A stretch of 64,000 bases of DNA from contig NZ_PYGA01000016.1 in NCBI RefSeq assembly GCF_003014485.1, positions 124,001-188,000 on the forward strand. Direction: 5' to 3'. Below are positions 1-64,000 of the stretch, piece by piece. The notes under the pieces are model-generated. The model was not told where the DNA came from. It searched no databases and saw nothing but the letters and a program-made list of their open reading frames with translations. The stretch's first letter is position 1. Every line of letters begins with the position of its first letter. Made by a program: the position numbers and the translations under genes. This DNA is from Murinocardiopsis flavida (GTDB taxonomy: Bacteria; Actinomycetota; Actinomycetes; Streptosporangiales; Streptosporangiaceae).

Positions 1-273
1 GTCCATCGCGTCGATGACCATCGCGGCGTCGCTGGCGTTCTTGCCGGTGGTGTAGGCGAACTGCTGGATCGGCTGGATGGACTGGGCGAGCAACTGGTCT
101 TTCCAACTCTTGAGGCGCGTGCCGGTCCAGTCGCCGTAGGCGCGTTTGACGTGGGCGGTGCCGTACCTGGCGACCTCGGCCAGCAGTTCCTCGGCGACCG
201 CGGGATTGGCGTTGTCGGCGTCGATCAGCACCGCCAGTTTCGCGGCGGTGCCGGCGGCGGGTGCGGTGCTCAT
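1..273 (-). CDS. NYN/DUF88 domain protein, C-terminus outside window
   Basis: The visible 91 codons start at an ATG whose complement is at 271-273 and run off the left edge. The N-terminus carries the LIDADNAN signature of the NYN (LabA/DUF88, PIN-like) family, in which these aspartates bind metal for RNA cleavage. It is followed by a conserved block (KRAYGDW ... GKNASDAAMVIDAMD) typical of actinobacterial NYN proteins, including the second acidic stretch NASDAA. A ribonuclease role is known for the family and only inferred here. The family call is firm; the C-terminal domain (often OST-HTH) cannot be seen. Confidence 0.85.
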   Translation of the reverse strand, partial: MSTAPAAGTAAKLAVLIDADNANPAVAEELLAEVARYGTAHVKRAYGDWTGTRLKSWKDQLLAQSIQPIQQFAYTTGKNASDAAMVIDAMD

Positions 274-438
274 GCGCTGCGGCGCCGGTGCCGTCGCCGA
301 GGTCGTCCGCGCGGAATCGCAGGTCCATGGTCATGGCCGCCTCGCAGGGGTGGGTGGGGCCGTGCGCCCCCCGTTGCGCGCCGACGATGGCAATTTCCGG
401 CCCGGAAATTCAACCCCGCCGGTGGGCGGGGGTGCGGC

Positions 439-987
439 TCAGCCCTGGCCGCGGGCGGGTTCGAGGTCGGCGGTGTCGGTGATGCGGCGCAGCGCCAGGC
501 CGGCGGGCGGGGCCGGGGCGAACAGCCGCACGGCGAACCCGCCGGGCACATGCGCGCACGCCGTCCACGCCCCGGGCGAGGACAGCACGGTGAAGGTGTG
601 GGGGCGGCCGTCGATGGCGATGGGGGTGCTGGAGTAGTCGGCGGCGCCGTGGCGCGGGGGGTCGCTCCAGTCGGCGCGGCCGCGCGCCCGCGCCTCCATG
701 AAGTCGCGCTCGGCGCACAGCAGCCGCAGCTGCCGGGCGGGGTCGCCGCCGTCGCCGATGACGCGGCGGGTGGCGATCTCCAGGTCGAGGCGGGCGTCGC
801 TGGAGCGCCACCCGAAGTCGACCACGACCCGGTCGGGCGCCGCGGCGCCGGGCGCGGTGGTGGTGGCGCTGATGCGGCCGCGCTCGGCGGTGCCCTCGGG
901 GGCGAACAGCGGGACGGCGTCCAACAGTGCGGCGACCTCCGTGCCCGCGTCGCTGCCGCCCACCTGCGTCCCCCCGTCGTCGGCCAC
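439..987 (-). CDS. Hypothetical protein, 182 aa
   Basis: A 182-residue soluble protein with no signal peptide or membrane segment. The central part (residues about 45-130) looks like a compact alpha/beta domain with motifs FGWRSSDARLDLEIATRRV and HTFTVLSSPGAWTACAHV. I do not recognise the family. It is transcribed the same way as the NYN gene, 165 bases upstream of it. Codon usage with G/C at third positions supports this frame over the overlapping open frames on both strands. No function is proposed. Confidence 0.6.
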   Translation of the reverse strand: MADDGGTQVGGSDAGTEVAALLDAVPLFAPEGTAERGRISATTTAPGAAAPDRVVVDFGWRSSDARLDLEIATRRVIGDGGDPARQLRLLCAERDFMEARARGRADWSDPPRHGAADYSSTPIAIDGRPHTFTVLSSPGAWTACAHVPGGFAVRLFAPAPPAGLALRRITDTADLEPARGQG

Positions 988-1323
988 GCTGGAAGCCTAC
1001 CGGCCCCGGGCCGGCGCGATCGGAGGCCGCGGGTCCCCCGCCGAGGCCGCCCTCGTGCCGCGCGCCGGCGGCGGCGCCGTGCGCGCGCTCGGGCACCCGG
1101 ACCGGGCCGCGATGCCGCCCGCCCGCACCGGGCGCGCCGGGCGCGATGGTGACCCCCGCAACCCTCCCCCAATACCCCCCTCACCTGCACAGATACCGCC
1201 GAGACGCACATCACGGGACGTGCGGGGCGCAGGCGGAATGAAATCCCGCCCGGCCATGCGTTGGCCATTCCCGTGTGCCCCTGTCAGGGGCGCAGCCGAC
1301 CATCCAGCCGCCACTGTCCGCAC

Positions 1324-2547
1324 ATGGAGCGCCCTGTGCCTTACGCTCTGCTCGCTCTCGCCATCGGCGCATTCGGAATCGGCACCACCGAGTTCGTCAC
1401 GATGGGCATCCTGCCCGACGTCGCGTCGGCGCTGGGGGTGTCCATCCCCACCGCCGGCCACCTCATCTCCAGCTACGCCATCGGCGTGGTGATCGGCGCG
1501 CCGCTGCTGACCGTGGCGGCCACCCGGGTGCCCCGCAAGACGCTGCTGCTGGGGCTCATGGCGGTGTTCACCGCCGGGAACCTGGCCTCGGCGCTGGCCC
1601 CCACCTACGAGGTGCTGCTGGCGTCGCGCGTCCTCAGCGGGCTGCCCCACGGCGCGTTCTTCGGGGTCGCCGCCGTCGTAGGCGCCGGACTGGTGCCCTT
1701 CGACCGGCGGGCCCGCGCGATCGCCCTGATCATGTCCGGGCTGACCATCGCCAACATCATCGGGGTGCCGCTGGGCACCCTGGCCGCCCAGCAGCTCGGC
1801 TGGCGGGCCGCGTTCGTCATCGTGGTCGCCGTGGGCCTGGCCGCGCTCGCCGCCATCGCGGTGTCGGTGCCCTCCCAGCACACCGCCGGCCGGGCCGGGG
1901 TGCGCGCCGAGATGGGCGCCCTGGGCCGCACCCAGGTGTGGTTGGCGCTGCTGACCGGCGCCGTGGGCTTCGGCGGGATGTTCGCGTTCTACTCCTACAT
2001 CACCCCGATGATGACGGAGCTGAGCGGGTTCGCGCCGTCCTCGGTGACCCTCATCCTCGCCGTGTACGGGCTGGGGATGACCGCCGGGAACTTCCTCGGC
2101 GGGCGGCTGGCCGACTGGCGGCTGCTGCCCAGCCTCTACACCGCCATCGCCGCCATGGCCGCGACGCTGCTCGCCATGTACTACGCGGTGAGCGTCCCCT
2201 ACCTGGCCGTTCCCGGCGTGTTCCTGCTGGCGCTGGCGGGCTCCACCGCGGTGCCCATCCTCCAGACCCGGCTGCTCGACGTCGCCGCCGACGCGCCGTC
2301 GCTGGTGTCGTCGCTGCACCACTCGGCGTTCAACATCGCCAACGCCAACGGGGCGTGGCTGGGCGGCCTGGTGATCGGCGCCGGGTACGGGCTCGCCGCC
2401 CCCAACCTGGTGGGTGCGGGCCTGGCCGCGGCCGGGCTGGGCCTGGCGGTGGCCGCGGGGACGCTGGGCCGCCGCCCGGCCGCGGCGCCCGCCCCCGTCC
2501 GGGCGGCGCCCGATGCGGACCGGGAGCCGGTGGGCGCCCGGCACTGA
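1324..2547 (+). CDS. MFS transporter, AraJ/Cmx-type drug or sugar efflux
   Basis: A 407-residue integral membrane protein with about 12 hydrophobic segments. The N-terminus ALLALAIGAFGIGTTEFVTMGI, followed by VASALGVSIPTAGHLISSYAIGVVIGAPLLT, is the classic start of the DHA1 subfamily that includes AraJ, Cmx/CmlR chloramphenicol exporters and YdhP. The motif-A-like loop reads RVPRKTLLLG. I chose the ATG at 1324 because the first helix starts directly after it; an in-frame extension to 1261 would add unlikely residues. It is probably a proton-driven exporter of small molecules; the substrate cannot be read from sequence. Confidence 0.85.
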   Translation: MERPVPYALLALAIGAFGIGTTEFVTMGILPDVASALGVSIPTAGHLISSYAIGVVIGAPLLTVAATRVPRKTLLLGLMAVFTAGNLASALAPTYEVLLASRVLSGLPHGAFFGVAAVVGAGLVPFDRRARAIALIMSGLTIANIIGVPLGTLAAQQLGWRAAFVIVVAVGLAALAAIAVSVPSQHTAGRAGVRAEMGALGRTQVWLALLTGAVGFGGMFAFYSYITPMMTELSGFAPSSVTLILAVYGLGMTAGNFLGGRLADWRLLPSLYTAIAAMAATLLAMYYAVSVPYLAVPGVFLLALAGSTAVPILQTRLLDVAADAPSLVSSLHHSAFNIANANGAWLGGLVIGAGYGLAAPNLVGAGLAAAGLGLAVAAGTLGRRPAAAPAPVRAAPDADREPVGARH

Positions 2548-2571
2548 GCCCCGCGGGGGCGCGGGGGGTCG

Positions 2572-2588
2572 GGCGCTAGGGTGTGCGG
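2572..2588 (+). promoter_or_regulatory. Promoter-like element of first DUF3592 gene
   Basis: The 17-mer GGCGCTAGGGTGTGCGG contains a TAGGGT -10-like hexamer (2577-2582), 33 bases before the start at 2621. The identical 17-mer recurs at 3081-3097 at nearly the same distance (35 bases) before the second DUF3592 gene. Confidence 0.5.
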
Positions 2589-2620
2589 TGCCGGATCCCC
2601 CGCCCATGTAGAGGATTGCG

Positions 2621-3058
2621 ATGTTGCCCGACCTCTCCGCCGCTGCCGAGGACACCGCGGTCATCGGGCTCCTGGGCGGTGTCGGAGCGCTGTTCCTCGC
2701 GATGGGCGGCACGACCGTGTACCGGGTGATGGCGCTGCGCTCGCGCGGCGTCCGCGTGCCCGGGCGCATCACCGGCGCGCGCATCAGCACCTCCAGCGAG
2801 GGCGGCACCTCCAGCGCCGCGACCTTCGAGTTCACGACCGTGGAGGGGCGCCACGTGCACACGACCCAGCCGGTGTCGTCGTCCTCCAACCGCCTGCGCG
2901 CCGGGCATGCGGTCACGGTCGCCTACGACCCCGGCGACCCCGAGCGCGCCGAGGTCGTGGAGGCCGTGACCCAGCTCGCCGGAGGGCTGGCCTTCGCCGC
3001 GGCCGGTGCCGCCCTCCTGATCGGGGGCGCCGTCGCGCTGGCGCGGCTCCTGGGCTAG
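2621..3058 (+). CDS. DUF3592 membrane protein (copy 1)
   Basis: A 145-residue protein with an N-terminal transmembrane helix (about residues 15-38) and a C-terminal one (about 120-143). Between them lies an extracytoplasmic beta-rich domain: the VRVPGRITGARIS strand, FEFTTVEGRHVHTTQP and VAYDPGDPERAEV. The VAYDP-DPERAEV pattern is the hallmark of DUF3592. Function is unknown. The next gene is a clear paralogue in the same orientation with a duplicated upstream promoter block, so the pair arose by tandem duplication. Confidence 0.8.
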   Translation: MLPDLSAAAEDTAVIGLLGGVGALFLAMGGTTVYRVMALRSRGVRVPGRITGARISTSSEGGTSSAATFEFTTVEGRHVHTTQPVSSSSNRLRAGHAVTVAYDPGDPERAEVVEAVTQLAGGLAFAAAGAALLIGGAVALARLLG

Positions 3059-3080
3059 GTCCGGCGGCGCGGAGGGAGGC

Positions 3081-3097
3081 GGCGCTAGGGTGTGCGG
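3081..3097 (+). promoter_or_regulatory. Promoter-like element of second DUF3592 gene
   Basis: An identical copy of the 17-mer at 2572-2588, with TAGGGT at 3086-3091, 35 bases before the ATG at 3132. Its conservation inside otherwise diverged upstream DNA argues for a retained promoter. Confidence 0.5.
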
Positions 3098-3131
3098 CGT
3101 CGACTCCCCCCACGCTCTGCCGAGGACCGCG

Positions 3132-3560
3132 ATGCTCGCCGAAATCTCCGCCTTCTTCCAAGACACCATGTTCATCTGGATCCCGCTGATCCTGGGGTCG
3201 GTGTTTCTGACCCTGGGCATCACGACCCTGCGCCGGGTGATGGCGCTGCGCTCGCGCGGCATCCGCGTACCCGGGCGCGTCACCGGGTCGAGCGGCATGT
3301 CGGGCAACAACACCAGGGCGACGACGTTCGAGTTCACGACCGCGGACGGGCGCTACGTGCACACCGAGCAGTCCGTGTCGACCTCCCCGAACCTGATGCG
3401 CCGCGGGCGCCAGGTCACCGTCGCCTACGACCCCGACGACCCCGAGCGCGCCGAGATCATCGAGTCGGTGAGCCAGATCGCGGGCGCGGTGGTGTTCACC
3501 GTCGGCGGCTGCGTGGCCCTGCTCGCGGCCGCCGTCATCACGGTGGTGACACTGGGGTAG
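3132..3560 (+). CDS. DUF3592 membrane protein (copy 2)
   Basis: A 142-residue paralogue of the preceding gene with the same layout: helix (about 14-36), RRVMALRSRGIRVPGRVTG, FEFTTADGRYVHTEQS, VAYDPDDPERAEIIESV, and a C-terminal helix (about 115-138). The RVMALRSRG and VRVPGR-type blocks are almost identical between copies. The N-terminus and the Ser/Gly-rich loop differ, which suggests diverged ligands or partners. The ATG at 3132 is preferred to an in-frame start at 3090 because the latter lies within the conserved promoter block. Confidence 0.8.
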   Translation: MLAEISAFFQDTMFIWIPLILGSVFLTLGITTLRRVMALRSRGIRVPGRVTGSSGMSGNNTRATTFEFTTADGRYVHTEQSVSTSPNLMRRGRQVTVAYDPDDPERAEIIESVSQIAGAVVFTVGGCVALLAAAVITVVTLG

Positions 3561-3769
3561 GGCCGGTCCGGCCGGAGGGCAGGCGCCCTGCCTCTGCGCG
3601 GGGGCGGCCCCCGGCGTTGCGGCACCTCGGCCGCGCCGGGCCCCGGCAGCCCCCGGACCGAGGTACACCTATGCCCACCCCGGCCCGGTACCCACGCCCA
3701 GTGCCCGGGCGCCCCGCCGCTCCTAGCGTTGGACCCGCCCACGACCCCAGCGCACAGAGGCGGAAACCG

Positions 3770-5167
3770 ATGACGCACACGAGGACCGCGCGGTCCGCGG
3801 CAGCCCCCGCGGGCCGCACCCCTCCACCCGGCCTCCGGTGGCGGGTCCCGCTTCTCGCCCTGGCCGCGGCGGTCGCCACCGCGGGGGCGGCCCACCCCGT
3901 CCCGGCCGAGGCCGGAACCGACCCCGTGGTGGGGGCCCTGGAGGAGCACGCCCATCCGCTGCGCTCCACCGCACCGGGCGGGCCGCTGCACGACCTGCGG
4001 CCGCTGGGCCGCATGGTCGGCGATGCCCCGGTCGTCGCGCTCGGCGAGGCCACGCACAGCTCGCGGGAGTTCTTCACCATGAAGCACCGCGCGTTCCGCC
4101 ACCTGGTCCGGGACAAGGGCTTCACGACCTTCGGCCAGGAACTGCACGTGGGCGCCGGCCTGCGGTTCAACGACTACGTGCGCACCGGGAAGGGCGATCT
4201 GCGGGCGCTGATGCGCGACGACCCCATGTGGAACACCCGCGAGTACCGCGACCTGTTCACCTGGATGCGCGAGTACAACGAGCGCCACCCCGCCGACAAG
4301 GTCCAGTTCATGGGGAACGACATCGACTACCCCAGCCCCGAACTGTTCGACCGGGTGACCGCTTACCTGCGGGAGCACGAGCCCGCCCTGCTGCCCGAGA
4401 TCGCCGGACTCTACGCGGGGCTGCGCCCCGACACCGACTACACCGCGTGGACCGCGGCGTATCCGGACCGGCCGCTGGCCGAGCGCACCGAGCGGGGCAA
4501 GCGGGCCGAGCGGGCGCTGGCGCGCCTGGAGCGCGCCGGGGCCGGGGCGGATCCGGACGCGTTCGACACGGCCGTGCACTACGCCAGGGTCGTCTCCCAG
4601 ACCTACACCATGTACGCGTTCGACCTCGCCGACCCCGCGGAACTGCCGAAGGTGCTCAGCCACCGCGACAAGGCGATGGCCGACAACACCGTCTGGTGGC
4701 ACGAACGCACCGGCCACAAGATGATGCTCTCGGCGCACAACGGGCACGTCGGCTACGAGTGGACCGGATCGGAGTTCCCGGGCTCCCCGGCGAAGCCCGA
4801 ACTCCAGGGCGCGTTCCTGCGCGACATGCTGGGCGAGCGCTTCGTCAACGCCGGTTTCACCTTCGACCGGGGGGCATTCAACGCCTACCCGGACGGCGGT
4901 TCCGAACTGACCCGCCACGCGGTCGGCCCCGCCGCGCCGGGCAGCAACGAGCACGTCCTCGCCGCGGTGCGCCACCCCGCCTACATCCTGGACACCCGCA
5001 CCCTGGCGGAACCGGCGCGCGCCTGGGCGGGCGAGGCCCGCCCGACCTTCGGCATCGGCGCCGCGTTCCCCGGCCCCGACGGCCCGCTGGCAACGGTGGC
5101 GCTGCGCAGGTCCTACGACATCGTGATCCACCTCGACCGCGTCCGCGCGGCCCGGCTCCTGCCGTGA
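3770..5167 (+). CDS. Secreted erythromycin esterase family protein
   Basis: A 465-residue protein. Residues 1-48 form a twin-Arg-free signal sequence (RWRVPLLALAAAVATAGAAHPVPAEA). The mature part shows the erythromycin-esterase fold: ALGEATHSSREFF (family-conserved Glu93 and His96), FGQELHVGAGLRFNDYV, FMGNDIDYPSPELFDRV, and SAHNGHVG with another conserved His. EreA/EreB hydrolyse the macrolide lactone, but most homologues, including secreted ones, have unknown substrates, so resistance is not implied. A TAGCGT -10-like hexamer lies at 3724-3729. It converges on the deformylase gene across a strong double hairpin. Confidence 0.85.
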   Translation: MTHTRTARSAAAPAGRTPPPGLRWRVPLLALAAAVATAGAAHPVPAEAGTDPVVGALEEHAHPLRSTAPGGPLHDLRPLGRMVGDAPVVALGEATHSSREFFTMKHRAFRHLVRDKGFTTFGQELHVGAGLRFNDYVRTGKGDLRALMRDDPMWNTREYRDLFTWMREYNERHPADKVQFMGNDIDYPSPELFDRVTAYLREHEPALLPEIAGLYAGLRPDTDYTAWTAAYPDRPLAERTERGKRAERALARLERAGAGADPDAFDTAVHYARVVSQTYTMYAFDLADPAELPKVLSHRDKAMADNTVWWHERTGHKMMLSAHNGHVGYEWTGSEFPGSPAKPELQGAFLRDMLGERFVNAGFTFDRGAFNAYPDGGSELTRHAVGPAAPGSNEHVLAAVRHPAYILDTRTLAEPARAWAGEARPTFGIGAAFPGPDGPLATVALRRSYDIVIHLDRVRAARLLP

Positions 5168-5201
5168 GGGCGGGCGGCCGCGCGCGGTGGCGCTGAGGGG
5201 A

Positions 5202-5259
5202 CCCGCCGGCGGTGACCACCGCCGGCGGGCCCCGCCCCGGGACGCCGCGGGGCGGGGCC
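5202..5259. terminator. Double hairpin between convergent genes
   Basis: Two perfect inverted repeats lie back to back. Arms 5202-5213/5218-5229 (12 bp, 4-nt loop) are followed by arms 5228-5238/5249-5259 (11 bp, 10-nt loop). There is no U tract, as is common in high-GC actinomycetes. Their position between the convergent esterase and deformylase genes suits a bidirectional terminator. Confidence 0.75.
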
Positions 5260-5261
5260 TG

Positions 5262-5939
5262 TCAGGGCGGCGAGCCGAGGTCCCCGGCGAGTTTGGCGGC
5301 GGTCTCCTCCCGGCGGGCGAACACGTCGTTGCGCATCTCGCTCATCTGCTTCAGGGCCTTCTTGCGTTCGCGCTTGCCCAACCGGTCGATGTAGAGCCGC
5401 CCGTAGGTGTGGTCGGTCTCGTGCTGGAGGCAGCGCGCGAGGTACCCCGCGCCCTCCAGCACCACCGGGGCGCCGTCGCGGTCGAACCCGCGCACGGTGG
5501 CGGTCTCGGCGCGCGGCAGCTCGGCGTGGGGGCCCGGCACGGACAGGCACCCCTCCTCGTCCAGGTCCAGCCCGCCCCCGGCGGGGCGCTCGTCCAGGAC
5601 GGGGTTGCAGACGTGGCCGACGTGGCGGCCCCCGTCGTCGTCGGGGCAGTCGAACACGAACACCCGGGCGTCGACCCCGACCTGGTTGGCGGCCAGCCCC
5701 ACCCCCTCGCACACGTACATGGTGTGGAACAGGTCGTCGACCAGGCGCGCCAGTTCCGGTGTGCCGAACGCGGCGACGTCGGCGTTGCGCCGGTGCAGCA
5801 CCTCCTCGCCCACCTCGGTCACCCGCAGGTACCGCCCGCGGGCCGCCTCCGGCGCGTACCGGGGGTAGGAATCGACCTCGCGCCCCTGCACGAAGACCCT
5901 GGGCTCCGCGGGCGGCTCGGACGCGTGCTGCTCGGACAT
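5262..5939 (-). CDS. def: Peptide deformylase
   Basis: A 225-residue metalloenzyme that removes the formyl group from nascent proteins. All three deformylase motifs are present: GVGLAANQVG (79-88), EGCLSVPG (129-136, metal ligand Cys131) and QHETDH (172-177, ligands His173/His177 and the catalytic Glu174). Family enzymes are usually 165-190 residues; the roughly 35 extra N-terminal residues are also seen in other actinobacterial paralogues. The ATG at 5939 is the only start just before the conserved region. Likely cytosolic and functional; I cannot tell whether it is the main or an accessory copy. Confidence 0.93.
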   Translation of the reverse strand: MSEQHASEPPAEPRVFVQGREVDSYPRYAPEAARGRYLRVTEVGEEVLHRRNADVAAFGTPELARLVDDLFHTMYVCEGVGLAANQVGVDARVFVFDCPDDDGGRHVGHVCNPVLDERPAGGGLDLDEEGCLSVPGPHAELPRAETATVRGFDRDGAPVVLEGAGYLARCLQHETDHTYGRLYIDRLGKRERKKALKQMSEMRNDVFARREETAAKLAGDLGSPP

Positions 5940-6334
5940 CGGTGTCTCGTCTCTCCCCGGTTCGGTTGCGGTGCGGGGTGCGCGCACCCGGCCGCGCCCC
6001 ACCCCAAGTGTGCCCAACCCCGCAGTGTGCCCGCGCACCGGCCGCCGCGAGCCCTCGCTGCGCGATTCTCCGCGAAGCGTGCGCAGTAGGAGTGTGCGGA
6101 GCATCCGGCGGACAGAGGGTTGGTCGCCGTCGCGATTGCGGAGCATTCGGCGGCGCGAAGCGCCTCGGCCGCCAGGCCCCGGGCACGGACCCGTGGGGAT
6201 GCACGACGTGCGGGAAGGCTCCGGCGTGGTGTTCGGTGCGTCTCGCGCTTGTGGCGGGGGTGCGTTCCACGCCCCCCTGCACCCCGGCGATGCCCAAGGC
6301 TGCCGCTCCGCGCGAAGCGCGAGCGGCGCGAAGC
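5940..6334. other. Intergenic region with diverged palindromic repeats
   Basis: About 400 bases without a credible gene. It holds short repeats of the type GGCGCGAAGCGCC and GTGTGCGGAGCATnCGGCGG (near 6090-6160), and one copy of the 37-bp intergenic repeat at 6195-6231. It appears to be repeat-rich chromosomal spacer next to the integrative element. Confidence 0.5.
6195..6231 (+). repeat. 37-bp direct repeat, left copy
   Basis: A 37-bp block identical to 14515-14551, 8.3 kb away, and carrying the palindrome GCACGACGTGC. Weaker similarity extends about 35 bases upstream in both copies. A third diverged copy lies around 22650-22690. Both 37-bp copies lie outside the candidate att cores. Confidence 0.85.
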
Positions 6335-6345
6335 ACCACGGCGCG
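6335..6345. other. Candidate left attachment core
   Basis: ACCACGGCGCG matches 14465-14475 exactly. Eleven bases can recur by chance in GC-rich DNA, but placement of the partner at the integrase stop codon is the usual geometry. No tRNA gene is recognisable at either end. Confidence 0.4.
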
Positions 6346-6357
6346 TTCAAGTAGGTG

Positions 6358-6389
6358 AAAGGCGCCGGTCGATCGGGACCGGCGCCTTT
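6358..6389. terminator. Hairpin terminator at left element end
   Basis: Arms 6358-6370 and 6377-6389 (AAAGGCGCCGGTC and its complement) form a perfect 13-bp stem with a 6-nt loop. A/T ends give a U run in both directions. It lies just inside the left att candidate and would insulate the element from the chromosome. Confidence 0.75.
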
Positions 6390-6546
6390 CCCATGTCACA
6401 GACTATGCCGTTGACCTGCACGGACATCGATCGTTCGGGGGTCTCCTCGGCGGTGGTGTGGCACGGGAGGGCGTGTGTAGAGGTCCGTATGCGCGGGGTG
6501 CGGGCCATACACGGGCCAACTGGGGCCGGTGAACTGGGCTGATACC

Positions 6547-6556
6547 GGGTGGCCCG
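6547..6556 (+). repeat. GGGTGGCCCG decamer, element left end
   Basis: One of three copies within the element; the other two lie in tandem upstream of the excisionase gene (12713-12722 and 12724-12733). It may be an arm-type recombinase or replication-protein site. Confidence 0.35.
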
Positions 6557-6647
6557 CGACGGGCAGCTTCCGCAACGGTGCGGCTCGATGCCGCTCCGGG
6601 GCGGTCCCGCGCTGGGGAGGGTGGACGGATCTGGGCTCGGGAGCGGC

Positions 6648-6751
6648 GCACGGCGGGAGATCGGGGCCGCTACGCTCGTCCAGCCGTAGGGGCCCTTCGG
6701 GCTCCACCGCGTCTTCCCCTACAAGGCCCCGATCTTCGGGTCCCGCCGTGC
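6648..6751. other. Nested 104-nt stem-loop structure
   Basis: Arm 6648-6658 pairs perfectly with 6741-6751 (11 bp). After a small internal loop, 6660-6668 pairs with 6725-6733 (9 bp). Inside, 6686-6692 pairs with 6716-6722 (GTAGGGG/CCCCTAC), and a terminal GCCC-TTC-GGGC hairpin sits at 6692-6702. A long multi-level fold in non-coding DNA near the element end may be a single-strand or double-strand replication origin, a transfer site, or a structured RNA. It could also terminate the minus-strand gene ending at 6787. Confidence 0.6.
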
Positions 6752-6786
6752 GGTGCGGACGTGTACAGATCCGGCCGTCCGGTGCT

Positions 6787-7170
6787 TCACTGCGGACCGT
6801 CGCCTTCGGGGTCCTCGGTGCTGAGGAGCGGCGGACGGTTCGCGAGTGCCTCGCTGATGGCCCGGTTGGCGCGCTGCTCGTCCAGGCGCGCTTGCAGGGG
6901 GTTGCTGCCGCGTTCGGTGTCCCAGACTCCGACGCGCCCGTCGGGCAGGATCTTGGTACGTACGCGCCGGTCGATGATTCGCCCGGCCCTGCGTCCGGCC
7001 TTGCGGGCGCGTTCGCGCTCGGCCTCGTCGGCGCATGCCAGCACAACGGCGCCGATGGTCTTCAGCTCTGCGGCGATCTGCTCGGCCCATCGCCCGATTC
7101 GGTGCGCCTCGGCTTGGGCGCGGGCCTTCGCTGTGGTCGCGCTGCTGATGGGGCGCACGTTGTCAGCCAT
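6787..7170 (-). CDS. Element-encoded hypothetical protein, 127 aa
   Basis: A 127-residue basic, mostly helical protein starting at the ATG at 7170 (MADNVRPISSATTAKARAQAEAHRIGRW). The heptad-like stretch from residue 10 to 70, rich in Ala, Arg and Glu (AEQIAAELKTIGAVVLACADEAERERARKAGRRAGRIIDRRV), suggests a coiled-coil or DNA-binding helical protein. I do not recognise a family. The frame continues upstream without stop but over a GC-rich tandem repeat, so the internal ATG is favoured. It is the leftmost gene of the element. Confidence 0.6.
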   Translation of the reverse strand: MADNVRPISSATTAKARAQAEAHRIGRWAEQIAAELKTIGAVVLACADEAERERARKAGRRAGRIIDRRVRTKILPDGRVGVWDTERGSNPLQARLDEQRANRAISEALANRPPLLSTEDPEGDGPQ

Positions 7171-7346
7171 GGTCGCCGATGCTACCGGGGCGCTGGCGTT
7201 CGCGTCGGGGTTCACCCGTGGCCGCGCCGGAGTCGGCTCTGCCGTGCCTGCCTGGGACCGGGCGGAACGTGACCGGTACGCGGGTGATCTGACACGGCGG
7301 GGCAGGTCTCTCCCTCCGCGCTGCGCGCGCCCGGGGCGCCCGTGCA

Positions 7347-7434
7347 GCCGACGTGAGGCGGGCGGCGCGACGCGGCCCCGCGCGAGCACGGCCGACGTGA
7401 GGCGGGCGGCGCGACGCGGCCCCGCGCGAGCACG
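7347..7434. repeat. 44-bp tandem duplication
   Basis: Two perfect adjacent 44-bp copies (7347-7390 and 7391-7434), followed by the first bases of a third, in non-coding DNA upstream of the 6787-7170 gene. Each copy starts GCCGACGTGAGGCGGGC. Exact identity implies recent duplication or active maintenance. Confidence 0.9.
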
Positions 7435-7509
7435 GCCGACGCAGGAGGCCGCGCGCAGTGCGGTAGCCGCTAGGAGCGCTGTCCGCCGACCCTTCGCGCT
7501 GACGTTTCA

Positions 7510-7538
7510 GCCCCGGCCGCGCGTAGCGCGGCCGGGGC
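7510..7538. terminator. Perfect 13-bp hairpin terminator
   Basis: Arms 7510-7522 and 7526-7538 pair perfectly around GTA. It lies about 80 bases downstream of the minus-strand XRE/DUF397 operon and would end that transcript. The loop region contains GCGCGTAGCGC, a sequence found twice more in this element (12482-12492 and 12558-12568). Confidence 0.75.
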
Positions 7539-7616
7539 TCTTGATCCTGTAGGGAAAGTTCTCACCGCAGCATCGGCCACGCTGCCGCCCCTGTGCCGGG
7601 GACGGCTGGGCGGGAA

Positions 7617-7802
7617 CTACCGCGCTTCGGCTCGCACGTGGTGCAGGAACGCCGTCCACTCCTCGGCGCCGAACGTCAGGTGTCCGCGCTCCCTGCTCTG
7701 CGTGTCACGCACCAACGCGCCCCGACTGCTCTCGGCGACCTCAACGCAATTGTTCGTAGCTCCGCTGTAACTGGACTTGTGCCACGTCGTCTCACGTGCC
7801 AT
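7617..7802 (-). CDS. DUF397 protein
   Basis: A 61-residue protein with the full DUF397 signature: WHKSSYSG near the N-terminus, NCVEVAE, VRDTQ, and a terminal LTFGAEEWTAFL. DUF397 proteins of actinomycetes are encoded beside XRE/DUF5753 regulators and act with them in a toxin/antitoxin-like or developmental control pair (WhiJ-type, Scr1-type). The start overlaps the 3' end of the XRE gene by 11 bases, so the two are translationally coupled. Confidence 0.9.
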   Translation of the reverse strand: MARETTWHKSSYSGATNNCVEVAESSRGALVRDTQSRERGHLTFGAEEWTAFLHHVRAEAR

Positions 7803-8598
7803 TGCTCTTCACTCTTTCAATCTGATCACGTACGAGCTGTACCGACTCGCCCGGTCGCAACGCCACAGCTTGCAGCCTTCCGAACAGGAACCGGTAACGC
7901 GCGACGTGCGCGGGGTCATCTACGTTCTGCCCTGTGTGAACACTCTCCGCATACGCCACGTCGAGTGTGTCCGCAGACGACAGCACCCATAGCGACCCCG
8001 TGAGTCCAGGATGCCGAAGTTCGTCAGGAGGAATCACCTGAAGCACGATTCGTTCCGAGTCCGCCAACTCCACAAGGTTCTGTAGCTGTGCGTCCATGAT
8101 CGCACCTGAGCCGACCACGCGGGAGATCACCCCATGGTCCAGAACTACGTGCATGAGCGGAGTCTCTGAGGCCCCGAACCACTCGCCGCGCTTGATCCTG
8201 TCCTGAACCTTCGTGGCCACGTCAGCAACACTCAACCAGGGAGCGCCAGCGCGAATGATCGTCCGCGCGTACTCCTCTGTCTGCAAAAGCGCAGGTACGA
8301 GGTTCACCTCATAGGCCAGGATCGACGTTGCCGACCGCTCAAGTAGCGCCAACTTGTCGAGAAAATCCGCGTCGCCCGAATCGGTCAGCTCCTCCCAGAG
8401 CCGCATGAGACGGCCCTTGGTGTGCAGAACGGTGTCCAGCGCGGGGACCTCCGTAAAGCTGGGGGAACGTCTCCCGGTTTCGAGATTCGACATGTGACCA
8501 GCACTGATGCCGATCTCGCGGGCAAGGGACTTCTGGGTGAGTCCCAACCGCTTGCGTGCGTCTGAGATGGACCGGCCGAAACGCCCGTTCGCTTCCAT
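7792..8598 (-). CDS. XRE-family regulator with DUF5753 domain
   Basis: A 268-residue protein. Residues about 8-62 form a helix-turn-helix of the XRE type (ISDARKRLGLTQKSLAREIGISAGHMSNLETGRR). Residues about 90-255 match DUF5753, the ligand- or partner-binding region of WhiJ/Scr1-like regulators (LLQTEEYARTII, LMHVVLDHGVISRVVG, IQVIPPDELRHPGL-like). It pairs with the overlapping DUF397 gene. Base composition is noticeably lower in GC than the flanking chromosome, consistent with acquisition on the element. It probably represses itself and perhaps the divergent cargo operon. Confidence 0.9.
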   Translation of the reverse strand: MEANGRFGRSISDARKRLGLTQKSLAREIGISAGHMSNLETGRRSPSFTEVPALDTVLHTKGRLMRLWEELTDSGDADFLDKLALLERSATSILAYEVNLVPALLQTEEYARTIIRAGAPWLSVADVATKVQDRIKRGEWFGASETPLMHVVLDHGVISRVVGSGAIMDAQLQNLVELADSERIVLQVIPPDELRHPGLTGSLWVLSSADTLDVAYAESVHTGQNVDDPAHVARYRFLFGRLQAVALRPGESVQLVRDQIERVKSNGT

Positions 8599-8674
8599 GC
8601 TCAGATTCCATCACACTCACTCAACCTCTACGCCCGGCAATGTCGAACACTCATGAGCGAATGGGATGAACTTC

Positions 8675-8694
8675 CCTAGTTCGGAAAACCTAGT
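8675..8694. promoter_or_regulatory. Direct repeat in divergent control region
   Basis: CCTAGT occurs twice (8675-8680 and 8689-8694) with a 14-bp period around TCGGAAAA, between the XRE regulator and the cargo genes, followed by TTGACT. Low-GC sequence here is unusual for the window and suits an operator for the XRE protein. Confidence 0.35.
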
Positions 8695-8725
8695 GCTGAC
8701 GTTGACTTGCGTCCATCGTGAGCAC

Positions 8726-8992
8726 ATGAGCGATTACACGAGAACCACGCTGGTGGCCGGTTCGGTGGAGCTGGCGCGCTGGGTGGAAGAGATGGCCCCA
8801 GGATGGCGCTGCGTGTGGCTCCCGCAGCATTCGGAATTCATCGCCTACCCGATCGCGGGGACGGCCTTCGACGGCGCGCGACCCGCAGCCTCGGGGGCGA
8901 CGGCTGAAAAGGTCCTGGCTGAGATCGGTAGCCACGCGCAGCTCTGCCGTGTGATCCGTGAGTACCTGGCAATGCGGGAGGTGGCCGCGTGA
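8726..8992 (+). CDS. Element cargo protein A, hypothetical, 88 aa
   Basis: An 88-residue soluble protein starting MSDYTRTTLV at 8726. An upstream in-frame ATG at 8666 is unlikely because it lies in the promoter region. No family recognised. It has a Trp-rich centre (ARWVEEMAPGWRCVWLPQHSEFIAYP) and a helical C-terminus (EKVLAEIGSHAQLCRVIREYL). It is the first gene of a run of four that contains the radical SAM enzyme; its stop overlaps the next start by one base (TGATG). Confidence 0.65.
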   Translation: MSDYTRTTLVAGSVELARWVEEMAPGWRCVWLPQHSEFIAYPIAGTAFDGARPAASGATAEKVLAEIGSHAQLCRVIREYLAMREVAA

Positions 8993-9303
8993 TGGCCGAG
9001 CGTCCGGTGTCCCCGCGCCATCCCTTCCCCGCGTTCGCGCGTGAGTTCGGCCCGCGCGGGTGGAACATCTTCCGCACCACCGATTCCGACCGTGCGGTCG
9101 TGGTCCACGGGGTGTTCTGCGCGTCGCTGCCGATGCTGTGCCCGGACGGGCGCGGACTGGTCGTGCACGTGCGCACCACGCCGGAAGCCTTCGGAAACCT
9201 GATGCGCGAGCACGCGGCGGCGGTGGAGCACCACACCAAGACATGCGAGTTGTGCGCGGGCGTGCTCGACGGTGCGGTCCGCCGGGCGCTGGCTTCCCTG
9301 TAG
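8992..9303 (+). CDS. Element cargo protein B, hypothetical, 103 aa
   Basis: A 103-residue protein coupled to the previous gene (ATG shares a base with its TGA). It contains GWNIFRTTDSDRAVVVHGVF and a CELC pair near the C-terminus (KTCELCAGVLDG), which may bind metal or be modified. No signal peptide is seen. The family is unknown. It might serve as partner or substrate of the radical SAM enzyme encoded 107 bases downstream, but this is only inferred from order. Confidence 0.65.
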   Translation: MAERPVSPRHPFPAFAREFGPRGWNIFRTTDSDRAVVVHGVFCASLPMLCPDGRGLVVHVRTTPEAFGNLMREHAAAVEHHTKTCELCAGVLDGAVRRALASL

Positions 9304-9409
9304 CCCTGTGCTCCGTGCGCCTGCGGGGGCCGCACGACCCGGTCCGGGCGCCCTGGTACCCCTCCCTCTTCGTGCCGGGGCGCCCTCCTACCGACAGGAA
9401 CGAGGAACC

Positions 9410-10261
9410 ATGACCGCCATCTCACTGGAGACGACGGCCACGCCGCCGCTGGACATGCTGTGGCTGGAGATCACGACGAAATGCCAGCTCAACTGCGTCC
9501 ACTGCTACAACAACTCCGGCCCTGAGGGCACCCACGGCACTCTGTCGCTCAACGACTGGGCTCAGATCCTGGACGACGCCGCGCGGGCGGGCATCAGCAG
9601 CATCCAGTTCATCGGCGGAGAGGTCACCCTGCATCCGGACCTGGAACAGCTCGTGTACCACGCGGTGGCGGTCGGGATCGCGCACATCGAGGTGTACTCC
9701 AACCTGGTCCGGGTGACCGAACGGCACTGGGCGGCGTTCTCCCGTCCAGGGGTGCGGCTGGCCACCTCGTGGTACTCCGACGACCCCGAGGAGCACCGCC
9801 GCATCACCGCGCGGCCGACCTATACGCGGACGCTGTCCAACATCGCCGAAGCACGGCGGCGCGGTATCCCGGTGCGTGCGGCCATCCCGCGCGTCTACGA
9901 CGCCCAGCGCGTTCGGGCCGCCCGCGACGTCCTGGTCAACCTCGGTGTGCCGCGTATCGGCGATGACGACGTGCGGGGCCTGGGGCGCGGGGCGACCGGG
10001 TGCGGCGGCCGGGACATGGGACAGCTCTGCGGAGGTTGCGGAAACGGCGGTATGGCCGTGCTGTCCACCGGTACCGTGACCCCGTGCACGCTGGCGCGAT
10101 GGCTGGAAGTCGCGCATGTCGGCGACGCTCCGCTGCCCGATATCTACTACGGGCCTGCCATGCGCAAGGCAGCGGGCGAGATCGAGACGGCCGCGGGTGC
10201 GTCCACGGGGTTCTGCCAGCCGCGCCGCTGCGAACCCTCCGAATGCGCACCTGACCAATGA
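9410..10261 (+). CDS. Radical SAM enzyme, element cargo
   Basis: A 283-residue protein with the radical SAM cluster motif CX3CX2C (KCQLNCVHCY, Cys25/29/32) and GGE (IGGEVTLHPDL), which binds S-adenosylmethionine. The C-terminal third carries extra cysteines: a GCGGRDMGQLCGGCGNGG cluster, a TVTPCTLARW motif and a terminal CQPRRCEPSEC group. This suggests a SPASM-like domain holding one or two auxiliary Fe-S clusters, as in peptide- or protein-modifying maturases. GAGGAACC precedes the ATG. The downstream ORF begins in an ATGA overlap. The substrate is unknown. Confidence 0.88.
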   Translation: MTAISLETTATPPLDMLWLEITTKCQLNCVHCYNNSGPEGTHGTLSLNDWAQILDDAARAGISSIQFIGGEVTLHPDLEQLVYHAVAVGIAHIEVYSNLVRVTERHWAAFSRPGVRLATSWYSDDPEEHRRITARPTYTRTLSNIAEARRRGIPVRAAIPRVYDAQRVRAARDVLVNLGVPRIGDDDVRGLGRGATGCGGRDMGQLCGGCGNGGMAVLSTGTVTPCTLARWLEVAHVGDAPLPDIYYGPAMRKAAGEIETAAGASTGFCQPRRCEPSECAPDQ

Positions 10262-10281
10262 TCAATGAGAGGGACACCCGT

Positions 10282-10659
10282 ATGACCGATCACAATAACC
10301 GGCCCGCACGCCAGCACCACGTGTCGCAGAGCGGCCCGCCATCCCCGCCCGCTTTCGCGGCGGAGGTCGCGCGGTCCCTGGGGTTCGCGGTGCGCTACGT
10401 GTCCTACGTGGGGGGTGTGCCCCAACTCGCTAGCGACGTTCCGGCGGCGGTGCTGCCCTGGGTGGTGGAGATCCCAGCCTCGGACAGTGCGCAGAGTCGG
10501 ACCGCCGTCCTGGTGGTGCTGGACGAGCCGACGGCGGGCTCGGCCGTGCCGACCGGGACACGGCTCGACTTCCTGCCACTGGGCGCGGTGCTTGAGGGCC
10601 CGTGGTGGGACGACGAACGCGGTTTCGTACACATCGGGAAGCGCCCCGCCGACGACTAG
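10282..10659 (+). CDS. Element cargo protein C, hypothetical, 125 aa
   Basis: A 125-residue protein. I chose the ATG at 10282 because GAGAGGG sits 7-9 bases before it; an ATG at 10258 that overlaps the radical SAM stop (ATGA) would add eight residues. The body (residues 20-120) looks like a single alpha/beta domain: GFAVRYVSYVGGVPQLASDVPAAVLPWVVEIP and TRLDFLPLGAVLEGPWWDDERGFVHIG. Family unknown. Its tight linkage suggests it functions with the radical SAM enzyme. Confidence 0.65.
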   Translation: MTDHNNRPARQHHVSQSGPPSPPAFAAEVARSLGFAVRYVSYVGGVPQLASDVPAAVLPWVVEIPASDSAQSRTAVLVVLDEPTAGSAVPTGTRLDFLPLGAVLEGPWWDDERGFVHIGKRPADD

Positions 10660-10680
10660 CCCGCGTGGTGCGCACCAATG

Positions 10681-10708
10681 GCCCCTGGAACGTCCGCGTT
10701 CCGGGGGC
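10681..10708 (+). terminator. Hairpin terminator after cargo operon
   Basis: Arms 10681-10692 and 10697-10708 give a 12-bp stem with one G-T wobble and a 4-nt loop, about 20 bases after the stop of cargo protein C. Confidence 0.7.
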
Positions 10709-10740
10709 TCCGCCGTGTCCGGACTCGAAAAGGTCGGGTA

Positions 10741-10762
10741 AATCTCGCCCGAATTCGAGATT
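10741..10762. promoter_or_regulatory. Inverted repeat upstream of replication gene
   Basis: AATCTCG and CGAGATT (7-bp arms, 8-nt loop) lie in a relatively AT-rich stretch upstream of rep. The loop and right arm contain GAATTCGA, which recurs at about 10852 and at 14411 inside the integrase gene. A possible operator or Rep site. Confidence 0.35.
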
Positions 10763-10930
10763 CAGGGCGTCCGAAACTTTGAAGCGCATTTCCAGCCTGG
10801 TCGGTTCCATTGCCGGTTGTTTCGGTGTGGTATGGCGACGAGAATTCGACGCCCTTCTGACCGCGCATCCTGCCGTTCTCCGGGCATCCTCGTACTAGAA
10901 AGTGTTTTCGACGGTGCGGGAGGTGCGGGC

Positions 10931-12457
10931 GTGACGGGAACCGAGTTGTCCCCCGGTATGCGGGCGATGTCGGATCGGGTCTCGGGTGCGGACTATCCGG
11001 CGTGGCGTCGCCAGGTTGAGCGGGTGCGGTACTGCGCGCGTCCGGTGCGGGTGACCGGGTGTGCTTCGGCGGTGGACACGTCCACGGGGGAAGTGTCGGC
11101 CTCCTTCTCCTCGGGTGATCAGCCGGACGGCACTCTGCTGATCGCGTGCGGAGACCGGCGGGCCTCGGTGTGCGCCTCGTGTGCGGAGACGTACCGGCGC
11201 GACATGTGGCACGTGGTCGCCTCCGGCTTGCAGGGGCGGTCTACGGCGACCTCGTCGGGTACCCATACGGGCGCGCGGGCGGACACGGCGGGCTCCGTCG
11301 TGCCCTCGACGGTCGAGTCGCACCCAAGGCTGTTCGTGACGCTGACCGCGCCGAGTTTCGGTCCCGTGCATTCCGCGCGGGGCGGAGCGGTCTGTCGTCC
11401 GCGCTCCGGAAGGGCTCGGGTCTGCGCGCATGGGCGGCCGGCGGGCTGCGGCCTGGTCCACGACACCGCTCACCCCGTGGTGGGGACCCCGCTGTGCGCG
11501 GATTGCTACGACTACGCGGGCGCGGTGCTGTGGAACTCCCACGCGGGCGAGTTGTGGCGGCGGACCCGGATCGGGATCGATCGCGCGTTGGCTCCGCTGG
11601 CCTCGGCCGCGACCGGGGCACCTGTGACTGCCTCGGGTGTGCGCGACCTCCTCCGCGTCTCCTACGTGAAAGTCTCGGAGTTCCAGAAGCGCGGCCTGGT
11701 GCATCTGCACCTGGTGATCCGCCTCGACGGCGCCGACCCCAACGGCGGGATCGTTGCGCCTGCCTCGTGGGCGACGGCGGCCCTGCTCTCCTCGGCGGTG
11801 CGGCGCGCGGTGGGTGCTGCGGCGGTGGCGCTGCCCTCGCCGGACGGCAGGCTGCGGGTCGCCCAGTGGGGAAGCCAGTTCGACGTTTCCGACGTGAGCG
11901 CGGGCGGACCTGCGGGTGACACACGCCGGGTGGCGGCCTACCTCGCGAAGTACGCGACGAAAACCGCGTCGGACAGTGCGGGGGCCTCGGGGGCGCTCGC
12001 CTCGCGGTTCCGACGCCTGCACCGCACCTGGCTGCGTCGCAAGGTCGGCCGCCACCTCGCGACCTTGGTCGAAACGGCGTGGGACCTGGGCGGGCGCGCC
12101 GACCTCGCCGACCTCAAGCTGCGGTCCTGGGCTCACACGCTCGGCTACCGGGGCCACTTCGCCACGAAGAGCCGCCGCTACAGCGTGACGCTGGGGGCGC
12201 TGCGGGCCGCGCGCCGGACCTGGCGGGCCGAACAGCGCTCGGCCTCCGGGGAACCCGACGTGTGGCACACCGCGACAGATGCGGGTGCGGCGGTGGTGGG
12301 CGACTTCTCTTACGCCGGGCGGGGCTACACCCACGCTACGGATGCCGATCTTGCGCGGATGATGGCGCGCGAGTATGAGGACGCCCTTCATGAGTACCGC
12401 GACCTTCTGCGGCGCGAAGCCGAAATGGCCGAATGGTGCCCGCTCACCGATGAATAG
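10931..12457 (+). CDS. Replication initiator, RepSA-like HUH protein
   Basis: A 508-residue initiator typical of actinomycete integrative elements and pSAM2-type plasmids. It has zinc-binding cysteine pairs (CASCAETYRRDMWHVV near residue 80; CADCYDYAGAVLWNSHAGELWRRT near 195), FVTLTAPSFGPVH, the HUH motif HLHLVIR (about residues 257-263) and a catalytic-tyrosine block VAAYLAKYATK (about 333-343). Such proteins nick the element's origin for rolling-circle replication after excision. The GTG at 10931 follows GGGAGG; an in-frame ATG upstream at 10817 lies in non-coding-like sequence. Confidence 0.9.
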   Translation: MTGTELSPGMRAMSDRVSGADYPAWRRQVERVRYCARPVRVTGCASAVDTSTGEVSASFSSGDQPDGTLLIACGDRRASVCASCAETYRRDMWHVVASGLQGRSTATSSGTHTGARADTAGSVVPSTVESHPRLFVTLTAPSFGPVHSARGGAVCRPRSGRARVCAHGRPAGCGLVHDTAHPVVGTPLCADCYDYAGAVLWNSHAGELWRRTRIGIDRALAPLASAATGAPVTASGVRDLLRVSYVKVSEFQKRGLVHLHLVIRLDGADPNGGIVAPASWATAALLSSAVRRAVGAAAVALPSPDGRLRVAQWGSQFDVSDVSAGGPAGDTRRVAAYLAKYATKTASDSAGASGALASRFRRLHRTWLRRKVGRHLATLVETAWDLGGRADLADLKLRSWAHTLGYRGHFATKSRRYSVTLGALRAARRTWRAEQRSASGEPDVWHTATDAGAAVVGDFSYAGRGYTHATDADLARMMAREYEDALHEYRDLLRREAEMAEWCPLTDE

Positions 12458-12759
12458 CGCGGCAGCACAAAGAAAAACCGCGCGCGTAGCGCGACCAATC
12501 CAATCCCCCACTCACATTTCCCATTCCCGCAAACGGGATGGATGGAACAGAGATAAGGCGCGTAGCGCTTCCTTTGTCGCTCGCGTCAGCGGCGAATAGG
12601 GGCGGCGGCCGGGGTTTGTGGATGGCCCCGCCGGGCGCCGGAAGTCAAGCTAATTCGAGAATTCGCGTCCGGTTGGGGCGGCCGGTTGCGGACACGATTC
12701 GACACAATCGGCGGGTGGCCCGTGGGTGGCCCGCAGAACCGATCTGGAATGGTGCGGCA
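12458..12759. other. Rep-xis intergenic control region
   Basis: About 300 bases without a gene. It includes an A-rich patch after rep, two copies of GCGCGTAGCGC (12482-12492 and 12558-12568), ATTCGAGAATTCG near 12653, and tandem GGGTGGCCCG decamers (12713-12733). It probably holds the xis-int promoter and protein-binding sites. Confidence 0.5.
12713..12733 (+). repeat. Tandem GGGTGGCCCG decamers
   Basis: Two copies (12713-12722 and 12724-12733) one base apart, 27 bases before the excisionase start. A third copy lies near the left end of the element (6547-6556). This fits recombinase arm sites or an Xis/regulator operator. Confidence 0.45.
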
Positions 12760-12954
12760 ATGGCGGTAAACCACGTCATGACGGTAGCTGAGATCGCGTG
12801 TGAACTGCGGTTCGATCGGACCACGGTATACCGGTGGGTGCGGCTGGGCAACGGGCCGAACTCGTTCCTGTCGCCTGGCGGTCATATTCGTATCTACCGC
12901 TCCGATTTCATAGAATGGGCACGTACCAACGGATTTCAAGAAAGGCGCAACTGA
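12760..12954 (+). CDS. xis: Excisionase / MerR-like HTH protein
   Basis: A 64-residue protein with the excisionase-family winged-helix signature: MTVAEIACELRFDRTTVYRWVRLGNGPNSFLSPGGHIRIYRSDFIEWARTN is the usual DNA-binding domain (TVAEIA, TVYRWV, HIRIYRSDF). Starts at 12760 or 12778 are both possible. It directly precedes and overlaps the integrase start by one base (TGATG), the standard xis-int arrangement, and would favour excision over integration. Confidence 0.85.
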   Translation: MAVNHVMTVAEIACELRFDRTTVYRWVRLGNGPNSFLSPGGHIRIYRSDFIEWARTNGFQERRN

Positions 12955-14465
12955 TGGCGGAACGTGGACAGGATATACAGTTCTGGGAGATTCGCAAGCG
13001 CGCGGGCCGGAGAAAGCCCTACGAAGTGCGGTGGCGTATCGACACCGCACAGAAATCGAAATCGTTCCTTACGAAGGAACTCGCGCGGGACCACTTCAAC
13101 GCCCTGCGCGACGCCGCGAAAGCCGGTGACCGGTTCTCTACGGTCTCGGGTGAGCCGCTGGCCTGGCAGCGCCGTACCGACACCGCCTTTGCTCTGGCGC
13201 TGTCCTGGGCGGCGGTGCAGTGGCGCGCGACCGATTCGGGGCTGAGCCGCAAGCGGACCGCCAACCAGCTTGCGCGGCTCGTGACAGAGTTCCTCGACGA
13301 CGCCAAAGTGAAGCGGGACCGGGCTCCGGCGCCGCTGGCACGGGTGCGCTCGGCGCTGATCCGCTACGCGTTCACCTTCGACGTGGTTTCCGACGCCTCG
13401 GCCAGTGGGGGCCACACGGTGCGGGCGCGTCCGGCCCCGGACGCTGACCGGGCGCTGCTGGACTGGGTCGAGCGGGTCTCGCGCCCAGCGGTGGATCTGG
13501 CGGAACTGGATACGCTCAAAGCGCTGCTGGAACGGTCCACGGTGCGGCTGCGCGACGGCAAGGCGGGAAGCAAGGCGACCATGCGGCTGCGGCGCGTGAC
13601 CCTGCAAGGCATGGTGGACCACGCGGTGACGCTGGGGTTCTTCAAAGTCAACGCGCTGGCTGGGGTACGCCTCAAGCGCACCCGTTCCTCCGATGCCGTC
13701 TCCCCGCGCACCGTGCCCGATTATGAGCAGGTGCGGCGCCTGCTCGGCGTCATCGAACGCGACCGTGGCGAACTGGCCGCGTTCTTCGCCCTGGCCTACC
13801 TGTCCGGGGCGCGCATGGGCGAACTCCGGGCGCTGCGCCCTGATGACGTGCTGTGGCCGGAAGACATCACCGAGGGAACACCCGGCTGGGGCATGGTGGT
13901 CCTGGCGGGCTCGTCCCCGGAAGCGGGCCGCGCCTGGACCGATGACGGCCAGCGCTACGAGAACCGCGAACTGAAGTCCCGCGCGGTGGGCGACATCCGG
14001 ATGGTGCCGATCCCTCCGAATGCGGTAGCGGCGCTGCGGCGCCACCTGTCCGTGCACGGGTGCGGGGCTGACGGGCGCCTGTTCTGGACCGGGGAGGAAC
14101 GGGAACCGGTGTCGGGCTGGGTCTACCGCTCGGTGTGGCAGCACGCGCGCCGGGCGGTGCTGACCCCGACCGAACTCGGTCACGGTCTAGCGCGCCGGGT
14201 CTATGACCTGCGGCACGGGAACGCCTCGCTGCTGCTGGGGCTGGGCATCGCGGGAACGGAGGTCGCTCGGCGCCTGGGCCACACGGTAGAGGTCCTGATG
14301 ACGACCTATGCGCACTGGTTCCGCAGCATGGAAGACGAGTCGAACAAGCTCCTCGGCGCGTTCTTTGACGCGCGCGGGCCACTCACGGGCCACGCAGGCG
14401 AGACCGGGCCGAATTCGACGCAAAACCCCAGCTCACCGGGGGTTACCCCTGAAAACCTCGAATAA
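12954..14465 (+). CDS. int: Tyrosine integrase
   Basis: A 503-residue site-specific recombinase. The N-terminal region (1-90) holds the AP2-like arm-binding strand pattern (KPYEVRWRIDTAQKSKSFLTKELARDHF). A SAM-like core-binding domain spans about 105-230. The catalytic domain has Arg in LSGARMGELRALRPDD (about 286), the DLRHGNASLLLGLGI box (about 417-431), GHTVEVLMTTYAHW with His and the nucleophilic Tyr (about 452). All are present, so it should be active. The stop codon overlaps the right att candidate. Confidence 0.93.
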   Translation: MAERGQDIQFWEIRKRAGRRKPYEVRWRIDTAQKSKSFLTKELARDHFNALRDAAKAGDRFSTVSGEPLAWQRRTDTAFALALSWAAVQWRATDSGLSRKRTANQLARLVTEFLDDAKVKRDRAPAPLARVRSALIRYAFTFDVVSDASASGGHTVRARPAPDADRALLDWVERVSRPAVDLAELDTLKALLERSTVRLRDGKAGSKATMRLRRVTLQGMVDHAVTLGFFKVNALAGVRLKRTRSSDAVSPRTVPDYEQVRRLLGVIERDRGELAAFFALAYLSGARMGELRALRPDDVLWPEDITEGTPGWGMVVLAGSSPEAGRAWTDDGQRYENRELKSRAVGDIRMVPIPPNAVAALRRHLSVHGCGADGRLFWTGEEREPVSGWVYRSVWQHARRAVLTPTELGHGLARRVYDLRHGNASLLLGLGIAGTEVARRLGHTVEVLMTTYAHWFRSMEDESNKLLGAFFDARGPLTGHAGETGPNSTQNPSSPGVTPENLE

Positions 14466-14475
14466 CCACGGCGCG
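14465..14475. other. Candidate right attachment core
   Basis: ACCACGGCGCG, the exact match of 6335-6345, beginning on the last base of the integrase stop. Right of it, chromosomal repeat sequence resumes. Confidence 0.4.
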
Positions 14476-14514
14476 CCTCGACCGCCGGACCCCGGGCACA
14501 GACTCGCCGCCCGC

Positions 14515-14551
14515 GGGGATGCACGACGTGCGGGAAGGCTCCGGCGTGGTG
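14515..14551 (+). repeat. 37-bp direct repeat, right copy
   Basis: Identical to 6195-6231. The following bases (GGTGCTTCGC) are also seen near 22676, in the diverged third copy. This supports a chromosomal intergenic repeat family rather than an element-borne sequence. The rest of the 14476-14796 spacer holds no gene. Confidence 0.85.
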
Positions 14552-14796
14552 CTTCGCACCGCCGGGTGCTTCGCAGCCGCGACGGTAGCCAACCCCCCGC
14601 GGCTTCCCGCCATCCGCAGCCGCGGGCAGCCCACCTCACCCGAGGGCGCCCAGGCCGTGAGTGCGCCCCGCACCTGGTAATTCAACGCCAGTGCGCCGGG
14701 CCGGGCCGCCGGGCCCCTGCTACTGTCCCCCTTTTCGGCCGCCGGGGACTCCGCCGGGGCCGGCCGGGCGCCCGACCGCACCCGCTGGAGGAGACG

Positions 14797-15918
14797 ATGA
14801 CCGACCTCGGCCGCCAGAGCGCCATCGCCTACCGGGCGCGCGCCCACGGCCTCGACGCCCCCGGCGACGCCGCGACCGTCCTCGCCACCGGAGTCCAGGA
14901 CTACCCGCCCGGCCGCAGCGCCGGTGCCGCGCTGCGGCTGCGCGGCACCACCCCCGCCCGCACCGTCCTGCTGCACACCATGCGCGGCGCCCTGCACGTC
15001 CACGCCGAGTCCGACGCCGCGCTGCTCGCCGCGGCCCTGCGCATCGAGGACGGGCGCGAACCCGCCGCGGCGTCCATGGGCTCCTTCGGCACCGGCCTGG
15101 CCGCGGCCGGGACCGGGTTCGCAACGGCGCTGGACGCGGTCGCCGCGGCCATGCGCGCGGTCACCGCCGACGCCGTGCCGCGCACCAAGGGCGAGCTGAG
15201 CGGCGCCGTCACCCCCAGGGTCGACGCCGCGTTCGCGCCGTTCTGCCCGGGCTGCGGGGTCCACCATGTCCAGGACGCCCTGTTCCGCTACGCCACGCTC
15301 CAGGCCGGGCTGGGCGTGGAGGTCACCGCGCCGGCGCAGACGCACTACGTCGCGCTGGGCGCGCCGGGCGCCGCGGTGGGCCCGGCGGTGGGGCGCGACA
15401 CCGCCCGCGCGCACCTGGTGCGCCGCTTCCTGCGGGCGGCGGGCCCGGCGCGCCCGCCCCACCTGGCGGCGTGGCTGGCGCTGACCCCGGCCGCGGCGCG
15501 CACCTGGTGGGACCTTGTCGCCGACGAACTGGAACCGGTCGCCGTCGAGGGCGGCCGCTCCTTCGCGCACGCGGCCGACATCGGCGCGCTCACCGGCGCC
15601 GCCCCGGTGCGCGGGGTGCGGCTGCTGCCGCCCTGCGACCCGCTCACCGAGCTCGCCGACCGCGAGCTCGCCGTGCCCGATGCCGCGCACCGGCGCCAGG
15701 TGTGGCGCGCCGCCGGGGCGCCGGGGGTACTGCTGGTGGACGGCGAGGTGGCGGGGACCTGGCGCCAGCGCGCCACGAGGTCCCGGCTGGCGCTGACGCT
15801 GACCCCCTTCGCCCCGCTCGCCCCGAGTGTGGCCGCGGGCGCCGAACCCGACGCCCGCACCCTGGCGGCGTGCGCGGGCGCCGCCCGCGCCGAGGTGCGC
15901 GTGGCCGACCCGGCCTGA
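14797..15918 (+). CDS. Winged-helix DNA-binding (AlkZ/HTH_42) family protein
   Basis: A 373-residue protein preceded by GGAGGAGA. The layout fits the HTH_42 family of tandem winged-helix proteins that includes the AlkZ/YcaQ DNA glycosylases. It has an N-terminal helical part with HTMRGALHVHAESD, LAAALRIEDG; a central ...KGELSGAVTPRVDAAFAPFCPGCGVHHVQDALFRYATLQAGL block; and a C-terminal LLPPCDPLTELADRELAVPDAAHRRQVWRAAGAPGVLLVDGEVAGTWRQR. AlkZ removes interstrand crosslink or bulky lesions; whether this one does is unproven. Vertical, chromosomal gene just right of the element. Confidence 0.75.
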   Translation: MTDLGRQSAIAYRARAHGLDAPGDAATVLATGVQDYPPGRSAGAALRLRGTTPARTVLLHTMRGALHVHAESDAALLAAALRIEDGREPAAASMGSFGTGLAAAGTGFATALDAVAAAMRAVTADAVPRTKGELSGAVTPRVDAAFAPFCPGCGVHHVQDALFRYATLQAGLGVEVTAPAQTHYVALGAPGAAVGPAVGRDTARAHLVRRFLRAAGPARPPHLAAWLALTPAAARTWWDLVADELEPVAVEGGRSFAHAADIGALTGAAPVRGVRLLPPCDPLTELADRELAVPDAAHRRQVWRAAGAPGVLLVDGEVAGTWRQRATRSRLALTLTPFAPLAPSVAAGAEPDARTLAACAGAARAEVRVADPA

Positions 15919-15961
15919 ACCGCCGCCGGAGCGCGGGGCCAGGGCGCACCAAGGGCCGGGG

Positions 15962-16357
15962 TCAGTCGCCCACCGGGACGCGGGTGAACCCGGCGAGGCG
16001 CGGCACGGCGCGGGTACCGTCCGGCATCATCGCCCGGACGTCGGGGTCCAGGGTGCCGAACACCTCGAAGCCCTGCGACTCGCAGTGGTCCATGATCGGG
16101 CCGTTTCCGGGGTCGCGCGTCCGGACGTGCGTGCGGATGGAGGCGGAGTCGGCGTGGACCTGGATGCTGTGGGCGAGCATGCGGGGTTCGTCGATGTAGA
16201 TCTGCACCATGATCTGCGGTCCCTGCTCGTCCACGACCGCGACGGCCTTGCGGGCCTCCTCGCGGAACGCCTCCAGGTGCCCCTCGTAGATGCGCAGCGT
16301 GTTGTGGTAGACGATCACGTCGTTCTGAGTGCCGGATGTGTCGGCTGTGGTTCGCAT
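15962..16357 (-). CDS. ABM-like (quinol monooxygenase fold) protein, MerR-type promoter
   Basis: A 131-residue protein. The N-terminal half (VIVYHNTLRIYEGHLEAFREEARKAVAVVDEQGPQIMVQIYIDE) has the strand-helix pattern of dimeric alpha-beta barrel (antibiotic biosynthesis monooxygenase/YgiN) proteins. The C-terminal half adds HADSASIRTHVRTRDPG and a proline-rich tail. The gene starts at an ATG only 6 bases after a -10 hexamer, so its message is leaderless. The promoter has the 19-bp spacer and dyad of a MerR-regulated promoter, suggesting induction by a redox or chemical signal. Confidence 0.65.
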   Translation of the reverse strand: MRTTADTSGTQNDVIVYHNTLRIYEGHLEAFREEARKAVAVVDEQGPQIMVQIYIDEPRMLAHSIQVHADSASIRTHVRTRDPGNGPIMDHCESQGFEVFGTLDPDVRAMMPDGTRAVPRLAGFTRVPVGD

Positions 16358-16363
16358 GCGCCC

Positions 16364-16394
16364 ATCCTGATACTTCGACCTTACTTGAAGTCAA
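16364..16394 (-). promoter_or_regulatory. MerR-type promoter, leaderless
   Basis: Read on the minus strand: -35 TTGACT (16394-16389), a 19-bp spacer holding the dyad ACTTCAAG...GTCGAAGT, and -10 CAGGAT (16369-16364), then six bases and the ATG. A 19-bp spacer with a dyad starting at the -35 box is the hallmark of promoters activated by MerR-family proteins. Confidence 0.65.
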
Positions 16395-16482
16395 GGGGCG
16401 GGTCCGAGCCCGCCGCGCACACCCCGCCCCGACTCCGAACCACGGGCACCGGCGCACCCGCGTGGCCGCGCGGGCCGCCGGT

Positions 16483-16488
16483 TAGGCT
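16483..16488 (+). promoter_or_regulatory. -10 box of leaderless ATP-grasp gene
   Basis: TAGGCT lies 8 bases before the ATG at 16497, too close for a ribosome binding site; a leaderless mRNA is expected. Confidence 0.45.
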
Positions 16489-16496
16489 GTGCGGTC

Positions 16497-17366
16497 ATGG
16501 CCATGCCTGTCGTCGTCCCGGGCGACCCCCTCCGCCCCGCCCGCGCCGACCCGCACTTCCACGCCGAAGCCGACACCGCCCGCTCCCTGGGCGCCCCCGT
16601 CGCGCTGCTCGACCACGACGCGCTCCTCAACGGCCGCCCCCAGGACGCCGCGCGCCGCATCCCCGCCGGCCTCGGGCCGACCTGGTACCGCGGCTGGATG
16701 ATCCCCGCCCACCGCTACACCGAGCTCGCCGACACGCTCGCCGCCCGCGGCAGCCCGCTGAACGTCCCCGCCCCCGCCTACCGCAGCGCCCACGAACTCC
16801 CCGGCTGGTACCCGCACTTCACCGGGGCCACCCCCGCCAGCGCCTGGTGCGCGGCCGCACCCCACACGCCGCCCGGGCCCGAACGGCTCGCGGCGCTGGC
16901 GGCACCCCTGGGGCCCGGCCCCGGCATGGTCAAGGACTACGTGAAGTCGCGCAAGCACGAGTGGGACGACGCCTGCTACGTCCCCGACCTCGCCGACACC
17001 GCGACACTGCACCGGGTCGCCGCCCGCATGGTCCGCCTCCAGGGCGACGACCTGTGCGGCGGTGTCGTGGTGCGCGTCTTCGCCGACCTCACCGGCGCCG
17101 AGGTGCGCGTGTGGTGGATCCGCGGCCGCCCGGCGGCCGCGGGCGCCCACCCCGACACCCCCGAGCAGGCGCCCGCCCTCGCGACGGCCGCGACGGACGC
17201 GGTGGCACCGATGGTGCAGGCGCTGGGCCACCCCTTCGTCACCACCGACCTCGCCGCGAGCCCCGACGGCGCCTGGACCGTCGTGGAGGTCGGCGACGGC
17301 CAGGTCAGCGACCGCCCGGCGACGCTCGACCCCGCCGTTCTGCTCGCCCCGCTGCTCGGCGGGTGA
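16497..17366 (+). CDS. ATP-grasp domain protein
   Basis: A 289-residue protein resembling the DUF4343-type ATP-grasp enzymes common in actinomycetes. It has LGAPVALLDHDALLNG, GPTWYRGWMIPAHRYTELADTL, the lysine-bearing strand GMVKDYVKSRKHEWDDACYVPD and a terminal WTVVEVGDGQVSD with the acidic residues that bind Mg-ATP. ATP-grasp enzymes ligate a carboxylate to an amine or thiol; the substrates here are unknown. It stands alone, not next to a peptide precursor. Confidence 0.7.
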   Translation: MAMPVVVPGDPLRPARADPHFHAEADTARSLGAPVALLDHDALLNGRPQDAARRIPAGLGPTWYRGWMIPAHRYTELADTLAARGSPLNVPAPAYRSAHELPGWYPHFTGATPASAWCAAAPHTPPGPERLAALAAPLGPGPGMVKDYVKSRKHEWDDACYVPDLADTATLHRVAARMVRLQGDDLCGGVVVRVFADLTGAEVRVWWIRGRPAAAGAHPDTPEQAPALATAATDAVAPMVQALGHPFVTTDLAASPDGAWTVVEVGDGQVSDRPATLDPAVLLAPLLGG

Positions 17367-17517
17367 GGCGGCGCCGCGATGATCGTGGCCGGCGCGGCGC
17401 GGGCTCGCCGGGCAACCGCCCGGCCAGGCCGCGCCCCGCGGGCGCCCGGACCGGCCGCACCGCGTCCGCGTCGTCGGCGTCATTAGCCTGGGCCCCGCAC
17501 CCTTGGGAGGAGACCGC

Positions 17518-18360
17518 GTGAACACCGGCCCGCAGGCCCGCGAGGGCTACTACGAGCGCATCGACGAGCACCGCTACAAACCCACCGCCCACACCGGCGG
17601 CGGGTGGGACCCCACCGAGCAGCATTTCGGCCCGCTGGGCGGCCTCACCGCCCACGCCATCGACCGCCACCGGTCCCGGGCCACCGGCACTGACAGCGAC
17701 ACCGGTAGCGGCGGTAGCGGTAGCGGGAAGGCTCTCAGCCGCATCAGCTTCGACATCCTGGGCCGCCTCGCCCTCCAGGAGTGCCGGATCGAGGTGGAGA
17801 CGACCCGGCCCGGCCGCACCATCGAACTCGTCGAGGCCACCGTGCTCATCGCCGAGCGCCCCGTGGTCCGGGCCCGCGCCTGGTACCTCGCCACCGGCGA
17901 CACCGCGGCCGTTGAGGGCGGCGCCCCCGCCCCGCTCACCCCGCCCGCGCAGTGCCCCCTGTGGCCGATGACCTCGATGTGGCCCGGCGGCTACATCGCC
18001 TCCCTGGAGGTGCGCCCGCTCGACGCCCCCCGTCACGGACGCGCGACCGCGTGGATCCGCAGCCCGCTCGACCTCGTCGCCGGGGAGTCCGCCGGCCACG
18101 AAGCCGCCTACATCGCGCACGTGGACACCGCCAACGGCCTCGCCGCGCGCCAGCCGCCCGCGGAGTGGATGTTCCCCAACCTCGACCTGACCGTCCACCT
18201 GTACCGCCGGCCCGAGGGCCCGTGGACCGGGCTCGACACCACTGCCGTCTTCGGTCCGAACGGCCAGGGTTTGACCAGCACCGTCCTGCACGACGCAACC
18301 GGTCCGGTCGGGCAGGCCCAGCAGACCCTGACCGTCCGCCCCTCCCCCAACGGCCGGTAG
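17518..18360 (+). CDS. Acyl-CoA thioesterase family protein (double hot-dog)
   Basis: A 280-residue protein starting at a GTG preceded by GGGAGGAG at 17505-17512. The N-terminal hot-dog domain contains THTGGGWDPTEQHFGPLGGLTAHAIDRH and ISFDILGRLALQECRIEVETTRPGRTIELVEATV. The C-terminal one contains WIRSPLDLVAGESAGHEAAYIAHVDTANGLAARQPP and LDLTVHLYRRPEGPWTGLDTTAVFGPNGQGLTSTVLHD. The order matches TesB-like thioesterase-superfamily proteins. A Ser/Gly stretch (TDSDTGSGGSGSGK) forms a linker-like insertion. It probably hydrolyses acyl-CoA; the chain length is unknown. Confidence 0.8.
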   Translation: MNTGPQAREGYYERIDEHRYKPTAHTGGGWDPTEQHFGPLGGLTAHAIDRHRSRATGTDSDTGSGGSGSGKALSRISFDILGRLALQECRIEVETTRPGRTIELVEATVLIAERPVVRARAWYLATGDTAAVEGGAPAPLTPPAQCPLWPMTSMWPGGYIASLEVRPLDAPRHGRATAWIRSPLDLVAGESAGHEAAYIAHVDTANGLAARQPPAEWMFPNLDLTVHLYRRPEGPWTGLDTTAVFGPNGQGLTSTVLHDATGPVGQAQQTLTVRPSPNGR

Positions 18361-18432
18361 CTCGCCGCCGCGCCCTTTCGGCCACCGTTCCCGCTCACGG
18401 CGCCTGGACGCGCGTAGGCGGCACCAAAAGTG

Positions 18433-18455
18433 GTGCCAATCCCCACCATTGGCAC
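18433..18455. promoter_or_regulatory. Palindromic operator candidate
   Basis: GTGCCAAT and ATTGGCAC form perfect 8-bp arms around 7 bases. They end 6 bases before the putative start of the methyltransferase gene, a position suited to repression or to occlusion of its start. Confidence 0.5.
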
Positions 18456-18461
18456 GATTCC

Positions 18462-19730
18462 ATGGATGAGGGCCTCCCGATCGCGGGCGGGGTTTCGGCG
18501 TTCTCGGCGGCGCGGGGCCCGCGGTCCGGTCTTGTCCGCGGGCGGCCCACGTCGAGCCGGAGGGAAAGGGCGGCGACGACGGCGGCATGCCTCCCCCGGC
18601 GCCCCAGCGCGCCCACCTCCCCGGCCTGGCATCGCGCACTGCTGAACGTTGCGCGTGAACCGTTCGTCCCCGGCCACGTGTGGATGCTCGGCCGCGACGT
18701 CGAGGGCTGGCGTGATCTGCTGCCCAAGCAGCACGAGCGTGTCCAGGAAGCGATTCACGGCGACTTCGCCATCGTCACCCAGGTCGATGACGGCCACCCC
18801 GCCGGTGACGACGGGCGCGGCAAGCTCGCCACCAGCAGCATCTCCCAGCCCAGCATCGTGATGGCCATGCTCCACGCCCTGGACGCCGCCGATGGGCACA
18901 CCGTTCTGGAGATCGGTACCGGCACCGGCTGGAACGCCGCCCTGCTGTGCGAGCGTTTGGGCGACGCGCAGGTCACCTCCGTCGAGGTGGATCCCGAGGT
19001 CGCCCGGACCGCGCGAGCCCCCTTGGAGGGGCAGGGGTACAAGCCCGCGGTCATCACCGGCGACGGCGCGGCCGGCGTCGTGGACCGCGCACCCTATGAC
19101 CGGGTGCTGGCCACGGTCGCGGCCCACGAGGTGCCCTCCGCCTGGATCGCCCAGACGCGGCCGGGCGGAGTGGTCGTCACGCCGTGGGCAACGTGGTTCT
19201 CCCCCGGAGCGCTGCTGCGCCTGGTGGTCCACTGCGACGGGTCGGCCTCGGGCCGGTTCGTGGGCTACGCGCCGTTCATGATGCTGCGCGCCCAGCGCAG
19301 CGCCTCCCCGCTGGGCCACTGGCGCGACATCGTGAACGAGGACGACCCCGCCGCCCAGGCCGGGCGCACTCGGACCAACCCGCGGTGGATCGCCCACCGC
19401 GACGACGGCTGGCGCCTGGTCGCCGGCCACCTGGTGCCCGGCATCGACTTCGTCTCATTCGAGGCCAAGGACGACTCCGGCGAGGCCAGCGTGTTCGTCT
19501 ACGACCGCGGCGCCGGCTCGGGGTCCTGGGCGCTGGGCGAGTACGAGCCCGGGCGCGACGACTGGGAGACCAAGGTGTGCGGGTCCCGTGACCTGTGGGC
19601 CGAGATCGGGCGCGCTTGGGACGCCTGGCAGCGGGCCGGGCGTCCCGGTCGTGAACGGCTCGGGCTCACCGTCGCCGCCGCCGGCACCCAGGCGCTGTGG
19701 GCTGATGCTCCCGGCAACGTGCTCGGGTAG
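18462..19730 (+). CDS. PCMT-like SAM-dependent methyltransferase
   Basis: A 422-residue protein. After a poorly conserved Arg/Ser-rich N-terminus (about 1-60, start uncertain), it has WHRALLNVAREPFVPGHVWML and SSISQPSIVMAMLHALDAADGHTVLEIGTGTGWNAALLCERLG. These are the SAM-binding site and the isoaspartate methyltransferase-like motif, as in the PCMT superfamily and the actinomycete 'FxLD' and ATP-grasp peptide systems. VLATVAAHEVPSAWIAQTRPGGVVVTPW follows. The C-terminal 150 residues form an extra domain with TNPRWIAHRDDGWRLVAGHLVPGIDFVSFEA. No precursor peptide gene was found, so the substrate is unknown. Confidence 0.75.
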   Translation: MDEGLPIAGGVSAFSAARGPRSGLVRGRPTSSRRERAATTAACLPRRPSAPTSPAWHRALLNVAREPFVPGHVWMLGRDVEGWRDLLPKQHERVQEAIHGDFAIVTQVDDGHPAGDDGRGKLATSSISQPSIVMAMLHALDAADGHTVLEIGTGTGWNAALLCERLGDAQVTSVEVDPEVARTARAPLEGQGYKPAVITGDGAAGVVDRAPYDRVLATVAAHEVPSAWIAQTRPGGVVVTPWATWFSPGALLRLVVHCDGSASGRFVGYAPFMMLRAQRSASPLGHWRDIVNEDDPAAQAGRTRTNPRWIAHRDDGWRLVAGHLVPGIDFVSFEAKDDSGEASVFVYDRGAGSGSWALGEYEPGRDDWETKVCGSRDLWAEIGRAWDAWQRAGRPGRERLGLTVAAAGTQALWADAPGNVLG

Positions 19731-19766
19731 CCGGGCTCAACCGTCCTCGTCTGCGCGCCGAAGGGT

Positions 19767-20309
19767 TCAGCTGTGACGGAGCGGCAGCGACGCCCGCACC
19801 ACGTGAGCGACGACGGCGAGCACCGTCAGCACGATCCACGGCACCCCCTCGGGGGCGGTCTCCGCGATCCAGGCGGTCGCGGCCAGGACTAGCGCTCCCC
19901 CGCCGGTGACCGCTGCCGCGCGAGACGCGCGGCGGCTCGTGGCTTCGGGGTTCCTCCAGGCGGGGGCGACGTGCGCCGTCACGGCAATCACCGCGAGTAG
20001 CCCCCATGGGATTCCCGAGGGGGCGAATGCGGATGCCAAGGTCGCCGCGCCCATGCCCAGGGTCCACCAGACGACTGACTGCGCCACCCGCGCCGCCCTG
20101 CTGCCGGGCTGCTGGCTGAGGGCGGAGGCCCAACCGGTGGGTGCCGACGCGGGTGCGGGCTCGGCCGGGTCCGCCACCAGCGCGGGCACGCGGTCCATCA
20201 GCGACTCGGCGACCTGCGGGTCGTAGTCGGGGCCGAGGTCGCGGGCGACCGCCAGTGCCGCAGCGATGTCGTCGCGGATCTCCTCGTTGCGGCTGCGCTT
20301 GGTGTGCAC
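19767..20309 (-). CDS. Hypothetical membrane protein, 180 aa
   Basis: A cytosolic N-terminus of about 70 residues (EEIRDDIAAALAVARDLGPDYDPQVAESLMDRVPALV), then four hydrophobic segments in two helical pairs. Each pair ends with a similar motif: SGIPWGLLAVIAVTAHVAPAWR and EGVPWIVLTVLAVVAHVVRASL, suggesting an internal duplication. The N-terminus resembles the small cytosolic region of actinomycete membrane proteins that use it as an oligomerisation or regulatory part. Function unknown. Confidence 0.7.
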   Translation of the reverse strand: MHTKRSRNEEIRDDIAAALAVARDLGPDYDPQVAESLMDRVPALVADPAEPAPASAPTGWASALSQQPGSRAARVAQSVVWWTLGMGAATLASAFAPSGIPWGLLAVIAVTAHVAPAWRNPEATSRRASRAAAVTGGGALVLAATAWIAETAPEGVPWIVLTVLAVVAHVVRASLPLRHS

Positions 20310-20384
20310 GGTTCTGCTCCGTGGTGGTAGGGGGCGGGTTTCGGGGACGGCGCCGGGTTCGGCGCCGGAGGGAGCGGGGCGCTG

Positions 20385-21440
20385 TCACTCACCCGCGAGC
20401 TCAAGGGTGACACCCAGCAGCCGACGCGTTTCGGTGACGGGAAATCCCTTGCGGTGGGCGAACCCGTCGGCCCCGGTCGTCTCCCTGACCGCGTCGTGCC
20501 AGTAGGCGACGTGCGGCGAGTGGTGTCCGCGCAGTTCCTCCTGCCCGGTGACGAACCGCTCCAATGCGGTGCGCCAGACCGAGGGTTCCTGGGCGAGGAA
20601 CTCCCTGGCGGCCAGGTCCAGGCGGCTGCACGCGGCGTCGACCGCGCCGGTGCCGAAATCCCCCGGTTTCCTGGCCACGACGCCGCGACGCTCGGGCAGT
20701 GCGTTCTCGTCGGGAGCGAGGGAGGGATCGTCATGCAGGAGGCAGGCGTAGACGAGGGCCAGGAATCCGGCGACGCGCCGGTGGTGGCGCGAGGACACGT
20801 TCTCATAGCGGTCGATGAGGTTCCACGCGCGGCCCTCGGGCACCCGCGCGGCCTGCTGGGCCCGGTGCCCGCTGCGATCGACGGTGGCGTCCAGCGCGGC
20901 GGAGACGCGCCGGTCGTGCGGGACACGGGGGTCGGTGACGGGATCACTGACGTGTTCGAGCCAGGCGTCCAGGCCCGCGGCCCGGACGCCCGGGTGGACG
21001 CGGGCCGGGTGCGCGGAGCGGTGATCGCGCCATCGGGCCTCGGCCGGCCCCCACCGGGTGTGGGCGCTCTGGCGGGACATGTGGGCGTGGGCACCGATGT
21101 CCTCCCAGGACACGCCGCGGCAGCGGGCGGCCACCACGGCGTCATCGACGGTGGCCGCGGCGACGTCGGCGAGTTCGAGGGCGTCGGTCACCAGGGCTGC
21201 GGGGTGGCGTTCGCGGTCGGCCCAGGTCTGGGCCAGGTGGATCGCCTGCCAGGCGAGTCGGCTGGAACGGCCGGAGAGCATGAGCCGGGCGTGGTCGGCT
21301 TCGGTGAACGCCTCGATCTCGATGTCGGGCAGGGCCGAGCGCCACGCTCCTTCAAGGGCGGACGGGCGAACGGGGTAACCGCCCTTGGGCCGGTCATCTT
21401 CATCGGGGAGGCCGTCGGCGGCGGAAGGAGCGCTGTCCAT
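20385..21440 (-). CDS. Hypothetical protein with HTH-like segment, 351 aa
   Basis: A 351-residue soluble helical protein. Residues about 105-135 (VVAARCRGVSWEDIGAHAHMSRQSAHTRW) look like a helix-turn-helix of the type found in actinomycete replication- or element-associated regulators. The C-terminal half (DRYENVSSRHHRRVAGFLALVYACLLHDDPSL) is helical without recognised family. The start at 21440 is supported by a near-consensus promoter that places transcription at the ATG itself. Likely a regulator, by inference only. Confidence 0.6.
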   Translation of the reverse strand: MDSAPSAADGLPDEDDRPKGGYPVRPSALEGAWRSALPDIEIEAFTEADHARLMLSGRSSRLAWQAIHLAQTWADRERHPAALVTDALELADVAAATVDDAVVAARCRGVSWEDIGAHAHMSRQSAHTRWGPAEARWRDHRSAHPARVHPGVRAAGLDAWLEHVSDPVTDPRVPHDRRVSAALDATVDRSGHRAQQAARVPEGRAWNLIDRYENVSSRHHRRVAGFLALVYACLLHDDPSLAPDENALPERRGVVARKPGDFGTGAVDAACSRLDLAAREFLAQEPSVWRTALERFVTGQEELRGHHSPHVAYWHDAVRETTGADGFAHRKGFPVTETRRLLGVTLELAGE

Positions 21441-21446
21441 TACGTC

Positions 21447-21475
21447 ATACTACGGTTGACATGATTGTTGTCAAC
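21447..21475 (-). promoter_or_regulatory. Near-consensus leaderless promoter with operator dyad
   Basis: On the minus strand: TTGACA, a 16-bp spacer and TAGTAT, then GACGTA and the ATG. The inverted repeat GTTGACA-N7-TGTCAAC (21455-21461/21469-21475) covers the -35 region, so a dimeric repressor probably binds here. Confidence 0.7.
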
Positions 21476-21645
21476 TACATCCTGACGAGGTCCGTGTGCG
21501 GCGCGCGGCACGGCCGCCCAGCGGACGGGCCGACCCTGAAAAGCCGAGAACCCCACCCGGGGGTGCGGGAACCGCTTCGTCATGATCGGCGAACGTCGTC
21601 ATCAGGGGCCACGGTGGGGTCAATAGCGCGGCCTCCGCCGCACCC

Positions 21646-21676
21646 TTGACCTCAATCCAACTTGAGGTGCGAGGGT
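21646..21676 (+). promoter_or_regulatory. SoxR/MerR-type operator-promoter
   Basis: TTGACC (21646-21651), a 19-bp spacer and GAGGGT (21671-21676). The spacer carries the dyad ACCTCAA-N6-TTGAGGT (21649-21655/21662-21668), closely matching the known SoxR box. The ATG follows six bases after the -10, giving a leaderless message. Confidence 0.8.
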
Positions 21677-21682
21677 GGGCCC

Positions 21683-22600
21683 ATGCCTACGATCAAGATC
21701 GGCACCGGCCCGCCCATGGCCATGGACGAACGGGCCGCCGCCGATGCCCCCGCGCCCGCAGACGCAGCACGCCTGATCGAGGAATCGGGACTGGAATCCC
21801 TCTGGGTGCCCGACCTGCTCATCGGCGACGGCACCCCCGCGCTGGAACCCGCCCTGACCCTCGCCGCCGCGGCGGCGGCCACCGAACGGGTGAAGATCGG
21901 GTTCAGCGTGCTCGTCGTCCCCCTGCGTCCCGCGCCCTGGCTGGCCGCCCAGGTCGCCACGCTCCAGCACCTCTCCGGCGACCGGCTGCTGCTCGGCGTG
22001 GGATCCGGCGGATTTCCCGACGCCCCGTTCTGGCAGGCCCTCGGAGTCCCAGCGAAAGGACGCGGCCGCGCCACCGACGCCGCCCTGGCCATGCTGCCCG
22101 ACCTGCTCGCGGGCCGGCCCGTCACCGTCGCCGACGGGGCACCGCCCCTCACCCTCGCACCACCCGCCGCGCTGCCACCCGTCCTGGTCGGCGGCTCCGA
22201 ACACGCCTTCACCCGGGTCCTCGACCACGGCCACGGCTGGTTCCCCTCCCTCATCTCCCCGGCTGACCTGGCGCCCGCCGCCGCACGCCTGCGGGAGCGG
22301 GCCGCCGAACGCGGCCAGGCCCCGCCCACCGTCACCGTGGGCGGACACCTCGCCCTGGGCACCGGTCCCGACGCCCGCGCCGCCCACGACGCACTGGTGC
22401 GCATGCTCGTCGCCGACTTCGCCATGGCACCGGAGGCGGCGGAGCACGTCCCGATGACCGCCCGCACCCCCGCGGAACTCGCCGACATCTACGCCGCCTA
22501 CCAGGACGCCGGAGCCGACCGCGTCGTCGCAGGAGCCGACAACGGGGACTGGCGGACCCAACTCGACTTCATCGCCGAGGCCCGCGCCCTCCTGGCCTGA
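21683..22600 (+). CDS. LLM-class flavin-dependent oxidoreductase
   Basis: A 305-residue TIM-barrel luciferase-like protein: KIGTGPPMAMDE at the N-terminus; ARLIEESGLESLWVPDLLIGDGTPALEPALTLAAAAAATERVKIGFSVLVVPLRPAPWLAAQVATLQHLSGDRLLLGVGSGG is the classic LLM core. GHGWFPSLISPADLAPAAARL follows. Such enzymes use FMN or F420. The SoxR-type operator implies induction by redox-cycling compounds, so a role in detoxifying quinones or secondary metabolites is plausible. In streptomycetes SoxR does control oxidoreductase genes. Confidence 0.88.
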   Translation: MPTIKIGTGPPMAMDERAAADAPAPADAARLIEESGLESLWVPDLLIGDGTPALEPALTLAAAAAATERVKIGFSVLVVPLRPAPWLAAQVATLQHLSGDRLLLGVGSGGFPDAPFWQALGVPAKGRGRATDAALAMLPDLLAGRPVTVADGAPPLTLAPPAALPPVLVGGSEHAFTRVLDHGHGWFPSLISPADLAPAAARLRERAAERGQAPPTVTVGGHLALGTGPDARAAHDALVRMLVADFAMAPEAAEHVPMTARTPAELADIYAAYQDAGADRVVAGADNGDWRTQLDFIAEARALLA

Positions 22601-22649
22601 GCACCCCGCCCTCCTAGCAGTGGATCTCCGGCCTGCGGCTTTCCGGAGA

Positions 22650-22690
22650 CTGTCGGGGTGCGGGCTCCGGCGCGGTGCTTCGCAGGCCGG
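22650..22690 (+). repeat. Diverged third copy of intergenic repeat
   Basis: GGTGCGGG, CTCCGGCGCGGTGCTTCGCA align with the end of the 37-bp repeat and its flank at 14530-14560. It lies between convergent genes. Confidence 0.5.
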
Positions 22691-22713
22691 TGCGTCCGGC
22701 GCCGTCCCGGGGT

Positions 22714-23157
22714 CTACCCGTGCCAGGCGGTGCCCTGGGTGAAGCAGCGCACCAGATAGTCCTGCAACGACACCACCACCAGGCGGCGCCGGTCGGTGTC
22801 GTGATCCCACACGACGATGCCCGGACCGTAATCGGTGTACACGTAGGCGAACTGCGGCCCCATGTCGCTGTCACCGAAGAACACCAGGTCGTCGAACGGC
22901 GCGTACAACTCCACGTAGTCGGGCTCGGCGCGGATGGCGAGGTTGTCGTCGATGATGCGCGCCAGCGGCCACACCACCGCGTCGCCGTAGGTGTTGAACA
23001 CCCCGTCGACCTCGCTGAGCAGCGCCACCAACTCAAAAGGCAGCGGCAGGCCCAGAGCCTTCTCCGCTTCGTCGAGCATCGCCACATCGGCGCCCGGCGC
23101 CAGGTCCGCACCGGGGTAGAGGTCTGCGATCAGTTCACGCCACACACCGTGAATCAT
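22714..23157 (-). CDS. SMI1/KNR4 family protein
   Basis: A 147-residue SUKH-fold protein: LDEAEKALGLPLPFELVALLSEVDGVFN is the diagnostic N-terminal helix and turn. WPLARIIDDNLAIR, LVFFGDSDMGPQFAYV and IVVWDHDTDRRRLVVVSLQDYL complete the fold. SUKH proteins often act as immunity proteins to contact-dependent toxins, but no toxin gene is nearby, so a free-standing or housekeeping role is equally possible. GTG at 23160 and ATG at 23157 are alternative starts. Confidence 0.88.
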   Translation of the reverse strand: MIHGVWRELIADLYPGADLAPGADVAMLDEAEKALGLPLPFELVALLSEVDGVFNTYGDAVVWPLARIIDDNLAIRAEPDYVELYAPFDDLVFFGDSDMGPQFAYVYTDYGPGIVVWDHDTDRRRLVVVSLQDYLVRCFTQGTAWHG

Positions 23158-23277
23158 CACAGGTCATCGCCGACAACCGAAATCCCCCGGGCGCGTGGCG
23201 CGAACAACTCCCGCCCGCCATCCCCGCGCCCGCCCCGCACCGGCGCCGTCGTCCCAGCTCACCACCACTACCGAACC

Positions 23278-23736
23278 TCAGCGCACCGCCGTGCCCGCCG
23301 CCTCGGCGGCACCCGCGCGGGCCAAGGCGTCGGCGCGCTCGTTGCCGGGGTCCCCGGCGTGGCCGCGCACCCACACCCACTCCACCTGGTGCGCCGACGC
23401 GGCCTCCTCCAGCCGCCGCCACAGGTCCGCGTTCTTCACCGGGGTCTTGGCGCGGGTCACCCACCCGTTGCGCTTCCACCCCGCCACCCACGACGTGATG
23501 CCGTTGCGCACGTAGGTGGAGTCGGTGTGCACCCGCACGGTCTCGGCGCGCCGCAGCGCCTCCAGCGCGGCGATGGCCGCCATCAGCTCCATGCGGTTGT
23601 TGGTGGTCGCGGGCTCGCCCCCGCGCAGCTCCTTGACGTGGTCCCCGTAGCGCAGGACCGCACCCCACCCGCCGGGGCCGGGGTTGCCGCTGCACGCACC
23701 GTCGGTGTGCACGATGACGACGTGATCGTTGGCCAT
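23278..23736 (-). CDS. rnhA: Ribonuclease HI
   Basis: A 152-residue RNase H that degrades the RNA strand of RNA-DNA hybrids. Catalytic residues are visible: Asp12 in [19 protein letters not shown], Glu50 in [10 protein letters not shown], Asp72 in [12 protein letters not shown] and the final Asp in [12 protein letters not shown]. The basic protrusion [20 protein letters not shown] for substrate grip is present. Length and motifs match classical type 1 enzymes. Actinomycete genomes often carry more than one RNase H. Confidence 0.94.
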
Positions 23737-23907
23737 GGCCGACCAATGTAGCGCCCCGCACCCCCTCATCCCGCCCCCGACCACGATTTGCCCCGAAAAC
23801 TCCCAGGTCAGCGACGTCCACGCGGGTGGGGCCGGACCGGGAAAGACTGGGCCGGAGCACTCCGCTGCACCCGGAATCCGCCGCACCCGGAAAGGGGCGA
23901 ACCCGCC

Positions 23908-24888
23908 GTGGCCCGCACCCGTACCGCCCTGGCCGCCAGCGCCGCACTCGCCGTGACGCTGGGGGTGTGCGCGGGCCCCGCCCACGCCGCCGCTGCCGCA
24001 CCTGCCGCGCCCGCCGCACCCAAGGCCACCACCAGCCTGTACGTGACGCTGGCCGGGAAGTCCACCAAGACCGCCGGGGAATCCGCGCACACCGCCGGCT
24101 GCGCCCAGGGCCGCACCGGCCGCTCCGGGGTGCGGGTGCTGTTCCTGGGCACACAGCAGGGCGCCGACCGGCTCCGCCCGCCCGGCACCAGCGCCAAGTC
24201 CACCAAACACGCCCCCGCCTCACTGGTGCCGGTGGTCGCCAAGCACTTCACCGCCGGATTCGCCAAATGCCGCACCGGGGGCGCCACCGCCACCCTCGCC
24301 CTCGGGGTCAACAACAAGCAGGACGGCGGCGCCAAGGCCGCCACCGCCGGCGCCCAATGGGCGCGCACCGTGCAGTCCGCCGCGAAGTCCGCCACCAAGA
24401 CGGTGCGCGTCACCGCCGCCATCGACGCCGAACCCCGCTGGTCCAGCCCGGCGTGGGCGCGCGCCTGGGTGAAGTCCTTCACCGACGCCACCAGCACCCC
24501 GCTCTACGCCGCGAACTCCGCCGACGGCTGCCCCTCAAGCCCGAAGGGCGCCAACACCTGCGCCAACAAGTGGACGCTCGCCGATGTGCACTACGTGTCC
24601 ACCGGCGCGGCCCGCACTGTGCACGCGCTGCCGCAGATCTACCGCACCGACGGCATCCAGGCCCGCCAGTGGGCCACCATCTCCACCTGGGGCGCCCGCA
24701 ACGGCTCAGGGCCGCTGCGCTTCGCGGGCTCCATGTCCCAGCACGGCGCGTGCGGGCAGCGCAGCGGCTGCGGCCGCACCAACAACACCCCGGCCAAAGC
24801 CTGGAAGCAGCTCTACGACGCCCTGAACTCCCGCGCCGAGACCCGCCCGGTCCGCCTGCCCACCGCCACCGACATCCGCTGGCTCTGA
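23908..24888 (+). CDS. Secreted protein of unknown function
   Basis: A 326-residue protein from a GTG start. It has a clear signal peptide ([27 protein letters not shown], cleavage after AHA) followed by an Ala/Pro-rich linker. The mature domain (about 40-325) contains [68 protein letters not shown] and several cysteines likely forming disulphides ([28 protein letters not shown]). The DAEPRW stretch resembles a glycoside-hydrolase-like active strand, but I cannot assign a family. A partial inverted copy lies just downstream. Confidence 0.75.
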
Positions 24889-24997
24889 CCCCGTCCGCCC
24901 GGTCGTCGCCGACGTGCGCCGGGCCGCCGCGCGCCGCCCTCCACGACCCGGACGAACCCCGACCGCCCACCACCGGGGTACCGAAGGGACCGAGGCC

Positions 24998-25090
24998 CGT
25001 GTGCTGGGCGCCGCTGACGCCAGCGCCGCCGTCCTGCCTGTTGTTGACCCCCAGGGCGAGGATGGCGGTGGCACCGCCGGTGCCGCGGGG
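24998..25090 (-). pseudogene. Decayed inverted fragment of the secreted protein gene
   Basis: Reading the minus strand gives TGGATAILALGVNNRQDGGA, matching [20 protein letters not shown] encoded on the plus strand at about 24290-24345. After about 35 residues the similarity fades into GC-rich non-coding sequence. No start or full domain exists, so this is a remnant of a paralogue or an inverted partial duplication. The rest of 24889-25259 holds no gene that I can support. Confidence 0.7.
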
Positions 25091-25259
25091 GACGCCGTCC
25101 GCGCCCCCCTGCGGGACCGCCCCGGTGAGGCGCGCGACGTGACGGGCAGTGAGGGGAGCGTCGCGGTTGGGTCTTGTCCATCGGGCAGGCGCGCGTCACA
25201 CTCGCTTCGGACGGCGCCCCCGCCCCCGGGCGCGCCGCAGCGAGCACGCTGGAGGCGAC

Positions 25260-25532
25260 ATGGCAGGACTGGAACTGGTGCCCAACGAGGACGCCCCCGA
25301 CACCCTGCTGGTGGTCGATCCGGGCGCCGGCAGACTCGTGGGCGAGGTCATCCCCAGCGACGTCCACCCCGGGAAATGGCGGGCCGCCGTGGCCGACCCG
25401 CGCAACGGCTACAGCTTCGTCCGCGTGAGCTCCTCCGGTGAGGAACTCGTCGACCTCCCGCAGGTCGGCACCGAGACGTTCACCAGCCCGTACGCGGCCA
25501 AGTCCGCCATCGAACGCAACCGGATCCTGTAA
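25260..25532 (+). CDS. Hypothetical protein, 90 aa
   Basis: A 90-residue protein starting MAGLELVPNEDAPDTLLVVDPGAG, preceded by GGAGG. It looks like a small beta-rich domain (GRLVGEVIPSDVHPGKWRAAVADPRNGYSFVRVSSSGEELV, then TFTSPYAAKSAIERNRIL). No membrane segment or signal. The family is not recognised. The 25533-25819 spacer holds nothing I can assign. Confidence 0.65.
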   Translation: MAGLELVPNEDAPDTLLVVDPGAGRLVGEVIPSDVHPGKWRAAVADPRNGYSFVRVSSSGEELVDLPQVGTETFTSPYAAKSAIERNRIL

Positions 25533-25819
25533 CGGCCCGCCCCCTTCGCCCGCCTGATGTAACGCGTGCGAGGGCGTTCTTGACGGCCCTGGTGTCCTGG
25601 GGATCTGCGCCTCGCACGGGCCTGTCCGCCCTGTGCGCAGGTTCGCCCAGGGGATCTGCGCCGCGTCCACACCGCGCGCGGGGCTGCGGACCCCGCGCGG
25701 TCGGGCCGGGCACGTCCGACGCCCAGAGAACACGCGCCCCCACTGCGGGTTGGTGCGGATGTGGGGGTGGGGGCGGGCCGCGAACCCGGCCTTCAGCGCC
25801 CCCGTTGCCGCCGGTGCCG

Positions 25820-26833
25820 CTATCCCGGCCCCGGGGCACTTGCCGGGCCGTCTGCGGCGGGGTCGCGCGCGAACACCTCGGTGAGCAGCCGGACGAGCAG
25901 CCCAGCGTCGGCGTCGAAGGCGACGTGCGCGTTGGGGGTGCCCCGGCTGTCGGGCCGGGTGTCCACCACGGTGCGCCCGACCGTCAGCGGACCGGCCGTG
26001 TCGACGGCGACCGGGAGGTGGCGGGTGGTGACGACGTCGGGCTCCACGAGGTAGGCGGTGCACACCACGTCGTGGACCGGCGCGGCACCCCCGCAGGGCG
26101 CGGCCGCGCCGTAGGCGTCGATGCGGCGCCCGATGAACCGCGCGGCCGCGGTACCGGCCGGGGTCCCCAGGTCCGCCAACCGCGCGCACGCGGCGCGCGT
26201 GACCAGCGCCCGGTGCGTCGCGTCGAGCGGCACGAGGGTGAGGCGGCGAAACCCGGCCGTCAAGACCACATGCGCGGCCTCGGGATCGGCCCATACGTTG
26301 AACTCCGCCGAGGCGGTCACGTTCGCCTCGGCGTGCCCGCCGCCCATGACGACCACCTCGTCGACGGCCTCGGTCAGGGACGGGTCGATCGCTAGCACCG
26401 TGGCGATGTTGCTCAGCGGACCCACCGGCACCAGGGTCAGCGGCTGGGTCGTGGCCCGCAGTGTCTCCACGAGGAATTCCACGGCCCCGCCCGCGCGGGA
26501 CGTGCTGCGCGCGGGCGGGATCGGCAGGGTGCTGCCGTGCGGATCATCGTCGGAGTCGCGCTCGAAATGCCGGGCCGACGGAAACCCCGCACGGACGATC
26601 GGCCGCGGCAGGCCCGCGAACACCGGCACCTCGGACCGCCCGATCCAGTCCAGGACGCGCAGGGTGTTGTCCATGGTGTTCTCCAGCGGCACGTTGCCGT
26701 TGACCGTGGTGACCGCGAGAAGGTCGATCCCGGGGTGCAACGCGGCGAACATGATGGCGACGGCGTCATCGGTCCCGGTGTCCACATCGAGGATGACCTT
26801 GCGCCCCACCGACACCACCCCATCGACCCGCAC
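25820..26833 (-). CDS. Nucleoside hydrolase
   Basis: A 337-residue IunH/RihABC family enzyme that splits ribonucleosides into ribose and base for purine and pyrimidine salvage. The calcium-binding motif DVDTGTDDAVAI is near the N-terminus. TVNGNVPLENTMDNTLRVLDW, VPVFAGLPRPIV, LVPVGPLSNIA, VVVMGGGHAEANVTASAEFNVWADPEAAHVV and HDVVCTAYLVEPDVV are all in canonical order; the VMGG and FNxxxDPEA active-site loops are intact. Several GTG codons could be the start (26833, 26818 or 26809). Substrate type (inosine, uridine) is not predictable. Confidence 0.92.
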   Translation of the reverse strand: MRVDGVVSVGRKVILDVDTGTDDAVAIMFAALHPGIDLLAVTTVNGNVPLENTMDNTLRVLDWIGRSEVPVFAGLPRPIVRAGFPSARHFERDSDDDPHGSTLPIPPARSTSRAGGAVEFLVETLRATTQPLTLVPVGPLSNIATVLAIDPSLTEAVDEVVVMGGGHAEANVTASAEFNVWADPEAAHVVLTAGFRRLTLVPLDATHRALVTRAACARLADLGTPAGTAAARFIGRRIDAYGAAAPCGGAAPVHDVVCTAYLVEPDVVTTRHLPVAVDTAGPLTVGRTVVDTRPDSRGTPNAHVAFDADAGLLVRLLTEVFARDPAADGPASAPGPG

Positions 26834-27046
26834 GGCACCGATCGGCCCCGACCAACCGCGACCCTAGCCCGTGCCGCACCCGGGGTCGACCGCGGCCCGA
26901 CATCATCCGCCGAACGGGGGTCGCACAAGGGGCGGGTGGACCCTGCCGCGCGGCGGCCACCCGCAGCCGGCCCCGCCCCGCAGTGGCCCGGACCCGCCCC
27001 CATCAGCCCCGGGCCCCCGCTCGGGAGCCCGCTCCCGCCCGGCCCC

Positions 27047-27793
27047 TCACCCCCGCCCGATGTAGGGCATCGCCGTCGCCATCAACGTCATGAACTGCAC
27101 GTTCGCGCCCAACGGCAGCGACGCCATGTGGCGCACCGCCTCGCCCGCGTGCGCCACGTCGAACGACGGCTCACCCCCCGCACCCGCGCCCGGCCCCGCG
27201 GTCAACCCCTCCGTCAACCCCGTCGCGGCGTTGCCGATGTCGATCTGCCCGCACGCGATCCCGAACGGCCGCCCGTCCAACGACAGCGACTTCGTCAACC
27301 CCGTCACCGCATGCTTGGTCGCCGTGTACGCGATCGACCCCGGACGCGGCGCATGCGCCGCCACCGACCCGTTGTTGATGATCCGCCCGCCCCGCGGATC
27401 CTGCGCCCGCATCACCGCGAACGCCTCCCGCGCGCAGTAGAACGCCCCCGTCAGATTCACCCCCACCGCCTCCTCCCACACCGCGTCGGACACCTCGTCC
27501 ACCACCGCCGCGCCCGGCATCACCCCGGCGTTGTTGAACAGCACATCCACCCGCCCCCGCCACTCAACCGCCGCAGCGAACAACGACCGCACCGCCCCCG
27601 CATCAGCCACATCCGTGGGCACCGCCACCGCCGCACCCCCCGCGGCCTCCACCGCCCCCACACACTCCGCCAACGGGCCCCCGCGCCGCCCCGCGGCAAC
27701 CACCGCGAACCCCCCGGCGCCCAACGCCACCGCCGCCGCCCGGCCGATCCCGCTCCCGGCCCCCGTCACCACCGCGACACCCCGAACACCCAC
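27047..27793 (-). CDS. SDR family oxidoreductase
   Basis: A 248-residue short-chain dehydrogenase. TGAGSGIG binds the nucleotide, followed by the basic residues GRRGG, which favour NADP(H). DVLFNNAG, the catalytic serine in [15 protein letters not shown], and YTATKHA with Tyr and Lys complete the active site. Start chosen at the GTG at 27793, directly before [11 protein letters not shown]. The loop after the active site is Gly-rich ([18 protein letters not shown]). The substrate is unknown. Confidence 0.9.
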
Positions 27794-27973
27794 GACCGCA
27801 CCCCCGCCACACCGCCCGGCACCGACCCCCACACCCTAGAACCCGCCGCCCCACATCCCCGGGGACACCGCCCCTCACCAGGCGGTGGACGTAGCACCAC
27901 TGCGACCACGCCCACCCGCAACGCACAATGGAACAACAGCACACCGCGAACAGCACACGGAGAGAGCCCACCG

Positions 27974-29248
27974 ATGCCCCAAATCCACTACTACCGGGCC
28001 AGCCGCACCCGCCTGCTCGCCTTCTCCCTGCTGTTCACCGTGCTCTCCGTCACCGGAACCGTCCTCCTCGCCCTCACCCTCCTCGCCGGCTTCCTCTCCG
28101 CCATCTGGCTCGGCCTGCCCCTCCTCGTCCTCGTCGCCACCCTCATCCGCCGCTACACCGGCGCCGTCCGCCGCATCCTCGGCGAATTCCTCCCCGACGG
28201 CCCCATCCCCTCCCCCTACCGGCCCACCAACAACACCACCCTGCGCCGCCGCATCAGCAGCACCCTCACCGACCCCGCCTACTGGCGCGACCTCGCCTGG
28301 CTCGCCCTCAACGCCACCGTCGGCCTCGTCATCGCCGCCGTCCCCGCCGCCCTCTTCGCCGCCGCCCTCGACAGCGTCGCCGGCCTCTACTACCACCAGT
28401 TCCTCACCGACCCCTGGATCGTCGCGGTCCACATCACCTCACCCCTCGCCGCGATCCTCCTGCTCCCCCAAGCCGCCGTCCTGTTCTTCCTCTTCTGGCT
28501 CCTCGCCCCGCCCTGCCTCACCGCCTACGCCCGCCTCTCCCGCCTCCTCCTCGCCCCCACCGAGACCATGCGCCTGTCCGCCCGCGTCACCCACCTCGCC
28601 ACCTCACGCGCCGAAACCATCGACGCCCAAGCCTCCGAAGTCCGCCGCATCGAACGCGACCTCCACGACGGCGCCCAAGCCCGCCTCGTCTCCCTCGGCA
28701 TGAGCCTGGGCATGGCCGAGGACATGCTCGAACGCGACCCCCAGACCGCCCAACGGCTCCTCACCGAAGCCCGCGAATCCACCCGCGTCGCCCTCACCGA
28801 ACTCCGCGACCTCGTCCGCGGCATCCACCCGCCCGTCCTGGTCGAACGCGGCCTCGACGGCGCCGTCCGCGCGTTCGCCGTCGCCCAACCCATGCCCATC
28901 ACCGTCGACATCGACCTCCCCGGCCGCCCCGCCGACCCCGTCGAATCCGCCGCCTACTTCGCCATCGCCGAAATCCTCGCCAACACCCTCAAACACGCCA
29001 ACGCCGACCGCGCATGGGTCCGCATCAACCACGGCCGCGGCCGCATGGTCATGGTCGTCGGCGACAACGGCACCGGAGGCGCCACCGCCGCCCCCGGCAC
29101 CGGACTCGACGGCATCCGTCGCCGCCTGTCCGCCTTTGATGGGACGATGAGCCTCGTCAGCCCGAAGGGCGGGCCGACCATCGTGACCATGGAGTTGCCG
29201 TGCGTGTTGTCATCGCCGAAGACCTCGCCCTCCTCCGCGACGGATTGA
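27974..29248 (+). CDS. Sensor histidine kinase (NarL/DesK type, putative sensor domain)
   Basis: A 424-residue kinase. Residues 1-190 contain four membrane helices (about 14-36, 40-58, 108-132, 148-180) in the pattern of the actinomycete 'putative sensor' domain. The dimerisation helix has the phospho-acceptor His231 in RRIERDLHDGAQARLVSLGM (HisKA_3). The ATPase has ILANTLKHA, VVGDNGTGG and GTGLDGIRRRL. The 3' end overlaps the response regulator gene by 49 bases, so its final residues are encoded in a second frame. Confidence 0.92.
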   Translation: MPQIHYYRASRTRLLAFSLLFTVLSVTGTVLLALTLLAGFLSAIWLGLPLLVLVATLIRRYTGAVRRILGEFLPDGPIPSPYRPTNNTTLRRRISSTLTDPAYWRDLAWLALNATVGLVIAAVPAALFAAALDSVAGLYYHQFLTDPWIVAVHITSPLAAILLLPQAAVLFFLFWLLAPPCLTAYARLSRLLLAPTETMRLSARVTHLATSRAETIDAQASEVRRIERDLHDGAQARLVSLGMSLGMAEDMLERDPQTAQRLLTEARESTRVALTELRDLVRGIHPPVLVERGLDGAVRAFAVAQPMPITVDIDLPGRPADPVESAAYFAIAEILANTLKHANADRAWVRINHGRGRMVMVVGDNGTGGATAAPGTGLDGIRRRLSAFDGTMSLVSPKGGPTIVTMELPCVLSSPKTSPSSATD

Positions 29249-29856
29249 TCCGCCTGCTGGAAGCCAACGACTTCGAAGTCGCCGCCGCCGTCGAAGACGG
29301 CCCCTCACTCCTCACCGCACTCCTCGACCACCGGCCCGACGTCGCCGTGGTCGACGTACGCCTGCCCCCCACCTTCACCGACGAAGGACTCCAGGCCGCC
29401 ATCGAAGCCCGCAAAAAAGTCCCCGGCCTGCCCGTCCTCGTCCTCAGCCAGCACGTCGAACAGCTCTACGCCCGCGAACTCCTCTCCGCAGGCGGATCCG
29501 GCGTCGGCTACCTCCTCAAAGACCGCGTCTTCGACGTCGGCCAATTCGTCGACTCCGTCCGCCGCGTCGCCGCCGGCGGCACCGCCATGGACCCCGAGGT
29601 CATCTCCCAGCTCCTCGCCATCCAAGACAGCGCCGGCCCCCTCGCCAACATCACCGCCCGCGAACGCGAAGTCCTCGGCGAAATGGCCGAAGGCCGCTCC
29701 AACTCCTCCATCGCCGCCCGGCTCTTCGTCACCGAAAAAGCCGTCAGCAAACACATCAACTCCATCTTCACCAAACTCGACCTGCCGCCCTCCCCCGACG
29801 ACAGCCGCCGCGTCCTCGCCGTCCTCGCCTACCTCTCCGCCGAACAGCACCGCTGA
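29200..29856 (+). CDS. LuxR/NarL response regulator
   Basis: A 218-residue partner of the preceding kinase. The receiver domain has EDLALLRDG, phospho-acceptor Asp52 in VAVVDVRLPP, and the LLKDR lysine. The C-terminal LuxR helix-turn-helix is LTAREREVL-like: ITAREREVLGEMAEGRSNSSIAARLFVTEKAVSKHINSIFTKL. The GTG start at 29200 lies inside the kinase gene; this ties translation of the two. Target genes are unknown. Confidence 0.94.
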   Translation: MRVVIAEDLALLRDGLIRLLEANDFEVAAAVEDGPSLLTALLDHRPDVAVVDVRLPPTFTDEGLQAAIEARKKVPGLPVLVLSQHVEQLYARELLSAGGSGVGYLLKDRVFDVGQFVDSVRRVAAGGTAMDPEVISQLLAIQDSAGPLANITAREREVLGEMAEGRSNSSIAARLFVTEKAVSKHINSIFTKLDLPPSPDDSRRVLAVLAYLSAEQHR

Positions 29857-29866
29857 ACGCGGCCCC

Positions 29867-31726
29867 TCACCGCGGCGGCCCCGCCGCCCCCCGATACATC
29901 GCGTCGATCTCCTCGGCGAACGCCCGCTCCACCTCCGCCCGGCGCAACCCCCCCGACGCCGACACCAACCCGCTATGCACCCCGAACTCCTCCGGCAGCA
30001 CATGGAACACCCGGATCGCGGCCTCCGCATCCACCTTGGCGTTCGCCGCCCGCACCGCCGCAGCCACCTCACCGTGCAACGCCGGCTCCGCCGCGACCTC
30101 CTCCAACGGCATCGACAACGGCCGCCCGTTCACCAACCGCCAATACTCCACCTGGTCGCGGCCCAACATCACCAACGCCCCCGCACACGGCCGCCCCCGC
30201 ACCATCACCAGCGCCTGCGCGATCAACGGATGCGCCACCAGCGCCGCCTCCAACACCGCCACCGGATCCACCGCAGCAGCGGCAGCGGCCGGAACGGCAG
30301 GCACCCCGCCGGTCGCCGGACCCCGCCCCGGCCCAGGCCCCCCGCCCGCAGCCGCCCCCACCGTCAAAAACCCCGCGTCGTCCAGGCTCCCCACGACCCC
30401 CGTCGCCAACCAGCCCTGCCGAAACGCCCGCTCACTCGCCTCCGGCGCCCGAAAATACCCCGAGAACACCGACGCGCCCCGCACATGCACCTCACCCTGG
30501 CGCGACAACCGCACCTCCATCCCCGGCGCCGGCCGCCCCACCGTGCCCACCCGCCGGTTCGCCCCCACGTTGAACGTGACCGCGCCCCCCGCCCGCACCA
30601 CACCGAACGCCTGCACCACCGGCACACCCGCACCCCCGTAGAAATGCGTCAACCGCGGCGCCAACTCACCCCCCGCACACACCGCGAACGCCACACGCCC
30701 GCCCAGCTCCTCCCGCACCCGCACGAACGCCCACTCGTACATCCGCCGCGAGAACCGCCGCCACGCACCCCCGCGCCCATCACGGTCGAACTCCACCGCA
30801 TGCCGCACCGCATTCGTGAACGTGTGCAGCACATCGGAGCCCTCCTCCCGCGCCTGCGCCAACTCCGCCGCATACACCGCCTCCAACAACCCCGGCGTAC
30901 ACACCAGCACCCGCGGACCGAACGACCGCACCTCCGCCAACCGCGACCGCACACCCCTCGACGCCAACCCCACCCGCACCCGCGCCACCACACACGCCAA
31001 CAGCACCGAATGCCCGAACGTCCCCGCCAACGGCAACCCCAACAGCGCGTCCGGCTCCGCCACCCCCTCCACCATCGGCCCCACCGCACGCACCGCCGAC
31101 TCCGCCGCCGCCAGCAGACTCCCATGCGTGAACACCGCGCCCAGCTCCCCACCCGCCGTCGTCACCGGGTACACGATCGCCGCAGGATCACTCCGCGACG
31201 TCTCCTCACGCCGCAACAACACCGCCGACGGATCCATATACGCACCCGTCCGCACCACCTGCTCCAACTCCCCCGGGCCCCGCTCACCCAGCACCGGACT
31301 GCGCCCCAACTCCGGCAACTCACGCCCCGCCACCGCCACCACACCCGCATGGCGACGCGACTCCACAATCACCCGCGCCGGACGGCAATCCAACAGGATC
31401 CGATGCAACCGGGCCCCCGAACACCCCGAATGCACCGGAACCAGCACACCCCGCACCGCCCACACCGCGAACGCCACCACCGGCCACTCATACCGGGTCG
31501 AACACACCAGCACCACACGGTCGCCCGGCGCGATCCCCGCCGCGATGAACCCCTTCGCCAACGCCGTCACATCACGCAGAAACCGCGACCACGACACATC
31601 GACCCACCCCGCGCCGTCCTCGCCGTCCTCCCACCGCGCGAACGCCGCCGCACCCGACGCCGCCTGAGCATTGACATACGGCAGATCGCCCAGACCCAGA
31701 ACCCCGGACGCATCAGGCTGCGGCAT
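29867..31726 (-). CDS. AMP-binding-fold protein with lost catalytic motifs
   Basis: A 619-residue homologue of long-chain acyl-CoA synthetases. The N-terminal fold is clear (SWSRFLRDVTALAKGFIAAGIAPGDRVVLVCSTRYEWPVVAFAVWAVRGVLVPVH), as is FSRRMYEWAFVRVREELGGRVAFAVCAGGELAP. The ATP loop TSGTTGxPKG is replaced by PVTTAGGELG, YGxTE by FGVVRA, and RTGD by ATGV. The GRKKD hinge is replaced by a Gly/Pro-rich linker and the catalytic C-terminal Lys by SGGLRR. It is probably a pseudoenzyme, with a binding or regulatory role. GAGGAG supports the ATG at 31726. Confidence 0.85.
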   Translation of the reverse strand: MPQPDASGVLGLGDLPYVNAQAASGAAAFARWEDGEDGAGWVDVSWSRFLRDVTALAKGFIAAGIAPGDRVVLVCSTRYEWPVVAFAVWAVRGVLVPVHSGCSGARLHRILLDCRPARVIVESRRHAGVVAVAGRELPELGRSPVLGERGPGELEQVVRTGAYMDPSAVLLRREETSRSDPAAIVYPVTTAGGELGAVFTHGSLLAAAESAVRAVGPMVEGVAEPDALLGLPLAGTFGHSVLLACVVARVRVGLASRGVRSRLAEVRSFGPRVLVCTPGLLEAVYAAELAQAREEGSDVLHTFTNAVRHAVEFDRDGRGGAWRRFSRRMYEWAFVRVREELGGRVAFAVCAGGELAPRLTHFYGGAGVPVVQAFGVVRAGGAVTFNVGANRRVGTVGRPAPGMEVRLSRQGEVHVRGASVFSGYFRAPEASERAFRQGWLATGVVGSLDDAGFLTVGAAAGGGPGPGRGPATGGVPAVPAAAAAAVDPVAVLEAALVAHPLIAQALVMVRGRPCAGALVMLGRDQVEYWRLVNGRPLSMPLEEVAAEPALHGEVAAAVRAANAKVDAEAAIRVFHVLPEEFGVHSGLVSASGGLRRAEVERAFAEEIDAMYRGAAGPPR

Positions 31727-31872
31727 CGAGCCCACTCCTCAACAACAGCGAGGGGACGGCCGAGGCGCCCCCCAGCTACCCCGACCGCCCCGCCGACAAG
31801 CAGATCACCCGATTCTGCCCTACCGCACACCCAATCCCGCACCCGGGCGAACCCCGCCCACCAGCCCGCCGA

Positions 31873-33150
31873 TCAACGCGCCGCCACATGGCGCACCCGC
31901 GCCGCCACACCCGCGAACACCGCCACCGCAACCACACCGGTCGACGCCATCACCACCACCATCGACCCCAGACTCGGCTGACCACTCGCCGTCAACCCCG
32001 CCATCGCGGCCAAACCCCCGCCCACCGCGAACTGCAACGAACCCACCAGCGCCGACGCCGTCCCCGCCACCGAACGCGGCTGCGACGAAATCGCCAACGT
32101 CGTCGCATTCGGGAACACGAACCCCACGCTGAACATCATGAAACAGAACACCGCCGTCAACGACACCAGGCTCGCCCACCCGGTACCCCACAGCACACCC
32201 AGCACGGCCACCGCCGACAACGCACCCGCCAACCCCGCAGCCAACCGCCGCGGCGTCGACACCCGACCGATCAGCGCCGCATTCACCTGCGTCCCCGCGA
32301 TCATCCCCACCGTGTTCACCGCGAACATCCAACTGAACTGCTGCGGACTCGCACCGAACTCGTTCTGCGACACGAACGAGAACGCCGAAATGTAGGTGAA
32401 CATCATCGCGAAACTCAACGCCAACGTCAGCGTCGGACCAATGAACCGCGCATCACGCAGCAGCATCACCAACGTCGACCCCAACTGCCGCGCACCCCGC
32501 GCCTGACGCTGCTCCCGCGGCAGGCTCTCCGGCAGCCACAACAGCACCACCACGAAACTCACCGCGGAAACCGCACCCAACACCACAAAACTCAACTGCC
32601 ACGGACCCACCAGCAGCAACTGCCCGCCAAGAATCGGCCCCAACATCGGCGCCAACCCCGTCACCAGCATCAACCGCGAAAAGAACCGCGCAGCCCCATC
32701 ACCGTCGAACAAATCCCGCACCACAGCACGCGAAATCACCGCACCCGCGGCACCCGCCACACCCTGCACAAACCGCAAACCCACAAACACCGGCGCCGAC
32801 GGCACCAACACACACGCCAACGACGCCACCGTGAACACCGCCACCCCGATCAACAACGGAGTACGACGCCCCCACGCATCACTCATCGGCCCGATGAGCA
32901 ACTGCCCCGCGCCCATCCCCACCATGATCGCCGTCAGCGTCAGCGCCACCTGCGCCTCAGACGCCCCCAAATCCGCCGCGATCTGCGGAAACGCAGGCAG
33001 ATACAGGTCAGTCGCCAACGGGCCGGTCGCCGTCAGCGTCCCCAGCACCAACACCAACAACGCCACAGCGCGCCGCGACCGCGGCGGCGCACCCGCATCG
33101 GCACGGCCGGCACCCCGGGCAGCGGAACGAGACAGGACAGGGGAGGACAC
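31873..33150 (-). CDS. Bcr/CflA-family drug exporter (MFS)
   Basis: A 425-residue transporter with 12 predicted helices. The DHA1 Bcr/CflA signature is present: LGTLTATGPLATDLYLPAFPQIAADLGASEAQVALTLTAIMVGMGAGQLLIGPMSDAWGRRTPLL, including motif A (GPMSDAWGRR). GVAGAAGAVISRAVVRDLFDG and the ATTLAISSQPRSVAGTASALVGSLQ helix 10-11 stretch match the family. It exports drugs such as bicyclomycin or chloramphenicol by proton antiport; the substrate here is unknown. The GTG at 33150 follows GAAGGAG. Confidence 0.93.
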   Translation of the reverse strand: MSSPVLSRSAARGAGRADAGAPPRSRRAVALLVLVLGTLTATGPLATDLYLPAFPQIAADLGASEAQVALTLTAIMVGMGAGQLLIGPMSDAWGRRTPLLIGVAVFTVASLACVLVPSAPVFVGLRFVQGVAGAAGAVISRAVVRDLFDGDGAARFFSRLMLVTGLAPMLGPILGGQLLLVGPWQLSFVVLGAVSAVSFVVVLLWLPESLPREQRQARGARQLGSTLVMLLRDARFIGPTLTLALSFAMMFTYISAFSFVSQNEFGASPQQFSWMFAVNTVGMIAGTQVNAALIGRVSTPRRLAAGLAGALSAVAVLGVLWGTGWASLVSLTAVFCFMMFSVGFVFPNATTLAISSQPRSVAGTASALVGSLQFAVGGGLAAMAGLTASGQPSLGSMVVVMASTGVVAVAVFAGVAARVRHVAAR

Positions 33151-33520
33151 AGGACTCCTTCACGGAAATGAAAAGCAAGCGAAAGCAACGGAAGACAACC
33201 CATGACCCCGCCACCACATCAAGCCAACACCCCAACACCCCACCCGAAATCCCCAAACCACCGAAATCCCACCGTGATGTCCGTTACCTCGAAAAACCCG
33301 GAAACCCCTTTGACAAAGGGGACCCCACTCCGCGCCACAACCCGAACTGCACGACCACGGACACGAACCCATCACAGCCCTCAACGCCATTGACGTAACC
33401 CGTGCGACGGCGATCCCACGACCCCGCCGAGCAGGACCACGGGGGTGTGCGGCACGGCCCGGCGCCGGGCGACACCGCCAGCCGCACCGGCCGCACCCCG
33501 CAGGCCCTAAGCTGAACCCC
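33151..33520. other. Intergenic C/A-rich region with a 17-bp palindrome
   Basis: About 370 bases without a gene between divergent transcription units (exporter on the minus strand and HipA-like kinase on the plus strand). The plus strand is very poor in G. It contains the perfect palindrome CCCCTTTGACAAAGGGG at 33305-33321, and a TAAGCT -10-like box just before the kinase start. Confidence 0.6.
33305..33321. promoter_or_regulatory. Palindromic operator candidate
   Basis: CCCCTTT-GAC-AAAGGGG, 7-bp perfect arms, about 155 bases before the Bcr/CflA exporter start and 200 before the HipA-like kinase. A typical shape for a TetR/MarR-type site controlling a drug exporter. Confidence 0.45.
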
Positions 33521-34273
33521 GTGCTCACCGAGGTCACCGCCACCCGCTACGTCACACCCCTGCGCGAAGGCGGCTCACTACCCGGCATCGTCGAAGCCGA
33601 CGACGACGGCACCTACGTCGCCAAATTCCACGGCGCCGGCCAGGGCCGCAAAGCCCTCATCGCCGAGATCATCTCCGGCGAACTCGCCCGCCGCCTCGAC
33701 CTCCCGGTCCCCGACCTCGCACTCATCACCATCGACCCCCTCATCGCCCGCGCCGAACCCGACGAAGAAGTCCAAGAACTCCTCAAAGCCAGCGCCGGCC
33801 GCAACCTCGCCATGGACTTCCTCCCCCGCGCCCTCGGCTACGACCCCCTCACCCACGGCATCGACCCCCGCCTCGCCGGCCGCATCCTCTTCTTCGACGC
33901 CTTCGTCGGCAACGTCGACCGCTCCTGGCGCAACCCCAACATGCTCCTCTGGCACCGCGAGCCCTACCTCATCGACCACGGCGCGACCCTGATCTTCCAC
34001 CACAACTGGGCACGCACCCCCGCACCCACCAAGCCCTACGACGCATCCGACCACGTCATGGCGCACGCCCACCCCGACCTCGCCGCCGCCGACACCGACC
34101 TCGCCCCCCGGCTCACCCCCGCACTCCTCACCGAGGCCATCGACCTCGTCCCCGACGAGTGGCTCACCGACGAACCCGGGTTCACCGGCCCTCAGCACGT
34201 GCGCGACGCCTACCTAAACCACCTCAGCGCCCGCGCCGCCGACCGCTCCTGGCTGCCCGAGGTGACCCCGTGA
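33521..34273 (+). CDS. HipA-like kinase family protein
   Basis: A 250-residue protein kinase-like fold, shorter than HipA toxin. It has GSLPGIVEADDDGTYVAKFHGAGQG (nucleotide loop and Lys), LIAEIISGELARRLDLPVPDLALI, FFDAFVGNVDRSWRNPNMLLWHREPYLIDHGATL with the catalytic Asp-Asn pair (VGNVDR, NPN) and the metal-binding Asp in LIDHG. This compact subfamily is typically encoded with DUF3037, as here: GTGA overlap with the next start. Known HipA kinases phosphorylate translation factors; the target here is unknown. Confidence 0.88.
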   Translation: MLTEVTATRYVTPLREGGSLPGIVEADDDGTYVAKFHGAGQGRKALIAEIISGELARRLDLPVPDLALITIDPLIARAEPDEEVQELLKASAGRNLAMDFLPRALGYDPLTHGIDPRLAGRILFFDAFVGNVDRSWRNPNMLLWHREPYLIDHGATLIFHHNWARTPAPTKPYDASDHVMAHAHPDLAAADTDLAPRLTPALLTEAIDLVPDEWLTDEPGFTGPQHVRDAYLNHLSARAADRSWLPEVTP

Positions 34274-34668
34274 CCGCCGCCCCCCGCACCCCCTACGAGT
34301 ACGCCGCACTGCGCGTCATCCCGCGCATCGAACGCGGCGAGCAGATCAACGCCGGCGTCATCCTCTACTCCCAGAGCCACGACTACCTCGCCGCACTGCA
34401 CCACCTCGACACCCACCGCCTGCACGCCCTCGACACCGCCGCCGACGCCGACGGCATCCGCGCGGCCCTCGACGCCATCAGCACCGTGTGCCGCGGCGAG
34501 CCCGGCCAGAGCGCCGCCTGCGACGCCGACCAGGGACGCCGCTTCCGCTGGCTCACCGCCCCCCGCAGCACCATCGTGCAGGCCGGCCCCATCCACACCG
34601 GGCTCACCGCCGACCCCGCGGCCGAACTCCGGCGGCTCCTGCGCGTCCTCGTCCTGCCGACCGGCTGA
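34270..34668 (+). CDS. DUF3037 protein
   Basis: A 132-residue protein coupled to the HipA-like kinase by a 4-base GTGA overlap. The DUF3037 core reads YEYAALRVIPRIERGEQINAGVILYSQSHDYLAA, followed by DADGIRAALDAISTVCRG and FRWLTAPRSTIVQAGPIHTGLT. These proteins nearly always pair with HipA-like kinases and may modulate or inhibit them. Function is unproven. Confidence 0.92.
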   Translation: MTAAPRTPYEYAALRVIPRIERGEQINAGVILYSQSHDYLAALHHLDTHRLHALDTAADADGIRAALDAISTVCRGEPGQSAACDADQGRRFRWLTAPRSTIVQAGPIHTGLTADPAAELRRLLRVLVLPTG

Positions 34669-34701
34669 ACCGCCCGCACACGCGGCGCACACGGCCCTGA
34701 A

Positions 34702-34713
34702 GCGCATATGCGC
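34702..34713. promoter_or_regulatory. Palindrome GCGCATATGCGC upstream of ArsR gene
   Basis: A perfect 12-bp palindrome 8 bases upstream of the -10 box TATATT (34721-34726). It covers the spacer and -35 region, as expected for autorepression by the ArsR protein it precedes. Confidence 0.65.
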
Positions 34714-34720
34714 GCCTTGG

Positions 34721-34726
34721 TATATT
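34721..34726 (+). promoter_or_regulatory. -10 box of leaderless arsR-type gene
   Basis: TATATT ends 6 bases before the GTG at 34733, so the transcript should begin at or next to the start codon. Confidence 0.6.
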
Positions 34727-34732
34727 AAAGGC

Positions 34733-35062
34733 GTGCCCGAACCCTTCACCGTGCTCGCCGAACCCGCCCGCAGGCGCATCCTCGACCTCCTCCTGGAGCG
34801 CCCGCGCCTCGTCGGCGAGATCAGCAGGGAACTCGGCATCACCCAACCCGGCACCTCCAAGCACCTGCGCGTCCTGCGCGAAGCCGGGTTCGTCCACGTG
34901 CGCGCCGACGCACAGCGGCGCTGGTACGAACTGCGCCCCGCCCCGCTCGCCGACATCGACGCGTGGCTCACGCCCTACCGCCGGCTGTGGAACGACCACC
35001 TCGACCTCCTCGAACGCCACCTCGACACCATGGACTCCGAGGGATCCGAGGAATCCGGCTGA
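34733..35062 (+). CDS. ArsR-family winged-helix regulator
   Basis: A 109-residue protein: FTVLAEPARRRILDLLLERPRLVGEISRELGITQPGTSKHLRVLREAGFVHVRADAQRRWYELRP is a complete ArsR winged helix. The C-terminal DAWLTPYRRLWNDHLDLLERHLD helix resembles the SdpR-like subgroup that usually regulates SRPBCC/AHSA1 genes. There are no cysteine metal ligands. A double AHSA1 gene lies 5 kb away (39910-40857), not adjacent. Probably autoregulated through the palindrome at 34702-34713. Confidence 0.92.
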   Translation: MPEPFTVLAEPARRRILDLLLERPRLVGEISRELGITQPGTSKHLRVLREAGFVHVRADAQRRWYELRPAPLADIDAWLTPYRRLWNDHLDLLERHLDTMDSEGSEESG

Positions 35063-35537
35063 CCCGCGAGCGCACCCGCGCCGCCGCTCACCCGCGCGCC
35101 CGGGTCCGGGCCGCCTCCGCGTGACCGGCACCAGATGGGCGCGCGCCGCCCCCGACACCCGCACGTCCGCGCCGACCGAAACCCCCGCTGTCACTAAACG
35201 ACGCGATACACCGGTCGGCGCATCTTCCCGCCCCGCTCTCAACGCCTGCCATGGCGGCGTTATAGGAGGTCGGGCGGCTTGCCGCTCGAATTGGTCTTTG
35301 CTGTTCTGCTGTGCAGTGCACAGTATCGCCACCTTTACAATGTAGATTCATAAGATGGCGGCCGGGCCGGTATTCGGACCGAAAAGCCGGTGCCGCCCGT
35401 CCCCGGCCCTTGCTAGCGTTGCCCCAGGCTGGCCGCGGGACTCCGGTGCGACTTCCGGACACCGCCTATTAAGCGACAGTTTGCAGCTCGCGCCCCCACT
35501 CCCCGGCCGGCCCCGCACCCGCCCCGCAGGAGCCCGC
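35063..35537. other. Intergenic region upstream of the vWA/ARPP-2 pair
   Basis: About 475 bases without a gene. It has a lower-GC stretch from 35200 to 35360, and CCTTTACAAyGTAGATTCA (35332-35350) shared with 54361-54379. A TAGCGT -10-like hexamer lies at 35414-35419. A large, low-GC regulatory region for a two-gene operon. Confidence 0.55.
35332..35350 (+). promoter_or_regulatory. Shared 19-bp motif, copy 1
   Basis: CCTTTACAATGTAGATTCA matches 54361-54379 with one change (T/C); the similarity continues on the complement as TTGTAAAGG plus GCG. It lies about 190 bases upstream of the vWA gene. Confidence 0.5.
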
Positions 35538-36968
35538 ATGACCGACACCTTCGCCGACCTCCTCGCCTGCGAAGACATCGTCATGTTCGCCAACGCCGCC
35601 ATCGCCGGCACCGGGCAGCGCGAGTTCCGCTCCACCGCCGCCGCACAACGCTTCGGCCTGCGCTTCCTGCACGACTACGTGTGCGGCAACTACCGCGACG
35701 TCTACACCGCGATGCTCGCCATCGACATCAACGACCACAACGCCGCCACGATCATCCACACCCTGCTCGCCACCTCCGCCCAGGCCACCCCCCAGCAGCG
35801 CCGCGCCGAACGCCCCCTCATCGACCGGCGCCTCCGCGGGCTCCCCCCGCAGCGCGCCTACAAGCTCTTCCACGCGCTCCAGCGCGACCGCGTCAACAAC
35901 CGCCGCACCCGCGCGATCATCCGCGACTACCGCGCCGCCCGGCCCGACCCCGCACTGGACGCCGTGAAGTATCGCGCCGCGCTCAAGGCCGCCACCCGCC
36001 ACGCCCACCTGCGCCTGCCCGGCGAGTACGGCACCTTCCTCTACGACCCGCTGCGCCCGGCCCGCTATGACACCCCCCTGCTGGAGACCTGGCGCCGCGC
36101 CCACTACAGCGCAAGCGCCCTCTACGACCTCCCCCTCACCGTCGCCGAGGGCTTCGCCGCCAAGCACGGCATCGCGCGCACCGACTTCCTGCGCGCCATC
36201 GCCCCCGCCGCCACCCGCGGCGAGGCGCTGCGCCTGCAATCCGCCGCCGCGCGGGCCGACGCGCCGGCCCTCCGCGTCGACCTGCACCGGGTCCCCCTCA
36301 CCCGGCTCGCGGGCTACGTGCTCTCCCTCGACCTGGACGAGCGCGCCCGGCGCCGCGGCGAACTCACCGGCGCGCTCGCCGCCGCAGCGCGCACCGCGGC
36401 CGGCCGCCGCGCCGGAACGTGGGGCCGCACCGCCGCCGTCCTCGACGACAGCTACTCCTCGTTCGGCTCCCCCGCCAAGCGCCGCCGCCCGCTCGCGGTC
36501 GCGCTCGCCTGCCACTACCTCCTCGACGCGCTGGCCGAGCGCCACACCAGCCACTGGGTGTCGGGCCGCACCGACCCCCTGATGGCCTACCCCCGCGGGT
36601 CGAGCCCGCTGGCCGAACGCGTCCTCGACGCGCTGGAGACCGCTCCCCCGCGGCTCATCGTCGTCTCCGACGGCCACGACGACACCCCGGACGTGTGCGC
36701 GTCGGTCCTCAGCGCCTGGCGGCACCGCGTCGACCCCGGCCGCGCCACCAGCGTCACCCACCTCAACCCCGTCTTCGACGCCGAGGAGTTCACCCCCGTC
36801 CGCCTCTCCCCCGCCATCCCCACCGTGGGCATCCGCGCCGCCGAGAACCTGCCCGCGCTGGTCGGGCTCGCGCGGTTCGCCGAAGGCACCTCCGGCCTCC
36901 ACGACCTGCGCAGCCACCTCGCCGACCAGGTGGAGCGCTACCTCGCCGACAGCGGAGACCCCCGGTGA
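35538..36968 (+). CDS. vWA protein, Ro60/TROVE-like
   Basis: A 476-residue soluble protein. Residues about 1-290 are helical, resembling the HEAT-like TROVE domain of Ro60/Rsr proteins (LQRDRVNNRRTRAIIRDYRAARPDPALDAVKYRAALKAATRHAH). The C-terminal part is a von Willebrand A domain with a MIDAS-type DxSxS motif (AAVLDDSYSSFGS), the strand LIVVSDGHDDTPDVCASVLSAW and HLNPVFDAEEFTP. Ro proteins bind Y RNA and misfolded RNA; the TROVE assignment here is only by layout. It overlaps the next gene by GTGA. Probably RNA-related, by inference. Confidence 0.65.
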   Translation: MTDTFADLLACEDIVMFANAAIAGTGQREFRSTAAAQRFGLRFLHDYVCGNYRDVYTAMLAIDINDHNAATIIHTLLATSAQATPQQRRAERPLIDRRLRGLPPQRAYKLFHALQRDRVNNRRTRAIIRDYRAARPDPALDAVKYRAALKAATRHAHLRLPGEYGTFLYDPLRPARYDTPLLETWRRAHYSASALYDLPLTVAEGFAAKHGIARTDFLRAIAPAATRGEALRLQSAAARADAPALRVDLHRVPLTRLAGYVLSLDLDERARRRGELTGALAAAARTAAGRRAGTWGRTAAVLDDSYSSFGSPAKRRRPLAVALACHYLLDALAERHTSHWVSGRTDPLMAYPRGSSPLAERVLDALETAPPRLIVVSDGHDDTPDVCASVLSAWRHRVDPGRATSVTHLNPVFDAEEFTPVRLSPAIPTVGIRAAENLPALVGLARFAEGTSGLHDLRSHLADQVERYLADSGDPR

Positions 36969-38092
36969 GCCCCCTGCCCGGCCTGCGCACCGCCGCCGCC
37001 CAGGTGTGGGGCGGCATCCGGCTCGTCCCCCTGATCCGCGACGAGCCGATCACCGACCTGCGGCTGCACGCCCGGATCGACGACGCCGACCTCACGGTCA
37101 GCCGCACCCGCGACGGCGGCCCCTACCTCGCCTACGTGCCGCACGCCTACGTCGCCACGTGGGCGGCAGGCGGCGCGCCCGCCGCGGCGTTCGGCACCCA
37201 GATCATCGACTCCGGCACCGCGCCGGACGCCGTCACCATCCGCGTCCACCAGCGCTTCGTGCAGCGCGAGGCCCGCTCGCGGCTGCGCTTCCTGCCCCTG
37301 CACCTGGCCATGGAGGGCTACCTCGCCCTGCACTTCGGCGGGCCGAGCGTCGTCTGGCCCGAATGGTCCAAGCAGGCGGTCCGCGCCGGTCTGTCGCCGC
37401 GCGCCGAGCGCTCCTATTCGGGGCACCACATCGCCGACCTGGAGGAGGCCCTCCGCGTCTTCGAGATCCTCCCCGGCCAGTGCGGCGTGGTCGTGTACGT
37501 AGGCGACTCCCCCGCGACCGCGTTCGCCGTCCCGCACCCCGACGACTACCGCGCCCTGCACCCGACCCTGCTCCTCGACATGTACGGCGAACTCGTCTTC
37601 GTCAACGGGCTGCTCGGCCCCCGCGCCGCGCCGCTGCACACCCCGTTCGACCACCGCCGCGTCGGCGGCATCGCCGACCTGCGCGCCGTCCTGGCCGAGC
37701 AGCGCCGGGCCTGGGCGGAGTTCCACGACACCCTCATGGCCGGGTCGCTGCGCATCACCGACGAGCACACCGTCGACCACGTCTACTCCGCGGGGAACTA
37801 CCGGCTGGAGCGCTTCCTGCCGCCGTTCCGCCCCAAGGCCGAGAACCACATCGGCGAGCGGATCGTCGCCGCCGACGGCACCGTCGCCTACCTCAAGACC
37901 TTCCGCCTCTCCGAGAACCAGGTGAAGCGGGGCTACGTCCTGGCGGCCCTCGCGGCGCACGACTGGCGGCTCGACGCCGCGGCCGACGCCTTGGGCACCG
38001 ACCGCGGCGGCCTCGTGGCCCGCCTCGACCGGCTCGGGTTCGGCAACCTCCTCCGCCGCGACCTCCGCGACCGATTCGCCCGCCGCCGTTGA
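36965..38092 (+). CDS. ARPP-2-like protein with Fis-type C-terminus
   Basis: A 375-residue protein translationally coupled to the vWA gene. The start (TAAAQVWGGIRLVPLIRDEPITDLRLHARI), then AYVPHAYVATWAAGGAPAAAFGTQII and FLPLHLAMEGYLALHFGG, match what I recall of ARPP-2-domain proteins, found in actinomycete operons with RNA-repair and conflict genes. The C-terminal VLAALAAHDWRLDAAADALGTDRGGLVARLDRLGFGNLL is a Fis-like helix-turn-helix. Function not established; domain call from memory of the family. Confidence 0.6.
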   Translation: MSPLPGLRTAAAQVWGGIRLVPLIRDEPITDLRLHARIDDADLTVSRTRDGGPYLAYVPHAYVATWAAGGAPAAAFGTQIIDSGTAPDAVTIRVHQRFVQREARSRLRFLPLHLAMEGYLALHFGGPSVVWPEWSKQAVRAGLSPRAERSYSGHHIADLEEALRVFEILPGQCGVVVYVGDSPATAFAVPHPDDYRALHPTLLLDMYGELVFVNGLLGPRAAPLHTPFDHRRVGGIADLRAVLAEQRRAWAEFHDTLMAGSLRITDEHTVDHVYSAGNYRLERFLPPFRPKAENHIGERIVAADGTVAYLKTFRLSENQVKRGYVLAALAAHDWRLDAAADALGTDRGGLVARLDRLGFGNLLRRDLRDRFARRR

Positions 38093-38127
38093 CCGGGACG
38101 GCCCTCGTCCCGGCCCGGTCGACCGGG
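38093..38127. terminator. Hairpin after the ARPP-2-like gene
   Basis: Arms 38093-38100/38106-38113 (8 bp, 5-nt loop) are followed by the palindrome CCCGGTCGACCGGG. It starts at the stop codon of the operon and probably ends it. Confidence 0.65.
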
Positions 38128-38206
38128 ACGAGGGGACGCCGCTGGGCGGGCGGGGCCGGGCCGAAACCGCGTGACAGCCCGCGGGCCCGGCGCCGATGAT
38201 GGGCGG

Positions 38207-38593
38207 ATGGCGCGCCTGCACGACATCGTCTTCGACTGCTCCCACCCCGCTGCCGCGGCCCGCTTCTGGGCGGCGGCCCTGGACGGCTACGCCGTGGCCC
38301 CCTACGACGACGAGGAGCTCGCGCGGCTGCGCGCCCTGGGCATCACCAGCACCGAGGACGACCCGACCGTTCTCGTGGAGCCGGCGGGCGGCGGGCCGCG
38401 GCTGTGGTTCCAGCGCGTGCCCGAGGCCAAGCGGGTGAAGAACCGCGTGCACCTGGACCTGCTCGCGGTGGACCTGGAGGCGGAGATCCGCCGCCTGACC
38501 GGTCTCGGCGCGACCGTTCACGCCCGCCACCTGGACCCCGTCGTCCTGGCCGACCCCGAAGGCAACGAGTTCTGCCTCGGTCGGGCGGACTGA
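38207..38593 (+). CDS. VOC-family protein (glyoxalase-like)
   Basis: A 128-residue single glyoxalase/bleomycin-resistance-like domain: HDIVFDCSHPAAAARFWAAALDG at the N-terminus, WFQRVPEAKRVKNRVHLDLLAVDLEAEI in the middle, and DPVVLADPEGNEFCLG at the end, the usual metal-binding Glu region. GATGAT, six bases before the ATG, suggests a leaderless mRNA. The family includes many with unknown substrates. Confidence 0.88.
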   Translation: MARLHDIVFDCSHPAAAARFWAAALDGYAVAPYDDEELARLRALGITSTEDDPTVLVEPAGGGPRLWFQRVPEAKRVKNRVHLDLLAVDLEAEIRRLTGLGATVHARHLDPVVLADPEGNEFCLGRAD

Positions 38594-38747
38594 CGGCGGC
38601 CCGGCCGCCGCTCCGCGACCCCGACGGCCGCCGCCGGGCCCCGGTGGTGGCATCAATGGGAGGCTGCGACGTCCGCCGACGTGTTCGGACAACACCTGCG
38701 GCTGACTCAACCGGGGGGACGGCGATCAGAATCATCAACACCAGGCA

Positions 38748-38784
38748 CAGTGAAGGGCGGGGCGCAATCCCCCGCCCTTCACTG
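38748..38784 (+). terminator. 15-bp hairpin terminator
   Basis: Perfect arms 38748-38762 and 38770-38784 around a 7-nt loop, about 155 bases after the VOC gene and before the PLP enzyme gene. Confidence 0.8.
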
Positions 38785-38869
38785 CCGAACGAGCCCTGAG
38801 TAACGCCACTGGCCGTTCGGTTGCTGCTCAAGCCCCGACGTGGCGCCGGCGGCCCTACGATGCTGTGTC

Positions 38870-39850
38870 ATGCAACAGACCCGCCTCGACACTGCCCGGA
38901 TCCGGGCGGTGCACCGGGTCATCGACCCGATGTTCCTCGACACTCCTCTGTACCGCTGCGAGGCGCTGGAGCCCGAACTCGGTTGCACGGTGAGCATCAA
39001 GCTCGAAACAGCCAACCCGGTCCGCAGCTTCAAGGCCCGCGGCACCGAGCTCGTCGCGAGCCGACTCGTCGACCACGGCCCGCAAGCTGCGGTGTGCGCC
39101 AGCGCGGGCAACCTCGGCCAAGCCCTCGCCTGGTCCGGGCGCGGCCGAGACCTCGACGTCACCGTCGTGGCATCCCGCTCCGCTACCGCGGCAAAACTCG
39201 ACCGCATCCGCGCGCTGGACGCCAGGTTGGAACTGGTGGACGGCGACCACGAAACGGCGCGCGAACGGGCCGCGGCCATCGCGCGCCGCGACGGCATCCG
39301 CCTGGTCGAGGACAGCCTGGACATCGAGACCTGCGAGGGCGCGGCGACCATCGGCCTGGAACTGGTCGAGGCCGCACCGCCGTTCGACGCCGTCCTGATC
39401 GCTCTGGGCGGCGGGGCACTGGCCACCGGCGTGGGCCATGTGGTGAAGGCATTGGCACCCGGAGTCGAGGTGATCTGCGTCCAGCCGCGGGGCGCTCCGG
39501 CGATGACGCGTTCCTGGCACCAGCGGCGCGTCGTCACCACCGACTCCACCCACACCATCGCCGACGGCGTCGCCGGCCGGCGTCCCATCCCCGCCGTTCT
39601 GAACGACCTCCTCCTGGTCGCCGACGATGCCGTCCTGGTGCACGAGGCGTCGATCACCGCCGCCATGCGAGTACTCCTCGACCAGGCCGGCCTCATCGTC
39701 GAGCCGTCGGCCGCGCTCGGCATCGCCGCGATCCTCGAAGACCGTGACCGCTTCGCCGGCCGACACATCGTCACCATCGTGTGCGGAAGCAACGTCGACA
39801 TGGACGCCTACCACCGCTGGGTCGGCACGGCTCCCGTCCACGGGTCGTGA
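38870..39850 (+). CDS. PLP-dependent threonine/serine dehydratase-like enzyme
   Basis: A 326-residue fold-type II PLP enzyme: LDTPLYRCEALEPELGCTVSIKLETANPVRSFKARGTELVASRL carries the Schiff-base Lys in SFKARG. VCASAGNLGQALAWSG replaces the usual SxGNHGQ loop. LIALGGGALATGVGHVVKAL binds the phosphate, and HIVTIVCGSNVD forms the cofactor end. Deamination of threonine or serine or a racemase reaction is possible. No ACT domain is present, so it is not the allosteric IlvA. Confidence 0.88.
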   Translation: MQQTRLDTARIRAVHRVIDPMFLDTPLYRCEALEPELGCTVSIKLETANPVRSFKARGTELVASRLVDHGPQAAVCASAGNLGQALAWSGRGRDLDVTVVASRSATAAKLDRIRALDARLELVDGDHETARERAAAIARRDGIRLVEDSLDIETCEGAATIGLELVEAAPPFDAVLIALGGGALATGVGHVVKALAPGVEVICVQPRGAPAMTRSWHQRRVVTTDSTHTIADGVAGRRPIPAVLNDLLLVADDAVLVHEASITAAMRVLLDQAGLIVEPSAALGIAAILEDRDRFAGRHIVTIVCGSNVDMDAYHRWVGTAPVHGS

Positions 39851-39909
39851 CGATCGCAGGACCCTGGCCGGCCCGTCCCCACCGAGCTCCGGGACGCCCG
39901 GGAGCGGCC

Positions 39910-40857
39910 TCAGGCGAGGCGGGCCGCGTACCCGCGGCGCAGCTCCTCGGTGCGCTCTTCGGGCCATGGGCAGCGGACGTCGCCGTGGACCGCGGCGAAG
40001 AGCACCTCCAGCAGGACCTGGCCGGCGGCGAGCGCGACCGGCACGACGTCGGCCGCGTCGGCGGGGACCGTCTGGGTGACCACCATGCGGCAGCCGATCG
40101 GGTCCTGGACGGCCAGGTCGTAGCGCACCCGCCCCGCCGGGGCGCCGTCGCCGCCGAGCCAGGTGTACTCCAGGACCCGGGCGGGCTCCAGGGCGGTCAC
40201 CGTGCCGGGGGTCTGGTAGCCGTGGGTGAACGTGATGGGCGGCGCCTGCCCGAGGGCGGGTTCGTCGCCTTCGGTGAGGAACCCCCACACCTCCTCCGGG
40301 CTCTGCACGAAGTCGCGCTCGAAGCGCACCACGTACCCGTCGCCGCCTTCGGTGACGGTGCCCTCGGCCAGGCCGAAGTCCTCGATGTACTGCTCGGCCA
40401 GCGCGAACCACCAGGTGCCTTCGAAGGACTCGGTGCGCCCGTCGAGCCGGGCGTCGAGCGCGCGCAGGCAGCCGTGCCAGCCCGCGGCCTGGCGGGCAGC
40501 GGAGGCGCGGTCGCCCCAGGTCCCCGAGCCGCCGAGGGCGTGGGTGAACACCAGTCGGCAGCCCGGCCCGTCGGGCAGCAGCTCGAAGCGCAGGACGGAG
40601 TCGTCCCAGGAGAAGGAGAACACCTTGAGCGGGTCGAGTTCGAGGATCTCGCCGTCCTCGTGCAGGGCCTCCTCGTCGGGGTCGGCGTCCTCGAAGACGA
40701 AGCGGATGGGCGCGCCGACGCGCTGCTCGGCGTGCAGGACGGCGGGGAACCAGTGGCGCATCTCGGCGGGGTCGGTGATGGCGCGCCAGACGGTCTGCCG
40801 CGGGTGCGCGAAGCGGCGTTCGAACCGCAGCACCGGTCGGCCGTCCGTGATCTGCAT
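39910..40857 (-). CDS. Double SRPBCC/AHSA1 domain protein
   Basis: A 315-residue protein with two Bet v 1-like domains. Domain 1: LRFERRFAHPRQTVWRAITDPAEMRHWFPAVL, GEILELDPLKVFSFSW, CRLVFTHALGG and GWHGCLRALDARL. Domain 2: YVVRFERDFVQSPEEVWGFLTE, TPGTVTALEPARVLEYTWLGG and VQDPIGCRMVVTQTVP. AHSA1 proteins bind hydrophobic ligands or Hsp90 (in eukaryotes). A second possible start is the GTG at 40878, preceded by GAAGGGA. A distinct ArsR regulator at 34733 could control it. Confidence 0.85.
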   Translation of the reverse strand: MQITDGRPVLRFERRFAHPRQTVWRAITDPAEMRHWFPAVLHAEQRVGAPIRFVFEDADPDEEALHEDGEILELDPLKVFSFSWDDSVLRFELLPDGPGCRLVFTHALGGSGTWGDRASAARQAAGWHGCLRALDARLDGRTESFEGTWWFALAEQYIEDFGLAEGTVTEGGDGYVVRFERDFVQSPEEVWGFLTEGDEPALGQAPPITFTHGYQTPGTVTALEPARVLEYTWLGGDGAPAGRVRYDLAVQDPIGCRMVVTQTVPADAADVVPVALAAGQVLLEVLFAAVHGDVRCPWPEERTEELRRGYAARLA

Positions 40858-40933
40858 GGTCGCTGGCGCCTCGTCCACGAGGGGTCCCTTCGCCGGGTCG
40901 GGCGGGTGGCGGCGGCCGTCCACCCGGGACCCG

Positions 40934-40962
40934 AAAATACCTGAACGGCTATATGCCTGCAA
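40934..40962 (-). promoter_or_regulatory. Promoter of the SRPBCC gene
   Basis: On the minus strand: TTGCAG (40962-40957), 17 bp, TATTTT (40939-40934), about 75 bases before the ATG. Confidence 0.55.
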
Positions 40963-41082
40963 GTGCATCAATGGGTGGCGGGGGTCTCCATCGGCCCCGC
41001 ACCGCGCCGGCGGCGCCGACGCGGTGCGGGAGGTGCGGTGGCCCGGCCCCCCCTGGTGTCCGGGCCACCGCTCAGGGCGCGG

Positions 41083-41499
41083 TCACACCGTGGCCGAGAC
41101 CTCGACCTCGATGTTGCCGCGGGTGGCCTTGGAGTAGGGGCAGACCTGGTGCGCCTTCTCCACCAGCTCGGTGGCCTGGGCCTGGTCGAGGCCCGGCAGG
41201 GACGCCACGAGCTTCACGGCGAGGCCGAAGCCGTCGCTCTTGATGACGCTGACCTCGGCGTGCACGGACGACTGCGCGGCGTCGGCACCGGCCTGGCGGA
41301 CGACGTTCTTCAGCGCGCCGTGGAAGCAGGCGGCGTAGCCGATGGCGAAGAGCTGCTCGGGGTTGGTCCCCGGGCCGTCGTCGCCGCCCATCCCCTTGGG
41401 CACCGACAGGTCGACGGTGAGCCGCTCGTCGTCGGTGTAGCCCTTGCCCTGGCGGCCGGCGCCTTCGGCGGTGGCGTTGGCGGTGTAGACGACTGGCAT
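41083..41499 (-). CDS. ohr: Organic hydroperoxide resistance protein (Ohr/OsmC)
   Basis: A 138-residue thiol peroxidase that reduces organic hydroperoxides. The catalytic Cys58 is in GYAACFHGALK and Cys120 in QVCPYSKATRGNI; the catalytic Arg/Glu region PKGMGGDDGPGTNPEQLFAIG is intact, and lengths match Ohr. The gene overlaps or abuts its OhrR regulator: a GTG at 41505 gives a 4-base GTGA overlap, while the ATG at 41499 gives the more usual N-terminus. Regulated through OhrR. Confidence 0.94.
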   Translation of the reverse strand: MPVVYTANATAEGAGRQGKGYTDDERLTVDLSVPKGMGGDDGPGTNPEQLFAIGYAACFHGALKNVVRQAGADAAQSSVHAEVSVIKSDGFGLAVKLVASLPGLDQAQATELVEKAHQVCPYSKATRGNIEVEVSATV

Positions 41500-41501
41500 G
41501 G

Positions 41502-42008
41502 TCACGACCTCTTCCTCTGGTGGACTTCGGTGGGGCTGCGGTCACCGGCCTCCGCGCGCAGCCGGGCGGTCGCATCGGCCGCCGACGCGGTGATCCGGTC
41601 GAGCCGCACGCGCAGCTCGTCGGCTTCGCCCAGGGTGAGGCCCGTCGCGGCGAGCACGGCGTCGGGGACGCGCTCCGCTTCGCCGCGCAGGGTACGGCCC
41701 TCGGCGGTCAGCGCGATCTCCACGACGCGCTCGTCGGCCGCGGAGCGGACCCGACGCACCAGGCCCGCGGTGTCGAGCCGCCGCAGCAGCGGCGACAGGG
41801 TGCCGGAGTCGAGCCGCAGCGCCTCGCCGAGTTCGCGCACCGCCACGGGTTCGCGCTCCCACAGGACCAGCATCACGAGGTACTGCGGATAGGTGAGCCC
41901 GAGACCGGCGAGCAGCTCGCGGTAGAGCCCGGTGAACGCGCGGGATGCGGCGTAGACGGCGAAGCAGAGCTGGCGGTCGAGCGCGAGGTCGTCGCCGGGT
42001 CGGTCCAT
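41502..42008 (-). CDS. ohrR: MarR-family redox regulator OhrR
   Basis: A 168-residue MarR protein with the conserved N-terminal sensing Cys15 in LALDRQLCFAVYAASRAFTGLYRELL; this cysteine is oxidised by organic peroxide, releasing DNA. The winged helix is LTYPQYLVMLVLWEREPVAVRELGEALRLDSGTLSPLLRRLDTAGLVRRVRSAADERVVEIALT. Operon with ohr; expected to repress both from the AATT-containing region upstream. Confidence 0.93.
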   Translation of the reverse strand: MDRPGDDLALDRQLCFAVYAASRAFTGLYRELLAGLGLTYPQYLVMLVLWEREPVAVRELGEALRLDSGTLSPLLRRLDTAGLVRRVRSAADERVVEIALTAEGRTLRGEAERVPDAVLAATGLTLGEADELRVRLDRITASAADATARLRAEAGDRSPTEVHQRKRS

Positions 42009-42045
42009 GCGCTCCTCCTCGTGCTCTCCGTGCTCCGCAAATGAG

Positions 42046-42075
42046 CGTAGCACAACTTAATTGCGCACAACCGAC
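42046..42075 (-). promoter_or_regulatory. OhrR promoter/operator candidate
   Basis: The minus strand reads GTTGTG, CGCAATTAA, GTTGTG, then TACGCT as -10. GTTGTG is repeated with 15-bp period around AATT. AT-rich relative to surroundings and upstream of ohrR-ohr, as for known AATT-centred OhrR boxes. Confidence 0.45.
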
Positions 42076-42290
42076 TTTGGGCGCGGCGCGTCCGCCAGTG
42101 CCACCACGTCACGGGTTCACCCGCACATTCGTCACGTCGGAACGGTGACGCGGTCCCACTGCCCGAGGGCGGCCCCGATGGGCGACGGTGGCGTCATGGG
42201 CCCGGAGCGCCGCCGCGACCGAGCGCGGCGCCCGATCCCCGCACCCCCGAACCGCCGATCGCCGCACAGGCGAACCAGGAGACCACCGCC

Positions 42291-43553
42291 ATGACGACCG
42301 CCCCTACCGGCGAACCGCTCTCGAACACCGGGACCGCGGTGCGTTCGACGCCGGTCGCCGAACGCGTCCTCGCACCCGACCTCGCCCGCGGCATGATGCT
42401 GCTGCTGATCGCGCTGGCCCATGTGCCGTGGTTCATCTACGACGCGCCCACCGGCTTGGCACTGCTGCACCCCGCCGACGGCTCCCTCGCCGACCGGATC
42501 GCCCAGGCCCTCACCCTGATCGTCGTGGACGCCCGGACGCACACCATGTTCGGCTTCCTCTTCGCCTACGGCATCGGTCAGATGTACGCCCGGCAGAGGG
42601 CGGGCGGGACGCGCGCGGCGGACGCCCGCCGGCGCCTGCGCCGGCGCCACCTGTGGCTGCTCGCCTTCGGCGCGGTGCACGCCCTCCTGCTGTGGCAGGG
42701 CGACATCCTGGGGACCTACGGCCTGATCGGCCTCATCATGATGCCGCTGTTCTTCAACCGCAGCGACCGCACCCTCAAGATCTGGATCGTCGTCCTCCTG
42801 GTCGCGGGGGCCCTGATCAGCGCCGTCACGATCGCCTCGGCGGCCCTGGCACCCACGGCGGAGTCCGCGACGGCGGCGGCCGACCTGCAACGGCTCAGCA
42901 TCGCCGAGACCGGCTACCTGGCGTCCGCCGCGATCCGCTTCCCCACCTGGGTGTTCGCGCTGGTCAGCGGCGTGGCCACGCTCGCACTGCCGACCGCGTT
43001 CCTGATCGGCCTCCTCGCGGCGCGGCACCGGATCCTGGAGGAGCCGGCGCGCCACCTGCCGCTGCTGCGCCGGGTCGCCGTCGCCGGAATCTCCATCGGG
43101 TGGGCCTCGGGAGCGGTGCTCGCCCTCCAGCACGTGGGCGCCGTCGACATCGGCTACGAGGCGGTGCTCACCACGGTGCACTTCTACACCGGCATCTTCA
43201 CCGGGGTCGGCTACGCCGCGCTCTTCGGCCTCATCGCGCACCGCATCGGCACGCGCGGGGCCCGGGGCCTGCTGCCGGTCCGGGCGCTGGTGGCACTGGG
43301 CCGCCGCTCCCTCAGCGGCTACCTCGCCCAGTCGCTGGTGTTCGCCCCGTTCCTGGCGGCCTGGGGCCTGGGGCTGGGTGTGCACCTGTCGAGCTGGTCG
43401 GCGGCGCTCGTCGCCATCGCCACCTGGGCGGCCACCGTGGCGGCGGCGCTGCTGATGGACCGCGCGGGCGTGCGCGGCCCGGCGGAGACCCTGCTGCGCC
43501 GACTGACCTACCGCCCGTCGGCCCGCCGGACGCGCGCCGCCGGGACGTCCTAG
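42291..43553 (+). CDS. DUF418 membrane protein
   Basis: A 420-residue protein with about nine membrane helices. RVLAPDLARGMMLLLIALAHVPWFIY is the usual DUF418 start. VDARTHTMFGFLFAYGIGQMYARQ, HLWLLAFGAVHALLLWQGDILGTYGLIGLIMMPLFF and the C-terminal LGRRSLSGYLAQSLVFAPFLAAWGLGLG are all typical. The family is found in actinomycetes and bacilli; its function is unknown, with acyltransferase-3-like topology suggested. It ends in a strong terminator before the Zur-type operon. Confidence 0.9.
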   Translation: MTTAPTGEPLSNTGTAVRSTPVAERVLAPDLARGMMLLLIALAHVPWFIYDAPTGLALLHPADGSLADRIAQALTLIVVDARTHTMFGFLFAYGIGQMYARQRAGGTRAADARRRLRRRHLWLLAFGAVHALLLWQGDILGTYGLIGLIMMPLFFNRSDRTLKIWIVVLLVAGALISAVTIASAALAPTAESATAAADLQRLSIAETGYLASAAIRFPTWVFALVSGVATLALPTAFLIGLLAARHRILEEPARHLPLLRRVAVAGISIGWASGAVLALQHVGAVDIGYEAVLTTVHFYTGIFTGVGYAALFGLIAHRIGTRGARGLLPVRALVALGRRSLSGYLAQSLVFAPFLAAWGLGLGVHLSSWSAALVAIATWAATVAAALLMDRAGVRGPAETLLRRLTYRPSARRTRAAGTS

Positions 43554-43559
43554 GCAGGC

Positions 43560-43614
43560 GCTGCCGTTGCCGCCGCCGGGCGCCCGTGCGGCGGCCGGCC
43601 GCGGCAACGGCAGC
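43560..43614 (+). terminator. 14-bp hairpin terminator after DUF418 gene
   Basis: Perfect arms 43560-43573 and 43601-43614 enclose a 27-nt loop with further internal pairing. Seven bases after the DUF418 stop and directly before the Zur box. Confidence 0.85.
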
Positions 43615-43647
43615 TGGGAATGAAAACAGTTATCATTGTGTTCCCAG
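43614..43647 (+). promoter_or_regulatory. Zur operator of the alternative ribosomal protein operon
   Basis: The Zur-box-like dyad TGAAAACAGTTATCA (43621-43635) lies inside larger perfect arms CTGGGAA/TTCCCAG (43614-43620/43641-43647). It is the only AT-rich patch nearby and sits 52 bases before the cysteine-free L33 gene, matching the zinc-repressed control known for these paralogues. Confidence 0.8.
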
Positions 43648-43686
43648 CATCACGAAGCGCACCCGTCCGCCACCCGAGGAGGCCCT

Positions 43687-43848
43687 GTGGCACGCAGTGA
43701 ACTCCGCCCGATCGTCCGGCTGCGGTCCGCCGCCACCGGCTACACCTACGCCACCCGCAAGAACCGCCGGAACACGCCCGACCGGCTCGTCCTGCGCAAG
43801 TACGACCCCGTGCTGCGCGGCCACACCGAGTTCCGCGAACAGCGCTGA
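43687..43848 (+). CDS. rpmG: Ribosomal protein bL33, zinc-free paralogue
   Basis: A 53-residue L33: [51 protein letters not shown]. Both CxxC pairs of the zinc-binding form are missing, so this is the C-minus type made under zinc starvation. GAGGAGG precedes the GTG. Co-transcribed with the L31 paralogue behind a Zur box. A zinc-binding L33 elsewhere in the genome would be expected. Confidence 0.95.
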
Positions 43849-43878
43849 CCGGCACCGACCCGACAGGAGCACCCCGCA

Positions 43879-44124
43879 ATGAAGAACGGCATCCACCCCG
43901 ACTACCGCCCGGTCGTCTTCCGCGACCGCGGCGCCGACTTCGCGATCCTCACCCGGTCGACCGCGACCTCGACGAACACCGTCGAATGGGAGGACGGCCG
44001 CACCTACCCCGTCATCGACGTGGAGATCTCCGCAGCCAGCCACCCGTTCTACACCGGCAAGGGCCGCGTCATCGACACCGCCGGCCGGGTCGAGCGGTTC
44101 CGCCGCCGCTACGCCGGGTCCTGA
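43879..44124 (+). CDS. rpmE2: Ribosomal protein bL31 type B
   Basis: An 81-residue L31 of the longer B type: [29 protein letters not shown], then [46 protein letters not shown]. It lacks the four zinc cysteines. 30 bases after rpmG with AGGAGC as the ribosome site. Replaces the zinc-containing L31 when zinc is short, freeing metal. Confidence 0.96.
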
Positions 44125-44140
44125 CCCGCGGCACCACCGC

Positions 44141-44170
44141 CGCGCCGCACGGCCGCCGCCGTGCGGCGCG
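44141..44170. terminator. 12-bp bidirectional hairpin
   Basis: Perfect arms 44141-44152 and 44159-44170, 6-nt loop, between the convergent rpmE2 and molybdopterin oxidoreductase genes. Confidence 0.8.
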
Positions 44171-44173
44171 CCC

Positions 44174-45838
44174 TCATTCCACCTCGACCCGAACCGTGTG
44201 CCACCCGGACGCGCCGTTGGGGATGGGATCGGCCGCCGCGCCGGTCTGCGGGCGCCCCGACGTGTCGACGGCCCGCACCTGGAGGGTGTGCGGCCCGGGC
44301 TCGGCGTCCCACTCCCAGGTCCACTGGCGCCACGTGTCGATCCCCGGCACCTCGGCGAGCTCCGCGTCGCGCCACTCCCCGCTGTCCACGCGGGCCTGCA
44401 CCGCCTCGATCCCGCGGCGCTGCGCCCACGCCACACCGGCGACCGCCACCGTGCCCGCCGCCACCGCCGCCCGCGAGGTCGGCACGTCGATGCGCGACAT
44501 CGTCTTGATGGGCGCCTCCACCGCCCAGCCGCGGTCCGCCCAGTAGGAGCGCTCGTCGGCGAAGCGCGTGACCTTGATGTCGGTCACCCACTTGGTGGCG
44601 CTCACGTACCCGTACAGGCCCGGCACCACCATGCGCACCGGGAACCCGTGCTCGGGTGTCAGCGGGTCGCCGTCCATGGCGACGGCGAGCAGCGCGTCGC
44701 GGCCGTCCAGCACGGCCTCGACCGGTGTCCCGCAGGTCCACCCGTCCGCCGAGGAGCTGAGTAGCTGGTCGGCGCCCCGCTGCACACCGGCCGCGCGCAG
44801 CACCTCCGCCAGGCGCACCCCCAGCCACCGGGTGTTGCCGACGAGGTCGCCGCCGACCTCGTTGGACACGCAGGCCAGGGTCACGTCCGCCTCGACCAGG
44901 GGGCGCTTGAGCAGTTCCGCGAAGTCCAGCTCGACCGGCCGGTCGACGAGGCCGTGCACCCGCAGCCGCCACTCGTCCGGCGCGAGCTGCGGCACCGTCA
45001 GCGCGGTGTCGATGCGGTAGAACCGGGCCGTCGGGGTGCTGAACGGGCTGATCCCGCGGATCGGCAGGTCGACGCCCTTGGGCAGCGGCGGCAGCGGTTT
45101 CGCCGGTGCCGGGAGCCGCACCGTGGCGCGCTGCGCGCCGACGTCGGCGCGGGCGAGCAGCAGCCGTCCGATGCCGCCGCCCGCCAGCGCGGCGACGGCG
45201 GTCCCCGCACCCGCCAGCAGGAAGCCGCGCCGGGCCGTCGCGGACGCCGCCGTGGGATCCGGTGCCTCTTCCATCGCCGCGGGCTCCGGTGCCGGTCCCG
45301 CCGCCGCGGACCCCGACTCCTCCCCTGCTGCCGCCGCCGCGGGCTCCGGTGCCTCCCCCGCCGCGGGCGGTGCCGACGCCGCCGCGGCGCGGCGCGCCAG
45401 CGGTCCCACCACCAGCGCACCGGCGGCGGCCCCGAGCAGCGGCGGCAGCAGCGACAGCGGGGCGAAGTCCGGCCGCAGGAACACCGCGGCGACGCCGATG
45501 GCGGCGAAGACCGCCATCGCTCCCTGGGCCAGTCCGGGACGGCGCAGCGACGCCGCGCCCAGCGCCACGGCGCACACCGCGAGGACCGCCACGATCCCGC
45601 CGATCAGGACCGCCTTGTCGTACACGCCGAAGGCGGCGATCGCGAACTCCTTGAGCGACTGCGGGCTGAACCGCACCACCGCGTCGCCGACGACCACCAC
45701 CGGCGAGCTCTGCGGCGCGCCCAGCACCCCCGCCGTCAGCTCCGCCGCCGCCAGGGCGACCCCCGCGGTCAGCAGACCCACCGCAGCGCCGCGCCCCAGC
45801 GCGCCCGGCGCGTATCCCGATGCCGACTTCTCCGCCAT
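44174..45838 (-). CDS. Membrane-anchored molybdopterin oxidoreductase, sulfite-oxidase family
   Basis: A 554-residue protein: four to five N-terminal membrane helices (about residues 15-140), an Ala/Pro/Glu-rich linker, a second hydrophobic stretch RRGFLLAGAGTAVAALAGGGIGRLLLA, then an extracytoplasmic molybdopterin domain. The Mo ligand is the cysteine in ADVTLACVSNEVGGDLVGNTRWLGV. PEHGFPVRMVVPGLYGYVSATKWVTDIKVT is typical, and the C-terminal dimerisation domain has WTWEWDAEPGPHTLQVRAVDTSGRPQ. Family members oxidise sulfite or reduce protein methionine sulfoxide; the substrate here is unknown. GGAGGAGG precedes the start. Confidence 0.93.
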   Translation of the reverse strand: MAEKSASGYAPGALGRGAAVGLLTAGVALAAAELTAGVLGAPQSSPVVVVGDAVVRFSPQSLKEFAIAAFGVYDKAVLIGGIVAVLAVCAVALGAASLRRPGLAQGAMAVFAAIGVAAVFLRPDFAPLSLLPPLLGAAAGALVVGPLARRAAAASAPPAAGEAPEPAAAAAGEESGSAAAGPAPEPAAMEEAPDPTAASATARRGFLLAGAGTAVAALAGGGIGRLLLARADVGAQRATVRLPAPAKPLPPLPKGVDLPIRGISPFSTPTARFYRIDTALTVPQLAPDEWRLRVHGLVDRPVELDFAELLKRPLVEADVTLACVSNEVGGDLVGNTRWLGVRLAEVLRAAGVQRGADQLLSSSADGWTCGTPVEAVLDGRDALLAVAMDGDPLTPEHGFPVRMVVPGLYGYVSATKWVTDIKVTRFADERSYWADRGWAVEAPIKTMSRIDVPTSRAAVAAGTVAVAGVAWAQRRGIEAVQARVDSGEWRDAELAEVPGIDTWRQWTWEWDAEPGPHTLQVRAVDTSGRPQTGAAADPIPNGASGWHTVRVEVE

Positions 45839-45992
45839 GCCGCCTCCTCCGTTGTCCGGATCGTATGTCGGCGGCGGCCGGAAGCGGGCGCGCGGTGCGT
45901 CGAGCGGACCGCGGGATTCCGGCCCCCGTGGGCTAAGGTGCCCCTCGGGCGGCCGCACGGCGCGCCCACCGACCGGAGACGGGAACACCACC

Positions 45993-46730
45993 ATGGAACG
46001 GCCCGGCGAACTCGGCGCGATGCCGACCGACTGGCGGCGCGGACTCGTCGTCGTCGCGCACCCCGACGACATCGAGTACGGGGCGGCGGCCGCCGTCGCC
46101 GCCTGGACCGCCGCGGGGCGCGACCTCCGCTACGTCCTCGCCACCCGGGGCGAGGCCGGGATCGCCGGCCTGGCGCCCGCGGAGTCCGGTCCGCTGCGCG
46201 AAGCCGAGCAGCGCGCCTCGGCCGCCGTCGTCGGCGTCACCGACGTGGAGTTCCTCGATCACCCCGACGGGCGGCTCGAATCCGGCCTGCGGCTGCGCCG
46301 CGACGTCGCCGCCGCCCTGCGGCGGCACCGCCCCGAACTCGTCGTCACCTTGAACCACCGCGACGTGTTCGCGCCCCGGCACTGGAACAGCTCCGACCAC
46401 CGGATCCTGGGCCGCACCGTGCTGGACGCCGTGGCCGACGCCGCCAACGAGTGGATCTTCCCCGAGCTCGCCGACGCGGGATTCGCCCCGTGGGACGGCG
46501 TGCGCTGGGTCGCCGCGGCCGCCTCGCCCGAACCCACCCACAGCGTCGACGTCACCGGGTTCACCGACCTCGCCGTCGAGTCGCTGAGCGCGCACCGCCG
46601 GTACCTCGAAGCGCTGAGCTCCCTCCCGGTGGCCGAGCAGGCCCGCGGGCAGATCGACGCGGTCACCCGCGACCCGCGCGACCCCGACGGCCCGCGCACC
46701 GTCGCCTTCGAACTGTTCCCCTCCGGCTGA
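45993..46730 (+). CDS. PIG-L family deacetylase
   Basis: A 245-residue zinc-dependent N-acetyl deacetylase fold: VVVAHPDDIEYGAAAAVAAWTAAGRDLRYVLATRGEAG with the AHPDD metal motif, EQRASAAVVGVTDVEFLDHPDG, and the third ligand in HWNSSDHRILGRTVLDAV. Close to mycothiol (MshB/Mca)-like enzymes and LmbE proteins of actinomycetes. Not the MshB of the core pathway with certainty; substrate unknown. Confidence 0.93.
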   Translation: MERPGELGAMPTDWRRGLVVVAHPDDIEYGAAAAVAAWTAAGRDLRYVLATRGEAGIAGLAPAESGPLREAEQRASAAVVGVTDVEFLDHPDGRLESGLRLRRDVAAALRRHRPELVVTLNHRDVFAPRHWNSSDHRILGRTVLDAVADAANEWIFPELADAGFAPWDGVRWVAAAASPEPTHSVDVTGFTDLAVESLSAHRRYLEALSSLPVAEQARGQIDAVTRDPRDPDGPRTVAFELFPSG

Positions 46731-46758
46731 CGGCACCGCCCCAGGGGTCAGCCGGGGG

Positions 46759-47646
46759 TCAGGCCGCGCGGTCGAGGGCGGTGGCGATCACCGCCGCGCT
46801 GTCGGCGTGCAGGGCCTGGGCGGCCGTCTGCCCCGTCACCGCGAGGTAGGCGTCGACCAGGCGGTTGCCCGCGGCGTACCCGGCCCCGGTCGGCAGCCCC
46901 ACCGGGGCGACGCCGAGGCGCTCGGCGCCGGCGTCGCCGTGCACCCAGGCCGTGAAGTTCCGCATGCCGGTCACATCGAGCCCGGTCACCACCTTGGCGA
47001 AGGCCGCGTCGTCGTGCAGGGAGGCAACGCCGAGGCGGGCGTAGCCGAGTTCGTCGCCGTGGAGCTGCCGGGCGAACGCGTCGGCCAGGCCCTCGGACAC
47101 CACCTGCTCGCCGACCGTGACGGTGGCCGGGTCCCACACGACCCCGCCCGGGCTGTAGCGCAGGTTGTGGTTGAGCTCGTGCGCGGCGGTGGCCTCCAGC
47201 CGCGCCAGGTTCTCGGGGAAGGGCCACAGCGTGATGACGATGTGGCCCGAGATCCCGCCGAACCCGGTCATGCCGAGGCTGGGGCCCATGAAGTGGGCGT
47301 CGCCGGGATCGCCGAGCACGGCCAGCACGGTGATGTCGGGGACCGCCAGCCCCGGTACCGCCGCGCGCAGCACGTCGGCGGCGTGGTCGAGCGCGCGCTG
47401 CATCCGCCCCCAGGCGTCGGCCGCCGCGAGGGCGTCGAGTGCGTCGAGGCAGCGCTCTTCGTCGCGGTCGAGGGGGAACCCCGACGACTGCTGATGCACG
47501 GCCACGAGGTCGACGTCCCCGGGGAAGAAGCGGTACATCCCCTCTGTGGGTGCCAGCATCGCGCGCAGCAGGGCCGTGCGGTCGGCGGCGGGGGCGCGCA
47601 GGATCCGCCGCATGGCGGAGTGGCTGTCGAGAACGGTGATCGTCAT
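46759..47646 (-). CDS. DUF2268-type HExxH metalloprotease
   Basis: A 295-residue protein. The zinc motif HELNH is in LEATAAHELNHNLRYSPGG, followed by a conserved Glu in VSEGLADAFARQLHG. PSLGMTGFGGISGHIVITLWP, upstream, also matches DUF2268 (predicted Zn-dependent protease). The start at 47646 gives MTITVLDSHSAMRRIL with no signal peptide, so it is cytosolic. Targets unknown. Confidence 0.85.
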   Translation of the reverse strand: MTITVLDSHSAMRRILRAPAADRTALLRAMLAPTEGMYRFFPGDVDLVAVHQQSSGFPLDRDEERCLDALDALAAADAWGRMQRALDHAADVLRAAVPGLAVPDITVLAVLGDPGDAHFMGPSLGMTGFGGISGHIVITLWPFPENLARLEATAAHELNHNLRYSPGGVVWDPATVTVGEQVVSEGLADAFARQLHGDELGYARLGVASLHDDAAFAKVVTGLDVTGMRNFTAWVHGDAGAERLGVAPVGLPTGAGYAAGNRLVDAYLAVTGQTAAQALHADSAAVIATALDRAA

Positions 47647-47781
47647 AGCGGCGACGCTAAACACTCCCGCCGCTGGAGGGTCAACCGGGAACCGCCCGCT
47701 CGGCGACCTCCCGCGCTCAGGACACAGCCCCGGACGTGCCCGGCGGCGGGGCGGCCCCGCGCCCGCGCGGGTGCCATGACG

Positions 47782-47814
47782 ACCGCCCACCCCTGGTGGA
47801 GCGGGGTGGGCGGT
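47782..47814. terminator. 12-bp hairpin
   Basis: Perfect arms 47782-47793 and 47803-47814, 9-nt loop, in the spacer between the divergent-looking protease start and the amidase gene end. It may be a second terminator for the minus-strand amidase transcript. Confidence 0.6.
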
Positions 47815-47911
47815 GAAGAGCCGCCGCGTGACCTCCCGGACCGCGGCGACATGCCCCTGCACACCGGGACGCACCCAGCGTACCAACTCGGCTGCTAACG
47901 GTGTTCGCGAT

Positions 47912-47998
47912 ATGCAATCCCGCTTAGACAATTTCACGCAAACTCCGACGGCAGAACTTTCGAGTTATTTCCTCTCACTGCATGTCGAAGACGTGTAG
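47912..47998 (+). CDS. Possible small ORF, 28 aa, AT-rich
   Basis: ATG at 47912 opens a 28-codon frame (start MQSRLDNFTQTPTAELSSYF) that includes a TTA leucine codon, rare in actinomycetes. The local GC content is far lower than elsewhere in the window. No ribosome site is seen, and third positions are not GC-biased, so it may be chance. It could encode a small peptide or be remnant foreign DNA. Kept only at low confidence. The rest of the 47647-48087 spacer holds two hairpins. Confidence 0.25.
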   Translation: MQSRLDNFTQTPTAELSSYFLSLHVEDV

Positions 47999-48034
47999 CA
48001 GCGTGTGCGGCGCGCCGGTAAGTTGACTCGCGTG

Positions 48035-48072
48035 GGCAGCCGCCGCCGTGTCCCCTCCCAGCGGCGGCTGCC
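48035..48072 (-). terminator. 12-bp hairpin after the amidase gene
   Basis: Perfect arms 48035-48046 and 48061-48072, 14-nt loop, 16 bases after the amidase stop (minus strand). Confidence 0.75.
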
Positions 48073-48087
48073 TGACATCCCCACACC

Positions 48088-48570
48088 TCACGCGGCGCCG
48101 CCCGATCCGCTCGCCGGCATCCCCTCGCGCACCCACGCATAGAGGTCGTCGCCCGGGCAGTCCGTCGAATTCACATCGCGGTGACCCAACTTGTCGAGCT
48201 CGTTCTCCCCGAGCCGCAACGCCTCCTCGTACATCTCCCGGATGGAATCGCGGACCGCCGCCGTGGCATCGCCGTCGCGGCCGATGAAGCACACCCCGAT
48301 CCCGGCCGTGTTGTGGTTGGACGCGTGCGCCCCGATCACCAGCCACCCGCGGCCCTCATAGACCGTGCCGTCGGCGGCGACGAGGAAGTTGTAGCCGATA
48401 TCGCTCCACCCGTTGCCGTCCATGTGGAAGTCCTGGATCTGGCGGGGGGTCTGGGTCGTCGGGCCCTCGGAATAGTGCACGACGAACTCCGTGCGGGACG
48501 ACCACGTGGTCGTCGTGCGGTTGCGCGGTTTGCGGGCGCCCCAATCGGCGCGGCTGACTATGTTCACCAT
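48088..48570 (-). CDS. PGRP-like N-acetylmuramoyl-L-alanine amidase without signal peptide
   Basis: A 160-residue single amidase_2/PGRP domain: VSRADWGARKPRN, zinc ligands His32 (FVVHYSEG), His130 (KLGHRDV) and Cys138 (STDCPGDDLYAW), plus GWSDIGYNFLVAADGTVYEGRGW and NTAGIGVCFIG. The active site is complete, as in T7 lysozyme or PGRPs. No signal peptide or cell-wall-binding domain is present, which is unusual for a host autolysin and hints at phage-type or internal use, or release by lysis. Confidence 0.92.
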   Translation of the reverse strand: MVNIVSRADWGARKPRNRTTTTWSSRTEFVVHYSEGPTTQTPRQIQDFHMDGNGWSDIGYNFLVAADGTVYEGRGWLVIGAHASNHNTAGIGVCFIGRDGDATAAVRDSIREMYEEALRLGENELDKLGHRDVNSTDCPGDDLYAWVREGMPASGSGGAA

Positions 48571-48629
48571 GCCACCCAGGATGCGCCGAGGACGCCCGTC
48601 CGCACAGCCGAATCCGCCAGATCATCCCG

Positions 48630-50153
48630 CTACAGGAAGCTCACCCCCTGCGCCAGCGGCAGCTCCTCGGAGAAGTTCACCGTGTTCGTCGCCCGGCGCA
48701 TGTAGGCCCGCCAGGAGTCCGACCCCGACTCCCTGCCGCCGCCCGTCTCCTTCTCCCCGCCGAACGCCCCGCCGATCTCGGCACCCGACGTGCCGATGTT
48801 GACGTTCACGATGCCGCAATCGGAGCCGTCGGCGGCGAGGAACCGCTCCGCCTCCCGCTGGTCGCGCGTGAACACGCTCGACGACAGGCCCTGCGGCACC
48901 GCGTTGTGCAGCGCCACTGCCTCGTCGAAGTCCGAATACGTCAGCACGTACAGGATCGGCGCGAACGTCTCCTCGCGCACCACCTCCGCCTGCACCGGCA
49001 TGCGCACCACCGCAGGCTCGGCGTAGTAGGCGCCCGGAGCGGTCTCCGCCAACCGGCGCCCGCCCCCCACCAGCACCGTCCCGCCGGCCTCCTCCGCGCG
49101 GCGCAGCGCCCCCCGCATCGCCTCATAGGCCCCCGGACCGATGAGCGGCCCCACCAGGGTCGAATCGTCGAACGGGTCACCGATGCGCAGCTTGGAGTAG
49201 GCGTCCACGACCCGGTCGACCAGCGCGTCGGCGACGTCCTCATGCACGATCAGCCGCCGCAGGCTCGTACAGCGCTGCCCCGCCGTGCCCGCCGCGGCGA
49301 ACACCACACCGCGCACCGCCAAGTCCAGGTCCGCGGAGTCGGTGACCACGGCCGCGTTGTTGCCGCCCAACTCCAGCAGCGACCGGCCGAACCGCGCCGC
49401 CACCCGCGGCCCCACCTCCCGCCCCATGCGCACCGACCCGGTGGCGCTGAGCAGCGCCACCCGGGAGTCGTCCACCAGCCGGCCGCCGACCTCGGCACCG
49501 CCCAGCACCACCTGGTGCACATCCGCGGGCGCACCCGCCTCGGCGGCCGCCCGCGCCAGCAGCGCATGGCAGCCCAGCGCCGTGAGCGGCGCGAGCTCCG
49601 ACGGCTTCCACACAACGGTGTTGCCGCACACCAGCGCGACCGCGGTGTTCCACGACCACACCGCCACCGGGAAGTTGAACGCCGTCACGACCCCCACCAC
49701 GCCCAGCGGATGCCAGGTCTCCATCAGCCGGTGCCCCGGCCGCTCCGACGGCATGGTGCGCCCGTACAGCTGCCGCGACAGGCCCACCGCGAACTCGCAG
49801 ACGTCGATCATCTCCTGGACCTCGCCCGCGGCCTCCGACCGGCTCTTGCCCACCTCGATCGTCACCAGGTCGGCAAGGTCGGACTTGTGCTCGCGCAGCA
49901 GCTCGCCGAAACGGCGCACCAGCGCCCCGCGCGCCGGCGCCGGCGTCGTCCGCCACACGCGGAACGCGGCCTCGGCGCGCCCGATCGCCGCATCGGCGTC
50001 CGCGGCCGACGCATGGCCCACGGGCAGCACCTCCGCACCCGTGATGGGCGACCGCGCCGCGGCGCCGCCCCCGAACGCGGCGGGATCGGCCCCGCACCGC
50101 TCCAGCGCGGCGACCGCGCGATCGCGAAGTGTCTCAGTGGTGGGATAGGACAT
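48630..50153 (-). CDS. Aldehyde dehydrogenase, ALDH7/AmaB type
   Basis: A 507-residue NAD-dependent aldehyde dehydrogenase. VTAFNFPVAVWSWNTAVALVCGNTVVWKPSE binds the cofactor. SATGSVRMGREVGPRVAARFGRSLLELGGNNAAVV gives the general-base Glu, and FAAAGTAGQRCTSLRRLIVHE the catalytic Cys. Together with NVNIGTSGAEIGGAFGGEKETGGGRESGSDSW this is the ALDH7A1 (antiquitin) group, which oxidises alpha-aminoadipate semialdehyde/piperideine-6-carboxylate in lysine catabolism. That reaction is known of close family members and inferred here. Confidence 0.93.
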   Translation of the reverse strand: MSYPTTETLRDRAVAALERCGADPAAFGGGAAARSPITGAEVLPVGHASAADADAAIGRAEAAFRVWRTTPAPARGALVRRFGELLREHKSDLADLVTIEVGKSRSEAAGEVQEMIDVCEFAVGLSRQLYGRTMPSERPGHRLMETWHPLGVVGVVTAFNFPVAVWSWNTAVALVCGNTVVWKPSELAPLTALGCHALLARAAAEAGAPADVHQVVLGGAEVGGRLVDDSRVALLSATGSVRMGREVGPRVAARFGRSLLELGGNNAAVVTDSADLDLAVRGVVFAAAGTAGQRCTSLRRLIVHEDVADALVDRVVDAYSKLRIGDPFDDSTLVGPLIGPGAYEAMRGALRRAEEAGGTVLVGGGRRLAETAPGAYYAEPAVVRMPVQAEVVREETFAPILYVLTYSDFDEAVALHNAVPQGLSSSVFTRDQREAERFLAADGSDCGIVNVNIGTSGAEIGGAFGGEKETGGGRESGSDSWRAYMRRATNTVNFSEELPLAQGVSFL

Positions 50154-50327
50154 GGGTTCTCTCTCCGTTGAGAGGGACGGGTGAGCGGGAGTGTCGTTCC
50201 CATCGGCGCCCACCGCCAACCGTCATCGAGGTCGAACATCCCGGCACCGCTGCCACCGGCCCGGCGCGCCCGTCCCTCCCCGCGCACCGGCCCGCGGCAG
50301 CGGCGGTAGGATCCCCAGCGTCCTCAC

Positions 50328-50385
50328 CTAGGGACTGTTTTGAAAGGGCCGCGAGCCCGAAACGGCTTTTCAGAACACGCCCTAG
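50328..50385. mobile_element. 58-bp MITE-like palindromic insertion
   Basis: The two ends, CTAGGGACTGTTTTGAAAG and, on the other strand, CTAGGGCGTGTTCTGAAAAG, form 19-bp imperfect terminal inverted repeats. They include or abut CTAG at 50328-50331 and 50382-50385, as in a target duplication. The centre folds as GGGC/GCCC. The ends look like those of IS5-family elements, but no transposase is encoded. It lies between the aldehyde dehydrogenase and the pyroglutamyl-peptidase-like gene and may affect the latter's expression. Confidence 0.65.
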
Positions 50386-50434
50386 CCCCGCGCAGCGCCC
50401 ACCGACACCGCCGACCCCGACTGGACTCCCACCC

Positions 50435-51580
50435 GTGAACGTCACCGACCGCACCGCCGAGGAATCGCGCGCCGAAACCGCGGTCCCCCGCGCGATCCTG
50501 CTCCGTTCCGGATTCGCCGCCGCCGAGCGCCTGCTCACCGCGGAACTGGCCGGGGCCGGCGACCTCGACGGCGCCCAGCAGGTCGTCACCTCCCACGGGC
50601 GCCGCCTCTGGGTCGAGGCGACCCGCGAGCAGTCCGGCGTCCCCGACGACCGCCCCCTGTACTGGGCCCGGCTCACCCTCACCGCGGCACTGCGGCGCTG
50701 GGACCCCCCGTTCCCGGTGTCCGACGACGCCCGCCACGCCCTGCTGCGCCGCCTCGACCACGCCTCCCGCGGCCACGACGACCTCGTCTTCCCACCCGAC
50801 AAAGACGTCCTGCGGGTCATCGTCACCGGCTTCGACCCGTTCGGCCTCACCGAGGACCCCCGCGCGGCCAACCCCTCCGGCACCGCGGCGATCGCCCTGC
50901 ACCGCACCGAACTGGACCTCCCCGGCCGCACGGCCGTCGTCCGCTCCGCCCTGTTCCCGGTCCGCTGGCGCGACTTCACCGAAGGCATCGCCGAACACCT
51001 GCTGCTGCCGCACTACACGGCCGACACCGGCGCCGCCGACGCCGTCATCACGGTCAGCCAGGGCCGCGACGGCCGCTTCGACATCGAGGCCCACAACGCC
51101 GCCTGGCGCGGCCCCCGCCCCGACAACGAAGGCGTCACCGCCGCCGGGCCCATCCCCCCCGCGCCCGCCGACCCCGCACACCCCGCGGCGCCCGCCCCGC
51201 AGTGGACCCGCACCACCCTGCCCGCCGCCGCGATCATCGACCAGGCCGGCGGCCGGTACCCGGTCCACCACCACACCGGCGTCACCGAGGTGCCCGCCGG
51301 CGGGGGCAAGCCCGTCGACCGCGCCGACGGCCCCACCCCCGGATCCGCGCCGCGCCGGGGCGGCGGCGGCGACTACCTCTCCAACGAGCTCGCCTACCGC
51401 AACACCGCTCTGCGCGACCGCGCCGGGCGCACCATCCCCGTCGGGCACGTGCACACGCCGCGCCTCGTCCTCGGCGCCGACGACCCCGCCGCGCTCACCG
51501 ACGCCGCCTTCGAACGCGACCGCGCCGACATCACCGCCCAGCTCCGCGCCATCATCACCGCGGCGCTCGACGGCTGCTGA
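50435..51580 (+). CDS. Pyroglutamyl-peptidase-I-like protein, catalytic Cys replaced
   Basis: A 381-residue protein. A helical N-terminal extension (1-130) precedes a C15-family core: VIVTGFDPFGLTEDPRAANPSGTAAIALH, ADAVITVSQGRDGRFDIEAHNAAW and GDYLSNELAYRNTALRD, ending in VGHVHTP with the His. The family's nucleophile lies in YxCN; here it reads YLSN, so Cys is replaced by Ser. The Glu of the ER pair is also not obvious. It is either inactive or a serine-type variant of an actinomycete subfamily. Confidence 0.85.
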   Translation: MNVTDRTAEESRAETAVPRAILLRSGFAAAERLLTAELAGAGDLDGAQQVVTSHGRRLWVEATREQSGVPDDRPLYWARLTLTAALRRWDPPFPVSDDARHALLRRLDHASRGHDDLVFPPDKDVLRVIVTGFDPFGLTEDPRAANPSGTAAIALHRTELDLPGRTAVVRSALFPVRWRDFTEGIAEHLLLPHYTADTGAADAVITVSQGRDGRFDIEAHNAAWRGPRPDNEGVTAAGPIPPAPADPAHPAAPAPQWTRTTLPAAAIIDQAGGRYPVHHHTGVTEVPAGGGKPVDRADGPTPGSAPRRGGGGDYLSNELAYRNTALRDRAGRTIPVGHVHTPRLVLGADDPAALTDAAFERDRADITAQLRAIITAALDGC

Positions 51581-51596
51581 ACCCGCCCGCCGCCGC

Positions 51597-53036
51597 TCAG
51601 TCGGTCCGGTGCTCGGCGCGGTCCTGCCCCCACGCCGTGTGGAACACACCGGGGCGGTCCGTCCGCCGGTAGGTGTGCGCGCCGAAGTAGTCGCGCTGCG
51701 CCTGGGTGAGCGCCGCGGGCAGCCGCTCGGCCCGCAACGCGTCGTAGTAGGCGAGCGCGGCGGAGAACCCCGGCGCGGCGATGCCCAGCCGCGCGGCGGT
51801 CGCGACGACCTCGCGCCACGCCTGCTGCGCGGCGCCGATCTCGCGCGCGAACTCCGCATCGGCGAGCAGGGTCGCCAGCCCGGGGTCCTTGGCGTACGCG
51901 GCGCGGATCCGGTCGAGGAACGCGGCGCGGATGATGCACCCGCCGCGCCAGATCGCCGCCACCGCGCCCGGGTCGATCCCCCAGGCGTACTGCTCGCTGC
52001 CCGCGGCGATCATGTTCCACCCCTGCGCGTACGACACGATCTTGGACGCGTACAGCGCCTGCTCGACCTGCTCGGTGAACGCCGCCGCGGCCGCGCCGCC
52101 GAGCGGGGCCGGCCGAGGCCCGTCCAGGCCGCGCGCCGCACCGCGCAGGCCGGTGTTGCCGGACAGCGACCGGGCGAAGACGGCCTCGGCGATGCCGCTC
52201 ACCGGCACCCCCAGGTCCAGCGCCGTGACGACGGTCCAGCGGCCGGTGCCCTTCTGCTCCGCGGCGTCGGCGACCACGTCCACGAACGGGGCGCCGGTGG
52301 CGGGGTCGGTGTGCGCCAGCACCTCGCCGGTGATCTCGATCAAATACGACTGGAGGCGCCCGGTGTTCCAGCGCCGGAACACGTCGGCGACCTGTGCCGG
52401 GTCCAGCCCCGCTGCGCCGCGCAGCAGGTCGTAGGCTTCCCCGATGAGCTGCATGTCGGCGTACTCGATGCCGTTGTGCACCATCTTCACGAAGTGGCCG
52501 GCGCCGTCGGGGCCGATGTGCGCCGCGCACGGCTCCCCGCCGACGTGGGCGCTGATGTCCTCCAGGATCGGGCCGAGCGCGGCGTATGCCTCGGCCGAGC
52601 CGCCCGGCATGATCGAGGGGCCGTTCAGCGCGCCCTCCTCGCCGCCGGAGATCCCGACCCCCACGAAGTGGACGCCGCGTTCGCGCAGCGCCGCCTCGCG
52701 GCGCCGGGTGTCGGCGAAGTGGGCGTTGCCGCCGTCGATGATCATGTCGCCGTCGTCGAGCAGCGGGGCGAACTCGTCGATGACGGCGTCCGTGGGCTCC
52801 CCCGCCTTCACCATGACGACCAGGCGGCGCGGGCGCTCCAGCGCCGCGACGAAGTCGGCCGCCCCCGTAGTGGGTACGAAGTCGCCTTCGTCGCCGAACT
52901 GCGCCACCAGCTCCTCGGTGCGCGCGGCCGTCCGGTTGTGGAGCGCGACGGTATAGCCGTGCCGGGCCAGGTTGCGGGCGAGGTTGCGGCCCATCACCGC
53001 AAGCCCGGTAACGCCGATCTGCGCTTTCGCTGCCAT
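51597..53036 (-). CDS. gnd: 6-phosphogluconate dehydrogenase, decarboxylating
   Basis: A 479-residue enzyme of the oxidative pentose-phosphate pathway, making ribulose-5-phosphate and NADPH. IGVTGLAVMGRNLARNLARHGYTVALHNRT binds NADP; GNAHFADTRRREAALRERGVHFVGVGISGGEEGALNGPSIMPGGS and GHFVKMVHNGIEYADMQLIGEAYDLL hold the catalytic Lys and Glu. The length is that of the long GndA type; EQKGTGRWTVVTALDLGVPV and the C-terminal tail RRTDRPGVFHTAW are complete. Confidence 0.96.
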   Translation of the reverse strand: MAAKAQIGVTGLAVMGRNLARNLARHGYTVALHNRTAARTEELVAQFGDEGDFVPTTGAADFVAALERPRRLVVMVKAGEPTDAVIDEFAPLLDDGDMIIDGGNAHFADTRRREAALRERGVHFVGVGISGGEEGALNGPSIMPGGSAEAYAALGPILEDISAHVGGEPCAAHIGPDGAGHFVKMVHNGIEYADMQLIGEAYDLLRGAAGLDPAQVADVFRRWNTGRLQSYLIEITGEVLAHTDPATGAPFVDVVADAAEQKGTGRWTVVTALDLGVPVSGIAEAVFARSLSGNTGLRGAARGLDGPRPAPLGGAAAAAFTEQVEQALYASKIVSYAQGWNMIAAGSEQYAWGIDPGAVAAIWRGGCIIRAAFLDRIRAAYAKDPGLATLLADAEFAREIGAAQQAWREVVATAARLGIAAPGFSAALAYYDALRAERLPAALTQAQRDYFGAHTYRRTDRPGVFHTAWGQDRAEHRTD

Positions 53037-53301
53037 GGGGACTCCAGCTCCTCGTTCGGACGGGCGCGCGTGGCGCGTCGGCCGGCGGCGCCACGCGCTC
53101 ACGCTACTGAGCCGCCCGCGGGCCCGCCGGTGCGACACGGCCCGGGTTCCGGGCCGATACCCGGACTGAAGCGGTGCCGTGCCCGCGGCCACATCGCAGC
53201 GGGCACCCGCCCCGCTCCCCGGGCCCGGGGCATGGCGGCTCGGCTGGGCGTGCGGAGGATGCCGCGCGGGTGTGGGCGGGTCCTCGTCAGGCGCTTGCGG
53301 G

Positions 53302-54240
53302 TCAGGCCCAGGTGGCCAGCGGGCCGCCGTTGAACGCCACCATGTCGGTCAGGACAGCGGGGTAGTCGAGGGCCGCTCCACGCTCGCGGCCGTCGATCTC
53401 GGCGTAGGCGCGGTGCAGGTTCCCCACGATGCGCTCCTTGTCGCCCCACCCGGCGTACTCGCCCAGGTCCAGTTCGCGGGCGGCCGCCAGCGGGGCCAGG
53501 CCGGCCGCGTGCGACGCGGCGGCGCTGTCGCGCACGAATCGGGCGTACCCGGCGACCTCGCCCATCAGCTCCGGCCCGCACAGCGGGCCGTGCCCCGGCA
53601 CGACGACCTCGGCGCCGAGGCGCGGGAGGAGGCCCTCCAGCACCTCGATGGTGCCGGCGACCGAGCCCTGCAACAGGAACGGGGTCCCGCCGTTGAACAG
53701 CAGGTCCCCGGCGAACAGCACCTTCTGGTCGGGGAGCCACACGAAGGAGTCGTTGTCGGTGTGGGCGGGGGTGCCCACGTGCCGCACCTCGCAGCGCTGG
53801 TCCGCCGCGCGCAGCGCCACGGTGTCGGTGAAGGTGACGAAGGGCGGTTCGAGCCGGACGTCTCCCCAGTCCACGGGGGTCCAGATCGGCTCGGACCACG
53901 GCAGGCCCCAGTTGAGGACCCCTCTGCGGGTGTTCTCGTGGGCCACGATGGCGGCGCCCTCGAACACGAAGTTGCCGAAGGTGTGGTCGCCGTGGTGGTG
54001 CGTGTTGACAACGGTGCGCACGGGCCGGTCGGTCACCGCGGCGATGGTGTCGCGGTAGGCGCGGGTGCGGCGCTCGGTGGCGCACGTGTCGATGCTGACG
54101 ACCCCCTGGTCGTCGACCAGGAATCCGGTGTTGTTGACCCACCAGGTGCCGTCGGGCTGGACGTAGCCGAAGACGCCGTCGGCGACCTCGTGCAGTTCCG
54201 GTGTGCCGGTGCGCGGCGGGTCCCGCCGTTCCTCGATCAC
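53302..54240 (-). CDS. MBL-fold metallo-hydrolase
   Basis: A 312-residue metallo-beta-lactamase-fold protein: VNTHHHGDHTFGNFVFEGA with the HxHxDH metal motif, GTPAHTDNDSFVWLPDQKVLFAGDLLFNGGTPFLLQGSV (third His and bridging Asp), and VVPGHGPLCG with the last His. All ligands are intact. The N-terminus TGTPELHEVADGVFGYVQPDGTWWVNNTGFLVDDQGVVSIDT matches the actinomycete quinoprotein/cyclase-type MBL group. Substrate unknown. The GTG at 54240 is the start; about 120 bases upstream lies a shared 19-bp motif. Confidence 0.9.
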   Translation of the reverse strand: MIEERRDPPRTGTPELHEVADGVFGYVQPDGTWWVNNTGFLVDDQGVVSIDTCATERRTRAYRDTIAAVTDRPVRTVVNTHHHGDHTFGNFVFEGAAIVAHENTRRGVLNWGLPWSEPIWTPVDWGDVRLEPPFVTFTDTVALRAADQRCEVRHVGTPAHTDNDSFVWLPDQKVLFAGDLLFNGGTPFLLQGSVAGTIEVLEGLLPRLGAEVVVPGHGPLCGPELMGEVAGYARFVRDSAAASHAAGLAPLAAARELDLGEYAGWGDKERIVGNLHRAYAEIDGRERGAALDYPAVLTDMVAFNGGPLATWA

Positions 54241-54339
54241 GGGTCGGCCTCCAGGTGGGGGTGTCCGTGCGGGCCCGCACGTCCGAGCATCGAATCACGC
54301 CGGGCCCCGCTGTAGGTGCCGAATCGGTACGGGGGCGGT

Positions 54340-54385
54340 GAGTAGTGATCATACCCGCTGCCTTTACAACGTAGATTCACTACTC
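54340..54385. promoter_or_regulatory. 9-bp inverted repeat enclosing shared motif, copy 2
   Basis: GAGTAGTGA (54340-54348) and TCACTACTC (54377-54385) form perfect arms. Between them and into the right arm lies CCTTTACAACGTAGATTCA (54361-54379), matching 35332-35350 with one change. Upstream of the MBL gene. Confidence 0.55.
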
Positions 54386-54420
54386 GGACCACGGCGGCCG
54401 CCGCCCGGCGCGTTCCCGCC

Positions 54421-55302
54421 TCAGGCCGCGGGGGTGTGCACCTGGACGAGGTTGTCCCACGGGTCGTCGGCGGTGAGGACCGCGCCGTCGTGGCGGTAGG
54501 CGATGCCGTGGCCGCGCAGGCGTTCGGCGACCGCGCCCACGGCGTCGGACGAGGGCACCTCGATGACGACCTGGCCGAGTCCGAGCGCCGGCGTGCGGGG
54601 GCCCGCTCCCCGGCTCAGCCAGGTGTTCATGGCGACGTGGTGGTGGTAGCCGCCCGCCGAGACGAACAGCGCCTGCCCGCCCGGCGCAGCCGTCACCTCG
54701 AACCCCAGGACGTCGACGTAGAAGCGGCGCGCGGTCTCGACGTCGCCGACCTTGAGGTGGACGTGCCCGACGTGCACCGCGGTGTCGGCGGCGGGCGCGG
54801 GCGCCGCTGCGGCGGGCTCGGCCAGGTGCTCGCTCAGGAAGCGGTTCGGGTCGAGGCGCAGGGAGGCCATCCGGACGCGCCCGCCGTCCCAGGACCACTG
54901 CTCCCGCGGCCGGTCCCAGTACAGCTCCAGCCCGTTGCCCTCGGGGTCGTCGAAGTAGAACGCCTCGCTGACGAGGTGGTCGGCGCTGCCGGTGAACGCG
55001 GCCGGGTGGCGCCGGGCCACCGAGTACACGGCGGCGGCGAGGTCGGCCCTGTGCTCGAACAGCACGGCGGTGTGGAACAGGCCGGCGTGCTCGGCGGGGG
55101 CGTGCTTGAGGCCGGGGACGTGGTGCAGCGCGACCACCGGGGCGCCGCCGTGCCCCAGCACCGCGTTGCCGCCGCCGTGGGACAGCACCGCGAGGCCCAC
55201 GCCGTCGCGGTAGAAGGCGGTCATCGCGTCGAGGTCGGCGACGTGCAGGGTCACCGCCCCCATGGAGGTGGCGGCGTCGAGGAGGTCCGTCCCATTCGTC
55301 AT
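54421..55302 (-). CDS. Two-domain VOC protein, CatE-like dioxygenase
   Basis: A 293-residue protein with two glyoxalase/dioxygenase repeats. Domain 1: AVTLHVADLDAMTAFYRDGVGLAVLSH, LFHTAVLFEHRADLAAAVYSVARRH and AFYFDDPEGNGLELYWDRP. Domain 2: HVGHVHLKVGDVETARRFYVDVLGFEV, HHVAMNTWLS and QVVIEVPSSDAVG. The metal ligands (His, His, Glu) fit the extradiol dioxygenase-like CatE/YfiE type. The substrate is a catechol or an unknown organic molecule. Confidence 0.9.
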   Translation of the reverse strand: MTNGTDLLDAATSMGAVTLHVADLDAMTAFYRDGVGLAVLSHGGGNAVLGHGGAPVVALHHVPGLKHAPAEHAGLFHTAVLFEHRADLAAAVYSVARRHPAAFTGSADHLVSEAFYFDDPEGNGLELYWDRPREQWSWDGGRVRMASLRLDPNRFLSEHLAEPAAAAPAPAADTAVHVGHVHLKVGDVETARRFYVDVLGFEVTAAPGGQALFVSAGGYHHHVAMNTWLSRGAGPRTPALGLGQVVIEVPSSDAVGAVAERLRGHGIAYRHDGAVLTADDPWDNLVQVHTPAA

Positions 55303-55434
55303 ATCCGTCAGAATCGGTTTCGGCCCTCCGCTATTCCCCGGAAGGGGAGCGGCAGGTCCGGGATCCCGGCGTCGCTGCTCCTCGCCTCCGCACCCGGCGG
55401 CGCGGGCCCGCGCCGCCGGGGGTTCCCGGGCCCG

Positions 55435-56694
55435 TCAGCGCGTGGGGCTGAACGGGCGGAGCTGCTCGGGCTGCTTGCCGGTGGTGATCTGCTCGGCGAG
55501 GAGCCGGCCGGTGACCGGGCCCAGGGTGAGCCCCCACATGCCGTGCCCGCCCGCGACGTAGACGCCGCGCGCCTTGGTGGCGCCGATCAGCGGGAGCCCG
55601 TTGGTGCTCACCGGGCGCGAGCCGACCCATTCGTCGCTGCGCTGATCCCAGTCCACCCCGCTGAGCAGCGGCCGCGCCGACCGGACCACGGCGTCGATGC
55701 GCTTGGGGTCCAGCGGCGCCTCGGCGCGGCGGAACTCCATGGTGCCCGCGACGCGGAGCTTGCCCTGGTAGGGCGTGCACGCGACGCGGACCGCGGGGAG
55801 GTACACGGGGCCGGGCACCGGCGCGTCGGTCGGGACGGTGAACGAGTACCCGCGGCCCGCGCGCACCTGCGTCCGCACCCCCAGCGGGCGCGCCAGCCCC
55901 GGCAGCCAGGTGCCCGTCGCCAGCACGACGGCGTCGGCCGTGACCCGGCGGCCGTCGGCCGCCTCCGCGGCGGCCCCTCCCCCGTCCGGGCGCAGCCGGG
56001 CCACCTCGAAGTCCTCCTCGATGACCCCGCCCCGCTCGCGCACCGAGGCGGCCAGGGACGCGACGAACGCGCCGGGGTCGACGTAGCGCTGGCCCTCCAG
56101 GCGGATGGCGGTCTGCACCCCGCCGGCGATCTGCGGCACGGCGGCCCGCGCCTCGTCGCCGGTCAGCTCGGTGAACCGCACGTCCTGCCCCGCCTCGGCG
56201 ATCAGCGAGAGCTCGTGGCGCAGGTCCTTGGCCTGCTCCCGCTTTGCGAACGCCGCCGTGATGGGCGCTTCGTGGGTGGGGGACTCCACCCCGTTGCGGG
56301 TGAGGGTGTCGAACGCGTCCAGGCACTCGGAGTTGACGGGGAGGTAGCCGCGCATGCCCCGCTTCCAGGCCCCCATGGTGCAGTGCGTGGCGAAGCGCGC
56401 GAGGAAGCTCCACAGCCCGATGTCGGGGCTCATCGGGACGTACAGGGGCGCGCTGGGGCTCACGAGCGACCGGAGCCCGTAGCGCAGGACGCTGGGCTCC
56501 GGCAGCGGGATCGACAGCCCCGGGGACAGCCAGCCCGCGTTGCCCCAGGACGCGCCCGCCGCCACCCCGCGGCGGTCCAGGACCGTGACCTCGACCCCCC
56601 GCTCCTGGAGGAACCAGGCCGTCGACAGGCCCACGACACCGGCCCCCACGACGACCGCGCTCGCCGGGCCGCCGTCCATTCGCCCCATTGCCAT
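55435..56694 (-). CDS. dadA: FAD-dependent D-amino-acid dehydrogenase-like protein
   Basis: A 419-residue DAO-fold flavoprotein. VVVGAGVVGLSTAWFLQERGVEVTVLDRR binds FAD; GASWGNAGWLSPGLSIPLPEP is the typical DadA loop. GVIEEDFEVARLRPDGGG and ADAVVLATGTWLPGLARPLG follow, and the C-terminal motif is GSRPVSTNGLPLIGATKARGVYVAGGHGMWGLTLGPVTGRLLAEQI. It oxidises D-amino acids to keto acids, passing electrons to the respiratory chain. The start at 56694 follows GGAGAGG. A PucR-type regulator is encoded just upstream on the same strand. Confidence 0.9.
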   Translation of the reverse strand: MAMGRMDGGPASAVVVGAGVVGLSTAWFLQERGVEVTVLDRRGVAAGASWGNAGWLSPGLSIPLPEPSVLRYGLRSLVSPSAPLYVPMSPDIGLWSFLARFATHCTMGAWKRGMRGYLPVNSECLDAFDTLTRNGVESPTHEAPITAAFAKREQAKDLRHELSLIAEAGQDVRFTELTGDEARAAVPQIAGGVQTAIRLEGQRYVDPGAFVASLAASVRERGGVIEEDFEVARLRPDGGGAAAEAADGRRVTADAVVLATGTWLPGLARPLGVRTQVRAGRGYSFTVPTDAPVPGPVYLPAVRVACTPYQGKLRVAGTMEFRRAEAPLDPKRIDAVVRSARPLLSGVDWDQRSDEWVGSRPVSTNGLPLIGATKARGVYVAGGHGMWGLTLGPVTGRLLAEQITTGKQPEQLRPFSPTR

Positions 56695-56825
56695 GACCGC
56701 CACCTCTCCGCTCCGCACATCCGGATCTCTCCCGGTGATCATGGACCGGAACGGCCGCGGGGGAACTGGCCCGCGTGCACAATCCGCGCGGGCGCGGTTG
56801 TCCCCGCCGCACAACCGCGCGGTGC

Positions 56826-58370
56826 TCAGCCCGCCGCGGGATCCTGGGCGGCCAGGGCGATGATCAGGGCGAGCCGCCCTTCGGGATCGTCCAGCCGCAG
56901 GTCGGCGACCTGCGCCAGCTGCCGCATCCGGTAGCGGACAGTGTTGCGGTGGACGCCGAGCCGCTGCGCCGCGGCCCCGACGTCGCCCTGGGCGTCCAGC
57001 CACGCCCGCAGCGTGGGCACGTGGCGGGTGCCCTGCTCGGCGTCGCACCGCCGCAGCTCGTGCAGCGGCCCGCGGGCGGGGGTGCGCCCGGCCGCGGCCG
57101 CCGCGCGCAGCCGCTCCAGCAGCACCGCGCCCCACGCCTCGTCGTAGGCGACGGCGGGGGCGGCCGGGTCGCGCAGCGCGTGCACGGCCAGGCTCTCGTC
57201 GGCCTCGCTGCGGCTCGCGGGCAGCAGCGCCGGCTCGGCCGGGCCGCCGATCCCCGCGCGCACGACGACCCCTGCGGGCAGGTCCTCCGCGACCGAGGCG
57301 ATCCAGGCGCGGGCCTTGGCGACGTCCCCGCCGCCGGGCAGGACGGTGTACACGGTGCTGCCCGACAGGGCGCTGCGGCCCGGCCGGGTCCAGCCGAACC
57401 CCAGCGTGGCGCGCTCGAACGCGAGGAGCACGGCGGCGTGGCCGGAGTCCGCGCCGTGGGCCCGCAGCGCCACCACCCGCGCCGGAGCGGACGCCAGGCC
57501 GAGGCGGCTGAGCAGGCCGAGCGTGTCGGCGCTGCCTTCGAGCAGCCCGATGACGCAGTCGGACTCCATGCGCCGTTCGAGGTCGGCGCCCGCCCTGATC
57601 CGCAGCATGTGCTGGGCCGCCGCCGTGGCGCCGGCCCGCAGCGCGGCCGCCCTGGGCCCGGTCAGCGGGGCCTCCGACTCCACCCAGATCGAACCGATCA
57701 GCTCCCGCCCGGCACGCACCGCGATGACCGCCCGCCCGTGCAGGCCGTGCGCAGCGGAGGGCCGCACGAACAGGGGGTCGTCGGAGGCGTCGAGGTGCCG
57801 GAACGCGCCCTGCCGGGCGATCGCCGCGCGGACGCCCTCGGGGACCCGCCGCCCCAGGATGGTCTCGTGGCGGGCGCGGTCGGCGCCGATCTGGCGGCTG
57901 GAATAGGCGAGCACGCGGGAGAAGCGGTCCTCGACCGTGACAGGCCCGCCGACCTCCTCGGCCAGCGAGTCGGCGAGTGTGAACAGGTCGGTGGGGCCGC
58001 GCCCGGCATCGGACTCGCGCCCGTCGAGGACCAGCCCGAACACCACCGCGGACAGCTGGCTCCACGACACGGCGGGGTCGACGGCGATCAGCGCGACCGC
58101 GGCCGTGCGCGCCGCGTCGAGCACCTCCTCGGCGATGTCGCCGCCGTCCCGCAGGACCACGGCGGCCGCCTGCGCGCGGGCCGCCCAGCGCACCGCCTCG
58201 ACCGCCGATGCGGCGCCGACCGCGAGGAAGACCTCCCCCGTGGCGGGGCGCGGATCGGCGGGGTCGTGGACGGCGACGCTGCGCAGCGCGGTCGCGCGCG
58301 GCAGCGGACAGCAGCACAGCCGGCCGCCGTAGGTACTCAGGACGTTGACCAGGCGGTCAACCGTGACCAT
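56826..58370 (-). CDS. PucR-family transcriptional regulator (copy 1)
   Basis: A 514-residue regulator. The N-terminal ligand domain (1-110) contains EVFLAVGAASAVEAVRWAARAQAAAVVLRDG. A GAF-like middle contains ITVEDRFSRVLAYSSRQIGADRARHETILGRRVPEGVRAAI. GGDEF-like VVALRAHG and the C-terminal HTH_30 LDAQGDVGAAAQRLGVHRNTVRYRMRQLAQV complete it. PucR proteins sense purine or amino-acid metabolites and control nitrogen catabolism. The neighbouring dadA-like gene is its likely target. Confidence 0.88.
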   Translation of the reverse strand: MVTVDRLVNVLSTYGGRLCCCPLPRATALRSVAVHDPADPRPATGEVFLAVGAASAVEAVRWAARAQAAAVVLRDGGDIAEEVLDAARTAAVALIAVDPAVSWSQLSAVVFGLVLDGRESDAGRGPTDLFTLADSLAEEVGGPVTVEDRFSRVLAYSSRQIGADRARHETILGRRVPEGVRAAIARQGAFRHLDASDDPLFVRPSAAHGLHGRAVIAVRAGRELIGSIWVESEAPLTGPRAAALRAGATAAAQHMLRIRAGADLERRMESDCVIGLLEGSADTLGLLSRLGLASAPARVVALRAHGADSGHAAVLLAFERATLGFGWTRPGRSALSGSTVYTVLPGGGDVAKARAWIASVAEDLPAGVVVRAGIGGPAEPALLPASRSEADESLAVHALRDPAAPAVAYDEAWGAVLLERLRAAAAAGRTPARGPLHELRRCDAEQGTRHVPTLRAWLDAQGDVGAAAQRLGVHRNTVRYRMRQLAQVADLRLDDPEGRLALIIALAAQDPAAG

Positions 58371-58505
58371 GGCGCACCCGAGCGCGGCGATACGTGACCA
58401 TGTCGGACAGCATAGGCACTGCGCGCGCCGCCGGCCCGCGGCCGGACCGCTCCCCCGCGCGGCCGGCGGCGCCGAGCCCGGCATCCGGGCGGCCGACGGC
58501 GGCCG

Positions 58506-59201
58506 TCACCCGCCGGGGAGGTCGATGGCTGCGGGGTCGGCGACGAGGCGGCGGGCGATCTCGACCAGGCGGACGTTGGCCTGCTGCGAGGCCGCCGACA
58601 TGGCCTCGAACGCCTCGCGCGCGCCGCATCCCCTGGCGTGCATGAGCACCCCAACGGCCTGGTCGATGACGGGGCGGGTGTGCAGGGCGTTGCGCAGGTT
58701 CGCGGCCGTGGCGCGCTCCTTGTCCGCCTCGTCGTCGGCGCGCAGTGCGGCGCTCGCCTGGCGCACCAGGCCCCACGCGAGCGCGTGCGCCTCCCCGTCC
58801 TCGAACAGTCCGGGGCGCAGCCCGCACAGCTCCAGGGTGAGGGCGCCGGAGTCGGTGCGGGCCGGGACGATGAGCATCGAGCGCACGCCCGCGGCGAGCG
58901 CGAGCCGGGTGAAGTTCGGCCACGGGCCGGGCCGCATCGTGTCGGCGATCTCGACCGGTGCGCCGGTGGCCCAGGCGTGCCGGACCGGCCAGTCCGCCGT
59001 GCCGGTACCCACCGCGTCGACCAGCGGGAGGTCGGGGTGCGAGGAGACCAGGATCTCCGCGGCACCGGCGCGCCAGACCACCGCCAGCGCCGCCGCGCAG
59101 CCCGGAACGACGGCGACGGCCTCGCTGACCAGGCGGTCGAGACGCGCCTCGGGAGAGGACGCCGTGCTCTCGGGCGTGTCGGTGCGCAGGCGGGGCTTCA
59201 C
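58506..59201 (-). CDS. GAF-ANTAR domain protein
   Basis: A 231-residue protein: the GAF-like N-terminus (15-160) has RLVSEAVAVVPGCAAALAVVWRAGAAEILVSSHP and LALAAGVRSMLIVPARTDSGALTLEL. The ANTAR RNA-binding domain has NLRNALHTRPVIDQAVGVLMHARGCGAREAFEAMSAASQQANVRLVEIARRLVA. ANTAR proteins bind tandem RNA hairpins to prevent termination. GGGGAGGAG precedes the GTG at 59201. Regulatory target not identified; might be the adjacent catabolic genes. Confidence 0.92.
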   Translation of the reverse strand: MKPRLRTDTPESTASSPEARLDRLVSEAVAVVPGCAAALAVVWRAGAAEILVSSHPDLPLVDAVGTGTADWPVRHAWATGAPVEIADTMRPGPWPNFTRLALAAGVRSMLIVPARTDSGALTLELCGLRPGLFEDGEAHALAWGLVRQASAALRADDEADKERATAANLRNALHTRPVIDQAVGVLMHARGCGAREAFEAMSAASQQANVRLVEIARRLVADPAAIDLPGG

Positions 59202-59331
59202 GCCGTTCTCCTCCCCATGTCGGCCGCCGCCGCGGCGGAGGCGGTGGGCTGCGGATAGCAGTCCCCTGCCCTCCAGTACCGGCCTCACACCACGTGGCGC
59301 GACGGCCCACGCGCCCGCCCGGCCCCGCGGG

Positions 59332-60858
59332 TCAGCCGCCGGGGTCGAACCGGGTGAGCGCGAACCACAGGCGCATCCGCTCCTCGGGGTCGCCCAGGTC
59401 GATGCCGAGGTCGCGCTCGACCCTGCCGATCCGGTAGCGGACGCTGTTGCGGTGCGCCCCCAGGTCGCCCGCTGCGCGGCCCCAGTTGCCGTGCCGGGCG
59501 AGCCAGGCGCGCAGCGTGCGGCGGAGCCCTTGCGCGTCGGGGCCGCTCCCGGCGAGGGGGCCGAGGATGGCCGCCGCGGCGGCCCCGGCGTCCTCGGGTG
59601 CGATGGCGGCGTCCAGCGGGTCGGCGTGCTCGGCCGCGATGAGCGGCGCCCCCGCGGATCGCGCCCGTTCGAGCAGTGCCGCGGCCCGCCGGTCGGCGCG
59701 GTGCAGGCCCTCGGGCCCGGCGGGGCCGCTCAGCGCCCCCAGCCAGCCGCGCCCGTGCAGCGCGCGCAGGTGCGCCCAGTGCGCGGCGCGGTCGCCGGTG
59801 TCGCCGACCACCGCGCGCACGGTGCCGCCGGGTCCGCCGGTGTCGACGAGCGCGGTGCCGAACCGCTCGGGCGGCGCGGCGGTGTCGGGCCCGCTGCCGG
59901 AGCGGCAGGCGTGCAGGACGCGGAACGCGGTGCCCGACCCGCCCGCGAGCCCGGCCGCCAACGGTGCCAGGGTCGCGACCGGCGCGGAGTCGAGGAGCAG
60001 CCGGGTCAGGGGCAGCCACGGAGGGTCGGCCGCGCCGCCGCCCGGCAGGAGGCCGAGCAGCGCGACAGCGGTGCCCAGGACCGCGCGGTCGGTGCCGCCG
60101 AACGGGGCCGGGCGGCCGATGACGAGCACCTCGGCGCGCTCGGGCGGCTCCCCGATGCCGTGCAGGAACACCTCGTCGGGCCCCATGCGGGCCTTGGCGC
60201 TGCGCGGGCCGTTCGGCCGGCACAGCCGGCCGGCCAGCGCCGCGACCTCACCGCTCAGCGGCGGGGTTTCCGGGTCCGCCGGGCCGCCGGGCACCACGGC
60301 GGCCCAGCAGCCCAGCGCGTCGGCGAGCGTGCGGACGAGCCGGTCGACCGGTGACGCGGCGGTCGCCGCCCGGGCGAGCGCGCGGTGCGCCTCGCCGAGC
60401 CTGCGCGCCTCCTGGACGTGCAGCTCCTCGAGCGCCTGGCCCACGGCCTGGCTGACCGCCACGAACGGGGTGCGTTCGGGCACTTCGAGCAGCGGGAGCC
60501 CTTGGGCGCGGCACTGCTCGACCAGTGCGCCGGGCACCGTGTCGTACACCGGGGTGACGCCGAAGCCCAGGGCGCTGACCCCGGACGCGACCAGCCCAGC
60601 CACGTAGGCGCGCAGCCGGGCGGGGTCGGCCGCCATGTCGACCCCCGCGGACAGCAGCAGCTCGCCGCCGGTGAGGTAGCGGGCGGGATCGGCGAGTTCG
60701 CTGACAACGGCCCACCGCACGCGCGGCTCGGGCCCGGCGGCGGGCGTGCGGCGGCGCAGCGCGAGGTCCCTGCGGTCGGTGATGGCGCTCAGCGGGACGG
60801 TCCGGGCCGCGTGGCCGCCGCGTCCGTCGGGGTCGGTCGGGTCGCCGCTCGGTGCCAC
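59332..60858 (-). CDS. PucR-family transcriptional regulator (copy 2)
   Basis: A 508-residue PucR protein with a standard N-terminal PUCR domain (ARYLTGGELLLSAGVDMAADPARLRAYVAGLVASGVSALGFGVTPVYDTVPGALVEQCRAQGLPLLEVPERTPFVAVSQAV), a CdaR-like GGDEF middle, and the C-terminal HTH_30 WLARHGNWGRAAGDLGAHRNSVRYRIGRVERDLGIDL. Divergent from the symporter-agmatinase genes across about 150 bases, so it probably senses their substrate. GAGAGGG precedes the GTG at 60858. Confidence 0.93.
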   Translation of the reverse strand: MAPSGDPTDPDGRGGHAARTVPLSAITDRRDLALRRRTPAAGPEPRVRWAVVSELADPARYLTGGELLLSAGVDMAADPARLRAYVAGLVASGVSALGFGVTPVYDTVPGALVEQCRAQGLPLLEVPERTPFVAVSQAVGQALEELHVQEARRLGEAHRALARAATAASPVDRLVRTLADALGCWAAVVPGGPADPETPPLSGEVAALAGRLCRPNGPRSAKARMGPDEVFLHGIGEPPERAEVLVIGRPAPFGGTDRAVLGTAVALLGLLPGGGAADPPWLPLTRLLLDSAPVATLAPLAAGLAGGSGTAFRVLHACRSGSGPDTAAPPERFGTALVDTGGPGGTVRAVVGDTGDRAAHWAHLRALHGRGWLGALSGPAGPEGLHRADRRAAALLERARSAGAPLIAAEHADPLDAAIAPEDAGAAAAAILGPLAGSGPDAQGLRRTLRAWLARHGNWGRAAGDLGAHRNSVRYRIGRVERDLGIDLGDPEERMRLWFALTRFDPGG

Positions 60859-61005
60859 CGCTGAGCCCTCTCGCCGGGGTGGCCGGACCGCACAGATTCG
60901 CCGGGCCAACGGTGCGATCCACCCACTTACGCCGACATTAACGGCTGTTTACGGTGCAGGGAACCCGCCGCCCCCGGCTCCAGCGGCCCACCGACGGAGG
61001 CACCC
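60859..61005. promoter_or_regulatory. Divergent control region, PucR / symporter operon
   Basis: A 147-base spacer with an AT-rich core (TTACGCCGACATTAACGG and GTTTACGG, about 60926-60956). It must contain both promoters and is the obvious binding site for the PucR regulator. Confidence 0.5.
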
Positions 61006-62490
61006 ATGACCATCGACATCGCCGTGATCGCCTGCTATCTGCTCGGCATGGTCGCGCTGGGCTGGTGGGGCATGCGCCGGGCCCGCACCAGGTCCGACTA
61101 CCTCGTGGCGGGGCGGCGCCTCGGCACTTTCATGTACGCGGGGACGATGGCGGCGGTGGTCCTGGGCGGCGCCTCCACCATCGGCGGGATCGGGCTGGGC
61201 TACGCGCACGGCATCTCCGGCGCGTGGCTGGTCGCCGCGATCGGGGTCGGCATCCTCACGCTGCACGCGGTCTTCGCCCGCCGCATCTCCCGGCTGCGCG
61301 TCTACACGGTGTCGGAGATGCTCGACCTCCGCTACGGCGGGAACTCGCGCGCGGTGTCGGGGCTCGTGATGTGGGGCTACACGTTCATGCTGACGGTGCC
61401 CTCGACGCTGGCGTTCTCCACGGTGTTCAGCGGCCTGCTGGACATGCCGCGGGCGGCGGCGATCGTCCTGGGCGGATCGATCGTCGTGCTGTACTCCACC
61501 CTCGGCGGCATGTGGTCGGTGACCATGACCGACATCGTGCAGTTCGTCATCAAGACCGTGGGGCTGCTGTTCATCCTCACCCCCGTCGCCGTCTGGCACG
61601 CCGGGGGTTTCGCGGGGATGCGCGCCGAACTGGACCCGTCCTACTTCGACCCGGCCGCGATCGGCGGGCAGACCATCCTCACCTACTTCCTCGTGTACTC
61701 CCTCGGGCTGCTCATCGGCCAGGACATCTGGCAGCGGGTGTTCACCGGCCGCGACGACCGCGTCGCCACCGTCGGCGGCCTCGGCGCCGGGGTGTACTGC
61801 CTGGTGTTCGCCGTGGCCGGCGCGCTCGTCGGCACCTCGGCCGCTGTGCTGTTCCCCGGCCTCGCGGAGCCCGACGACGCGTTCACCCTCATGGTCGGGG
61901 CGACCCTGCCCCCGGGGGTCTCCGGGCTGGTGCTCGCCGCGGCGCTGTCGGCCGTGATGTCCACTGCCAGCGGGGCGCTCATCGCCTGCTCCACGGTGAC
62001 CACCACCGACCTGTGGCCGCAGGTGCGCAGGCTGTGGGCCGGGCCGGGCGGCGAGGAGCGGCCGGACGGCGGCGGCGCGGGCGGGAAGCTCTCCGCGAAC
62101 CGGATCTGCACCTTCGTGCTGGGCGTCGGCACGATCGGGGTCGCGCTGCTGGTCGCCGACGTCGTCGCCGCGCTGACCGTGGCCTACAACATCCTCGTCG
62201 GCGGGCTGCTCGTCGCCATCCTCGGCGGGCTCACCTGGCGGCGCGGGACGCGGGCCGGCGCGCTGTGCTCCATGCTCGCCGGGTCGGTCACGGTGGTCGC
62301 CACGATGGCGGCCAAGGGGCTGCTGGCGAACGAACCCATCTACTACGGCCTCGGCGCTGCGCTCGCCGCCTACGTCGCGGTCAGCCTCGCCACCCGGCCC
62401 ACCGACCCCGACGTCCTCGCCGCGTGGCAGCGCCGGGTCCGCGGCGCGGACGCCGCCGCACCGGTGCCCGGCGCGCGCCGGGAGCCGTGA
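61006..62490 (+). CDS. Sodium:solute symporter (SSS family)
   Basis: A 494-residue transporter with about 13 helices. [68 protein letters not shown] is the SSS N-terminal signature, and [23 protein letters not shown] the sodium-site helix 8. It is the first gene of an operon with an agmatinase-family enzyme and a ThDP enzyme, so it likely imports the substrate of these, perhaps a guanidino compound, amino acid or urea-like molecule. Confidence 0.92.
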
Positions 62491-62531
62491 CCCACCGTCC
62501 GCGCAGTCCTCCCCGGAAAGGAACCGCCGCG

Positions 62532-63488
62532 ATGTCCACCCCGATCGGCCCCACCGACTCCAGCCTCGTCCCCCGCTTCGCGGGGCCGGCGACGTTCGCC
62601 CGGCTGCCGCGGATCGACCAGGTGCCGCACACCGACATCGCGGTCGTCGGGGTGCCGTTCGACACCGGCGTCTCCTACCGGCCCGGCGCCCGTTTCGGCC
62701 CCGCCGCGATCCGCGAGGCGAGCCGGCTGCTGCGCCCCTACCACCCGGCGCTGGACGTGTCGCCGTTCGCTGCGGCGCAGGTCGCCGACGCGGGCGACAT
62801 CGCCGTGAACCCGTACTCCATCGGCGACGCCGTCGAGGCGCTGGACGCGGCCGCCTCGGGGTTCGCCGGGTCGGGGACGCGCCTGGTGACGCTCGGCGGC
62901 GACCACACCATCGCGCTGCCGCTGCTGCGCTCGCTGCACCGGCGCCACGGGCCGGTCGCGCTGCTGCACTTCGACGCCCACCTCGACACTTGGGACAGCT
63001 ACTTCGGGGAGCCCTACACCCACGGCACCCCGTTCCGCCGCGCGGTCGAGGAGGGGCTCCTCGACACCGAGGCGATCTCGCACGTCGGGATCCGCGGCCC
63101 GCTCTACGGCCGCGCGGACCTCGCCGCGGACCGCCGGTTCGGGTTCGGCATCGTCACGGCGGCCGACGTGCTGCGCAAGGGGGTCGACGAGATCACCGAC
63201 GCGCTGCGCGCCCGCATCGGCTCCCGGCCGCTGTACGTCTCCGTGGACATCGACGTGCTCGACCCGGCGCACGCCCCCGGCACCGGCACCCCCGAGGCCG
63301 GGGGCCTGACCAGCAGGGAGCTGCTGGAGATCCTGCGCGGGCTGGCGGGCTGCGCCCTCGTCGGCGCCGACGTCGTCGAGGTGGCGCCGGCCTACGACCA
63401 CGCGCAGATCACCGCGACCGCGGCCGCGCACCTGGCCTACGACCTGATCAGCGTCCTGACCCTGCACACCGCGCACACCGCTCAATAG
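62532..63488 (+). CDS. speB: Agmatinase-family ureohydrolase
   Basis: A 318-residue manganese ureohydrolase: [36 protein letters not shown] and [35 protein letters not shown] carry all metal ligands (GGDH, DAHxD, DxDxxDP). The family splits agmatine, guanidinobutyrate, or guanidinopropionate to urea and an amine. In this operon with an SSS symporter and PucR regulator, a catabolic guanidino-acid hydrolase is as likely as polyamine synthesis; speB is used in the family sense. Confidence 0.92.
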
Positions 63489-63544
63489 CGCGGCCGGTAG
63501 GGTCGCCGGCGGGCGGGCCGGGCGCCCCTGGGAGGAGAGCAGCC

Positions 63545-64000
63545 GTGAACACTGTCCGCACCGGCGGCGACCTGGCCGTGGAGACCCTCACCGCCCTGGG
63601 CGCGCGCACCGTGTTCGGGATCCCGGGCCAGCACGCCCTCGGGTTGTTCGACGCGCTGCGGCGCACACCGGAGCTGCGGTTGGTCGCCAACCGGGTGGAG
63701 AACAACGCGGCGTTCGCCGCCGACGGGCACGCGCGCCGCACCGGCGCCGTGACGCCGCTGCTGGTGTCGACCGGGCCGGGCGCGCTGCTGACCCTGGCGT
63801 CCCTCCAGGAGGCCAGGGAGTCCAGTGTCCCGGTGCTCGCCATCAGCAGCCAGGTCCCCGCAGCGGGACTCGGCGGGGCCCGCCGCGGTTACCTGCACGA
63901 ACTCCCCGACCAGCAGGCGAGCTTCCGCGGGGTCGTGAAGTCGACGCACGAGGCGCGGCACCCGTCGCAGATCCCCTCGGCGATCGCCGCGGCGTGGCGC
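63545..64000 (+). CDS. Thiamine-diphosphate enzyme, acetolactate-synthase-like, partial
   Basis: The first 152 codons of a ThDP enzyme: GGDLAVETLTALGARTVFGIPGQHALGLFDALRRTPELRLVANRVENNAAFAADGHARRTGAVTPLLVSTGPGALLTLASLQEARESSVPVLAISSQVP. The catalytic Glu is in RVENNAAFAADG. Homologous to the N-terminal part of acetolactate synthase. Cut by the window edge. Third in the symporter-ureohydrolase operon, so it likely uses a keto acid derived from the imported compound. Confidence 0.9.
   Translation, partial: MNTVRTGGDLAVETLTALGARTVFGIPGQHALGLFDALRRTPELRLVANRVENNAAFAADGHARRTGAVTPLLVSTGPGALLTLASLQEARESSVPVLAISSQVPAAGLGGARRGYLHELPDQQASFRGVVKSTHEARHPSQIPSAIAAAWR

Follow-up and report, generated by a model that had tools for sequence, protein, structure and literature searches.

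A conserved structured RNA upstream of a Ro60-like/ARPP-2 gene pair: a candidate Ro-type ribonucleoprotein operon

Organisation of the locus

The window analysed here is a 64,000-nucleotide stretch of Murinocardiopsis flavida DNA (contig NZ_PYGA01000016.1, positions 124,001 to 188,000), in which two overlapping genes follow an ArsR-type gene after 475 nt of upstream region. The features are given below in window coordinates.

35270-35289, + strand: terminator-like hairpin between the ArsR-type gene and the operon (pattern scan, weak)
35414-35419, + strand: -10-like box TAGCGT (read in the sequence; spacing conserved)
35422-35520, + strand: R1, structured RNA as modelled (75-sequence alignment, covariation, folding)
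35427-35512, + strand: R1 core, about 87 nt (alignment and covariation)
35427-35435 with 35504-35512, + strand: R1 terminal stem (covariation)
35436, + strand: R1 bulged C (alignment)
35437-35440 with 35500-35503, + strand: R1 inner pairing, GGGA with UCCC (alignment)
35527-35532, + strand: ribosome-binding-site-like CAGGAG (read in the sequence)
35538-36968, + strand: gene 1, Ro60-like protein, 476 aa (open reading frame)
within 35538-36968, + strand: predicted gene 1 domains, helical N-terminal part at about residues 1-290 and vWA at about 295-452 (predicted model)
35895-35912, + strand: basic patch NNRRTR, codons 120-125 of gene 1 (44-sequence alignment)
36444-36458, + strand: MIDAS DxSxS (D303, S305, S307) of gene 1 (alignment)
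36603-36605 and 36669-36671, + strand: further MIDAS residues, T356 and D378 respectively (alignment)
36965-38092, + strand: gene 2, ARPP-2 protein, 375 aa, GTG start (open reading frame)
37934-38032, + strand: possible Fis-like helix-turn-helix (HTH), gene 2 residues 324-356 (HTH_8, helices in the model)

The two-gene pair named in the original prediction is real, with both frames present and overlapping. The starts had been described as overlapping; the overlap itself stands, at 4 nt, but it is of the stop/start type (GTGA) and not start/start. The same 4-nt overlap was found in 46/50 locus records, a count in which some records are two views of one genome and which leans towards overlaps because the script picked the candidate start closest to the upstream stop. 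In a separate check, an xTGA overlap between gene 1 and ARPP-2, in frame with the ARPP-2 match, was present in 36 of the 42 Myxococcota records, which correspond to 33 distinct gene-1 sequences. The terminator scan returned one pattern against 0.6 expected, so the hairpin at 35270-35289 is a weak call. The large upstream region that the prediction had pointed out is likewise real, and it contains a conserved structured RNA, R1, that had not been described there.

The upstream structured RNA

R1 scores 89.7 bits with its covariance model in the window and folds with a z of -4.18. In the 75-sequence alignment 96.3% of the cells are paired and 14 of the 23 pairs change on both sides, the covariation being 0.287 as against 0.129 for shuffled alignments and at most 0.141 for slid ones. 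The terminal stem covaries and carries one bulged pyrimidine. Earlier genome-wide RNA surveys are incorporated in Rfam; no family of Rfam 15 overlaps or matches R1, which stands on its own as an RNA family without a match there. ARAGORN found no tRNA in the window, and R1 is not tRNA-like. A small hairpin is seen at the centre of R1.

R1 begins about 7 nt past the -10-like box, and 25 nt separate its end from the start codon of gene 1. A T[AG]NNNT motif occurs at the same spacing from R1 in 56 of 82 upstream regions. The TAGCGT box was not picked out by a scan for sigma-70 patterns. Judged from this arrangement, transcription would begin at about 35426-35427, at the first base of the R1 stem. 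The median distance from the stem to the start codon is 33 nt, and no T4 run lies between the RNA and the start codon in 82/82 regions; R1 as a separate small RNA with its own terminator was rejected on this ground.

The two proteins

The AlphaFold model of gene 1 (pLDDT 85.0, pTM 0.83) predicts a Ro60 fold, in which a ring of helical repeats is followed by a vWA domain. Its top structural matches are ten Ro60/TROVE entries aligned across both domains (Z 13.9-18.8, 397-406 residues), the best being a full-length Ro60/TROVE at Z 18.8 over 403 residues, and all seven Foldseek matches at E <=0.001 are Ro60 (lowest E 9.8e-6). In a viral library search with gene 1, a phage 'Ro-like RNA binding protein' ranked third. 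At the level of sequence, gene 1 has no significant Pfam family, TROVE PF05731 being unmatched at E up to 1 (and at E up to 5 for a Myxococcus relative), and its helical half has neither a Pfam nor a PDB sequence match. The whole-length profile of gene 1 reached canonical TROVE with 31.7% probability (E 4.9e-4, residues 217-379); that of the helical half scored 19.2, inside 60 column shuffles that reached 23.5, and is not significant. The Ro60/TROVE layout that had been proposed, and for which structure prediction had been named as the check, is supported by the predicted fold over both domains; sequence comparison did not establish that the helical half is related to TROVE. The TROVE kinship of gene 1 rests on predicted structure and, since PF05731 is unmatched, we call the protein Ro60-like and do not file it as a member of that family.

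The MIDAS was correctly read as intact: an alignment of 44 sequences, which excludes two split-frame relatives (L004 and L015), shows no variation at D303, S305, S307 or D378 and conservation of at least 90% at T356. In the same alignment only one of the six basic-patch residues varies. By eye, the NNRRTR...KYR...H series looks like a basic stretch in canonical TROVE proteins, which we note as a lead only.

Gene 2 matches ARPP-2 (PF22549) over residues 4-276 with E 6.8e-111 and 370.2 bits, against a curated cut-off of 27, in agreement with its original assignment. The Fis-like HTH assigned to its C-terminus is only suggestive: the model has helices at that position, but the match to HTH_8 (E 9.3e-4, 19.3 bits) lies under the 22-bit curated cut-off. 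A fold search with gene 2 gave nothing at E <=0.001, the best match (Z 3.5) lying over the HTH. Among 46 sequences Q172 is kept in all (46/46), no Cys occurs at the position of the Cys of ARPP-1-type relatives, and at C173, next to Q172, 40 sequences have C and the other 6 have V. No activity of ARPP-2 is described in the open-licence papers that our searches found.

Distribution and genomic surroundings

R1 is a conserved, folded RNA whose linkage to the gene pair extends over three phyla. The covariance model found it in 60 of the 61 ARPP-2-bearing genomes of the order sample, and in the phylum sample R1 and the pair were linked in 2/2 cases. A strong gene-1 match is present in 48 of 195 Myxococcota genomes, and R1 is found in the same 48. 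It also precedes the pair on three Nostoc plasmids, two of them predicted to be conjugative, where the copies score 73.6-75.2 bits although they were held out of covariance-model building. Among the matches listed there is one copy of R1 per genome, except in G721, and it adjoins gene 1 wherever it was extracted. R1 persists beside two broken pairs (L100, 93.3 bits; L207, 67.3 bits) and beside a 32-aa relic (L213, 79.3 bits); it was not found by the covariance model beside divergent vWA/ARPP pairs.

Within Actinomycetota the distribution of the pair is patchy. All six Myxococcota loci examined (6/6) have common surroundings, a pattern suggestive of stable inheritance. Genes were called by our own script and not by a standard gene finder; clustering of the two closest on either side at 57 distinct loci gave 126 clusters, of which 85 were singletons. 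RtcB, for which a neighbourhood survey had been suggested, was found at 0/75 loci within the stretches examined, in a search that did recover its positive control, and an RtcB linkage was rejected. When one representative from each of the 14 largest clusters was read by eye, no ADP-ribose gene was noticed. Neither protein matched any PADLOC family (0 families) or PHROG, and the neighbours are not widely shared; a defence island was therefore rejected. A related vWA + ARPP-1 pair occurs in a 462-kb jumbo phage. In IMG/VR no relative was found with either protein profile, and the RNA pattern found none in viral contigs.

Discussion

What Ro60, a human autoantigen, does together with Y RNAs is still under debate. 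Some bacterial Y RNAs are processed from an operon, and those of the YrlA type carry a tRNA-like module, unlike R1. According to PMC7790460, Y RNA genes lie beside the Ro gene in known Ro systems, and in rsr-yrlBA-rtcBA a single transcription unit encodes a Ro-type protein along with a small structured RNA. The present locus resembles both in that a small structured RNA is encoded beside a Ro-like gene, and differs in the fixed ARPP-2 partner and in the absence of RtcB from the stretches examined. The Ro60 site of vertebrate Y RNA is described in PMC4726728 as a helix with one bulged cytidine, of which the R1 stem with its bulged pyrimidine is reminiscent, though R1 has no 3-nt bulge opposite the bulged base. 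Like bacterial Ro60 (Rsr, TROVE PF05731), gene 1 is predicted to be a ring plus vWA over its whole length, and it has a MIDAS; unlike bacterial Ro60, its sequence is not matched by the TROVE model.

The pair encodes a protein predicted to be Ro60-shaped and is accompanied in three phyla by a folded RNA not yet catalogued, a combination that suggests a Ro-type protein-RNA system of a new kind. We favour, with a probability of roughly 0.55, a Ro-type ribonucleoprotein operon made up of the RNA, a Ro-like ring and an ARPP-2 partner. A single transcript would start at the base of R1 and continue into the ring protein and then ARPP-2. R1, processed out or still borne by the leader, may bind the Ro-like protein by way of the bulge-bearing terminal stem, in the manner of Y RNAs on Ro60, and could control the choice of RNAs entering the ring; that the protein binds RNA at all we infer. 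The substrate of ARPP-2 might be the captured RNA or a nucleotide that contains ribose, and feedback on the leader or promoter might come from the HTH of ARPP-2 or from the Ro-like protein. The operon as a whole would probably serve to handle damaged or misfolded RNA under stress. Tentatively, and at less than even odds, the system may be an independent Ro RNP, in which a leader-encoded Y-like RNA of a family absent from Rfam is freed from the operon mRNA, loads the ring and directs ARPP-2 onto captured RNA, and which would be common to Actinomycetota, Myxococcota and cyanobacterial plasmids, with a relative of the protein pair in a jumbo phage.

The same RNA could instead be only a cis-acting mRNA leader controlling expression of the pair, whether by sensing a protein or a ligand or as a stability element, with no stable small RNA, the Ro-like protein using other RNAs or none. 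The near-universal single copy beside gene 1, the short distance to the start codon and the lack of any sign of a separate transcript end are what such a leader would give; the absent T run, however, also leaves no classical terminator switch, R1 is kept beside broken pairs and a relic, though these breaks may be recent, and processing of an operon is a known route to some bacterial Y RNAs. Two candidate arrangements were considered by eye, a pairing between loop and ribosome site as a cis switch and a hairpin competing with the small central one. We regard a leader role alone as less likely than the operon reading, but as a serious rival to it. An anti-phage or plasmid-conflict system, one of the roles raised originally, is faintly suggested by the plasmid and phage carriers and by the patchy actinobacterial distribution, but the missing PADLOC and PHROG matches, the scattered flanking genes, the apparently stable inheritance in Myxococcota and the lack of IMG/VR relatives make it improbable. 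The RNA role raised beside it gains from the linked structured RNA and not from the RtcB neighbourhood.

In Iyer et al. 2022 (PMC9503650), ARPP and vWA are placed among ADP-ribosylglycohydrolase-centred systems and ARPP is proposed to act on ribose, which, together with the conserved Gln of ARPP-2, would fit a vWA protein that acts on proteins, chaperone-like as proposed for the vWA of ADP-ribose systems, while ARPP-2 processes a nucleotide or ADP-ribose and the RNA serves expression only. Gene 1, however, matches Ro60 across both domains and not in the vWA alone, and no ADP-ribose gene was seen among the clusters read; we hold this explanation to be improbable.

The suggestion that the two genes form an undescribed system agrees with our results in that they belong to a conserved module, and literature searches of open-licence papers found no description of the pair or of R1. 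If the Ro-type operon is the correct reading, a compact bacterial unit that brings its own RNA together with a single Ro-like ring and a single fixed partner would be tractable for dissecting the roles of ring, RNA and vWA, and would give ARPP-2 a clear context. ARPP-1 (PF20208), as presented in PMC9503650, has a conserved Cys and Gln and sits with ADP-ribosylglycohydrolase; gene 2 keeps the Gln, lacks the Cys, has an added C-terminal helical segment, possibly Fis-like, and sits with a Ro-like gene instead. A separate canonical TROVE gene is present in the same genome.

The gene pair and its conservation

The most interesting part of this locus, absent from the original prediction, is a structured RNA family, R1, that is linked to the gene pair in three phyla. 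The pair itself is confirmed in the window as a Ro60-like protein gene (gene 1) and an ARPP-2 gene (gene 2), which run in the same direction and share a 4-nt stop/start overlap. The layout of the locus is as follows:

33521-34668: HipA_2-type kinase gene, then DUF3037 gene, with a 4-nt overlap, directly upstream of the ArsR-type gene
Upstream of gene 1: the HipA_2-type kinase gene, the DUF3037 gene and the ArsR-type regulator (Pfam)
35270-35289: weak terminator-like hairpin between the ArsR gene and the operon (pattern scan, 1 found vs 0.6 expected)
35427-35512: core of R1
35538-36968: gene 1 (476 aa)
36965-38092: gene 2 (375 aa)
Downstream of gene 2: glyoxalase-like gene (Pfam)

The view of the two genes as one unit was right. 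Their 4-nt overlap is present in 46 of 50 locus records, which include some genomes seen twice and for which the script preferred the start nearest to the upstream stop; the exceptions are two records with split frames (L004 and L015), one with a 35-nt gap (L002) and one with a spacing of 0 (L048). Both genes were found in 61 of the 67 records of the context set (57 once four duplicates are removed), and the remaining six records derive from weak or fragmentary ARPP-2 hits, with neither gene detected by blast. In the Myxococcota both genes are present in 42/42 records (33 distinct gene 1 sequences), the overlap being in frame with the ARPP-2 match in 36 of them and, by the same test, not in the other 6. 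Clustering of the two closest genes on either side gave 126 clusters, with 85 singletons; the largest (13 loci) lies downstream on the opposite strand. The nearest upstream gene called by the script is 134 to 2186 nt away. An RtcB-type repair neighbourhood, for which a survey had been suggested, found no support, since RtcB, like canonical TROVE, occurs in 0 of the 75 neighbourhoods examined.

Gene 1 is Ro60-like by predicted fold

No family assignment is significant for gene 1: the sole Pfam row is below threshold (E 0.05), and NCBIfam, PADLOC and PHROGs gave none. The model predicted from 44 sequences (pLDDT 85.0, pTM 0.83) comprises helices up to about residue 291 followed by a vWA domain, and the Ro60/TROVE layout suggested for this protein holds for the predicted fold. 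All seven Foldseek matches to the PDB at E ≤0.001 are Ro60, and the top ten VIA-align rows are Ro60/TROVE entries (Z 13.9-18.8, 397-406 residues, rmsd 4.6-5.5), Deinococcus Rsr (2nvo) being among them with Z 14.2. Below them stand vWA proteins, nearly all aligned over the vWA domain alone; because these start at Z 13.5, the weakest Ro rows lead only slightly, and, for the predicted model, it is the matched length that distinguishes the Ro rows from the vWA rows. Independently, a Gordonia phage 'Ro-like RNA binding protein' ranks third in the viral library. The 44-sequence alignment conserves the MIDAS, the metal site of the vWA domain (DxSxS...T...D), and a basic patch is invariant (N120, N121, R122, R123, R125, R135, K144, Y145, R146 and H155).

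Sequence methods fail to reach TROVE, and we therefore name gene 1 Ro60-like by fold only. The Pfam search gave no TROVE match, and the family profile had no match among PDB sequences at E up to 10. A profile comparison with 11 canonical actinobacterial TROVE proteins yielded 31.7% probability (E 4.9e-4) over residues 217-379, and the helical half alone scored 19.2 against TROVE, a value that falls among those of 60 column shuffles (mean 15.1, maximum 23.5). Gene 1 thus counts as Ro60-like by its predicted fold and cannot be assigned to TROVE by sequence. The genome also has a separate, canonical TROVE gene (L125:7794-9359, contig C3). Upstream of it lie repeats that carry tRNA-like D-arm and T-arm motifs (L125:9390-9800, minus strand), one of which, about 110 nt upstream of the gene, is called tRNA-Asn by ARAGORN; these repeats may be tRNA-mimicking Y RNAs.

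The ARPP-2 partner

Pfam clearly identifies the gene 2 product as ARPP-2 (PF22549, 370.2 bits, E 6.8e-111) and adds a weak ARPP-1 match; the Pfam match to a Fis-type HTH at its C-terminus is below threshold. In an alignment of 46 sequences, from which the truncated relative L006 was left out, Q172 is conserved in 46/46, and H60, R97, R108, E148, E167, D181, H191, D194 and D205 are also invariant. The passage on ARPP-1 in Iyer et al. 2022 (PMC9503650) describes a Cys and a Gln as absolutely conserved; in our ARPP-1-type relatives the Gln aligns with that of gene 2, while the Cys has no counterpart there. Searches with the predicted structure (pLDDT 79.2) gave no convincing fold relative. The tight linkage of the two genes suggests that ARPP-2 is the acting partner of the Ro-like protein.

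A structured RNA upstream of the pair

A conserved block just before the start codon was found in 30 distinct Myxococcota upstream regions and is visible in the window; a pattern search shows that most loci have it upstream of gene 1. The R1 alignment holds 75 distinct copies collected by a looser pattern, which missed L088, L100 and L103; the covariance model recovers the first two (91.6 and 93.3 bits) and finds no R1 at L103 either. Across 150 random actinobacterial-myxobacterial pairs R1 has 69% identity; the 99 nt that precede it, at 61%, are no more alike than shuffled sequence (61%).

In the window the terminal stem pairs 35427-35435 with 35504-35512. It is followed in the consensus by one bulged pyrimidine (35436 in the window) and a GGGA/UCCC continuation, and the interior contains an inner helix, GG..GCGA/UCG(C/U)..CC, and a small hairpin. 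Over the 75 sequences 96.3% of cells pair, both sides change in 14 of 23 pairs, and the covariation score is 0.287 (shuffles 0.129, slid versions ≤0.141), the structure having been drawn from the alignment on which it was scored, which favours it over the slid versions. For 21 chosen sequences including Nostoc the values are 97.0%, 10 of 22 pairs and 0.373 (shuffles 0.166, slid ≤0.124); further pair types in this set are not above shuffles (124/500 reach the value). The window copy alone folds with z -4.18 (1/200 shuffles as good). Rfam searches of the window, of five additional loci and of one Nostoc plasmid gave no family that overlaps R1.

Linkage of R1 to the pair across genomes

The R1 model was searched in whole genomes, where Infernal's stricter filters for large searches can lose weak matches; in the order sample of 200 genomes R1 was found in 65 and ARPP-2 above the cut-off in 61; 60 genomes have both, including G063, whose pair is broken. 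In the sole ARPP-2 genome without R1 (G047) the ARPP-2 match misses the N-terminal part, and the 12 kb fetched contain no gene 1. Five R1 genomes lack an ARPP-2 call: gene 1 runs off the contig end in two (G146 and G196), the pair is broken in G045, the RNA is present with no pair within the 9 kb fetched in G073, and the R1 match is weak (33.5 bits) in G198. In the Myxococcota R1 occurs in 48/193 genomes and gene 1 in 50/195; the 48 strong gene 1 matches fall in the same 48 genomes as R1, which leaves a divergent relative in G644 and a weak hit in G652. Of the 396 genomes in the Actinomycetota sample 2 contain R1, and these are also the 2 whose ARPP-2 match is full-length; in five others the ARPP-2 match is partial or weak and there is no R1.

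Every match list contains one R1 copy per genome except for G721, where a second R1 adjoins a 32-residue gene 1 relic. Loci whose pair is broken, undetected in the vicinity or shrunk to the 32-residue relic still have a recognisable R1: L100 at 93.3 bits, L207 at 67.3, L208 at 46.2 and L213 at 79.3.

Proposed Ro-type particle or cis leader

The operon is best read as encoding a Ro-type RNP, because the order of a small RNA followed by a Ro-type gene is parallel to that of known Ro systems and of the canonical TROVE gene in this genome, which tRNA-like sequence precedes. According to the parts of PMC7790460 that concern these systems, Y RNA tethers Rsr to PNPase in Deinococcus, and rsr, Y RNAs and rtcBA form one operon in Salmonella. 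Ro60 binds vertebrate Y RNA at a helix that has a single bulged cytidine (PMC4726728). The terminal stem of R1, with its one bulged pyrimidine, is reminiscent of that site; the three-nucleotide bulge is missing, and R1 is not tRNA-like. In such a particle R1 may be released from the transcript, bound or active in trans.

The main rival is that R1 is a cis leader of the operon mRNA. A -10-like T[AG]NNNT lies at one fixed spacing in 56 of 82 upstream regions, and its position (it ends at 35419 in the window, where the sigma-70 pattern scan did not flag it) suggests that transcripts start at about the first base of the R1 stem. The stem lies a median of 33 nt from the start codon (25 nt in the window), and a T4 run between R1 and the start codon is absent in 82/82 upstream regions.

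Nostoc plasmids and divergent relatives

A plasmid search returned three Nostoc plasmids with gene 1 (45.8-47.2% identity) and gene 2 (42.5-43.1%). The R1 model, built without Nostoc, matches all three directly upstream of gene 1 (73.6-75.2 bits), and the outer stem differs in sequence with pairing kept except for the outermost modelled pair. XisH and XisI genes lie between the two genes on two of the plasmids (L218:5849-9402 and L220:5848-9426), and on the third gene 1 adjoins gene 2.

More distant pairs were also found. In G644 a divergent vWA gene shares an ATGA overlap with a partner that is ARPP-1 by Pfam; in G156 another adjoins an ARPP-type gene recognised by alignment only; and a 462-kb uncultured phage (LR756500.1, L221:4914-7540) carries a distant gene 1 relative and, about 8 nt downstream of it, an ARPP-1 gene. 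The model did not find R1 in these three stretches, and therefore the Ro-like/ARPP link recurs, with the RNA marking one subfamily. The divergent vWA and ARPP-type pairs at L159:3711-6064 and L104 (minus strand), with no R1 detected, are a second subfamily of the module.

In one Myxococcota genome an Acido-Lenti-1 RNA above the gathering score lies at least about 5 kb away from the pair (L161:594-638, plus strand), and the opposite strand has another copy with a weaker match (L161:427-489, minus strand).
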